Position numbers and translations under genes: made by a program. From an uncultured Anaerolineae bacterium (GTDB taxonomy: Bacteria; Chloroflexota; Anaerolineae; Anaerolineales; Villigracilaceae), in NCBI GenBank assembly GCA_903910795.1, contig CAIWAX010000334.1, positions 1-35,013 of the forward strand: a stretch of 35,013 nt of DNA, written 5' to 3'. This document shows positions 1 through 35,013 of the stretch, piece after piece; position 1 is the first letter of the stretch; each line of letters starts with the position of its first letter. A model generated the notes under the pieces. The model saw nothing but the letters and a program-made list of their open reading frames with translations. It made no database searches and was not told the DNA's origin.

Positions 1-232
1 AGGGTTCAAAGGCGAGCTTGTACTTGCCACCGCAGGCTACGTTATTTGCTTGAGCAAGGCGCAGGTTCTGAGCGTTGACGATGGTCTGGGTCTGGGTCAG
101 GGAAGAACCGGTCATCGGCTCGCTACCGACGATTTTCAGTGTTTTCGCAGGAGCAGCAGCACCCGCGCAGGAGGCCAGCAACATGCTGGCTACGATCAAA
201 ATTGAAGCTACTGCAAACAAACGTTTCGACAT
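1..232 (-). CDS. Branched-chain amino-acid ABC transporter substrate-binding lipoprotein, N-terminal part (cut by window edge)
   Basis: The ORF track misses this gene because it runs off the left edge; the plus-strand 84-aa ORF here is its shadow. The reverse complement gives an ATG at 232 preceded by AAGGAGGAAGAAG, a strong ribosome-binding site. The product opens with a lipoprotein signal peptide (MSKRLFAVAS then LLASC, lipid-accepting Cys at residue 22). It continues with KTLKIVGSEPMTGSS, the first beta strand and ligand loop typical of LivJ/Leu-Ile-Val-binding type I periplasmic proteins. About 77 residues are visible, roughly a fifth of the usual length. It lies downstream of the complete liv operon in the same direction but has its own promoter and a hairpin before it, so it is probably a second, separately controlled binding protein. 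The substrate cannot be told from this fragment. Confidence 0.85.
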   Translation of the reverse strand, partial: MSKRLFAVASILIVASMLLASCAGAAAPAKTLKIVGSEPMTGSSLTQTQTIVNAQNLRLAQANNVACGGKYKLAFEP

Positions 233-335
233 CTTCTTCCTCCTTCAGGAATTGGGGAAACAGGATTTGATATTCAACCTGTGTTATTGCCGGAATGACC
301 AAGGTCCCGGTTTACACTGGCCGAATTGAACGAAA

Positions 336-364
336 ATCTTACAATCAATCGGCGAAAAGGTCAA
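336..364 (-). promoter_or_regulatory. Sigma70-type promoter for the second binding-protein gene
   Basis: On the minus strand TTGACC (359-364) is followed after exactly 17 bp by TAAGAT (336-341). The -35 matches 5 of 6 consensus bases and the -10 matches 4 of 6. Transcription would start near 328 and give a leader of about 95 nt before the ATG at 232. The remainder of the 233-543 gap holds the hairpin at 433-478 and nothing else that I recognise. Confidence 0.5.
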
Positions 365-432
365 GAGGGAATAGTCCTTTTTTTTGGACGACTTCACTTT
401 TTCTTATAAGGATTTGTGCTTATATTATGAAA

Positions 433-478
433 ACTGATAGATAGTAAGGAGTACGAACCTTATTATCTATCTATCAGT
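433..478 (-). terminator. Long AT-rich inverted repeat after livF, probable operon terminator
   Basis: ACTGATAGATAGTAAGG (433-449) pairs with CCTTATTATCTATCTATCAGT (458-478) around an 8-nt loop. The right arm has one extra TATC unit and one mismatch. It lies 66 bp beyond the livF stop. In the minus direction only a short TTT follows, so as an intrinsic terminator it is imperfect. Its place between livF and the next gene's promoter makes a terminator the best reading. A mobile repeat unit or RNA-stability hairpin is possible. Confidence 0.5.
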
Positions 479-543
479 AACACAAACCAATGCCATTAGT
501 TCCTCGAAAGTTTTGACGAAAATTAAGAAAACAGGTTGTGGAG

Positions 544-1254
544 CTAATGCCCTCCCAGATAGGCTTCAATGACGCTCTTGTCTTCAAGTAAATCATCACC
601 AGTGCCCTGCATCACAATCTTACCGGTTTCCAGTACGTAGGCTCGATCTGCGATCGCCAGGGCCATTTGGGCATTTTGTTCAACCAGCAGGATACTGGTG
701 CCCTGTTCGTTGATATCCTGAATGATGTCGAAAATTTGTTCCACGAGTAACGGTGAGAGACCCATGGATGGTTCATCCAGTAAGAGCAGGGTTGGGTGTG
801 CCATTAAGCCACGCGCGATCGCGAGCATTTGCTGTTCGCCGCCTGAGAGGGTGCCGCTGAGCTGGTTGCGGCGCTCGCGCAGGCGCGGAAAACGATCGAA
901 AACGGATTCAACATCACGTTTGATCACGGCCCGATCCTTCTGCGTGTAGGCGCCCATTTCCAGGTTTTCCCAGACAGCCATGCGCCCGAAAATTTTCCTG
1001 CCCTCGGGTACCTGGATAATGCCTTTACGGACGATATCCTGGGGGGGTGTTTGCTGGATTTCCTGCCCATCGAAAGAGATTTTCCCTTCCCTGGGGCGCA
1101 GAATTCCAGAGATGGTGTTGAGGGTGGTTGATTTTCCGGCTCCGTTGGCGCCAATCAAGGCCACAATCTCGCCCTTTTCGACTGAAAAATGAATACCCTG
1201 CAGGGCGTGAATGGCGCCGTAATAAACTTGTAGGTTTTCAATTGATAATAGCAT
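544..1254 (-). CDS. livF: Branched-chain amino-acid ABC transporter ATP-binding protein LivF
   Basis: This is one of the two cytoplasmic ATPases that power uptake of leucine, isoleucine and valine (or related amino acids) through the LivHM permease. The 236-aa product has the full ABC set: Walker A GANGAGKST, signature LSGGEQQ, Walker B LLLLDEPSMG, and the switch histidine position taken by VEQ, as is usual in LivF. The ending EAYLGGH is the typical LivF tail. The length is normal. The ATG at 1254 lies inside the last codons of livG (17-nt overlap), showing translational coupling. It is the last gene of the livJHMGF cluster. Real substrate specificity is set by the binding protein, so leucine-type amino acids are a family-level guess. 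Confidence 0.95.
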   Translation of the reverse strand: MLLSIENLQVYYGAIHALQGIHFSVEKGEIVALIGANGAGKSTTLNTISGILRPREGKISFDGQEIQQTPPQDIVRKGIIQVPEGRKIFGRMAVWENLEMGAYTQKDRAVIKRDVESVFDRFPRLRERRNQLSGTLSGGEQQMLAIARGLMAHPTLLLLDEPSMGLSPLLVEQIFDIIQDINEQGTSILLVEQNAQMALAIADRAYVLETGKIVMQGTGDDLLEDKSVIEAYLGGH

Positions 1255-2086
1255 GTCGCTGTTTCTTCCGTAATTGATATTTTTTTGTCAAGGAACTGCC
1301 GCCTGGGCCCAGATAGGCTTCGATCACTTTCTGGTTGGATTGAATTTCCCTGGGTTTCCCTTCTGCGATCTTGGTACCATAATCTAGAACAGTGATTTGA
1401 TCGGAAATATCCATGACAACGCGCATGTCGTGTTCGATCAATAGAATGGTGATCCCCAATTCATCCCGTAGACTGCGAATAAAATGTGTCATTTTATCGG
1501 TTTCCTGCGGGTTCATTCCAGCGGTTGGTTCGTCCAATAGAAGCAATCTGGGCTTATTCGCCAGCGCCCGGGCTATTTCCAGACGGCGCTGCGCGCCGTA
1601 AGGCAGGTTGCGCGCCAGGTGGTCTCCGAGACCTTCCAATCCGACAAACTTTAATAAGCGCCGGCCCTCTTCAATGGCAATTTTCTCTTCATTTTGCTCG
1701 CGGCGGGTCGAAATAATTGCATCCATCCAGTTGGCTGTAAAGCGCGGATATTGACCGACAATAATGTTTTCTATGGCAGTCATATCTGCGAATAAACGGA
1801 TATTTTGGTACGTTCGGGCAATCCCGAAAGAAGCGACTGAGTAAGTTTGTTCTCCCTGGATTTGTTGGCCGTAAAATATGATTTGCCCGTGTTCTGGTTT
1901 GTAGTAACCGGAAATACAGTTGAAAAGGGTGGTTTTTCCTGCGCCGTTTGGCCCAATGATACTTGCAATCGCGCCTTCCGGTACGCTCAGGTTAACAGCA
2001 TTTACGGCAGTCAAACCGCCAAAAATTTTCGATACTTTTTGGGTTTCTATACAGACTTGCATACCGAGCTTATGGGTACTTTCCAT
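1238..2086 (-). CDS. livG: Branched-chain amino-acid ABC transporter ATP-binding protein LivG
   Basis: This is the partner ATPase of LivF on the inner face of the membrane. The 282-aa product shows Walker A GPNGAGKTT, an LPYGAQRRLEIARAL signature region, Walker B LLLLDEPTAGMNP and the switch IEHDM. The NPQET segment after Walker B and the EAYLG close to the end are LivG marks. The ATG at 2086 is preceded by AAGGGGAAATAGCC, a usable ribosome-binding site, and follows the livM stop by a few bases. A second Met at residue 9 is a possible start. The protein continues about 18 residues past EAYLG with a basic tail (KKYQLRKKQRH), a little longer than common LivG. It overlaps livF. Confidence 0.95.
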   Translation of the reverse strand: MESTHKLGMQVCIETQKVSKIFGGLTAVNAVNLSVPEGAIASIIGPNGAGKTTLFNCISGYYKPEHGQIIFYGQQIQGEQTYSVASFGIARTYQNIRLFADMTAIENIIVGQYPRFTANWMDAIISTRREQNEEKIAIEEGRRLLKFVGLEGLGDHLARNLPYGAQRRLEIARALANKPRLLLLDEPTAGMNPQETDKMTHFIRSLRDELGITILLIEHDMRVVMDISDQITVLDYGTKIAEGKPREIQSNQKVIEAYLGPGGSSLTKKYQLRKKQRHAIIN

Positions 2087-2088
2087 GG

Positions 2089-3693
2089 CTATTTCCCCTT
2101 ACCGGGTGGTGTGTTTGTTTCAAGGTTGCCGGGGTGCGAGGCTGGATCGGTGGATGAGCGTTGATCTGCCGTAAATTTTTCCAAAACCGGCCGTTTGGCG
2201 GGCAGGAATCCCTCCGGTCTTAATCTCATCATCACGATCAATAGAATACCGAAAACCAACATGCGATAATTTTCAATTTCGCGCAATATTTCCGGCAGCC
2301 CTTTCAGCGCGAAAGCACCCAGGAAAATACCCGGAATGTTTCCAATTCCGCCAACGATTACAAGGCAGATGACATTGATTGCCACCATTAATTGATGATC
2401 ATCCGGGCCGGTGAACTGGTTGCGTGAGGCAAACAGGGCGCCTGCCAGGCCGGCAATCGCAGCGCTCAGCGCCAGCGCCAGCAGTTTGGAAACGAAGGCG
2501 TTGATTCCGGTGGCCCGCGCGACTGTTTCATCCAGGTTGATCGCTACCCAGGCTTTGCCGGTATGCGAGTTTTGCAGGCGATAAGCCAGGAAACTGACCA
2601 CCAGCACCGCAATGATGATGATGTACATGAAATCCACATCTGTGTTGAAAGAACTTCCGAAGAGCGTTGGGCCGCCAACATCGTGAACCCCACGCGGCCC
2701 GCCGGTAAACGTGGTGAGTAAATCGCTCTTCAACAGGATGCGGATGATCTCTGAAAAACCTAGCGTAACAATTGCCAGGTAGTCACCACGCAGATTCAGG
2801 ATCGGCAGGCCGATCAAGAGCCCTGAAATCCCGGCCACAACAATACCCAGTGCGAGCGCAATCCAGAAGTTCCACAACAAGTTGTGCGGAACCGGGGCAG
2901 TCAGCAGCGCAAATGTGTATGCGCCAATCGCAAAGAAGGCTACATATCCAATCACTAATTGCCCGGCCCACCCGGTGATAATGTTTAATCCCAGGCCGAG
3001 GATGATATAGATGCCAACTGTGCCGAAGACGTAGTTCCAATACCCACCCCAGGTGCGCGGCAGAATAATTAATGCGATTGCCACGATCAGGTAAAAACCA
3101 TAACGGGCATATTTGTTATTGAGCAAATCAGAAATTCGCTGAGAGTGAACTGTTTCGCTGATCGAACCAGAAGTATTCTCAATCATGGTTCTTATTTTTT
3201 GGCTTGTACGTACTTCCACCGCCACAAGCGCAGATAGAAAACTTGAAAGGGTCATCACTCCGAACAGCGCCAGGGCACCCAAAGTTGGGTTCTGGTTAAA
3301 AGTGAACATGGAAATTGATTCTGGCGATACCGATACCAGGTAAGCGCGCACATCGATATGGTTTGCAGCCACACTGCCAAAGATGAAGCCTGTCACAGCC
3401 GCGCAGAGGCCGCAGATGGCACCGGCGGAAAGACCCGCAAGCACTGCATCTTTGACGCTGTCGGGCCCATACAGCGGCCGTTTGGCTGCACTGACGCCGC
3501 ACCAGACTCCAACCAAAATCATGAAAATAACGAAATAAATCAAATCTGGCATTCCTGAAATACTTGGATTGCCCAGAATTTTGCCAATTAATTCTGCTCC
3601 GATGACCGTAAAGCCAATCAGGAACATCATCACCATGATGATCCCAAATATGGTCCCAGTTTGGATTCCATTTCGTACAGGCGAAGTTCTCAT
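2089..3693 (-). CDS. livM: Branched-chain amino-acid ABC transporter permease LivM with long N-terminal membrane extension
   Basis: This is a membrane subunit of the amino-acid importer. The canonical LivM core begins near residue 205 with YGFYLIVAIALIILP and continues through LGLNIITGWAGQLVIGYVAFFAIGAYTFALL, the GDYLAIVTLGFSEIIR loop and GGIGNIPGIFLGA, which is the EAA-type coupling loop. At 534 aa it is far longer than the usual 300-420. The first roughly 200 residues hold about four extra hydrophobic segments (e.g. TIFGIIMVMMFLIGF, DLIYFVIFMILVGVW). They are followed by a polar stretch (QKIRTMIENTSGSISETV) before the core. The reading frame is open and in operon, so this is not an assembly fusion by any sign I can see. 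Its ATG overlaps the livH stop as ATGA. Confidence 0.92.
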   Translation of the reverse strand: MRTSPVRNGIQTGTIFGIIMVMMFLIGFTVIGAELIGKILGNPSISGMPDLIYFVIFMILVGVWCGVSAAKRPLYGPDSVKDAVLAGLSAGAICGLCAAVTGFIFGSVAANHIDVRAYLVSVSPESISMFTFNQNPTLGALALFGVMTLSSFLSALVAVEVRTSQKIRTMIENTSGSISETVHSQRISDLLNNKYARYGFYLIVAIALIILPRTWGGYWNYVFGTVGIYIILGLGLNIITGWAGQLVIGYVAFFAIGAYTFALLTAPVPHNLLWNFWIALALGIVVAGISGLLIGLPILNLRGDYLAIVTLGFSEIIRILLKSDLLTTFTGGPRGVHDVGGPTLFGSSFNTDVDFMYIIIIAVLVVSFLAYRLQNSHTGKAWVAINLDETVARATGINAFVSKLLALALSAAIAGLAGALFASRNQFTGPDDHQLMVAINVICLVIVGGIGNIPGIFLGAFALKGLPEILREIENYRMLVFGILLIVMMRLRPEGFLPAKRPVLEKFTADQRSSTDPASHPGNLETNTPPGKGK

Positions 3694-4796
3694 AGTTTTT
3701 CCTCAGACAGTTTTTCGCCCAAAATACCAGATGGTCGGACGATCAATACCAGTACCAGGATCGAAAATGCGATCACATCTTTGAGTTGGAAGTCGATGCC
3801 GAGAGCTGCCGGGCCAATCGATTCTATGATTCCAAGGAACATGCCGCCCAACATCGCACCGGGGATGTTCCCAATACCTCCCATGACTGCGGCAGTAAAC
3901 GCTTTAATACCAGGCAGAAAACCAATATAGTGATTCACCAGCCCCATGTGGATATCCCACATCACGCCTGCGGCTCCAGCCAGCACACCGCTGATGATGA
4001 ATGTCTTGCTGATGACATCGTCAACATCCACACCCATCAGGGATGCAGTATTTTTATCCTGGGCCACAGCCCGCATGGCGCGCCCCAGCTTGGAGCGCTG
4101 CACGACTAAATAGAGGCCGATCATTAGCAGTGCGGAGAGAACCAGGGAAAAGACACCTGTGTAAGGAATGAGGACGGGATTTCCGCTGACCATCCAGGTC
4201 CAACCTGCACCGCGATCCAAAATGTCGGGGTTGATGACATTTTTACGAGTTGGCCCGAAAAGCAGCATGGCCAGGTTTTGCAGGAATATCGATGCGCCAA
4301 TGGCTGTGATCAGCAGGATCAGACGAGGCGCCTTTCGCAGGGGGCGATACGCAATTTTTTCCAGCAGGTAACCCGCCAGGGCAGATACAGAAATGCCGGC
4401 AGTAAACGCCAGGATGATTGAAACGATTGGATAAGCATTTAGAAAGTTCAGGTTTGGGTTGGCGGAGGTTGGCATTGGGATAAAGCGCAAAAGTTCCAAC
4501 ATGAAATAACCGCCGAAGGCCCCCAGCATCATTACTTCACCATGTGCAAAATTAATCATAAACATGATGCCGTATACCAGGGTATAACCGATTGCGATCA
4601 GCGCGTACATGCCTCCCAGGATCAAACCAGAAAGCCCAAATCGCACCCAGGTATCGGCGCTAAAATTATGCTGAACTACGATAACGGAATAAAGTTGCCA
4701 TGCTAAAAAGATGGCAATAATGACTCCAACGATTGGTCGGATATAGCGGCTCACGCGCAAGAGCAGCGGAAAACGGGGGGAACTCTTATTTTCCAT
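3690..4796 (-). CDS. livH: Branched-chain amino-acid ABC transporter permease LivH
   Basis: This is the second permease subunit. The 368-aa product contains the LivH hallmark LILGGMYALIAIGYTLVYG followed by MINFAHGEVMMLGAF, and the coupling loop GGIGNIPGAMLGG. About 45 residues, including one hydrophobic segment (YIRPIVGVIIAIFLAWQLY), precede the canonical core, so it is longer than the common 290-310 aa. The last four bases overlap livM (ATGA), a strong sign of coupled translation. A hairpin separates it from livJ upstream. Annotation as part of a hydrophobic or branched-chain amino-acid importer is secure. The exact substrate is not. Confidence 0.94.
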   Translation of the reverse strand: MENKSSPRFPLLLRVSRYIRPIVGVIIAIFLAWQLYSVIVVQHNFSADTWVRFGLSGLILGGMYALIAIGYTLVYGIMFMINFAHGEVMMLGAFGGYFMLELLRFIPMPTSANPNLNFLNAYPIVSIILAFTAGISVSALAGYLLEKIAYRPLRKAPRLILLITAIGASIFLQNLAMLLFGPTRKNVINPDILDRGAGWTWMVSGNPVLIPYTGVFSLVLSALLMIGLYLVVQRSKLGRAMRAVAQDKNTASLMGVDVDDVISKTFIISGVLAGAAGVMWDIHMGLVNHYIGFLPGIKAFTAAVMGGIGNIPGAMLGGMFLGIIESIGPAALGIDFQLKDVIAFSILVLVLIVRPSGILGEKLSEEKL

Positions 4797-4823
4797 AAAA
4801 ATAACGCCTGTATTCTGAATTTA

Positions 4824-4863
4824 TTGGGGATTGCCGGACCTTTTTGGGCACGACAATCCCCAA
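4824..4863 (-). promoter_or_regulatory. Perfect 10-bp inverted repeat between livJ and livH
   Basis: TTGGGGATTG (4824-4833) and CAATCCCCAA (4854-4863) form a perfect 10-bp stem around a 20-nt loop. It lies in the 130-bp gap after the binding-protein gene, the only sizeable gap in the operon. No T-run follows in the minus direction. Such hairpins commonly protect the 3' end of the abundant binding-protein message or attenuate transcription into the permease genes. That role is inference. Confidence 0.6.
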
Positions 4864-4926
4864 ACATACCTCTGCCCAAATCTTATAAAAGAAGAAGGCA
4901 GGTCTTAACTGGATCAGGATTGAGCC

Positions 4927-6120
4927 TTACTTGGTTGCAGCAACCCATTGGCCGTTCTTGACGACATAGAAAACCGGGCCGGAAGCATTGCATTCGCCAT
5001 TTGCCTGGCAGGTGATCACACCAGCGATGCCCTGGTATTGTTTCAAACTGCGAACCGCGGCAACCAGCGCTCCACGTGGGATATAGATATTGTCGCCGCT
5101 TACAACCGCGACATTCTTGATGGCGGTGATCAGAGCTCCAACCGCGTCATAAGAGTTCCAGGTGTAAGCAGAAAGCACACCCGCGTCGGTACCATAGGTA
5201 TCCTTGTAAAGCTTGTTGAAAGCAATGATGGTATCGGTCGCCGGGGGAACCAGGGTGGCGGAATACACGCCTTCACCATTGGCGCCGGTCTTGGTCAGGA
5301 AATCCTTGCCATAAATGCCATCGCCGCCAAAGAAGATGGCTTTGGTAAGGCCAGCCTGCTTCATCTGGTTGACAAGCACGGAGGCTTCGGCGTTGTAACC
5401 GCCGTAATAAATGGCATCCGGGTTCTTGGAAGCCACGGCAGCCAGCGGCGCGCTGTAATCGGATTCACCGGGGGTGATGGCTTCAGCAGCCACGACTGTC
5501 CCGCCCAGTGCGGTGAAGTCAGCCTTGACGCCGTTCGCCAGACCCTGACCATAATCGGTGCCATCGTGCATGACAGCCAGGTTCTTGACCTTCAGTGTGG
5601 TGAAGAGATAATTGGCAGCGCCCTTGGCCTGGTCGGTATCGGTGAAGGCGTTGCGGTTGAAGACCTTGGAGCCCTTGGTGGTCAGATCCGGGTTGGTGGC
5701 GGAAGGTGACAGCATCGGAACGCCAGCTTTTTCATAAATAGGCATCGCGGCGGCAGTTGCGCCAGAGAAGGCATGTCCGGCCATGGCCACAAAGGTCTGG
5801 TCAGAGACCAGCTTGTTGGCTACGGCTGCGCCGCCTTCGGCGGAAGCGTTGTCATCCTGAACAGCCAGTTCAACTTTCCAACCATTGACATCGCCAAATT
5901 TGGCAACGGCAAGTTTCATGGCGTTGGACATGTCGATTCCAAACTGGGAGTAATCTCCAGACATCGGGCCGGCATAGCCAACCTTGATGGTTTGACCCTT
6001 GGCGATGACAGCGCAGCCGAGATCGGCCTTGCAGGCATCCGGCGTTGTCGCGGCAGCCGGTCCGCAGGACGCCAGCAGCAACGCGGCGACCAACATTACA
6101 AATACAACTATTCGTTTCAT
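4927..6120 (-). CDS. livJ: Branched-chain amino-acid ABC transporter substrate-binding lipoprotein LivJ
   Basis: This is the extracytoplasmic receptor that captures the amino acid and delivers it to LivHM. I place the start at the ATG at 6120, preceded by AAGGAGAAAGAG. The longer ORF reads through the kynU-livJ gap and has no signal peptide at its front. From that start the 397-aa protein begins MKRIVVFVMLVA and has a lipobox LLASC. The type I periplasmic-binding fold follows: IKVGYAGPMSGDYSQFG, then VANKLVSDQTFVAMAGHAFSGAT, PMLSPSATNPDLT and YYGGYNAEASVLVNQM. The length is normal. It is first of the transporter genes, 71 bp after kynU. A small stem (6162-6184) lies in that gap but has no T-run, so read-through from kynU is plausible. 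Confidence 0.93.
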   Translation of the reverse strand: MKRIVVFVMLVAALLLASCGPAAATTPDACKADLGCAVIAKGQTIKVGYAGPMSGDYSQFGIDMSNAMKLAVAKFGDVNGWKVELAVQDDNASAEGGAAVANKLVSDQTFVAMAGHAFSGATAAAMPIYEKAGVPMLSPSATNPDLTTKGSKVFNRNAFTDTDQAKGAANYLFTTLKVKNLAVMHDGTDYGQGLANGVKADFTALGGTVVAAEAITPGESDYSAPLAAVASKNPDAIYYGGYNAEASVLVNQMKQAGLTKAIFFGGDGIYGKDFLTKTGANGEGVYSATLVPPATDTIIAFNKLYKDTYGTDAGVLSAYTWNSYDAVGALITAIKNVAVVSGDNIYIPRGALVAAVRSLKQYQGIAGVITCQANGECNASGPVFYVVKNGQWVAATK

Positions 6121-6191
6121 CTCTTTCTCCTTGAAAAAATATTGGTTAACAGGATGTTCTCCACGAAGCCAATCGAGCTTCGCGAAAGTTC

Positions 6192-7460
6192 CTAGGTAAC
6201 GCTCAATCGGGTTGCAGGAAAACGTAAGTACCGTTTTTCTGTAATTACGCGTTCGATGCGGTTCACAACCTCCCAAACATCATGAAAAGAGGTGTACATG
6301 GGTGCTAATCCCAGCCGGATGTTATCGGGTTCGCGGAAATCCGGGATGACATTCATTTCTTCAATCAAAGCCCGGTTGATCTGATATGCATCTGGGTGGC
6401 GGAGGCTGACATGTGAGCCGCGTTGTTCAACCTCGCGCGGTGTGCCCAGGCTGAAACCCAGCGGCGCGAGATTTGCATCGAAAAGCGCCATCAGGTAATT
6501 GGAAAGTTGGATGGATTTTGCCCGAAGAGGTTGAATGCCGGCTTCCAACATCAGATCGACACCTGGCTCCATCGCCAGAACTGACAGGACTGGGGGAGTG
6601 CCGCACAAAAAGCGTTGAATCCCTTGCGCGGGAGTGTACCCCAGTTCAAAACTGAAAGGCGCTCGTTCTCCAAACCAACCCCAAATGGGGCTAAGCGCTT
6701 CTTTTTGTAGTCCATTGCGCACATATAAGAAAGCTGGCGCACCTGGGCCGCCGTTCAAATATTTATAGGTGCAGCCTGTCGCAAAATCTGCGTTCCAGTC
6801 ATCCAGTTCCACTGGAACCGAACCAACCGAGTGACTCAGATCCCACAACACCAGCGCCCCTTTTTGATGGGCGTATTGGGTGATGGTTTTGGCATCATAC
6901 ATATAACCGCTCTTGAAAACCACATGCGATAGGGCTACCAGGGCTGTGTTTGAATCGATCGCATCCAAAACAGTTTGTGTATCCACGCGCAACCCATCCG
7001 CCGGTTCCAGCATTTGGATGGTGTGTTTCCCACCCAATACATGGCTGCAACCCTGAAGCATGTAGAGATCAGAAGGAAAGTTTAAAGTATCGGTAATAAT
7101 CTTTTTTCGTTCAGGCCTTAACATTAAAGCTGACATCGCCAGTTTGTAGAGGTTGACGGTTGTCGAATCGCTGACTGCCACCTGTCCATGGTCAGCGCCA
7201 ACCAGCCCGGCGATTTTTTCACCCACTCGAATGGGTGCTTCAAACCAACCCTGTCCCCATGAACGGATCAGGTTTTCGCCCCATTCTTTCATGATGATTT
7301 CATTGACTCGCTGCGAGGTTGCCAGAGGCAGCCTTCCCAGAGAATTGCCATCCATGTAGATCATGTCTTGATCAGAGATAAAAAAACGATCACGATAGGA
7401 TGCTAATTTATCCTGTCTATCCAGGGATTTTGCAAAATCAGGCGAAGAATCAAAACTCAT
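6192..7460 (-). CDS. kynU: Kynureninase
   Basis: This is a PLP-dependent enzyme that cleaves L-kynurenine to anthranilate and L-alanine (tryptophan catabolism), cytoplasmic. The sequence matches the family along its length: YMDGNSLGRLP near the N-terminus, LIRSWGQGWFEAP, VSDSTTVNLYKL, DTLNFPSDLYM, LWDLSHSVGSVPVELD, then the PLP-lysine motif CTYKYLNGGPG with Lys233, and IWGWFGERAPFSFE. I chose the ATG at 7460 (GAAAGG about 10 nt before) over a TTG at 7496 that has no ribosome-binding site and overlaps the previous stop as TTGA. That gives 422 aa, normal for the family. It sits between a formyltransferase gene and livJ, which hints at a shared amino-acid uptake and breakdown unit. No tryptophan dioxygenase or formamidase is in the window. 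Confidence 0.94.
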   Translation of the reverse strand: MSFDSSPDFAKSLDRQDKLASYRDRFFISDQDMIYMDGNSLGRLPLATSQRVNEIIMKEWGENLIRSWGQGWFEAPIRVGEKIAGLVGADHGQVAVSDSTTVNLYKLAMSALMLRPERKKIITDTLNFPSDLYMLQGCSHVLGGKHTIQMLEPADGLRVDTQTVLDAIDSNTALVALSHVVFKSGYMYDAKTITQYAHQKGALVLWDLSHSVGSVPVELDDWNADFATGCTYKYLNGGPGAPAFLYVRNGLQKEALSPIWGWFGERAPFSFELGYTPAQGIQRFLCGTPPVLSVLAMEPGVDLMLEAGIQPLRAKSIQLSNYLMALFDANLAPLGFSLGTPREVEQRGSHVSLRHPDAYQINRALIEEMNVIPDFREPDNIRLGLAPMYTSFHDVWEVVNRIERVITEKRYLRFPATRLSVT

Positions 7461-7492
7461 TAAGTTTGAACCTTTCAGGGGTGGAAAGAAAA

Positions 7493-8206
7493 TCAATCTG
7501 CATAGTGGGAATAAAGCCCGGCGGCGAGCCGTTGTTTGCCCTCATCCAGCAAATCGTTGGGAATAACTTTATAAGTTTCCCCAATGTTAGGATCCTGAGG
7601 AATGCGCGCAGCCTCGCCGTTAGCGATCATTTTTAATGCTTCGGCCATTAATTCTCCGGAAAGCAATGCAATCCGGTAGTTCAGGCTTTCATAAGTGTCG
7701 TGATGATAAACAGGCAGTTGGCGCTTGACGATAATATCGCCGGTATCGATGCCAGGGTCAATAAAATGGGCAGTTGCCCCCTGGGGTAGATCTTTATAGA
7801 GTGCCCAACCGACCGAAGCCGAACCGCGCAATACCGGCAGCAATCCCGGGTGGGCGTTGACAGTGGCGCGGGTGGGAATTTCGAGGATGTTTTTTTTGAT
7901 AATTCGGGTGCCGCCCAGCACAAGAATTTCTGGTTTGAGCGAAACCAGTAATTCGCTGCAAGTTGCATCATTGTGGTTCGCCACACAATAAACCGGTATT
8001 TTCTTTCCTGCAATAAGCTCGGTCAGGCGAGGCGGGGAAGGCTGGCCTTTCATGCGCTGTAAGAATTTCTCACGTTCTTCATCACCAATGGCCGAAACTT
8101 CCTGGATAATGACTGCGGGTATCAGGTTATTTTGCAGCAAGATACGCAGCATCTCGCGGCCGTATGGATGTTCTTCCAAAACCAAAAAGGCAAATTTTAG
8201 CGTCAT
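7493..8206 (-). CDS. Formyltransferase-family protein (PurN/Fmt-like catalytic domain)
   Basis: This 237-aa cytoplasmic protein has the N-terminal Rossmann-type formyltransferase domain and no Fmt C-terminal tRNA-binding domain. The catalytic triad known from PurN and Fmt is present: Asn117 and His119 in VNAHPGLLP, and Asp154 in GIDTGDI. It therefore probably moves a formyl group with 10-formyl-tetrahydrofolate. The region between the start and residue 110 is not PurN-like enough to call it purine biosynthesis, and sugar-amine formyltransferases share the same core. Its stop lies 32 bp before the chosen kynU start, so the two are likely one transcript. A role on N-formylkynurenine is tempting but only an inference from position. 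The upstream gap to 8353 is AT-rich and probably holds the promoter. Confidence 0.82.
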   Translation of the reverse strand: MTLKFAFLVLEEHPYGREMLRILLQNNLIPAVIIQEVSAIGDEEREKFLQRMKGQPSPPRLTELIAGKKIPVYCVANHNDATCSELLVSLKPEILVLGGTRIIKKNILEIPTRATVNAHPGLLPVLRGSASVGWALYKDLPQGATAHFIDPGIDTGDIIVKRQLPVYHHDTYESLNYRIALLSGELMAEALKMIANGEAARIPQDPNIGETYKVIPNDLLDEGKQRLAAGLYSHYAD

Positions 8207-8352
8207 CTTGCAGGGCTCTTTATGTGTGTGGGTACCTGTGCAATATTAAATAGTAATAAATTAAAATTGTTACGGTGACATGACGGTAAGAATTTTGTTC
8301 TATCAATACTTACTGTCTGTTTACTCTTGTGAAATAAAACACTAGCCCGTGA

Positions 8353-8856
8353 TTATAAAGGCATTTTTACTTTTTGTTGGCCATATAATACTTTTTCGCG
8401 TACTTTTAAGTCAGTATTTCGGATTTTCATGGCGAGATCCGCAGCCAGGTTATACATCATGCGATAGCCCAATTGCGGGTAGGTTTCGCATAGCATTAAT
8501 AATTTTTCTCTTGGTATTACAATCAAGTGAGTCGATTTGGCTTTTGCCAGGGCTGTGGCCGAGCGTAAGCCTTCATCTACCAGGGCAATTTCTCCAAATG
8601 ACTGGCCCCGGCGCAGGGTGGCTATGCTGATTTTTTCAGTCTTTTCGTGAAGGTTCACAATGCCTGAATCGATCAGGATTTCCACTTCCCCCCGGGCGAT
8701 AATGTAAAGCTGCTTGCTGTTGCTGTTTTCTTCAAAAATAATTTCGCCATCAGAAAAAATCTTTTCCTGGCACACGTTGGCTACCAATTCAAGCTGTGTA
8801 TGCGTGAATTGATAAAAGACATCACTTTGTTTTAGGTATGCGAGCAATTCAGTCAT
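8353..8856 (-). CDS. Cyclic-nucleotide-binding-domain protein, stand-alone
   Basis: The 167-aa product is essentially one CRP/PKA-type cyclic-nucleotide-binding domain with no DNA-binding helix-turn-helix. Residues 1-25 form a helical lead-in, then come FSDGEIIFEENSNSKQLYIIARGEVEILID and the phosphate-binding-cassette region GQSFGEIALVDEGLRSATA. A C-terminal helical tail follows (MMYNLAADLAMKIR). The glycine, glutamate and Arg-Ser-Ala positions of the cassette are kept, so nucleotide binding is plausible, but ligand and partner are unknown. The start is 3 bp after the stop of the M23 gene, so it is the last gene of the receiver-DUF192-M23 cluster. Stand-alone domains of this kind act through protein contacts. 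Confidence 0.85.
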   Translation of the reverse strand: MTELLAYLKQSDVFYQFTHTQLELVANVCQEKIFSDGEIIFEENSNSKQLYIIARGEVEILIDSGIVNLHEKTEKISIATLRRGQSFGEIALVDEGLRSATALAKAKSTHLIVIPREKLLMLCETYPQLGYRMMYNLAADLAMKIRNTDLKVREKVLYGQQKVKMPL

Positions 8857-8859
8857 AGT

Positions 8860-10275
8860 TTATGGGTAAGTATTTTTTAACCAACCTGTTGGGCCGGTCG
8901 GGTTTACCTGCACGCCATTCACCCAAACTTCAAAATGCAGGTGGGGGCCGGTCACACGCCCGGTGTCGCCAATTTGTCCGATCAATTGCCCTGCTTTAAC
9001 ATGGTCGCCCACATTAACTTCAATTTGTTTCTGGTGCCAATAACCGGTATAGATACCCCAGCCATGGTCGATAATCGTTGCGTTCCCTCGCACGACCAGT
9101 GTGCCTGTGAATACCACCACGCCATCCGCAGCAGCGTAAATGTCAAATGGGTGGAGTGGGGAGCATACACCAAAATCCAGTCCGGCATGGAAATAAACGT
9201 AATCACTGCCATTGAAGGCGCGTCTTTCGCCGAAGCCTGCTTTTTGGCAAAAGGCCGGATCGACAGGTAAGCTAAACATGCCCTGCCATAATTTAGCGGG
9301 TGTGGCTGGCGTGGTGATCGTGGCAACCTGTTTGTCCTCCGGGCCGGTAACCGCCGGGTCGATGGTTTCTGGATCGACTTCAAGCATCACCGAGCGCGGA
9401 TAGTTGCCAGATTGTATGATAATCATCTGCTCGAAACTTTGTGTCGTCCCATCCGGCAGGGTTGCCTGAAGGGAAAGCGGGTAGGCCCCGGGCTCGAGCA
9501 TGGCATGGATCCCTTCCAGGGCGGCATAATCGCCATTGTCCATTTTGAAAAAATGCAGAGGTTTATCAACCAGCGTGCCACCCAGCGTGACACCGGGCTG
9601 GGTGTGAATGATGATTTCAGATGTGCCACCCTGCAGCATTGGAAGCGGTTTGACGGTAACTTTTCCAAAAGCCGAGGGCAGACCGCTCGGCCCGGCATCT
9701 ACGACGCTGCCAGATGGGTTATAGAGGACATCTCCGGGTGTTCCAGCCCAGGTGCCGCTCAATCCATTTGCTTGCGAAACCGCCCAGGGGTCGCTATTCG
9801 CGCTGACAGCCGCTTCCAGCAAGCTCTCTCCCTTTGAGAGAACGATATGGCTTGTAAAAGGAGTGAAGTTCTCTTTTTTGGGCAATACCAGGCTGGTGCC
9901 GGCGTAAATTTCGGATGGGCTGGTAATGTGATTTAATTTTCGTAAAAAATTAATATCAATCTGGTTGCTGCGGCTCAGGCTTATCAGTGTGTCGCCGTAC
10001 CCGGTGACTTGCGTGGTCAAAATGCCTGTGATGCCCTGCAAGCCAGGGATGAGCAACTGGGAACCAGCCGAGATACTGTTGGCATCCGTGATGTTATTGG
10101 CAGCCATTAAATCTGCCAGGATCACGCCGAAACGGCTGGCAATGCTCGATAAACTGTCGCCCGGTTGAATGATATAAACCGGCCCAGAGGGCGGGGTGGC
10201 GGTTTGTGCGAATGCACTGCTGGCGGGTATCAGCAGGCTGAAGATCAGTAAAAAAAGGATGAAGCGTTTAATCAT
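8860..10275 (-). CDS. Secreted LysM-repeat M23 metallopeptidase (peptidoglycan endopeptidase)
   Basis: This is a cell-wall hydrolase or activator of the lysostaphin/NlpD class, exported. I start at the ATG at 10275, giving MIKRFILFLLIFSLLIPASSAFA, a clean Sec signal peptide; the longer ORF adds 20 residues from the previous gene's frame. Two clear LysM modules follow (YIIQPGDSLSSIASRFG and YGDTLISLSRSNQID), with a third weaker one (VLSKGESLLEAA). A middle beta-rich region follows, and then the M23 domain: zinc ligands in HAGLDFG, the GYWHQ histidine and HLHFEVW near the C-terminus. All catalytic positions are present. About 471 aa. It overlaps the end of the DUF192 gene by 8 nt, indicating coupled expression. 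Confidence 0.92.
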   Translation of the reverse strand: MIKRFILFLLIFSLLIPASSAFAQTATPPSGPVYIIQPGDSLSSIASRFGVILADLMAANNITDANSISAGSQLLIPGLQGITGILTTQVTGYGDTLISLSRSNQIDINFLRKLNHITSPSEIYAGTSLVLPKKENFTPFTSHIVLSKGESLLEAAVSANSDPWAVSQANGLSGTWAGTPGDVLYNPSGSVVDAGPSGLPSAFGKVTVKPLPMLQGGTSEIIIHTQPGVTLGGTLVDKPLHFFKMDNGDYAALEGIHAMLEPGAYPLSLQATLPDGTTQSFEQMIIIQSGNYPRSVMLEVDPETIDPAVTGPEDKQVATITTPATPAKLWQGMFSLPVDPAFCQKAGFGERRAFNGSDYVYFHAGLDFGVCSPLHPFDIYAAADGVVVFTGTLVVRGNATIIDHGWGIYTGYWHQKQIEVNVGDHVKAGQLIGQIGDTGRVTGPHLHFEVWVNGVQVNPTGPTGWLKNTYP

Positions 10276-10642
10276 TTTTAAAAGAAACCCTATCGCCCGG
10301 CTTGAAATCGCCCAGTCGCCTGGGATGAAATTCAAACACGTAGCGCGCGGGCCGGGAGGAGGCGTAAAAAGGCCGCCAGGCTTTGGCCAGCACAGTATCC
10401 ACTACTTCCATGTCTGAATTTACCCAGGCCACTGCCAGATCGGTCCACACAAACAGCATGTGGATGGAGGTATCAAGGCGGCTGTCCCTTGCTTCAACAA
10501 GCACCAGACCTTCATCATTTTCAAGGCTTTTTCGAAAAGTAAATCCGCGCAATCGTGAAAAAAAAGATTGACACCAGTTTGCGCGGACAGGCTGGGTGGA
10601 TGGGTTGCTGAGATTGTGGACGCGGACTGATTTATTTTTCAT
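10268..10642 (-). CDS. DUF192-family protein
   Basis: A small single-domain protein of about 124 aa. The family pattern is visible: RGFTFRKSLENDEGLVLV, then the LDTSIHMLFVWTDLAVAWVN core, VLAKAWRPF, and the ending ARYVFEFHPRRLGDFKPGDRVSF. The function of DUF192 is not established. I start at the ATG at 10642 because the family core begins soon after; an in-frame ATG at 10666 is an alternative. The 191-aa ORF reaches back into the receiver gene out of frame and is not credible at its N-terminus. No strong ribosome-binding site is seen for either start. Unlike many relatives there is no signal peptide. It lies 58 bp after the receiver gene and overlaps the M23 gene. Confidence 0.83.
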   Translation of the reverse strand: MKNKSVRVHNLSNPSTQPVRANWCQSFFSRLRGFTFRKSLENDEGLVLVEARDSRLDTSIHMLFVWTDLAVAWVNSDMEVVDTVLAKAWRPFYASSRPARYVFEFHPRRLGDFKPGDRVSFKND

Positions 10643-10700
10643 ACTGAACTTATGGGTACTTCCCATTATATGGTTGGGGTTGGAACCGTGAAAGGCTGGT

Positions 10701-11093
10701 TTAATCTGGAGTGCGTTTATTGATGACTTTATGGATGCTTTCAACGAGTTCCGAAGGGCTGAAAGGTTTGGCGATGTAATCATCGACCCTGGCAATATGC
10801 AGGCCCAAAACCTTGTCAATGTTTTGGGCCTTGGCTGTGACAATGATCACCGGGATGTTCTTGATTTTATCGTCAGCCTTCATTTGCTGGTATACTTCCC
10901 AACCGCCCATATCAGCCATCATTAGATCAAGTAGTACCAGGTCAGGTAATATTTCGCGGATTTTTCGTAAACCTTCCGCTCCCCCAGGCGCGCCGCTGAC
11001 TTTGAAATTGTTTCTAAGTAAGATTATCTTAAATAACTCAATCATATCCGGGTCATCATCGATACATAAAATATGCTTCGCTTCAACAGGCAT
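10701..11093 (-). CDS. Stand-alone response-regulator receiver protein (CheY-like)
   Basis: A 130-aa protein made of one receiver domain and nothing else. The acidic pocket is Asp12-Asp14 (CIDDDPDM), the phospho-acceptor is Asp56 (LVLLDLMM), the switch Thr lies in VIIVTAKAQ, and the conserved Lys is in YIAKPFS. It has no output domain, so it must act by protein contact. No histidine kinase is in the window. It opens the minus-strand cluster DUF192-M23-cNMP and is divergent from xth. The 155-bp gap between them should contain both promoters. A link between this regulator and cell-wall hydrolysis is suggested only by position. Confidence 0.92.
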   Translation of the reverse strand: MPVEAKHILCIDDDPDMIELFKIILLRNNFKVSGAPGGAEGLRKIREILPDLVLLDLMMADMGGWEVYQQMKADDKIKNIPVIIVTAKAQNIDKVLGLHIARVDDYIAKPFSPSELVESIHKVINKRTPD

Positions 11094-11248
11094 GATTGAT
11101 GGCCTTTATACCCTTCACGGTCACAAACCCACCGGGCCATGTTGCGGTTTTTTGCTTAAGTAGAAAATCGCAATTTGTGAGCGGGGGCATTATATACGAG
11201 TATAAACTTGCAAAATAAGTTTACCACAAGAAGCGATACAACCTTATC

Positions 11249-12010
11249 ATGAGAATTACTACCTGGAATGTGAACGGAATTAGGGCCATGTTGGGGAAAG
11301 GCCTTAAACCATGGGTGCTGTCAGAATCTCCGGATGTGCTTTGTCTGCAAGAAATTAAAGCCACCCAGCACCAGTTGACGGATGAACAAAAAGATTTTCC
11401 TGGGTATGAAATCACATGGAACCCGGCTGTGCGGCCAGGGTACAGTGGTGTGGCAACTTTTTGTAAAACTGCTCCGGTGCAAGTAATTTCTGGCATCGGA
11501 GATGAACGTTTTGATGTGGAGGGTCGGGTTATCTGCACGCAATTCCCGAACTTCTCCTTATTTAATATTTATTTCCCAAATGGGCAGCGAGGTCAGGAAC
11601 GCCTGAGCTACAAGCTGGAGTTTTATGCTCGTCTTCTGGATGTGTGTGACCAATTGTTGCAACGCGGCGAAAATGTAATCCTGACGGGTGATTTCAATAC
11701 TGCCCACAAACCAATTGATTTGCGCAATCCGAATGAAAATATAAATAACTCCGGTTTTATGCCTGAAGAGCGAGCCTGGGTGGATCGGTATTTGGAACAT
11801 GGATTTGTGGATGTTTATCGCTGGTTGTATCCCGAGCGTGTCCAATACACCTGGTGGGCATACAGGTTAAATGCAAGGCAAAGAAATATCGGCTGGAGGA
11901 TAGATTATTTTCTTGTTTCCGAAAAGTTGCTGCCGCGTGTCAAAGATGTGATCATTCAAGATGAAGTAACGGGTTCGGATCATTGTCCAGTGTCATTGTT
12001 GATCGAGTGA
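11249..12010 (+). CDS. xth: Exodeoxyribonuclease III
   Basis: An apurinic/apyrimidinic endonuclease and 3'-to-5' exonuclease of base-excision repair, cytoplasmic, metal dependent. The 253-aa product carries the full exonuclease-endonuclease-phosphatase motif set: WNVNGIRA at the N-terminus, CLQEIKA with the metal-binding Glu, YSGVATF, FNIYFPNGQRG, the GDFNTAH active-site Asp/Asn pair, IDYFLVS, and GSDHCPV with the catalytic His. The length is normal for the xth/exoA family. The ATG at 11249 is the only sensible start. No clear Shine-Dalgarno precedes it, although an A/G-rich stretch (ACAAGAAG) lies about 20 nt upstream. ftsH follows 130 bp downstream in the same direction. Confidence 0.95.
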   Translation: MRITTWNVNGIRAMLGKGLKPWVLSESPDVLCLQEIKATQHQLTDEQKDFPGYEITWNPAVRPGYSGVATFCKTAPVQVISGIGDERFDVEGRVICTQFPNFSLFNIYFPNGQRGQERLSYKLEFYARLLDVCDQLLQRGENVILTGDFNTAHKPIDLRNPNENINNSGFMPEERAWVDRYLEHGFVDVYRWLYPERVQYTWWAYRLNARQRNIGWRIDYFLVSEKLLPRVKDVIIQDEVTGSDHCPVSLLIE

Positions 12011-12140
12011 CCCAAAAAGTCATTGATTTTGACCAATTTTGACCGGATTATATTAGAGAATCATATAAATTATTTTTCAGAGGAAACATAACAGCAACTG
12101 GTTGGTTTATAATCAGCGTCGCCTTAAGAGGAGGCCTTTT

Positions 12141-14012
12141 GTGAACAATTCTCGAAATCAGTCTTTAATTATATACGCGCTTCTGTTCATCGCGATTGTC
12201 GCGATGGTGTTTTTTCAAATCAAACAGCAGCCAAGCACAGACAACACACTCTCGATCAACCAGGTTGCTGCTGATATTCAAGCGGGCAAAGTCACGCGCA
12301 TTATCGTTGCTTCTGATAATAGTTTACGGATTATTTATCCAGGCGGCGCTCAAGGTGACATTGAAAAAACAGCCACCAAGGAAGATGGCGTTTCCCTGGT
12401 ACAGCAGTTGATCCAATTAGGTGTGACACCTGCGCAGTTGACCCCAGACAAGATCAAGGTCGAAATTCAACCGCCGAGCTCATGGTTGTCGATCCTTAGT
12501 GTTGTAGGTTATGTCTTACCTTTTATCCTGATGTTTGGCTTGTTCTGGTGGATTTTTCGACAGGCTCAGGGATCAAACAACCAGGCCATGTCGTTCGGAA
12601 AAAGCCGGGCGCGCATGTTCAGTGGTGAACACCCCACTGTTACTTTTGATGATGTTGCCGGGGCCGACGAGTCAAAGGAAGAACTCAAAGAAGTGGTTGA
12701 GTTCCTTAAAGAGCCAGAAAAATTCATTCAGTTGGGTGCGCGTATTCCTAAGGGTGTTCTTTTGGTGGGACCTCCCGGAACAGGCAAAACGCTGCTGGCC
12801 AAAGCCGTATCTGGTGAAGCCGGCGTCCCCTTCTTTTCAATTTCAGGTTCTGAATTTGTTGAAATGTTTGTGGGTGTAGGCGCCAGCCGGGTACGCGATT
12901 TGTTTGATCAAGCCAAGCGGCATTCACCCTGCATTATTTTCGTGGATGAAATTGATGCGGTTGGCCGCCAACGCGGTGCCGGCCTGGGTGGTTCGCACGA
13001 TGAGCGTGAGCAAACCCTCAACCAGATGCTTGTTGAAATGGATGGCTTTGACACGGATACGAATGTGATCGTGATGGCTGCCACCAACCGCCCCGATATC
13101 CTTGATCCAGCGCTGATGCGCCCCGGCCGTTTTGACCGCCGTGTCACCCTCGATCGTCCGGATATGCGCGGTCGTGAGGCAATTTTGAAAGTTCACGCCA
13201 AGGGCAAGCCACTTGAACCCGCCCTCGATCTTGGCTCGGTTGCCCGTGGTACCCCCGGTTTTGTTGGGGCTGATTTAGAGAACCTGGTAAATGAAGCTGC
13301 CATCCTGGCTGCCCGCCGCAACAAAAAGAGTATTGGTCAATCCGAAATGGAAGAAGCCATTGAGCGGGTTGTGATGGGCCCGGAACGCAAATCCCGCCTG
13401 ATCAGTGCCGAGGAAAAGCGTATTATTGCATATCATGAAGCTGGTCACGCCGTGGTCGGCAACGCCATCGCCGAAGCCGATCCGGTTCAAAAGGTGACGA
13501 TTGTTGGACGCGGACAGGCAGGTGGTGTAACCTGGTTCCGGCCCGAGGAAGATCGTGTGCTGATGTCTCGCAAGAAGTTCCTCGCCAATCTCACTTATGC
13601 CCTGGGCGGGCGCGCTGCCGAAGCGGAAGTTTTTGATGATATTACTTCCGGCGCATCCAATGATATTGAACAGGTGACACGCATTGCGCGTTTGATGGTG
13701 ACACGCCTGGGTATGAGCAGTAAACTCGGAAATATGGTTTATGGACAAAAGGAAGAGCTGATCTTCCTGGGCCGCGAAATTTCAGAACAACGTGATTATT
13801 CCGAAGCGATTGCCCAACAGATTGACTCTGAAGTTCGCAAGCTGGTTGATGAAGCCTACCTGCAGGCGCAGTCCATCCTCAAGAAATATCGCAAAGAGCT
13901 GGATGATGTCGCCAATCTGCTGCTGGATAAGGAAACGATCACGCGCGAAGAGTTTGAAAAAGTCTTCCCGCCTCCATTCCCCAAGGTGAGCGGAACTCCG
14001 CAAACTGCTTAG
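12141..14012 (+). CDS. ftsH: ATP-dependent zinc metalloprotease FtsH
   Basis: A membrane-anchored hexameric AAA+ protease that extracts and degrades membrane and short-lived cytoplasmic proteins. I choose a GTG start at 12141 because AAGAGGAGG lies about 6 nt before it; the ORF's TTG at 12102 has nothing at proper spacing. That gives 623 aa. The order is TM1 ([19 protein letters not shown]), a short extracytoplasmic domain, TM2 ([19 protein letters not shown]) and the AAA domain. The AAA domain has Walker A GPPGTGKT near residue 209, Walker B IIFVDEID, and the second region of homology [17 protein letters not shown]. The zinc motif HEAGH is near 431. All key residues are present. Two TTTTGACC copies (12027, 12037) lie upstream in the probable promoter region. 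Confidence 0.97.
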
Positions 14013-14020
14013 AAGCAATA

Positions 14021-14052
14021 AAAAATCCTCTCGATCTCGAGAGGATTTTTTA
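14021..14052 (+). terminator. Bidirectional intrinsic terminator between ftsH and the acyl-CoA ligase gene
   Basis: AAAAATCCTCTCGA (14021-14034) and TCGAGAGGATTTTT (14037-14050) form a perfect stem with a 2-base centre, flanked by A-run and T-run. It works in both directions, ending ftsH on the plus strand and the convergent ligase gene on the minus strand. Confidence 0.93.
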
Positions 14053-14089
14053 TTGCCAAAGGGTTATTTTTTGTGAGCCGGTATGCCTG

Positions 14090-15796
14090 TTATTTGGGGG
14101 TTTCCCTGTGCTGTCGTACCAATTCACGGCGCAGTATCTTTCCGACAGTGGTTTTGGGCAACTCGGAGCGGAATTCAATGTGTGTGGGCACTTTATAGGC
14201 TGCCAACTTTTGTTTGCAAAAAGTCCTGATCTCATCCACCGTGGCTGTTTCGCCAGTTCTTAGAACAATCCAGGCTTTGACTGTTTCGCCTCGATACGGG
14301 TCAGGGATGCCAGCTACGCCGACTTCCAGTACCTTGGGGTACGAAATAATAACTTCCTCTACCTCGCGCGGCCAGACCTGATATCCGCCTGGTTTAATCA
14401 GTTCCTTTTTTCGATCCACGATATAAAAATAGCCATCTTCATCCATTCGGGCAATGTCACCGGTAAACAGCCAGGTTCCGCCACCATCGCCCATGTCGCG
14501 CAGCGTATTGGCGGTTTCGGTGGGCATATTGTGATAGCCCTTCATCACTTGCGGCCCGCGGATGACCAGTTCACCGATTTCTCCCATTTCCAACTCGGTA
14601 ACACCGTCATCCAGGCTGATGATCTTACTTTCTACATCTGGAAGCGGCATGCCGATCGAGCCGGTTTTGTTAATACCCAGCAGCGGGTTGCAGTGTGTGG
14701 CGGTTGGCGCTTCCGACAAGCCAAAGCCTTCAAACACGATCCCGCCGGTCAGGTTTTCAAACTTTTCTTTTGTTTCACGCATCAATGGCGCGGAGCCAGA
14801 AATACAAGCCTTAATGGAGCGTAGGTGGTATTTTCCCGCCGCGACATCTGGGTGATTATTGATTGCGTTGTAAAGGGTGGGTACGCCCGGAAAAACGGTG
14901 GGATGATATTTGTGGATATTTTCCAGAACATCTTGAATATCCCTGGCGTTGGGAATCATCACCATGGTTGCACCGCCAGCCAGGGCAAAATTCATCCCGG
15001 CCACCATGCCGTACACGTGGAACAGCGGGATGGCCATCAGTACGATTTCCTGCCCATCCTTCAGGTTCGTAAACCAATTCTTTATCTGCATCGTATTGGC
15101 AACCACGTTTCGGTGCATGGCAACAGCGGCTTTTGAGATGCCGGTTGTGCCGCCTGAATATTGGAATAACGCAGTATCATCCGGGGTAATGTTCAGCCTG
15201 GGGCGCTCTGAATTTGAATATTTTGCGATCAAATCCTTCATCCAAAAGTCCCCGGCTTGCAGGCCGCCTTCGATCCTGAAGCCGCCTTTTTTTTCTTTTG
15301 CCAGGGTAAAAAGAATTTTCAAAACCGGCGGGAGAGTTTCTTTGATGTTTGTGACGATCAGGGTTTTTAGGTGAGTCTTGGGTTGCGCCGCTTTGATTGT
15401 CTTGTAGAAATTTGACATGACAAACATCACTTCGATGCCGGCATCGTTGACCTGGTATTCGATTTCTGTGGATGTATAGAGCGGATTTGTGGCAACAACC
15501 ACGCCTCCAGCTTTCAGAATGCCGAAACAGGCCATCACAAACTGAGGTGTATTGGGCATGAAGATACCCACCCTGTCTCCTTTTTTGACACCCAGGGCTG
15601 AAAGGGCTGCGGCAACCTTATCCGTGAGCGTGTTCATTTCTTGATAGGTGATGGTGGCGCCTTTAAACAAGGTGCAGGCCCGGTCTGGATATTTTGCGGC
15701 AGAATCTTCTAAGAAACTAAAAAGCGGTCGCCCAGGGTATTCGATATGTTCTGGAACCCCCGGATCGTAATGTGAAAACCATGGTTTTGGTGTCAT
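14090..15796 (-). CDS. Long-chain fatty-acid--CoA ligase (AMP-binding)
   Basis: It activates a carboxylic acid with ATP to acyl-AMP and then transfers it to CoA; likely membrane-associated in the cytoplasm. The 568-aa product has the ANL-superfamily motifs in order: A3 YSGGTTGISKAAVAMH, A5 FEGFGLSEAPTATHCNP, A7 LFTGDIARMDEDGYFYIVDRKKELI, A8 GGYQVWPREVEE, and the adenylation lysine in PKTTVGKILRREL. Overall it resembles FadD-type long-chain ligases. The A3 loop ends SKAA where most members have PKGA or PKGV, a mild departure. The start is the ATG at 15796 with AGAAGGATC just upstream. A consensus promoter lies 44-71 bp before it. Chain-length preference cannot be read from the sequence. Confidence 0.92.
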   Translation of the reverse strand: MTPKPWFSHYDPGVPEHIEYPGRPLFSFLEDSAAKYPDRACTLFKGATITYQEMNTLTDKVAAALSALGVKKGDRVGIFMPNTPQFVMACFGILKAGGVVVATNPLYTSTEIEYQVNDAGIEVMFVMSNFYKTIKAAQPKTHLKTLIVTNIKETLPPVLKILFTLAKEKKGGFRIEGGLQAGDFWMKDLIAKYSNSERPRLNITPDDTALFQYSGGTTGISKAAVAMHRNVVANTMQIKNWFTNLKDGQEIVLMAIPLFHVYGMVAGMNFALAGGATMVMIPNARDIQDVLENIHKYHPTVFPGVPTLYNAINNHPDVAAGKYHLRSIKACISGSAPLMRETKEKFENLTGGIVFEGFGLSEAPTATHCNPLLGINKTGSIGMPLPDVESKIISLDDGVTELEMGEIGELVIRGPQVMKGYHNMPTETANTLRDMGDGGGTWLFTGDIARMDEDGYFYIVDRKKELIKPGGYQVWPREVEEVIISYPKVLEVGVAGIPDPYRGETVKAWIVLRTGETATVDEIRTFCKQKLAAYKVPTHIEFRSELPKTTVGKILRRELVRQHRETPK

Positions 15797-15839
15797 TCAA
15801 AGATCCTTCTTTCGTTATGTGAAATAATGCACTATTTAC

Positions 15840-15867
15840 AGTATAGAAGGAAATTGATTATTGTCAA
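15840..15867 (-). promoter_or_regulatory. Sigma70-type promoter of the acyl-CoA ligase gene
   Basis: On the minus strand TTGACA (15862-15867, perfect -35) is followed after 16 bp by TATACT (15840-15845, 5 of 6 at -10). It lies between the miaA stop and the ligase ATG, so the ligase gene is transcribed on its own even though it follows miaA in the same direction. Confidence 0.75.
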
Positions 15868-15881
15868 TTCCGGGAAAATTT

Positions 15882-16835
15882 TCACAATTGACCTTTCCAA
15901 TCAATATTTTCCAGCCTGGATTGGATGTACTTCCCGGCAGTCAGGTCAGTCCCGGCAGTCATCATAAACCATTTTATTTGTGGATCATTTTCTCTGAACC
16001 AGTTTGCCTGTCTTCTGACATAAATTCGGGTGGAGCGCTTGATAAGCGTTTTGGCTTCATCGAGCGTGATCCTGCCAAGTAAGACGCCAATTGCTTCCCG
16101 ATAACCAATTGCTGATAAGCTTGGCAGCTCGGGCGAATAGCCCAGTGATAATAATTTCTGAACTTCCTCCAGCAGCCCATTCTGAAACATGAACTCAATG
16201 CGCTGATCGATCCGTTCGTACAACTCAGGGCGTGGGCGGATCAGGCCAATATTGATCTGCTGATAGTTTGAACTTGTTGCGGTTCTTTGGGCTGAAAATA
16301 ACCTGCCCGTGGAAAAAATGACCTCCAGGGCCCGGATGGTTCGCCGTACATTGCGCGCATCGATATTGTCCGCTGCCACAGGATCGATGATTTGTAATCT
16401 GGCATGCAACCAGAATACTGAATTTTGGGCTGCCAATGCTTCCAACACAGCGCGCAAGCGCGGATCAGGTTGAACTTCAGGCGGGGTCCAACCTTCAGTC
16501 ACTGCACGTATGTATTGACCTGTGCCACCAACCAGGAAGGGCAGTTTGCGCCTGCTCAGGATTTCGGCGATGATCTCGTTGGCTTTTTGTTGAAATAATG
16601 CCAGCGACCAGGTTTCATCCGGGTTGGCAACGTCAATCAGGTGATGAGGAACGCGCGCCCTTTCGCTGGCGGTTGGTTTGGCTGTGCCGATATCCAATCC
16701 CCGGTAAAACAGACGTGAATCAGCCGATACGATCTCGCCATTGAACTTTTCAGCCAATTGGATGGATAATTCAGTTTTGCCGACAGCCGTTGGCCCGATG
16801 ATGACAACCAGAGGGGGCAGGTTAGCTGGTAACAT
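15882..16835 (-). CDS. miaA: tRNA dimethylallyltransferase MiaA
   Basis: It transfers a dimethylallyl group to A37 of tRNAs that read codons starting with U. The chosen ATG at 16835 gives MLPANLPPLVVIIGPTAVGKT and 317 aa, the usual length; the longer ORF adds 41 residues read from the yraN frame. Visible motifs are the P-loop GPTAVGKTELS, EIVSADSRLFYRGLDIGTAKP, PHHLIDVANPDE, FLVGGTGQYI, NVRRTIRALEV and the C-terminal SAIGYREA with RQANWFR. In E. coli the matching motif is QMYRGMDIGTAKP, so here Leu replaces Met and the tract is slightly varied. Its start overlaps the end of yraN by 14 nt, so the pair is probably translated from one message. Confidence 0.95.
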   Translation of the reverse strand: MLPANLPPLVVIIGPTAVGKTELSIQLAEKFNGEIVSADSRLFYRGLDIGTAKPTASERARVPHHLIDVANPDETWSLALFQQKANEIIAEILSRRKLPFLVGGTGQYIRAVTEGWTPPEVQPDPRLRAVLEALAAQNSVFWLHARLQIIDPVAADNIDARNVRRTIRALEVIFSTGRLFSAQRTATSSNYQQINIGLIRPRPELYERIDQRIEFMFQNGLLEEVQKLLSLGYSPELPSLSAIGYREAIGVLLGRITLDEAKTLIKRSTRIYVRRQANWFRENDPQIKWFMMTAGTDLTAGKYIQSRLENIDWKGQL

Positions 16836-17175
16836 TTTCAAAATGCTCGATGTGTGTGCCTGCATCCTGCGTACGCTCCACAGCGATGGCATCGCATTGC
16901 CAGGTGCCAATCGCATGTCTGGCGGCATAATATTCGGCGCTGGCTCGCATGTGACCAAGTTTCCGGTATGTCAGTGCCTCCTCGGGGTATCCAAACGAGC
17001 GGGATGTGCGTGTTTTAACTTCCACAAATACGATTAGATCTTCAATGGATGCGATAATATCGATTTCTCCATAAGGCGTCCGAACGTTATTTTCAAGAAT
17101 AATAAAGCCTTTGCCACGCAAATATTCTTCCGCAGCCTTTTCTCCCCACTTACCAATTGCCTGATTGTGATTCAT
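16822..17175 (-). CDS. yraN: YraN/UPF0102-family endonuclease-like protein
   Basis: A small protein (about 117 aa from the ATG at 17175) of the UPF0102 family, which has the PD-(D/E)XK nuclease fold. The family pattern is complete: GKWGEKAAEEYLRGKGF, then NVRTPYGEIDIIA and LIVFVEVKTRTS with the Glu-x-Lys catalytic pair, and the KLGHMRASAEYY helix. Its cellular role is not settled. The ORF begins six codons earlier at a TTG without a ribosome-binding site, so I prefer the ATG. It overlaps miaA. The 245-bp stretch between it and glnE contains an inverted repeat and no gene that I can support. Confidence 0.9.
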   Translation of the reverse strand: MNHNQAIGKWGEKAAEEYLRGKGFIILENNVRTPYGEIDIIASIEDLIVFVEVKTRTSRSFGYPEEALTYRKLGHMRASAEYYAARHAIGTWQCDAIAVERTQDAGTHIEHFENVTS

Positions 17176-17280
17176 AGCGCGGCGTCCGATCAAGTGTGAT
17201 TTTTATTGAACCAATGATGAGAAGAAAAAATACAACGAGGCCTAATTTTTTGCTTCTGATGTTTTTTGTGGTTTGCTGCG

Positions 17281-17346
17281 AAACCGTCCACGAATTCACG
17301 AATTGGACAGCACACCGTATTCGTGGTACTTATTCGTGGACGGTTT
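17281..17346. repeat. 15-bp perfect inverted repeat with internal ATTCGTGG copies
   Basis: AAACCGTCCACGAAT (17281-17295) and ATTCGTGGACGGTTT (17332-17346) are perfect inverted copies around 36 nt. Within the loop there are further CACGAATT and ATTCGTGG words, so one short motif occurs several times in both orientations. It sits in the 245-bp gap between glnE and yraN. It resembles dispersed intergenic repeat units of REP or MITE type. Copy number elsewhere cannot be judged from this window. No T-run makes it a good intrinsic terminator, although as RNA it would fold strongly. Confidence 0.7.
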
Positions 17347-17438
17347 GAAAAAAACAGCTTGACCACAAATTCCATTCGAACCAGTAATTTTTTGGAACCG
17401 CTCTAAAAATGAGCGAACCGTGAGCTGAATGTAGAACT

Positions 17439-20400
17439 TTATTGCGGGAGCAAGCGCCGGTTCATCTCTACCACATCCGCTTGAACCTGAAGCAATTGGT
17501 CGCGTAATTTTTGCACATCATTGCCATATCGTAAACGGCGGGCCAGAAATGCGAATTCATCGCTCCCATAAACCGGAACCGTGACATCCTTTGAATTTCC
17601 CCGCACAACCCGCATCGAATCGATCAACCAGCGCAGAAAAGTATGCGCTTTGTGCAATCTGGTGAAATCTTCATCGGAAATAATTCCCCGGGTATTTAAA
17701 GCGGACATGGCTTTGCGAATGTTTGTCAATCTCAGGGATGGGTCTGCGAATCCATAGGTAATTTGCAAACCCTGAATCAGATATTCAATATCCACCAGGC
17801 CTCCCGGGCTGTATTTGGCATTAAATTTACCGGCGGTGACCAGGTGCCTGACCTGGCGCTCGCGCATGGCGCGCATAGAAGTCACATCAAAGGGACTGCC
17901 GTTGTATGTAAATTCATCCCGCAGATCGGATAATTTTTTGCCCAGTTCCTCATCTCCGGCGATTGGGCGCAGTTTTACCAGCGCCTGACGCTCATAAGCC
18001 CAGGCCGGACCTTCTGGAGCATAATAGCGCTTGAATGAATCCATCGAGACAGCCATGCTCCCGGCTTTGCCGTAAGGACGCAACTGCAGATCCACCTGAA
18101 AAATACCTTCCTGGCGGGCGTGGATGGCGCTGAGAAAGTTTTGCACAACTTTCTCATAAAAAATGGAGGTCTCAATTGGTTCAGGTCCGCTGGTCTTGCC
18201 TTCCCCTTCGTAAACAAACATCAATTCGATGTCAGAAGCGAAGCCCAGTTCACGGCCGCCGCATTTTCCCAGCGCCAGCACCGTTATTTGTGAGATGGAT
18301 CCATCCGCCAGATGAGGCGTACCATGGATAAAGCGTAAATCCTCAGCCGTGAGGTGATAGGCGGCATTTACCACGACTTCGGTCAGGTCTGTCAGTTCCT
18401 CTGAGAAATCCCAGAACTCCCTGGTAAGCCCAAGAATGTGGCGCATGTCAATCCGAAACATCTCCCGATCTTTGAAGGCATTCAAGGCGATACCCCAGGG
18501 AGCATTTTCTTGTGGGGCTTCCGGCCCGGCATGTGTGTTTGCCAGCACTTCTGCAAGCTCGGATTGTAAATCTTGCCGGGTTTTCGCTGTCCCCAATGTT
18601 TCGCTGGTGCTGATCACTGGGAAGAGGTTGGCATACTGCATGCGCATAAAATCGTCCCATAAGAAATCACTGACGCCCAGCAGCCGGGCCAGGTTATCCA
18701 TTACCTGCGGGTTTTCCAGCGAGGTTAGTTCATCTGCCCAGTTGGTGCGTTCAAAGAGCTGTGCCAGGAATTCGCGGAAATGGAGCAAGGCTGAAGCCGG
18801 GTTTGGCGAACGCGGCAGCAGGTGTGTAAAATGTTTGATCAGTACTGCTGCGGTTCGAAGCTCGCGTAGCTTTTGGGGATTGTTGATTTTGTTTCCATTT
18901 TCATCCGTCACATACAGCACATCATCCACACGTCTGCCGCTGGTTTGTACCACCATGCGGGCGATGTAGGTGTGGGTGAGTGAAAGGGCGTTGGTAAATT
19001 CATACAGAAAACCAACCGTGTCTGTAGTTTGGATGTGTAAAACGGTGTAGCGCTCGGATAAATTATTGTCGAGGTTAATTTCGATTGGGTAGAGCGGACT
19101 TCCGGAGCTGTCCATTCCCGCAAAAACCGCCCCCACTCGTCTGGCAAGTTCACTGCGCGCTTCCCGCCGCTGCCCGGTATGCAGCATTTTTAGAAAGGCT
19201 CGCAAATCTTCGGTATAGGTTTCCCAATCTGGCACTGGGCCAATCGCCTGGACGGTAAAAGCATCCACGATCTTGTGCCTGTTTGTGGTCACTGCGGATT
19301 TTTCATCGTCGTTCAGGTGCAGCCATTTTCCCGAACGGGTACGGCGTTTCAGCCTGGGTGCCACGAGTTTTTCGGGTATTTCATTCGATTCGTAGGTAAA
19401 AATTTCTCCGGATTGAATATCCAACCCGTACAAAAACATCAGCCCGCATATTAGTGAAAGTTCGCCCAGGTAGTCATACGCTACCACCGTAACCTTCCAT
19501 CGATTTTCACCAGTTTTGAGAGCTTCTACGTTGGCAAGCTGTTGATCGCTGAGCTGGGCCGCAAAGCTGGCGTGCTGGCTGATTTCGGCCTGCGAAAAAG
19601 CTGTCGCATAGGATGAATCCATACGAGCCAGATGCTGCCGGATAAAATCTGGATTGGGCGTGGGTATCTCAGGTTCCTGAATGGGTGCCGGATCCAAACC
19701 GCCAATATATTTTGAATAAACGGCGCGGATCGCCAGGCTGTGTTGTTGGTAGCGTTCCAGGAATGAATCGCGGGTGGGAAAGCCAAGCCTGCGGGCCAGC
19801 AGATGAATGGCATTGGGGTCCGAAGGCAGGCTGTACGTTTGCCGGTAATGCATCATCTGCAGGAAATGTTCCACCGTGCGTTGAAAAATATAGCCGTCTG
19901 TCAATACGCGGGCTTCCTGGGTGGCAATGAGTTGGAATTTCTGAAGCCGCCTGAGTGCCTGCAGGGTGGATTTTTTGCGCAGTTTGATGTTTGCGCCGCC
20001 ATGCGCGAGCTGTAAGTATTGAACCACAAATTCCACATCCCGAATGGAGCCTTCACCCAGCTTGACCTGGCCCCATTCACGCCCGCGCGAACGCAATATT
20101 TCCTCGGTGCGCTGCTTCATAGCGTGCACGCTTGTGCGCAGGGTTTCAGGGTTTTCCCCGAAGATGAGAGGCTCAACCTGTTTGAGGAATTCTTCTCCCA
20201 GGCTAAAATCACCGGCTACGGGTCTGGCCTTCAGCATGGCCTGTTTTTCCCATAGCCGGGCGTGTTTATGTAAATAATTAAGAAAACCCGTGGTTGTGCT
20301 GACAAGGCTGCCATCCCGGCCCCAGGGGCGCAAGCGCATGTCCACGCGGTAGAGAAAGCCTTCGGACCCCATGCTCGCCAGGGCATCAATCAAGAGCTGG

Positions 20401-21158
20401 CCGAGACGCACATAGTCCAACCCGTTTTCAGCGCATAGGAATTGCAAGTCAATATCTGAACTGTAGTTGAGTTCTCCACCGCCCAGTTTGCCCATACCAA
20501 GAACAACAAAACCGTGCGGGCTGGTGTTGGATGCTTTGCTGGCATAGTTCAGGCAGGCGCGTATCATGGCATCTGCCAGGTTGGAAAGTTGCCCAGTGAC
20601 AGCCGGAAGATCATACAGGCTTAACAGGTCACTCGCGCCAATTCGTAACAGTTCGCCTTTTTGGTACTGGCGGAGCGCATTGATCTGGTCGGTAGAGCTG
20701 ATGGCATCGAACCCGGCGGTGGCTTCTTTGAGGAACTCTTCGGCGCTTTTCTGGTGAGCCAACCGCTCGCGGTCTGTCAACATTACCAGGCGGCGTGGGT
20801 CGCGCAGCAGGATCTCAGTCAGGAACTGACTTCCAGCAAATATTGTGACCAGGATTTCAAGTGTGCGGGGGTTTTGTTCCAGTTTTTCAAAAACATCGTT
20901 AACGTGTTCATCACCTGAAAAGCGCTCAAAGTTGATCAAAGCCTGGTCAGGATCAGCACAGGCTGAGAGGGTGATCAAAAGATAGGGAAGCAGTTTGGCA
21001 AGCGATTCACTGGCTTGCTTGCTTCGAGCCGCAATATGCTGAAGGTGACGCTGCGCGGTCTTCCAATCATGAAAGCCCAAAGAACTCAACAAAATCTGGG
21101 CGGAGGAATCAGAAAGACTGCCATCTAATAATTTGCCGGCGGGAATGGTTTCATACAT
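17439..21158 (-). CDS. glnE: GlnE-type glutamine synthetase adenylyltransferase with inserted tandem ACT domains
   Basis: GlnE attaches AMP to, and removes it from, glutamine synthetase. Both nucleotidyltransferase centres are present: GMGKLGGGELNYSSDID near residue 221 and ALGKCGGRELGFASDIE near 962. Family motifs follow each (RVDMRLRPWGRDG, VDLQLRPYGKAGSMAVS). At 1239 aa it is nearly 300 longer than usual. The extra part lies between the halves. Around 554-600 is an ACT-like segment (WKVTVVAYDYLGELSLICGL, with DIQSGEIFTY), and around 703-775 is a clear ACT domain (RYTVLHIQTTDTVGFLYEF, RRVDDVLYVTDENGNKI). Their order and linker recall the GlnD C-terminal sensor pair, which binds glutamine. 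I infer built-in glutamine sensing. The start ATG at 21158 has no clear Shine-Dalgarno. Confidence 0.9.
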   Translation of the reverse strand: MYETIPAGKLLDGSLSDSSAQILLSSLGFHDWKTAQRHLQHIAARSKQASESLAKLLPYLLITLSACADPDQALINFERFSGDEHVNDVFEKLEQNPRTLEILVTIFAGSQFLTEILLRDPRRLVMLTDRERLAHQKSAEEFLKEATAGFDAISSTDQINALRQYQKGELLRIGASDLLSLYDLPAVTGQLSNLADAMIRACLNYASKASNTSPHGFVVLGMGKLGGGELNYSSDIDLQFLCAENGLDYVRLGQLLIDALASMGSEGFLYRVDMRLRPWGRDGSLVSTTTGFLNYLHKHARLWEKQAMLKARPVAGDFSLGEEFLKQVEPLIFGENPETLRTSVHAMKQRTEEILRSRGREWGQVKLGEGSIRDVEFVVQYLQLAHGGANIKLRKKSTLQALRRLQKFQLIATQEARVLTDGYIFQRTVEHFLQMMHYRQTYSLPSDPNAIHLLARRLGFPTRDSFLERYQQHSLAIRAVYSKYIGGLDPAPIQEPEIPTPNPDFIRQHLARMDSSYATAFSQAEISQHASFAAQLSDQQLANVEALKTGENRWKVTVVAYDYLGELSLICGLMFLYGLDIQSGEIFTYESNEIPEKLVAPRLKRRTRSGKWLHLNDDEKSAVTTNRHKIVDAFTVQAIGPVPDWETYTEDLRAFLKMLHTGQRREARSELARRVGAVFAGMDSSGSPLYPIEINLDNNLSERYTVLHIQTTDTVGFLYEFTNALSLTHTYIARMVVQTSGRRVDDVLYVTDENGNKINNPQKLRELRTAAVLIKHFTHLLPRSPNPASALLHFREFLAQLFERTNWADELTSLENPQVMDNLARLLGVSDFLWDDFMRMQYANLFPVISTSETLGTAKTRQDLQSELAEVLANTHAGPEAPQENAPWGIALNAFKDREMFRIDMRHILGLTREFWDFSEELTDLTEVVVNAAYHLTAEDLRFIHGTPHLADGSISQITVLALGKCGGRELGFASDIELMFVYEGEGKTSGPEPIETSIFYEKVVQNFLSAIHARQEGIFQVDLQLRPYGKAGSMAVSMDSFKRYYAPEGPAWAYERQALVKLRPIAGDEELGKKLSDLRDEFTYNGSPFDVTSMRAMRERQVRHLVTAGKFNAKYSPGGLVDIEYLIQGLQITYGFADPSLRLTNIRKAMSALNTRGIISDEDFTRLHKAHTFLRWLIDSMRVVRGNSKDVTVPVYGSDEFAFLARRLRYGNDVQKLRDQLLQVQADVVEMNRRLLPQ

Positions 21159-21189
21159 GGGGAAGATTATAAATCGTCAGGGCTGATTT

Positions 21190-22104
21190 TCATACAATTT
21201 CTTCTGGTTCCACTTGTGGCGTGGGCTTTTTTGCCAGGTTGACCAGGAATACAGAGCCAACAATAATGAGGGCTGCCAACAAGATACGCGGGCCAAGAGA
21301 TTCCTGCGCGAAAATGTTGCCAAGAAAAACTGCCACGATTGGGTTGACGTACGCGTATGTTGAAACCAGAGAGACGGGCGCGTTCCTCAGCAGCCAGGCA
21401 TAGGATGTGAAACCAACCAGGGAACCAAAGGTGATGAGGTATAACAAGCCTAGCAGGGATGATGTTGAAACAGATGCGATCTGAAAATGAACAAATTCGC
21501 CTTTAAGCGTGCTGACAAGCAACAGCCCGATACTCCCCATCAACATTTCCATGCCAGTGAATAAAAGTGTTGATTCGGGTAAATCTGCATTGCGAGTGTA
21601 AATCGATCCCAAAGACCACAGAAAGGCAGCCAGAAGAGCGATACCGCCGCTCAAGAAGCTAAACTCACGCGCACCACCGAATTCTGCCGGCCCGATCAAC
21701 AGAGCCACACCGCTGAACCCAACCAGCAAACCCATTACCTGGCCGAGCGTGGGCCGGATACCGCCCGGCCGAAGCGCCTCAACCAATACCATGAACATCG
21801 GGATGGTGGCCACAAGTAAGGCGGCTACGCCGCTGGGGATGCTGGTTTCGGCAAAAGAAATCAGCCCGTTGCCACCCACCAGCAGCAAACTTCCAATCAC
21901 AAATGCCGAAAACCATTGCCGGCGGGTGGGGGTTGGATCGCCGGCCAGGCGTCGCCAGGCAAACAATAATGTGCCCGAGACCAAGAAGCGCACACCCGCC
22001 TGCATGAAGGGTGGAATGGTTGCGACTGCGAAACGAATTCCCAGATAGGTGGAGCCCCATATAATGTAAACAGCGAGTAAGGCAGCCCAGATTTTTGTTT
22101 TCAA
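21190..22104 (-). CDS. EamA/DMT-superfamily transporter (YedA-like)
   Basis: An integral membrane protein of 304 aa with about ten hydrophobic segments arranged as two EamA repeats of five. The first opens with WAALLAVYIIWGSTYLGIRFAV, the usual EamA start, and the second includes GGIALLAAFLWSLGSIYTR. The ending TYAYVNPIVAVFLGNIFAQE is the characteristic last-helices motif. Members export amino acids or other metabolites, and the substrate is not predictable here. It starts 10 bp after the stop of the AraC/alkyltransferase gene and ends 31 bp before glnE, so the three may be co-transcribed. Confidence 0.9.
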   Translation of the reverse strand: MKTKIWAALLAVYIIWGSTYLGIRFAVATIPPFMQAGVRFLVSGTLLFAWRRLAGDPTPTRRQWFSAFVIGSLLLVGGNGLISFAETSIPSGVAALLVATIPMFMVLVEALRPGGIRPTLGQVMGLLVGFSGVALLIGPAEFGGAREFSFLSGGIALLAAFLWSLGSIYTRNADLPESTLLFTGMEMLMGSIGLLLVSTLKGEFVHFQIASVSTSSLLGLLYLITFGSLVGFTSYAWLLRNAPVSLVSTYAYVNPIVAVFLGNIFAQESLGPRILLAALIIVGSVFLVNLAKKPTPQVEPEEIV

Positions 22105-22114
22105 ATCATTTTCC

Positions 22115-23002
22115 TCATGAATACTCTGTTTGATGGTGCAGAATCGCCGGGCTGGATGTTAAGGCTGTTTCCCAACCAAGCAGGGCCTTTTTACGCGCTG
22201 TGCCCCAGCGATAATTCCCAAAGTCACCCAGCTTGTGAATAACCCTGTGGCAGGGGATCAGAAATGCAATTGGGTTCCGGCTCAGGGCCGTGCCTACTGC
22301 CCGCTGGGCGCGGGGACTGCCAATTGTTTCAGCGATTTGTTCGTAAGTTGCCAGGGAGCCCTGCGGAATGCTTAACAGGGCTTCCCACACTTTTAATTGG
22401 AAATTGGTGCCAGATAAAAACAGGGAAAGAGGTAATGGATTTTTCCCAATGGAAAAGATTGGTTCGACCAGTGATCCTGTGGTTTGGCTATCTTCCAGGA
22501 AGGCTGCGTGCGGCCAGTTGGATTTTAGAGTTGCCAGTGAGGTTTCTCTTTCATCTTGAACAAAGGCTAGATGACAGATGCCGCGCTCGGTTAATCCAAG
22601 CAAGGCCTCGCCAAAAGGCGTGGGGTGAAACCCATAGCGGATCGAAAGTCCGGCTCCTCTGCCCTTGTATTGGCCAGGGGTAACGGCTTCAGTGTGGATG
22701 AACAGGTCGTGCAGGCGGCCCGGGCTGGATAATCCAACCGAATACGTGGCTTCCAATACCGAGGAACCGATCAAATGTTCTTTCGCGCTTTCCTTGGTCA
22801 AAAATTGGAGGAATCGTTTGGGGCTGATGCCAACCCAATGCGTGAACGTTCGTTGAAAATAGAATTCACTCAAGCCAGTGCTGAGCGCAATTTCTTTTAA
22901 CTCTGGTTGGCGCTGAAAATTTTCTTCCAGAAAATGAATGGCACTTTCAATGATCTGGTAATCGGCTGATAATTGCTGGTAATTGTCCGGGGAGGCGGTC
23001 AT
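22115..23002 (-). CDS. AraC-type HTH fused to methylated-DNA--protein-cysteine methyltransferase (Ada-like, no N-terminal zinc domain)
   Basis: A 295-aa two-domain protein. Residues about 15-110 are an AraC-family helix-turn-helix (FLEENFQRQPELKEIALSTGLS, then FYFQRTFTHWVGISPKRFLQ). Residues about 125-280 are an O6-alkylguanine-DNA alkyltransferase (TPFGEALLGLTERGICHLAF, FQLKVWEALLSIPQGSLATYEQIA). The acceptor cysteine is in IPCHRVIH. It repairs O6-methylguanine by suicide transfer to that cysteine. It lacks the N-terminal Ada zinc domain that senses phosphotriesters, so it should not act as the classic Ada switch, although it may still bind DNA. The ATG at 23002 follows AAGGAAACACGCC. An EamA transporter gene follows 10 bp later. 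Confidence 0.93.
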   Translation of the reverse strand: MTASPDNYQQLSADYQIIESAIHFLEENFQRQPELKEIALSTGLSEFYFQRTFTHWVGISPKRFLQFLTKESAKEHLIGSSVLEATYSVGLSSPGRLHDLFIHTEAVTPGQYKGRGAGLSIRYGFHPTPFGEALLGLTERGICHLAFVQDERETSLATLKSNWPHAAFLEDSQTTGSLVEPIFSIGKNPLPLSLFLSGTNFQLKVWEALLSIPQGSLATYEQIAETIGSPRAQRAVGTALSRNPIAFLIPCHRVIHKLGDFGNYRWGTARKKALLGWETALTSSPAILHHQTEYS

Positions 23003-23248
23003 GGCGTGTTTCCTTTCTGCCCATTATTTTATGAGATCACTCATCAGACAGCCACCCGATTCTTGCGATATTTTGGTGTGTAGGATCGGTAATTTTGTTC
23101 GATCATACCACCCATCAAATTGCGAATCAAATTTTGCGTTCAGGCTTCGGTTGTCCGCTCTGAGTTTTTCCTGATTACGGATGTTCTGCCGCGCAACTTC
23201 TGGTAAAATGTCACCTGCAATTTCCAGACATTTTGGAAAAACTGATAG

Positions 23249-23277
23249 TTGACGTATTAAAGTTGAGCGTGTATAAT
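23249..23277 (+). promoter_or_regulatory. Consensus sigma70 promoter of the rplU-rpmA-rpmE operon
   Basis: TTGACG (23249-23254), a 17-bp spacer and TATAAT (23272-23277, perfect) make the best promoter in the window. That fits a highly expressed ribosomal-protein operon. Initiation near 23284 gives a 5' leader of about 120 nt. Confidence 0.9.
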
Positions 23278-23288
23278 AGCTCTTCGCG

Positions 23289-23309
23289 AATACCCCTGCC
23301 GGGGGTATT
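23289..23309 (+). promoter_or_regulatory. Hairpin in the rplU 5' leader
   Basis: AATACCCC (23289-23296) pairs perfectly with GGGGTATT (23302-23309) around TGCCG, at the very start of the transcript. A GC-rich stretch (CCCCGCAGCGCGGCGG) follows before the ribosome-binding site AGGAGAAAGG. The position fits either a stabilising 5' hairpin or part of an L21-type autoregulatory leader. I cannot match it to a known leader family. Confidence 0.6.
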
Positions 23310-23403
23310 TGCATGTTTTATTCCCGGCTTCCCCGCAGCGCGGCGGCATTCTAAAAACCATCGCGGCGACTGTTGGTGAAGCGAAGACCAGGAGAAAGGA
23401 TCT

Positions 23404-23721
23404 ATGAAATACGTTATTTTGGAAAGCGGCGGCAAACAATATAAAGCTGTCGAAGGCGGCATGATCGAAGTCGATCTGCTGCATGTACAACCGGGCACGA
23501 GCATTGATATTACAGATGTGCTTTTGCTGGTAAACGGTGATGCAATCACCGTCGGCGCGCCAGTTGTCGCGGGCGCTTCAGTTAAGGCTACAGTTGTTGA
23601 GCATTTCAAGGGCGAAAAGACCTACAATTTTCACTACAAGCCCAAGAAACGCATTCGCCAGAAGACAGGTCATCGCCAGTCCTATACCCGTCTTGCTGTT
23701 GAACAAATTGTTGAAGGGTAA
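23404..23721 (+). CDS. rplU: Large-subunit ribosomal protein bL21
   Basis: A 105-aa protein that binds 23S rRNA in the 50S subunit. The sequence is canonical: MKYVILESGGKQYKAVEGG at the front, the VLLLVNGDAITVGAPVV centre, and YNFHYKPKKRIRQKTGHRQSYTRL with the family's basic RNA-binding end. The length is normal. The ATG follows AGGAGAAAGGATCT. It is the first gene of rplU-rpmA-rpmE under a consensus promoter. A 12-bp gap separates it from rpmA. Confidence 0.98.
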   Translation: MKYVILESGGKQYKAVEGGMIEVDLLHVQPGTSIDITDVLLLVNGDAITVGAPVVAGASVKATVVEHFKGEKTYNFHYKPKKRIRQKTGHRQSYTRLAVEQIVEG

Positions 23722-23733
23722 GAGAGGTCCACT

Positions 23734-24006
23734 ATGGCTCATAAAAAAGGTGGCGGTTCCAGCCGCAATGGTCGTGATAGCAATGCCCAACGCCTGGGCG
23801 TGAAGAAGTATGCTGGTGAAGTAGTCCTTTCCGGCAATATCCTTATTCGCCAGCGTGGAACACACATCCAGCCTGGTATGAACGTGGGCGCCGGTACAGA
23901 TGACACCCTGTTCGCTACGATTGATGGTGTGGTTGTTTTTGATGTTGTGCATGGTCGCAAGCGTGTAAATGTCCTCCCGCCCGAGGCTTTTGCGGCGGCA
24001 GAGTAA
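23734..24006 (+). CDS. rpmA: Large-subunit ribosomal protein bL27
   Basis: A 90-aa protein whose flexible N-terminus reaches the peptidyl-transferase centre. [17 protein letters not shown] begins directly after the initiator Met, so there is no Firmicutes-type cleaved leader. [23 protein letters not shown] and the GRKRVNV end are canonical. It follows rplU by 12 bp with GAGAGGT as ribosome-binding site, the nearly universal L21-L27 order. rpmE follows after 17 bp. Confidence 0.98.
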
Positions 24007-24023
24007 TTTAGAGGTTTATAAAA

Positions 24024-24503
24024 ATGAAACCAAAGATCCATCCAACTTTTTACACGGACGCCCAGGTTGTCTGCGCATCCTGTGGTTCCAAGTGGACGAC
24101 AGGCTCCACTCGCAAGTCCATCCATGTCGAAGTTTGCTCGCATTGCCACCCGTTTTTCTCGGGCGAGCAGGCCCGTATGCTGGACGTGGAAGGCCAGGTT
24201 GACCGCTTTTACAAGAAGCTCCAGGTTCGCCAGGAATATGTTGAAGCTCAAAAGGTTAAGGAAGAAGCCCGCAAGGCTCCTGCCAAACCGGTTACCGAGC
24301 TTGATCTTGGCATCCGCGTGACCGGTGCGCTTGAAAAAGCTGGCATTACCACTATTGCCCAGTTGATGTCCAAACTTGGCGAAGGCGATGACGCCGCTCT
24401 GGCGATTGAAGGTTTTGGTCGCAAGGCACTGATCGACAGCAAAAAGAAGATTCGGGCTCTGGGTTATGACCTTCCAGAAGTCTCCAGCGAAGCCGCTGCT
24501 TAA
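24024..24503 (+). CDS. rpmE: Ribosomal protein bL31 fused to an RNA-polymerase alpha-CTD-like domain
   Basis: Residues 1-70 are a zinc-type bL31: MKPKIHPTFYTDAQVVC, cysteines C17-x2-C20 and C38-x2-C41 in CSHCHPFFSGEQ, and GQVDRFYKK. bL31 normally ends there at 65-75 aa. This one continues to 159. A charged helical linker (71-90) leads into TELDLGIRVTGALEKAGITT and EGFGRKALIDSKKKIRALGY (91-148). That segment reads like the helix-hairpin-helix C-terminal domain of the RNA polymerase alpha subunit (compare ELDLSVRSYNCLKRAGINT). The arginine matching alpha Arg265 (here Arg98) and the Gly and Lys of the second DNA-contact loop are kept, while the Asn at 268 and Ser at 299 are not. The fused domain might bind rRNA, DNA or polymerase partners. 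A terminator follows 52 bp later. Confidence 0.9.
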   Translation: MKPKIHPTFYTDAQVVCASCGSKWTTGSTRKSIHVEVCSHCHPFFSGEQARMLDVEGQVDRFYKKLQVRQEYVEAQKVKEEARKAPAKPVTELDLGIRVTGALEKAGITTIAQLMSKLGEGDDAALAIEGFGRKALIDSKKKIRALGYDLPEVSSEAAA

Positions 24504-24555
24504 TTTTTTTAGACCAGCGCTTACAACGCTCAAAATTGAAATATCAGGTAAACTT

Positions 24556-24594
24556 AACGGGCAGATGCTGTTACAGCATCCGCCCGTTATTATT
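24556..24594 (+). terminator. Intrinsic terminator after rpmE
   Basis: AACGGGCAGATGCTG (24556-24570), loop TTA, and CAGCATCCGCCCGTT (24574-24588) pair with a single A/C mismatch. ATTATTTT follows. It closes the ribosomal-protein operon 52 bp after the stop and only 20 bp before the tdk start, so some read-through into tdk is possible. Confidence 0.85.
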
Positions 24595-24608
24595 TTCTGG
24601 GAGCGATT

Positions 24609-25178
24609 ATGAAGCATTTGCACGGTTCGATTGAGGTTGTATGCGGGTCGATGTTCAGCGGCAAAACGGATGAACTTATCCGTCGTATGCGGCGTGCTGT
24701 TATCGCGCGTCAAAAAGTGCAGGTATTCAAGCCCGCTGTCGATGTGCGCTATGCCGCCGAAAAGGTTACCTCACATGCTGGCGCGGATTTTGATGCCATT
24801 CCTGTTGAGAAGGCAGAAAACATATTCGAAAAACTGGATGCCGATACCACGGTTGTTGGCGTTGACGAGGCGCAATTCTTCGATGACGGCATCCTTGAGG
24901 TAACCAGCCGTTTGGCCGAGCGCGGCATCCGTGTTCTGGTGGCTGGTTTGGATCAGGATTTTCGCGGCGAACCTTTTGGCCCCATGCCTATGTTGATGGC
25001 TAAGGCTGAAAGGGTGGATAAACTGCAGGCGATTTGCATGGTTTGCGGTGAATCAGCCAGCCGCACACAACGGCTTGTAAATGGTACCCCGGCACGTTAC
25101 GATGACCCGGTTGTTATTGTGGGCGCATCTGAGCTTTACGAAGCACGCTGCCGTCAGCACCACGAAGTCCCCCGATAA
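24609..25178 (+). CDS. tdk: Thymidine kinase
   Basis: It phosphorylates thymidine to dTMP with ATP in the pyrimidine salvage pathway. The 189-aa product is a type II (bacterial/human cytosolic-like) enzyme: P-loop [14 protein letters not shown], the [10 protein letters not shown] motif with the catalytic Glu, [13 protein letters not shown], and the zinc-binding lasso with [15 protein letters not shown] and a final CRQHH. The length is normal. The ATG follows GGGAGCGATT. It lies between the ribosomal-protein terminator and two hypoxanthine phosphoribosyltransferase genes in a nucleotide-salvage group. Confidence 0.96.
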
Positions 25179-25232
25179 GGTTGATTTATTTTTTCCTTTT
25201 GCTCAGAGCACTGACACCCAACAGGAGTATGA

Positions 25233-25793
25233 ATGCAAGATTATCATGATATTTTGGCCGAAGTTCTCATAGATGAAAAAACTCTACAGGCGCGTGTTAA
25301 AGAGTTGGCAGATGAGATCAATCGGGATTATGCGGGCCAGCAAATCCTGCTGATCTGTATTTTGCGCGGTGCGCTGCCCTTTATGGTGGATCTGATGCGG
25401 CACCTAAGCGTACTCAACGCGATTGATTGCATGGCAATCTCATCCTACGGTTCGGGCGCGAGAGAAACCACCGGGAACGTTCGCATGAATCTCGATTTGC
25501 AAACCAACATTCAGGGCAAACACGTGATTTTAGTGGAAGACATTGTGGATAGCGGTCATACTGTCGCACATGTGCTTGAATTACTTCGCACCCGCAAACC
25601 CAAAACACTCAAAGTGTGTGCGCTCCTCGATAAAGAATCCCGCCGCGAGGTTGTTGTACCGATTGATTATCGCGGATTTTCAATACCGAATAAATTTGTA
25701 TTTGGTTACGGTCTTGACCTTGACGAGTTTTACCGCAACCTGCCCTTTGTGGGTGTGGTTGACCTGGACCGGTATGTCAGCAATGAGAAATAA
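25233..25793 (+). CDS. hpt: Hypoxanthine phosphoribosyltransferase, copy 1
   Basis: It converts hypoxanthine (and often guanine) plus PRPP to IMP or GMP in purine salvage. The 186-aa product has the N-terminal DEVL-like EVLIDEKTL, the CILRGALPFMVDLMRHL loop, SSYGSGARETTGNVR (flexible active-site loop) and the PRPP signature VEDIVDSGHT. The end carries GYGLDLDEFYRNLPFVGVV, the family's base-recognition tail. The ATG follows AGGAG at 5-nt spacing. In the PRPP motif His stands where the sister copy has Arg. It is followed 32 bp later by a closely related second gene. Confidence 0.95.
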   Translation: MQDYHDILAEVLIDEKTLQARVKELADEINRDYAGQQILLICILRGALPFMVDLMRHLSVLNAIDCMAISSYGSGARETTGNVRMNLDLQTNIQGKHVILVEDIVDSGHTVAHVLELLRTRKPKTLKVCALLDKESRREVVVPIDYRGFSIPNKFVFGYGLDLDEFYRNLPFVGVVDLDRYVSNEK

Positions 25794-25825
25794 AAAAAGT
25801 AGTTACATAAAAAAAAGAGGCTTTC

Positions 25826-26389
25826 ATGATGCAAGATTACACTGAGTTTATGGATGAAGTGCTCGTTGATCAGCAAGCCATTGACAAGCGGGTGCGCGAA
25901 TTGGGCGAGCAGATCAGCCGGGATTATGCCGGCGAGGATTTAGTGGTTGTCTGCCTGTTACGTGGCGGCCTTACTTTTACGGCGGACCTTACTCGCCACC
26001 TCAGCCTGACGCATGAGCTTGATTGCATGTCGCTTTCTTCCTATGGAACCGGCCATTATGCTTCCAGTGGAAATGTACGTGTCAACCTGGACTTGATGAC
26101 CAACATCGAAGGTCGTAATGTTTTATTGGTTGAAGATATAGTGGACTCCGGCCGGACTCTGGCGCATGTGTTAATGATGCTAAAAACACGCGAACCGAAG
26201 AGTGTTAAAGTATGTGTGCTGCTTGATAAAAAAATGCGCCGCGAAGTGCCGGTGGATGTCGAATATGTCGGTTTTGACGTACCGGATAAATATATATTTG
26301 GTTATGGTATTGATATTGATGAACATTTCCGCCACCTGCCTTTTATTGCAAGCGCCGATCTTGCCAGGTACAAAAATACGGCTGATTGA
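25826..26389 (+). CDS. Hypoxanthine phosphoribosyltransferase, copy 2
   Basis: A 187-aa paralogue of the preceding gene and, by eye, more than half identical. Shared blocks include SRDYAG (NRDYAG), LLRGG, DCMSLSSYGTG, GNVRVNLDL, VEDIVDSGRT, VCVLLDKKMRREV and FGYGIDIDEHFRHLPFI. All family motifs are intact, so both copies should be active. Differences cluster in the hood and flexible loop (ARETT versus HYASS), which could alter base preference. The start is ATGATG at 25826 with AAGAGG upstream. Its stop lies 5 bp before the next gene's ATG. Confidence 0.93.
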   Translation: MMQDYTEFMDEVLVDQQAIDKRVRELGEQISRDYAGEDLVVVCLLRGGLTFTADLTRHLSLTHELDCMSLSSYGTGHYASSGNVRVNLDLMTNIEGRNVLLVEDIVDSGRTLAHVLMMLKTREPKSVKVCVLLDKKMRREVPVDVEYVGFDVPDKYIFGYGIDIDEHFRHLPFIASADLARYKNTAD

Positions 26390-26394
26390 TTTTG

Positions 26395-28080
26395 ATGGAT
26401 GATGAAAAATCTGCGGAGTCTGCGGCTTATTCCGGACGCTGGGTGGCGCTCGTCCGGGGGAAAGTTGTTGCCCAGGGTGACAGCCGTGAACAGGTTTTTC
26501 AATTCGCGCGCCGTTCGCGCAGCAAGGAAAATATTGAAATCCGATTTATGCCAGTAATGCCTGTTTCTTCCCCTTTGTTGGAAGCTGTCCGAACCGCCAT
26601 CCCTGCGGGTGAACCTGTTTACCTGGTGGGCGGCGCAGTTCGAGACGCGGTATTGGGTCGTGCTTCCCGCGACCTGGATTTTGCTTGCCTGCATGGTATC
26701 AAGTTGGCCAGATCAGTCGCGGATGCTTTGAAGGCAGCCTTCTTTCCGATGGACGAAACCTTTGATACTGGCCGGGTGATCCTTCAAAACGCGGACGGCA
26801 GCCGGGATATTCTGGACTTTGCCGGTTATCGCGGCGATTCGCTCGAGGCTGATCTTCGCGGACGGGATTTTACGATCAACGCGGTTGCCATGGATCTGAA
26901 TACAGGCACAATTTTTGATCCTCTGGGCGGTGTCATGGACATCCGTAACAGACGCATCCGGGCCTGTTCGGAAAGCGCACTCAGGGATGATTCTATCCGA
27001 ATATTACGGGGTATCCGCCAGGCCGCGGCTTACGGTTTTTCGATTGACCCGGACACGCGCAAGTTAATGAAAGCCGCGGCTGGCCTGCTGCCAAACATCT
27101 CCCCTGAGCGTTTGCGGGATGAATTATTTAAGATTTTATCCGGGCCAAAACCGGATAGTGCTGTGCGAGCGTTGGAGATATTGGGAACGCTTCCATATAT
27201 TTTGCCTGAATTGCCTGCCCTGAAAGGGATGGAACAGTCAGCCCCGCACGTTTATGATGTCTGGACCCACACGCTGGCTGTTTTGCGTCACCTTGAAGGT
27301 ATTCTGGACGTACTTTCCCCATCTTACAATGAACAAAAAGCCAACGCGGACTGGATGAACGGCCTGGTTGTGTTAAAGCTCGGCAAATATCGGGCCCAAA
27401 TCAACGAACATCTGGGCAAGAATTTGAATGTTGACCGCACGGCCCGTTCAGTTTTGTTTTTTGCCGCGCTTTATCATGATGTAAATAAACCGCAGACAAA
27501 ATCAATCGAAGAAAATGGCCGCATCCGTTTCCTCGGGCATGATGAAATGGGCGCGCAGACAGCCGCGCAACGCGGAATGGCGCTGCATTTCAGCAATGAT
27601 GAACTGCAACGACTGCGGTTGATTATCAAACATCACATGCGGGTTCATGGTCAAACCAACCGTAAGGAGGCTGGCGTGGAAACCAGCCGTAAGGCCATTT
27701 ATCGTTTTTTTCGCGATTCCAACGAAGCCGGGATTGATTTAATTCTTCTGGCTCTGGCGGATACCCGCGCTACCTATGATCACACGCTGACCCAGCAACA
27801 TTGGGCGGCGGCCCTGGATGTGAGCCGGACTTTGTTGGATGCCTGGTATGAGAAGGCAGATGAAATGATCAGGCCTCCGGCTTTGGTGAACGGAGATGAT
27901 TTGATTTCCACCCTGCAGCAAAAGCCCGGACCGGAAATTGGTAAATTGTTGGAGGCCATTCGGGAAAACCAGGCAGCCGGGTTTCTGAACACACAGGCTG
28001 AAGCATTGGCGTTTGCGAGAGATTGGCTTGTCACGGCGCATGAATCTGCTAAGAAAGCTGAAGATTCTGGCCAACCGTAA
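26395..28080 (+). CDS. CCA-adding/poly(A) polymerase-family nucleotidyltransferase with HD domain and a DUF5678-like N-terminus
   Basis: A class II tRNA-nucleotidyltransferase-family protein of 561 aa. Residues about 11-48 (SGRWVALVRGKVVAQGDS then EQVFQFARR) look like the small DUF5678 domain. The polymerase head begins near 70: YLVGGAVRDAVLGRASRDLDF has the two catalytic aspartates. RGRDFTINAVAMDL and LRDDSIRILRGIRQAAAYGFSID follow as the expected neck motifs. An HD phosphohydrolase domain comes next (LFFAALYHDVNKPQTKS, FLGHDEMGAQ, IIKHHMRV). It probably completes or repairs tRNA 3' ends, but CCA-adding and poly(A)-adding members cannot be told apart safely by eye. I use the ATG at 26395, since the ORF's TTG overlaps the hpt stop. 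No good ribosome-binding site is seen. Confidence 0.88.
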   Translation: MDDEKSAESAAYSGRWVALVRGKVVAQGDSREQVFQFARRSRSKENIEIRFMPVMPVSSPLLEAVRTAIPAGEPVYLVGGAVRDAVLGRASRDLDFACLHGIKLARSVADALKAAFFPMDETFDTGRVILQNADGSRDILDFAGYRGDSLEADLRGRDFTINAVAMDLNTGTIFDPLGGVMDIRNRRIRACSESALRDDSIRILRGIRQAAAYGFSIDPDTRKLMKAAAGLLPNISPERLRDELFKILSGPKPDSAVRALEILGTLPYILPELPALKGMEQSAPHVYDVWTHTLAVLRHLEGILDVLSPSYNEQKANADWMNGLVVLKLGKYRAQINEHLGKNLNVDRTARSVLFFAALYHDVNKPQTKSIEENGRIRFLGHDEMGAQTAAQRGMALHFSNDELQRLRLIIKHHMRVHGQTNRKEAGVETSRKAIYRFFRDSNEAGIDLILLALADTRATYDHTLTQQHWAAALDVSRTLLDAWYEKADEMIRPPALVNGDDLISTLQQKPGPEIGKLLEAIRENQAAGFLNTQAEALAFARDWLVTAHESAKKAEDSGQP

Positions 28081-28108
28081 GTTGGAATAAGCGCGAGGTG
28101 CTTGAAAA

Positions 28109-28876
28109 TTGGAAAAACTTCTGATAAATAACCTTTCATTGGCTTTTGAAAGACATGGAAAAGGTATCCCGCTGCTTTTGATCCATGGATTTCCGCTTGA
28201 CCATGCTTCATGGAATCCTTTGCTTCCTCAGATCACATCTCTTTTTGATGTGATCTTGCCGGACCTGCCGGGCTTTGGTTCATCGGATATACCCGATGAA
28301 ATCCATACCATTGCTGAAATGGCTGCTGACCTGGCTGTTCTCCTGGATGAGTTGAATATTCAAAAAACCTGCCTGGCCGGACATTCCATGGGGGGGTACG
28401 TTGCGCTGGCGTTTGCGCATGCGTACCCCGCAAGGGTGCTGGGGCTTGGGCTGATCGGTTCCCAGGCTGCATCTGACACTGCTGAGCGCAAGGCTGGACG
28501 ATATTCTCAGGCCGGACAGGTGGCATTACGCGGCCCGGAAGAGGTGGTTGGCATGGCCGAAAAGCTTTCGGCTGATCCAGTCTTTGAGCCATTTTTCCGG
28601 GAAATTATTTTGCGCCAGCGCTCCGCAGGGCTTGTCAATGCCATCAAGGCTATGGCCGAACGCCCAGACGCATTCGGTTATTTGGAACGATTTTCCTTTC
28701 CTGTTACTCTTCTCCACGGACAGGCGGATAGTTTGGTACCGGTTGAACGCTCTCGTGAAATGAAGAAACGCATTCCGGCTGTGGAACTGGTTGAGCTTCC
28801 CGGGGTTGGACATTCGCCGGCAGTGGAAGCTCCCCTGGAAACCGCCCGAATTTTGTTGAATTTATCTGGTCGTTAG
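28109..28876 (+). CDS. Alpha/beta-fold hydrolase
   Basis: A 255-aa cytoplasmic serine hydrolase. The oxyanion-hole motif is LLLIHGFPLDHASWNP, the nucleophile elbow GHSMGGYVALAFA, the acid HGQADSLVP, and the catalytic His GVGHSP, so the triad is complete. It has the size and pattern of the 3-oxoadipate enol-lactonase/BioH-like group. The substrate is not predictable. It starts with TTG (28109), supported by GAGGTG 9 nt upstream, and lies 28 bp after the CCA-transferase gene. A strong terminator follows it. Confidence 0.9.
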   Translation: MEKLLINNLSLAFERHGKGIPLLLIHGFPLDHASWNPLLPQITSLFDVILPDLPGFGSSDIPDEIHTIAEMAADLAVLLDELNIQKTCLAGHSMGGYVALAFAHAYPARVLGLGLIGSQAASDTAERKAGRYSQAGQVALRGPEEVVGMAEKLSADPVFEPFFREIILRQRSAGLVNAIKAMAERPDAFGYLERFSFPVTLLHGQADSLVPVERSREMKKRIPAVELVELPGVGHSPAVEAPLETARILLNLSGR

Positions 28877-28930
28877 CGCTCACGAATGAAATTAGGGGAT
28901 GGAGCCTGATCCATATCGCTTGAAATGGAA

Positions 28931-28974
28931 CGAAAAGAGACCCGCCATTTTTATATATGGCGGGTCTCTTTTCG
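28931..28974. terminator. Bidirectional terminator with an 18-bp perfect stem
   Basis: CGAAAAGAGACCCGCCAT (28931-28948) and ATGGCGGGTCTCTTTTCG (28957-28974) pair perfectly around TTTTATAT. The stem ends in CTCTTTTC on both strands. It lies between the convergent hydrolase gene and the zinc-ribbon gene and should stop both. Confidence 0.9.
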
Positions 28975-28987
28975 ATTGACCGGGCAG

Positions 28988-29284
28988 CTATGGGTAAATT
29001 TCGCCCAGAATTGGCTCGTACATACAGCGGCAGCCGTGGTTATGCGAGCAGCCTTCGTGTGGTAGAACTGCTACCGAGTCTTTTGGAAAAGTTCCGCGAG
29101 ATTCATAACACAACGGGCAGGCATCATTGGCAACGTTGATCCGAATGGCGGTGACACGCGCATTAGTTCTAAAGTTCTTGAGAGCAATGGCGGAATTTGA
29201 AAAATCCCGTAATTCAACTTTGCAGTTGATACAATTTGTGGCTGTGTCGGGGGAAGTTGCATTGCAGCGGGAGCAGGTTTGCAC
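28988..29284 (-). CDS. Small double zinc-ribbon protein, function unknown
   Basis: A 98-aa protein with a GTG start at 29284, supported by AGGAGA about 8 nt upstream. The first zinc ribbon is CSRC-x10-CINC (Cys4, 7, 18, 21). The second part has CPLC (56, 59) and GCSHNHGCRC (Cys79, 85, 87 with nearby His), enough ligands for another metal site. PKDSVAVLPHEGCSH resembles the cysteine/histidine-rich end found in some phage-head-like and DUF zinc proteins, but I would not name a family. It follows the receiver gene by 58 bp on the same strand, so the two are probably expressed together. No membrane segment. Confidence 0.78.
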   Translation of the reverse strand: MQTCSRCNATSPDTATNCINCKVELRDFSNSAIALKNFRTNARVTAIRINVANDACPLCYESRGTFPKDSVAVLPHEGCSHNHGCRCMYEPILGEIYP

Positions 29285-29342
29285 GTCCGATCTCCTGAAA
29301 TTTTTTGTAATTTTACTCTGGGCGGATGCGCCTGCAAAGGTT

Positions 29343-29780
29343 TTATGATAGATTGGTGGCGCTGGCTTTGTTGTTTGCCCGATTATTCTTCAGCATGCTG
29401 GATAATTGACTTTCAACAGCGTAACGGCGGGTCAGATTATGGATATGTGCCAGAAGAACCATATTCGGCACAGGTTTTGACATGTAATCATCAGCGCCAG
29501 CATCCAGGGCGCTGGAGATTACATGCGGATCATCGAGCGCGGATAAAATTGCAATGGGGACATTCGTAAATGTGCGCAAAGTCTTACAAACTTCCCACCC
29601 ATCTGTTTCGGGGAGTAGAAGATCCAAAATAATGATATCCGGATGTTCAACCCGCGCCAGTTCGAGGCCATCCATGCCGCTTGCAGTTGAGATCACATTC
29701 ATGCCGTTTTTTTCGAGCAGCATACCCAGGAGCTCAGTCATGGAAGAATCGTCGTCTATAATCAGTACTTTGATTGACAT
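29343..29780 (-). CDS. Stand-alone response-regulator receiver protein
   Basis: A 145-aa single receiver domain with a short polar tail. The acidic residues are Asp9-Asp11 (IIDDDSSM), the phospho-acceptor is Asp53 (IIILDLLLPETDGWEV), the switch Ser is in IAILSALDD, and the Lys is in DDYMSKPV. That resembles the receiver half of OmpR-family regulators, but the DNA-binding domain is absent: after YAVESQLSSMLKN the chain stops. It may be a truncated OmpR descendant or a true single-domain regulator. The ATG follows AGAGGAAATATC. It is divergent from ppdK, with 259 bp between the two starts. Confidence 0.92.
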   Translation of the reverse strand: MSIKVLIIDDDSSMTELLGMLLEKNGMNVISTASGMDGLELARVEHPDIIILDLLLPETDGWEVCKTLRTFTNVPIAILSALDDPHVISSALDAGADDYMSKPVPNMVLLAHIHNLTRRYAVESQLSSMLKNNRANNKASATNLS

Positions 29781-30039
29781 GATATTTCCTCTTCGTCTGA
29801 TTATGCCAGAAAATAATCAGGTTAGACTTTACATACAACTAACAACTTCTACTTCTTCATTACTGGTTGCTTGCACACCCGGGCATCCTATAAGATCAGC
29901 TTATCTTTTTAGAGCTCGATTATTTGAAAAACTATCCCAATGGGTTGTTAGAAAAATGAGCAGGTCAAAATGATGTTTGTGGTAAACTTATTCCGTTTTG
30001 CGTTTATCGCTATCATATCTTTCTCGTAAGGAGACGAAA

Positions 30040-32802
30040 ATGGCAAAAAAATGGGTATATCTATTTGAAGAAGTTGCAAAAGCTGAAAAATACGCCGGTT
30101 CTTGGGAAGGCGTACGTGGTTTATTGGGAGGCAAGGGATCTGGTCTGGCTGACATGACTCGCGCGGGCGTCCCTGTTCCTCCAGGTTTTACCGTTACAAC
30201 CGAAGCCTGCAATGAATATCGCAAAACCGGTCAGTTTCCGGAAGGCATGTGGGATCAGGCACTCAAGTCGTTGAAGCATGTCGAAAAAGCGACCGGGAAG
30301 AAGTTTGGTGATTCCAATGACCCGCTGCTTGTTTCCTGCCGGTCTGGTGCCAAATTCTCCATGCCTGGCATGATGAACACCATCTTGAACATCGGCCTGA
30401 CCGATAAATCTGCCGCTGGCATGATCAAGCTGACCGGTAACCCGCGTTTTGTGTGGGATTCCTACCGCCGCCTGGTTGAAATGTTCGGCACCGTTGTGAT
30501 GGACATCGAAGACGAGGCCTTTGAGCACCCGTTGGCCGAATACAAGGCCGAGAAGGGCTACAAGCTTGATATCGAAATGCAGGCTGAAGACTGGAAGCAC
30601 ATGGTTTCCGTCTACAAGGATGTCTTCAAGCAGAAAACTGGCAAGGATTTCCCCCAGGATGCAAAAGAACAACTTGCTCTCTCCACCGAAGCTGTGTTCA
30701 AGAGCTGGAATGGTAAGAAGGCGGTAGATTATCGTCGCGCCACCAAGATTTCTGATGATCTCGGCACCGCTGTCAATATCGTTACCATGGTTTTTGGCAA
30801 TATGGGTGATGACTCAGGTACCGGCGTGGCCTTCACTCGCAATCCATCCACTGGCGATAAGAAGATGATGGGCGAGTATCTGCTGAACGCCCAGGGCGAG
30901 GATGTGGTCGCAGGTATTCGCAATGCTGACCAGATCGAACATCTCGTCACACAAATGCCCGAAGTCTACAACCAGTTTATGGATATCACTGCCAAACTGG
31001 AAAAGCACTACAAAGACATGCAGGATGTTGAGTTCACCATCGAGCGCGGAAAACTCTGGATGCTGCAGACCCGCAACGGCAAGCGCACTGCCAAAGCCAT
31101 TGTGAAAATCGCGGTTGATATGGCCAATGAAGGTCTGATCAGCAAGGATGACGCTGTTTTGCGCGTGACACCCGAAGATGTGGATGCCCTCCTGCACCCG
31201 ACCTTCGACAGCGCAGCCAAGAAAGAAGCTGAAAAGGCTGGAAAGTTCCTTGCCAAGGGTGTCAATGCCTCCCCCGGTGCAGCCGTTGGTCAGGCTTACT
31301 TTGACGCCGATAAGGCCGAAAAGATGGCGAAGGAAGAAAAACAGGATACCATCATGGTACGCCCGTTCACCAAGCCGGACGATGTGCACGGCATGATCGC
31401 CTCCAAGGGTGTGCTCACCAGTGAAGGCGGCGCCACCTCTCACGCCGCGGTTGTTGCCCGCCAGTTTGGCATCCCCTGTGTGGTTGGTGCCAACGCCATG
31501 AAGATTGACCTCGAAAGACGCATCATGGTTGTTGGTGATGTGGTTGTCAAGGAAGGCGAATGGATTTCCGTGGACGGTACCACCGGCCAGGTTTTTGTTG
31601 GTAAGATCCCAACCACTGCTCCTACGCTGGAAGAACAGACTGAACTGCTGACCCTGCTGACCTGGGCTGATGAAATCGCTGCCCGCCCCCACATTCGTGT
31701 AATGCCGGATGGCCGCAAGAGCCGCGGTTTGCAGGTGTGGGCCAATGCAGATTATCCGAAGGATGCCCGCCGCGCTCGCGCTTACGGCGCCCAGGGTATT
31801 GGTTTGTGCCGCACCGAGCATATGTTCTTTGAACCGGAACGCCTGCCGATCGTGCAGAAGATGATCCTGGCCAAAACCAGTGAAGAACGCACAAAACAGC
31901 TTGACCTGCTGCTGCCCAGCCAGCGCAAGGATTTTGATGGCCTGTTTGAAGCCATGGACGGTCACCCGGTCATTATCCGTTTGATCGACCCGCCGCTGCA
32001 TGAATTTATGCCCGATGAAGAAAAACTGCTCGAAGAAGTCATCACCATGCGTGTCAAGGGTGAGACCGACGGATTGGAAGCAAAGGAACACCTGCTTACT
32101 TCGATCAGGAGCCTGCATGAATCCAACCCGATGATGGGTCTGCGTGGCGTGCGTCTTTCGATCGCCATGCCCGAAATCGTCGAAATGCAGGTGCGCGCCA
32201 TTTTTGAAGCCGCCGCAGACTGCGCTTTGCGCGGCATCGTGGTCAAGCCCGAAGTTATGATCCCGCTAACCGGCACTGTCAAAGAACTCGAGTGGATCCA
32301 GCCCCGCCTGGTCCGCATTGCCGCCACGGTTCTGGCCGAGAAGAAGGTTGCCAAGCTGGATTACAAGTTTGGCACCATGATCGAAATTCCACGTGCTGCT
32401 GTAACCGCGGCTGAAATTGCCAATTTGGCTGAGTTCTTCTCCTTCGGTACCAACGACCTGACCCAAATGACCTTCGGTTACTCCCGCGATGATGCCGAAC
32501 GCGCCTTCCTGGTCACTTATGTTGAACAGGGCATTCTGGCAAAGAACCCCTTCCAGACTATCGATCGCGCTGGTGTTGGTCGTCTGATGCAAATGGCAAT
32601 CAATGAAGGACGCTCTACTCGCCCCGAATTGGAAGTAGGCATTTGCGGTGAACACGGCGGCGATCCCGAATCGATCGAGTGGTGCCATATCATTGGTAAC
32701 AATTATGTTTCCTGCTCGCCCTTCCGCGTTCCGATTGCCCGCCTGGCTGCCGGCCATGTGGCTCTCAATCACAGTGGAAAAACAAAAGCCGAAGACAAAT
32801 AG
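30040..32802 (+). CDS. ppdK: Pyruvate, phosphate dikinase
   Basis: It interconverts pyruvate + ATP + Pi with phosphoenolpyruvate + AMP + PPi, linking glycolysis and gluconeogenesis in many anaerobes. The start is the ATG at 30040 with TAAGGAGACGAAA before it; the ORF's extra 14 residues are untranslated leader. The 920-aa product shows the ATP-grasp front (LLGGKGSGLADM, SCRSGAKFSMPGMMNTILNIG) and GVAFTRNPSTGD. The swivelling phosphohistidine domain has GGATSHAAVVAR (His468). The PEP-binding barrel has GLCRTEHMFFE, FGTNDLTQMTFGYSRDD and the catalytic Cys869 in GICGEHGGDP. The length is normal. It is a single-gene unit closed by a terminator. Confidence 0.97.
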   Translation: MAKKWVYLFEEVAKAEKYAGSWEGVRGLLGGKGSGLADMTRAGVPVPPGFTVTTEACNEYRKTGQFPEGMWDQALKSLKHVEKATGKKFGDSNDPLLVSCRSGAKFSMPGMMNTILNIGLTDKSAAGMIKLTGNPRFVWDSYRRLVEMFGTVVMDIEDEAFEHPLAEYKAEKGYKLDIEMQAEDWKHMVSVYKDVFKQKTGKDFPQDAKEQLALSTEAVFKSWNGKKAVDYRRATKISDDLGTAVNIVTMVFGNMGDDSGTGVAFTRNPSTGDKKMMGEYLLNAQGEDVVAGIRNADQIEHLVTQMPEVYNQFMDITAKLEKHYKDMQDVEFTIERGKLWMLQTRNGKRTAKAIVKIAVDMANEGLISKDDAVLRVTPEDVDALLHPTFDSAAKKEAEKAGKFLAKGVNASPGAAVGQAYFDADKAEKMAKEEKQDTIMVRPFTKPDDVHGMIASKGVLTSEGGATSHAAVVARQFGIPCVVGANAMKIDLERRIMVVGDVVVKEGEWISVDGTTGQVFVGKIPTTAPTLEEQTELLTLLTWADEIAARPHIRVMPDGRKSRGLQVWANADYPKDARRARAYGAQGIGLCRTEHMFFEPERLPIVQKMILAKTSEERTKQLDLLLPSQRKDFDGLFEAMDGHPVIIRLIDPPLHEFMPDEEKLLEEVITMRVKGETDGLEAKEHLLTSIRSLHESNPMMGLRGVRLSIAMPEIVEMQVRAIFEAAADCALRGIVVKPEVMIPLTGTVKELEWIQPRLVRIAATVLAEKKVAKLDYKFGTMIEIPRAAVTAAEIANLAEFFSFGTNDLTQMTFGYSRDDAERAFLVTYVEQGILAKNPFQTIDRAGVGRLMQMAINEGRSTRPELEVGICGEHGGDPESIEWCHIIGNNYVSCSPFRVPIARLAAGHVALNHSGKTKAEDK

Positions 32803-32817
32803 TTTTCTGAAAACAAC

Positions 32818-32851
32818 AAAAAGCTGGCGGTCAAAAGATCGCCAGCTTTTT
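32818..32851. terminator. Bidirectional intrinsic terminator after ppdK
   Basis: AAAAAGCTGGCG (32818-32829) and CGCCAGCTTTTT (32840-32851) pair perfectly around 10 nt, with A-run and T-run at the edges. It ends ppdK and the convergent lipoprotein gene. Confidence 0.93.
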
Positions 32852-32888
32852 AATTCTTCCAGTCAGATATCGAGCAAGTTTGCGTTTC

Positions 32889-33701
32889 TTAAGGCGTTGG
32901 CCAGGTCAGAATAACAGGTTTGGTATAACCATGTTTCTCCACCGCGTACAACTTGCCACCCGAAGGTTCCTTGCAGCCGGCTTCATCTTTGACAGTATAG
33001 GATGTTTTGTCGCGGTTGGGTAATGCCACCGGATACCAGAAGTAATTCCCGTTCTGGCAAATGAATAGATCCAGAAAATAACCGTAGTCATCATCCCTGG
33101 TCATAGGCACAACATCCCAATGGATAAAGACATGATCTCCATTCCGAACCAGACTTACATTGTGGGGCGCCTGGTACAGTACGCTGGGGCCTGGCAGGTA
33201 GACATCCGTAACCTTGACAGTGTTTATATCGCCGGTCACAGTCACCACCGATGGAGCCACCCAGCAAAAGTATTTGAGTTTGTCGAACTTAACCCACAGC
33301 CACTTGCTATATTGGAAGCGCCCACGCACGCTGCCGGTATCCCCGGCGTACAAATCGGCCGCGTATAGATACGCGCCATTCGGCCCATATTTGCAGGCTG
33401 CCGCTGGCTGATTGACAACCACGGATGGAAAACTAAAGGTGGGGGTGGCACTGGGGCCGCTGGTTTCTGTGATTGTCGCGGTTGGCGTATCCGTTGGCGT
33501 TTCCGTAGGGCTCTGGCTGGCTGTGGGTGTCATTGTTTCGGTCGGGCTGGGGGGCAGTGTGGGAGTTTCACTGGTTGAGGGTGTCAGCGTGAGCGCCGGC
33601 GGGTTGGGTGTGGCTGTTACCTGCCTGGTTGTCAGCATGGGCAGGTTGCAGGCCATGGAAATCAAACTCAACAATAAGAATACCGGAATAATTTTTCTCA
33701 T
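32889..33701 (-). CDS. Surface lipoprotein with Thr/Pro/Ser-rich stalk, function unknown
   Basis: A 270-aa exported protein. The signal peptide MRKIIPVFLLLSLISMAC ends in a lipobox with the lipidated Cys18. Residues about 28-95 form a low-complexity Thr/Pro/Ser/Glu stalk (repeats of PTETPT type), as seen in many cell-surface proteins of Chloroflexota. The C-terminal 170 residues start ACKYGPNGAYLYAADLYAG, which recalls a bacterial SH3-like module, with WLWVKF and CWVAPSVV. A fibronectin-like beta segment follows (VFIHWDVVPMTRDDD). The function is not recognised. There is no strong ribosome-binding site at the ATG. It stands alone between ppdK and the nitroreductase gene. Confidence 0.85.
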   Translation of the reverse strand: MRKIIPVFLLLSLISMACNLPMLTTRQVTATPNPPALTLTPSTSETPTLPPSPTETMTPTASQSPTETPTDTPTATITETSGPSATPTFSFPSVVVNQPAAACKYGPNGAYLYAADLYAGDTGSVRGRFQYSKWLWVKFDKLKYFCWVAPSVVTVTGDINTVKVTDVYLPGPSVLYQAPHNVSLVRNGDHVFIHWDVVPMTRDDDYGYFLDLFICQNGNYFWYPVALPNRDKTSYTVKDEAGCKEPSGGKLYAVEKHGYTKPVILTWPTP

Positions 33702-33819
33702 GATATTATTTTACAGTTTATCAGGCAGCCTGTCCTGTTTTGACACGCGCAGAATATGAACATTAGAAGCGGGATGCTTCTTTTTGCCAGTTATTTCATT
33801 ATGTATTTTGGAGAATAGC

Positions 33820-34380
33820 ATGGAAACCATCACTGCCATCCATACCCGCCATTCAATTGGAAAGGTAAAGCCCGAATCGCTGCCCCGTGAAACTATTGAA
33901 AAGCTGTTGGACGCTGCTGTGCAGGCTCCCAACCATCACAAGGTGCGGCCCTGGCGCTTCGTGGTGCTGACTGGCGCGGGCAGGGAAAAACTGGGACAGG
34001 TTATGGCTGATTCCTTCAAAGCCAGGTTTCCTGATGCGCCGGCCGAGGCTTTTGAAAAAGAGGCCCGCAAGCCGCTGCGCGCGCCTTTGATCATCGCGGT
34101 GGCGGCAGACTTGCCCGCGGAGCCAAAGATAAACGAGCTCGAAAATATTTGCGCCGCGGCCGCGGCCTGCCAGAATATACTGCTTGCGGCCTACGATCTG
34201 GGTTTGGCGGCCATCTGGCGCACTGGCGACCCCTCCCGTGACCCAGAAATCAAAAAATTCCTCGGTCTTTCACCCGACCAGCCGCTGCTTGGTTTCTTTT
34301 ACATCGGGTTTCCAGATTTTATCCCGCTTGAATCAGTTGCCAGACCTTCTTTTGAAGACCGGACTGTTTGGATGGAATAA
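33820..34380 (+). CDS. Nitroreductase-family FMN oxidoreductase
   Basis: A small flavoprotein (186 aa) of the YdjA-like nitroreductase group, using NAD(P)H to reduce nitro compounds, quinones or similar acceptors. The front has the family's FMN-phosphate contact region in TRHSIGKVKPESLP, followed by DAAVQAPNHHKVRPWRFVVL. CAAAAACQNILLAAYDLGLAAIW forms the core helix and GFFYIGFPDF the last strand. The usual R-S-x-R is here R-H-S-I, as in several short members. The start at 33820 has GGAG at 7 nt; the ORF's additional 12 residues lack one. The physiological substrate is unknown. Confidence 0.9.
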   Translation: METITAIHTRHSIGKVKPESLPRETIEKLLDAAVQAPNHHKVRPWRFVVLTGAGREKLGQVMADSFKARFPDAPAEAFEKEARKPLRAPLIIAVAADLPAEPKINELENICAAAAACQNILLAAYDLGLAAIWRTGDPSRDPEIKKFLGLSPDQPLLGFFYIGFPDFIPLESVARPSFEDRTVWME

Positions 34381-34414
34381 GGATGTTCGCACCAATGGGT
34401 GCTAATCAATATTC

Positions 34415-34443
34415 TTGACGTTTCTTTAACATGGGAGTATATT
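34415..34443 (+). promoter_or_regulatory. Consensus promoter of the M-box transcript
   Basis: TTGACG (34415-34420), a 17-bp spacer and TATATT (34438-34443) place initiation near 34450, directly before the M-box. It lies 35 bp after the nitroreductase stop. Confidence 0.85.
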
Positions 34444-34454
34444 CACCAAGCAAA

Positions 34455-34625
34455 ATAAACCCTCGTTAGGCCAGGCGGCTGCAAGGTATACAAGCCATTG
34501 CCCTGAAACGTCCAAAGACGCGAAAGGGTAGACCAGGCGATGTCGGATTAAGGCATCGCTCAAGGTGGCTGGGAGATAAATTCCTTACGACGCGCAGTGC
34601 CAAAGCTAAACCAGGAGGTGGATCT
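34455..34625 (+). ncRNA. M-box (ykoK leader) magnesium riboswitch
   Basis: The conserved landmarks of the M-box aptamer occur in the right order: CCTCGTTAGG (34461-34470), GCCCTGAAACGTCCAAAGACGC with closing AAAGGGT, a variable arm (GCGATGTCGGATTAAGGCATCGC), and GTGCCAAAGCT with a final CCAGGAGGTGG. The M-box binds several Mg2+ ions and, in known cases, folds so that a downstream terminator forms when magnesium is plentiful. It normally controls magnesium-transporter genes (mgtE, corA, mgtA). Here a consensus promoter precedes it and an intrinsic terminator follows it. The AGGAGG at its 3' end can pair with CCTCCT of the terminator, the expected anti-terminator switch. The controlled gene is not visible in the window. 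Confidence 0.9.
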
Positions 34626-34651
34626 GTGTTTTTTAACGCGCATCCAATTTT

Positions 34652-34683
34652 CCTCCTGTGCATTTGACGGGAGGTTTATTTTT
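34652..34683 (+). terminator. Riboswitch-controlled intrinsic terminator
   Basis: CCTCCTGT (34652-34659) pairs with ACGGGAGG (34667-34674, one G-U pair) around a 7-nt loop, and TTTATTTTT follows. The left arm CCTCCT is also complementary to AGGAGG (34613-34618) at the end of the M-box, so terminator and anti-terminator exclude each other. Confidence 0.88.
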
Positions 34684-34892
34684 GCCACCGTGCCTGGCCT
34701 GCCAAATTTGCAGCACGGATGAGAAAGAGGTGTGCTCGTGGACTCTGATAGTCTTAAAACCATATCTGGCTCTTTTTGGCGAGATGGTTTTTGGTTCGTT
34801 CCGATTTGCATATTCTCTTCCTGTTGCTGTGTTAGGTCGTAACTTATTACGTCCTTTTAGCCAATAAGGATTTGGCATTGCTAATTGAATTG
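34684..34892 (+). other. Stretch between the M-box terminator and a second terminator, no supported gene
   Basis: About 210 bp with no recognisable coding sequence. A GTG at 34738 with AGAGG upstream opens a 34-codon frame to 34842, and an ATG further on opens a 27-codon frame. Neither product resembles a known family. A 6-bp stem CCGTGC/GCACGG (34688-34718) follows directly after the riboswitch terminator. It could be leader RNA, a small RNA, a very small protein or decayed coding sequence. Confidence 0.4.
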
Positions 34893-34926
34893 AACCGCCT
34901 GCTCGCAATAGCGAAGGCGGTTTTTT
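34893..34926 (+). terminator. Second intrinsic terminator downstream of the M-box
   Basis: AACCGCCT (34893-34900) and AGGCGGTT (34915-34922) pair perfectly, with an inner TCGC/GCGA extension, followed by TTTTTTATTT. It would end any transcript that reads through the riboswitch. The last 87 bp of the window (34927-35013) show nothing that I recognise. Confidence 0.9.
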
Positions 34927-35013
34927 ATTTCACTTTTATAACGGTATGTTGCAAGGTTTGTAACACGGAATCCGCACAAGGTTTATTTTTAAAATGACCG
35001 GGTGAAGATCCCC

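Follow-up and report, generated by a model that had tools for sequence, protein, structure and literature searches.

In a 35,013-nucleotide stretch of DNA from an uncultured anaerolinean, analysed here as a whole and termed the window, a gene for a single-domain formyltransferase (FT) directly precedes genes for kynureninase and a Liv-type amino acid importer. The linkage of FT to kynureninase recurs in other Chloroflexota genomes and is not due to chance, and the two enzymes very probably share a pathway. More tentatively, we propose that the genes form a cassette for scavenging amino acids of the kynurenine type, in which FT would salvage a formyl group onto tetrahydrofolate (THF), the substrate, acceptor and direction of FT and the ligand of LivJ being predictions. 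FT may thus be an N-formylkynurenine:tetrahydrofolate formyltransferase that works with kynureninase and a dedicated importer in bacteria unable to make kynurenine. We put this reaction forward only provisionally; it is the best single reading, although the shared pathway is far more certain. The cassette consists of the following genes of the window:

7493–8206, minus strand: FT, single-domain 10-formyl-THF-type formyltransferase of 237 aa (PF00551; triad N117/H119/D154; no Fmt C-terminal domain)
6192–7460, minus strand: kynureninase (likely ATG start at 7460; reading frame open to 7496)
4927–6120, minus strand: LivJ-type lipoprotein substrate-binding protein (reading frame 4927–6276; lipoprotein ATG at 6120)
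3690–4796, minus strand: LivH-type permease (profile match)
2089–3693, minus strand: LivM-type permease (profile match)
1238–2086, minus strand: LivG-type ATPase (profile match)
544–1254, minus strand: LivF-type ATPase (profile match)

Transcription runs from FT through kynureninase, LivJ, LivH, LivM and LivG to LivF. Recomputed reading frames and gaps gave 32 bp between FT and kynureninase and 71 bp between kynureninase and LivJ, matching the same-strand arrangement described in an earlier sequence-only reading of this DNA. A promoter scan found no promoter-like site in the kynureninase–LivJ gap, a weak result given that the yield of the scan was no better than chance, and no Rfam match near the cassette pointed to riboswitch control. 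An M-box (ykoK) magnesium riboswitch was matched at 34455–34623 on the plus strand of the window (118 bits). We also searched for signs of plasmid or viral spread of the cassette, with no match.

The kynureninase exceeded the TIGR01814 equivalog cut-off (310.1 versus 246.4 bits) and matched the Pseudomonas fluorescens enzyme 1QZ9 at 1e-106. All catalytic residues checked are kept (the PLP lysine K227, with D132, D201, H204, Y226 and W64), and the G281/T282 pair is as in the kynurenine-preferring Pseudomonas (bacterial) enzyme. On score and active site the protein is a true member of TIGR01814, and the original kynureninase call stands. Among FT-less kynureninases of the family, those of six genomes (G008, G024, G025, G102, G109 and G132) align as two separate segments. 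The break falls near residue 155 of a single long open frame, suggesting an in-frame insertion.

FT matched Formyl_trans_N with 71 bits (cut-off 26). The Asn-His-Asp triad and the lack of the Fmt tRNA domain, both reported from the sequence, were found as described, and in an alignment the triad was invariant across 19 relatives, planctomycete ones included. A confident structural model (mean pLDDT 93) resembles Fmt, ArnA and the hydrolase domain of FDH (ALDH1L1), with TM scores of about 0.7. Equivalog scores nevertheless fell under every cut-off: Fmt 73 versus 201.5 bits, PurN 64 versus 150, PurU 30 versus 286, ArnA 60 versus 777 and sugar N-formyltransferase 42 versus 238. There was no match to the KynB family by PF04199 or TIGR03035. 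FT shares its fold, triad and an HPGLLPxxRG loop with Fmt, ArnA, the sugar N-formyltransferases and PurN; it differs from them in its single domain, sub-cut-off scores, lack of a tRNA or sugar context and own N-terminal signature (FLxLEEHPYGREMLR). Judged on its sequence, it belongs to the 10-formyl-THF-type formyltransferase superfamily (PF00551) as an unnamed subfamily with predicted THF binding, and is not an Fmt, PurN, PurU, ArnA, sugar formyltransferase or KynB.

The importer is complete in one operon, with a substrate-binding protein, two BPD_transp_2 permeases and two ATPases, and LivJHMGF follow kynureninase in that order, as first read. The five-gene architecture and protein families are those of the branched-chain Liv (HAAT) importer; the window's version differs in scoring below the Liv equivalog cut-offs and in the pocket of LivJ. 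LivJ keeps the LIVBP-type contacts to the alpha-amino and carboxylate groups (S79, T102, Y202 and an acidic residue at 226, E226D), and its side-chain pocket is altered relative to LIVBP (L77A, C78F), a change retained in most FT-linked copies. The pocket is therefore predicted to suit an amino acid, without indicating which.

FT orthologues were present in 9 of 150 genomes of the same GTDB family, the window's included, the other eight at 69–82% identity. All nine fall among the 85 sampled family genomes with kynureninase, against none among the 65 without (p = 0.005). Kynureninase is the next gene after FT in eight of the nine, followed by LivJHMGF in the same order wherever the family contig is long enough. 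In the ninth genome (G072), one contig carries an intact FT followed by a kynureninase remnant and another the reverse, an intact kynureninase preceded by an FT remnant (L088 10590–11593 and L089 8431–9970); its bin has 6% contamination and may be two genomes. When 84,980 species genomes were scanned, a further six Chloroflexota loci emerged, together with one in a metagenome-assembled genome labelled Bacteroidetes; all seven have kynureninase directly downstream of FT. Outside the window's genome, FT orthologues thus occur in 14 Chloroflexota genomes at 61–82% identity, with kynureninase immediately downstream (split and decayed in one). The sequence-only reading had named two grounds for its own rejection that these loci address: loss of gene order among relatives, which fails because the order FT–kynureninase is kept, and a dTDP-sugar context, of which there was no sign, as the loci that were examined contain no nucleotide-sugar genes alongside FT.

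The surroundings of the pair vary, with about nine different flanking contexts among the Chloroflexota genomes, including MiaA-FtsH-LysM, 2-oxoacid:ferredoxin oxidoreductase, TldD/PmbA-like, IleS-TyrS, nucleoside importer, LeuS and GyrB genes. Liv genes lie beside FT–kynureninase in 10 of the 14 other Chloroflexota genomes; three loci (L110, L111 and L113) lack them, and at L116 the Liv operon is divergent from the pair. In the Bacteroidetes-labelled genome (L112), an AA_permease (324 bits) follows kynureninase in place of Liv; downstream, a gene whose product bears a Por_Secre_tail sorting domain agrees with Bacteroidota. The same locus has a group I intron match at 2113–2387 on the plus strand (85 bits). 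One family genome, G077, has kynureninase and LivJHMGF at the syntenic place (L092 3580–10701) without FT and a cNMP-binding gene. In two relatives a second, different Liv operon comes right after the first (L091 9288–11659, L092 1–3287). Planctomycete relatives of FT (38–48% identity) are not beside kynureninase; one is convergent with a neighbouring amino-acid permease gene (L153 2242–3636, minus strand).

On a tree built from 41 kynureninases, linkage to FT requires at least three changes. A single clade of all FT-linked kynureninases was rejected (AU p = 1.6e-4; 6e-5 with the FT-less G077 added) because the L112 enzyme falls with the kynureninases of the Pseudomonas and planctomycete type. 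FT itself is similar at all of these loci (72% identity in L112). For the Chloroflexota sequences alone a single clade was not rejected (p = 0.43), and therefore two independent pairings of FT with kynureninase are shown, not more.

The oxygen-dependent dioxygenase (TDO), reported as absent from the window, is indeed absent there, and is likewise absent from the whole 92%-complete genome and from each of the 16 genomes in which FT is linked to kynureninase (the window's, eight others of the family and seven further genomes). By comparison, TDO occurs in 36 of the 76 family genomes that have kynureninase but no FT; Fisher's tests against the nine sampled FT genomes (p = 0.005) and within the largest genus (p = 0.016) are indicative, since related genomes are not independent. 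Planctomycetes have TDO in 134 and kynureninase in 107 of 151 genomes, too commonly for their six FT genomes to inform this contrast. Given the absence of TDO, kynurenine or N-formylkynurenine should come from outside FT-bearing cells, in agreement with the attached importer. The idea that FT supplies the KynB function missing from TDO organisms was rejected, as family members with TDO carry no FT.

The proposed search of the genome for kynA and kynB returned no TDO and one KynB-like gene. A KynB-like cyclase is encoded in 3 of the 16 FT genomes (G000, which is the window's, G072 and G154), with scores of 156–168 bits against a TIGR03035 cut-off of 223. The copy in the window's genome, on contig C257 outside the window, scores 156 bits, and FT is therefore not the sole candidate deformylase there.

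N-formylkynurenine is the sole formyl compound of the kynurenine pathway, and kynureninase acts on kynurenine. We propose that LivJHMGF would import N-formylkynurenine and/or kynurenine that has arisen extracellularly, either from other organisms or through oxidation of tryptophan. FT, working against the usual direction of its superfamily, would then move the formyl group from the anilide nitrogen to THF, yielding 10-formyl-THF for use as a one-carbon unit or for ATP through formate–THF ligase run backwards, and kynureninase would split kynurenine into L-alanine and anthranilate. Because 10-formyl-THF is itself an N-formyl anilide, FT appears chemically suited to formyl exchange between an anilide nitrogen and THF, and exchange with N-formylkynurenine should be near thermoneutral. 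ATP-yielding reversal of formate–THF ligase is known in purine and histidine fermenters. The uptake and formyl-salvage reading offered from the sequence thus gains from the gene order, the lack of a sugar context and the absence of TDO, and loses from the KynB-like gene in the window's genome; it stays an inference. Also weighing against it are the FT-less G077, the KynB-like genes of the two other FT genomes, the planctomycete relatives located elsewhere, and the fact that FT never occurs with TDO in the family, whose TDO-bearing members would profit from a general N-formylkynurenine deformylase.

Two alternatives keep FT in a pathway with kynureninase and change its reaction. FT could run in the usual direction with 10-formyl-THF as donor, N-formylating kynurenine, anthranilate or another imported aromatic amine, or serving a kynurenine analogue. 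Its full triad fits such a role, and to our knowledge all characterised transferases with an intact Asn-His-Asp triad run forward. An importer beside a catabolic lyase argues instead for breakdown, however, and across the examined loci the cassette shows no recurrent genes for biosynthesis, resistance or export; we regard forward formylation as unlikely, if worth serious attention. FT could otherwise hydrolyse N-formylkynurenine and release formate, standing in for KynB as a non-orthologous enzyme in which THF is only structural or absent, like its hydrolase relatives PurU and FDH-N. The formyl-releasing FDH hydrolase domain and PurU are among its nearest matches, the former being the nearest PDB sequence match (1e-14), and no PF04199 (cyclase-family) protein was found in five FT genomes (G093, G055, G141, G119 and G152, with G141 and G119 only 79–85% complete). 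However, the transferase Asn is retained in FT as N117, the aligned residue of the FDH domain being Ile; FT is also unfused, whereas the FDH domain is joined to a dehydrogenase, and KynB-like genes persist in three FT genomes. We consider hydrolysis rather improbable.

The remaining alternatives concern the purpose of the pair, or deny it one. Kynureninase makes anthranilate, and TrpE is missing in five FT genomes (G150, G151, G153, G154 and G156), as might be expected if anthranilate were salvaged for tryptophan. In Chlamydia caviae, kynU lies inside the trp operon and replaces anthranilate synthase (PMC3937554). The FT cassette is not so placed, and the same five genomes also lack TrpD, leaving anthranilate unusable, while TrpE and TrpD are both encoded in the genome of the window. 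Anthranilate salvage is thus refuted for the FT genomes without TrpD, none of the cases combined an absent TrpE with a present TrpD, and overall we consider it very improbable. From the TrpE/TrpD pattern we conclude that tryptophan salvage is not the purpose and that the pathway is most simply catabolic, giving alanine and anthranilate. Scarcely credible, finally, is a housekeeping FT (a replacement GAR transformylase, or a variant Fmt or sugar formyltransferase) that adjoins kynureninase incidentally. A PF00551 search of the window's genome did return only FT and a separate Fmt (on C115), with no PurN. FT is patchily distributed, though, which led us to reject a replacement PurN; its scores lie far below the PurN, Fmt and sugar formyltransferase cut-offs, and a sugar formyltransferase was also rejected for want of a nucleotide-sugar cluster at the examined loci. 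The adjacency to kynureninase, moreover, holds across some nine contexts and two kynureninase lineages.

If the preferred reading of formyl transfer to THF is true, FT would provide a third chemical solution for N-formylkynurenine deformylation, beside KynB and the eukaryotic serine-hydrolase formamidase, with the formyl group retained as carbon bound to folate or as energy. An unannotated formyltransferase subfamily, clearly marked by its sequence signature, would gain a function, and (formyl)kynurenine would be indicated as a nutrient for uncultured Anaerolineae. We found no paper linking kynureninase to a formyltransferase or describing such an enzyme, and as far as the literature searched shows the linkage is undescribed.

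With the bacterial KynA (TDO)–KynB (formamidase)–KynU pathway the cassette has in common a bona fide kynureninase and the proposed intermediate; it differs in its attached importer and in the absence of TDO from every genome with a kynureninase-linked FT. The known bacterial N-formylkynurenine deformylase KynB is a zinc enzyme (PMC4243253) of a zinc-dependent fold, whereas the deformylating candidate of the cassette has a formyltransferase fold. Tryptophan recycling by the Chlamydia kynU-prs genes likewise applies kynureninase to external kynurenine in an organism without TDO. The FT cassette differs in lying outside a trp operon, in that TrpE and TrpD occur together or are missing together, and in bringing together FT and an importer.

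Follow-up and report, generated by a model that had tools for sequence, protein, structure and literature searches.

A bL31 ribosomal protein of Anaerolineae ending in a domain derived from the RNA polymerase alpha subunit

Introduction

Why would a ribosomal protein end in a piece of RNA polymerase? The question is raised by a stretch of 35,013 nucleotides from an uncultured Anaerolineae bacterium (here called the window), in which a sequence-only reading had noticed a zinc-type bL31 continuing into something like the C-terminal domain of the RNA polymerase alpha subunit (alpha-CTD). The stretch that caught the attention of that reading, 24294–24473, corresponds to residues 91–150 of an open reading frame at 24024–24503 on the forward strand. 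In a literature search that covered few subscription journals, we found no paper on a bL31 with an alpha-CTD and none on a Chloroflexi ribosomal protein fused to such a domain; for bL31 fusions in Chloroflexi, a general review was all that came up. The features of the locus are as follows.

23404–23721 (+), rplU (bL21), upstream; in three relatives (G105, G197 and G172) the alpha-CTD is on bL21 instead
23734–24006 (+), rpmA (bL27), ending 17 nt upstream of bL31
24024–24503 (+), bL31–alpha-CTD fusion, 159 aa plus stop, ATG start
24024–24233 (+), zinc-type bL31 domain, residues 1–70, with Cys17, Cys20, Cys38 and Cys41 (PF01197, E 2e-23)
24234–24293 (+), charged linker, residues 71–90, under relaxed constraint (dN/dS 0.26)
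24294–24467 (+), alpha-CTD-derived domain, residues 91–148, identified by Pfam, PDB sequence and fold matches
24315–24317 (+), Arg98, equivalent to alpha Arg265; Arg in 49 of 50 Anaerolineales tails
24324–24326 (+), Gly101 at the position of alpha Asn268, Asn being lost; Asn in 3 of 50 tails against 100% of RpoA in the class
24411–24431 (+), helix-hairpin-helix (HhH) hairpin GFGRKAL, residues 130–136; Gly132 equals Gly296 and Lys134 equals Lys298
24420–24458 (+), helix 4, residues 133–145, with family-specific basic K140, K141 and R144; almost every tail is basic at these positions, where RpoA varies
24609–25178 (+), tdk (thymidine kinase), downstream of bL31

Results

The fusion protein and its gene

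The N-terminal part of the protein is an ordinary bL31. Residues 1–66 match Ribosomal_L31 with 82.8 bits against a cut-off of 27, TIGR00105 is matched with 75 bits (cut-off 38.35), and all four zinc-ligand cysteines are kept. It is the single bL31 of the genome. Beyond it, Pfam RNA_pol_A_CTD (PF03118) matches residues 79–142 (E 2.7e-7; 30.7 bits versus a cut-off of 23.8), and the NCBIfam alpha-subunit models hit the same part of the tail. We are close to certain that the sole bL31 of this genome ends, after a short charged linker, in a domain that descends from an alpha-CTD of RNA polymerase in its own phylum.

The gene order rplU-rpmA-bL31-tdk is found in further families of the class Anaerolineae too. 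Elsewhere in the window, two neighbouring and similar phosphoribosyltransferase-like frames (25233–25793 and 25826–26389, both +; hypoxanthine type by eye) probably represent a tandem duplication, and an M-box (magnesium) riboswitch lies close to the window end (34455–34623, +; 118 bits, Rfam).

The tail is an RpoA-type domain

The tail might be a generic helix-hairpin-helix domain with no relation to RpoA, and 18 of the 51 bL31 tails tested do match HHH_5 weakly in addition. All 51, however, match RNA_pol_A_CTD. When the PDB was searched with a profile of the tail, the first 53 rows were RNA polymerase alpha chains (best E 1.8e-14), which are shorter than the profile they aligned to. AlphaFold2 predicted the tail with the alpha-CTD helix order (residues 90–93, 97–105, 111–119, 122–126 and 133–145) at moderate confidence, with a pLDDT of 74 for the tail and 72 for the full fusion; the C-terminal helix of bL31 is predicted at 55–84, extending into the linker to about residue 84. 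Each of the 50 Foldseek matches listed for the tail model was an alpha chain of RNA polymerase or a complex of that enzyme; normalised by target length, the highest TM score was 0.89, and E-values were only ~5e-3 because the domain is short. Neither a missing HhH fold nor a similarity limited to general HhH domains was found, and the proposal of a bL31 fused to an alpha-CTD-like domain was borne out.

A 3-residue insertion that neither E. coli nor B. subtilis has is present in 129/129 bL31 tails and in 21/21 RpoA sequences of the class. The tail therefore most likely originated, as judged from this shared insertion, in an alpha-CTD of Chloroflexota itself. With profile searches, comparison to sequences of solved structures and fold searches all leading to RNA polymerase alpha, a generic HhH origin is ruled out for practical purposes, and we regard it as extremely improbable.

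The tail is fixed in Anaerolineales and under purifying selection

We examined 101 Anaerolineales genomes, counting the window's own. bL31 was detected in 97 of them, always with the tail, two of these fusions being cut by a contig end; in the remaining four, rpoA alone was matched. Among 120 genomes sampled from the class, the tail was found in 18 from outside the order, which belong to nine families. The named relatives among the matches listed are Anaerolineae of the Chloroflexota, for example Leptolinea, Pelolinea and Promineifilum bins. For the sampled genomes of other Chloroflexota classes, no tail was seen among the matches listed. The check on how widely bL31 homologues share the tail thus returned an order-wide trait with nine further families. 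In the bL31 of five fetched relatives (L044, L045, L046, L048 and L063), the zinc cysteines are gone and the alpha-CTD tail is retained.

Comparing genomes within the genus gave a mean dN/dS of 0.063 in the bL31 core and 0.060 in the alpha-CTD, with 0.26 in the linker between them. Purifying selection acts on the tail no less strongly than on the ribosomal core. An assembly or frame error is ruled out by this selection together with the full fusion in 97/101 genomes. A chance C-terminal extension is likewise ruled out: the fetched tail-less relatives in the class have bL31 ends that differ and are mostly of charged low complexity (L050–L053).

The surface of the domain has changed relative to RpoA

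Asn268 and the other alpha-CTD residues considered here contact DNA in E. coli. The sequence-only reading held that the residue equal to alpha Arg265 and the Gly and Lys of the second contact loop are kept, and this is so: R98, G132 and K134 occupy the positions of Arg265, Gly296 and Lys298 in the window protein, and the three are retained in 49/50, 49/50 and 46/50 Anaerolineales tails, respectively. Other positions have moved away from RpoA. Asn268 is kept in 3 of the 50 tails and Asn294 is replaced by Gly in 48, while both are Asn in 100% of the class RpoA sampled; the Glu302 position is mostly Asp. At the positions of Asn268, Asn294, Ser299 and Glu302 the window protein has G101, G130, A135 and D138, so that none of these four is kept.

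Charge has shifted as well. Averaged over related sequences, which are hence not independent samples, helix 1 carries a net charge of +3.0 in RpoA and of +0.7 in the tails, and the hairpin and helix 4 together go from +0.3 to +4.2, with +5 for the window protein; the net charge of the whole tail domain is only about zero. An intact DNA-binding surface is ruled out by these residues, with Asn268 and Asn294 gone and the charge relocated. Of the idea that the tail is a nucleic-acid- and activator-binding module, the part that rests on Arg265, Gly296 and Lys298 stands, and the part that would need Asn268, Asn294 and the basic charge of helix 1 does not.

The same domain occurs on other proteins of relatives

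In other families of the class, the alpha-CTD was also found at the C-terminus of bL21 (rplU), in three genomes (L201 in G172, L202 in G197 and L203 in G105; Pfam-confirmed for L201 and L203). The bL31 genes fetched from these three genomes lie two genes downstream of the bL21 fusion and have no tail. Further carriers are bS16 (rpsP), likewise in other families, with a C-terminal alpha-CTD in L204, L205 and L206 (Pfam-confirmed) and in L207 by profile, and NusA, with one or two C-terminal copies in several Anaerolineae families (L195–L200, L212 and L038:2119-4137 (-)). Two putative bS16–alpha-CTD frames, in G212:C220 (282 aa) and G136:C49 (329 aa), were read from match positions alone. The NusA of the window genome (L194) has only a degenerate HhH/alpha-CTD domain below the Pfam threshold.

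One genome, G185, has the alpha-CTD on both NusA and bL31. Its bL31 tail shares 78–81% identity with the two nearby NusA copies and groups in the tree with the NusA domains of that family. The remaining bL31 tails fall mostly into one supported clade (97/85); finer branching is unsure because the alignment has few columns. Forcing all bL31 tails into one clade was 18.5 log units worse and not formally rejected by the AU test (p 0.06), and one bL31-tail clade was fully acceptable without G185 (p 0.48). A single origin for all bL31 fusions appears doubtful, and the domain was apparently acquired more than once within the class on bL31, bL21, bS16 and NusA.

Besides the bL31 tail, PF03118 matches the true rpoA of the window genome and, on contig C467, a protein with a von Willebrand A domain (L002:925-3174 (-)), in which the RpoA motif is largely intact. 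In relatives, three large proteins (L208, L209 and L210) contain several alpha-CTD repeats followed by a stretch resembling the sigma-region-4 helix-turn-helix. Two NCBIfam models, NF011498 (beta' subunit, model positions 1317–1379) and NF033442 (BREX PglW), match these alpha-CTDs weakly, a hint that the domain may also exist in beta' and PglW proteins elsewhere.

The von Willebrand A and sigma-region-4-like proteins are what would be expected if a promiscuous alpha-CTD had simply accreted onto bL31, keeping its fold and playing a minor or passive part such as stabilising bL31. We consider this improbable, as the constraint on the tail equals that on the ribosomal core, the surface residues R98, K140 and R144 are near-invariant, and no loss of the tail occurred among the 97 Anaerolineales genomes.

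Discussion

The role that we favour, tentatively, is that of a ribosome-tethered HhH module that may grip the RNA backbone as an extra contact near the intersubunit bridge. The N-terminal part of bL31 contacts uL5 and its C-terminal part contacts uS13 of the 30S head (PMC10931766; PMC7550191), and the tail should therefore hang near the head. Because the genome has no other bL31, we infer that the fusion protein bridges the central protuberance of the 50S subunit and the 30S head, which would put the domain on every ribosome, in one copy beside the 30S head. For the bL31 clade, the shifted charge pattern would point to RNA backbone as the likeliest ligand. The grip would be provided by the retained hairpin G-F-G-R-K, Arg98 and the new basic helix 4 (K140, K141 and R144), and the target could be rRNA around the 30S head or an mRNA passing by. 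A tail of this kind would no longer be optimised for minor-groove DNA. On bL21, bS16 and NusA of sister lineages, the module has diverged less. Both the whole-domain net charge of about zero and the moderate AlphaFold confidence count against the RNA-gripping role.

The proteins bL21 and bS16 sit at other places of the ribosome than bL31. Finding the same domain on them in relatives suits a tether that works from any position better than it suits a single rRNA contact, as different ribosomal proteins are expected to carry it if proximity alone matters. The tail might then dock on the C-terminal HhH domains of NusA, on an alpha-CTD, on activators or on DNA, and so hold the ribosome near the transcribing polymerase. 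The same module was given to NusA, bL31, bL21 and bS16 within one class and to NusA and bL31 together in G185, and the tail retains Arg265, Gly296 and Lys298. The alpha-CTD of E. coli contacts the AR2 domain of NusA (PMC6614801), and with this contact and the recurrence on NusA and ribosomal proteins, tethering stays a strong rival. Nevertheless, we judge it rather unlikely, since the main bL31 clade lacks the Asn268, Asn294 and basic helix 1 of RpoA and the NusA of this genome has only its degenerate, sub-threshold HhH domain. Its extension to the whole class, in which bL31, bL21, bS16 and NusA would have been repeatedly fitted with alpha-CTDs that physically tie ribosomes to the nucleoid or to transcription complexes by a route unlike NusG–uS10, also seems to us unlikely.

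A role away from the ribosome has a precedent in the bL31 of gamma-proteobacteria, an autogenous translational repressor (PMC10931766). Free bL31–alpha-CTD might similarly bind DNA or mRNA and repress its own operon, as the sequence-only reading had suggested. With bL31 starting 17 nt after rpmA, autoregulation through a leader directly upstream is unlikely; an Rfam search of the window gave no leader at the rplU-rpmA-bL31 operon, and key DNA-contacting residues are lost. Off-ribosome regulation is in our view very unlikely.

With this fusion, an RNA polymerase domain would sit on the ribosome of a large and environmentally common bacterial group, not as a stray fusion but fixed there and kept by selection. 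Parts of the translation machinery appear to have repeatedly gained a piece of the transcription machinery in these Chloroflexota, and the recurrence on bL21, bS16 and NusA in relatives would offer natural replicates for the question of ribosome–polymerase tethering.

Comparison with known systems

The window protein resembles zinc-type bL31 (bL31A, rpmE; PF01197) in its full domain, four zinc-type cysteines, sole copy and gene position near rplU-rpmA. It differs in being ~90 residues longer, an addition that includes a folded alpha-CTD; the bL31 chains that match it best in the PDB have 63–79 aa. Chloroplast and Mycoplasma bL31 are also longer than the bacterial norm (94–144 aa in PDB chloroplast chains; 97 aa in 7ood_x, which we take to be Mycoplasma bL31), but no alpha-CTD match was seen in their extensions.

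With the CTD of RpoA (PF03118), the tail shares the sequence family, the five-helix topology, the equivalents of Arg265, Gly296 and Lys298 and the 3-residue insertion of the phylum. Unlike that domain, it is not on RpoA, has lost Asn268 and Asn294, and bears its basic charge on the hairpin and helix 4.

AR1 and AR2 of E. coli NusA are small domains of the HhH fold. The NusA domains of Anaerolineae are like them in being small C-terminal HhH domains on a transcription factor, and AR2 is the one that binds the alpha-CTD (PMC6614801); they are unlike AR1 and AR2 in that, by profile, they are themselves RNA_pol_A_CTD.
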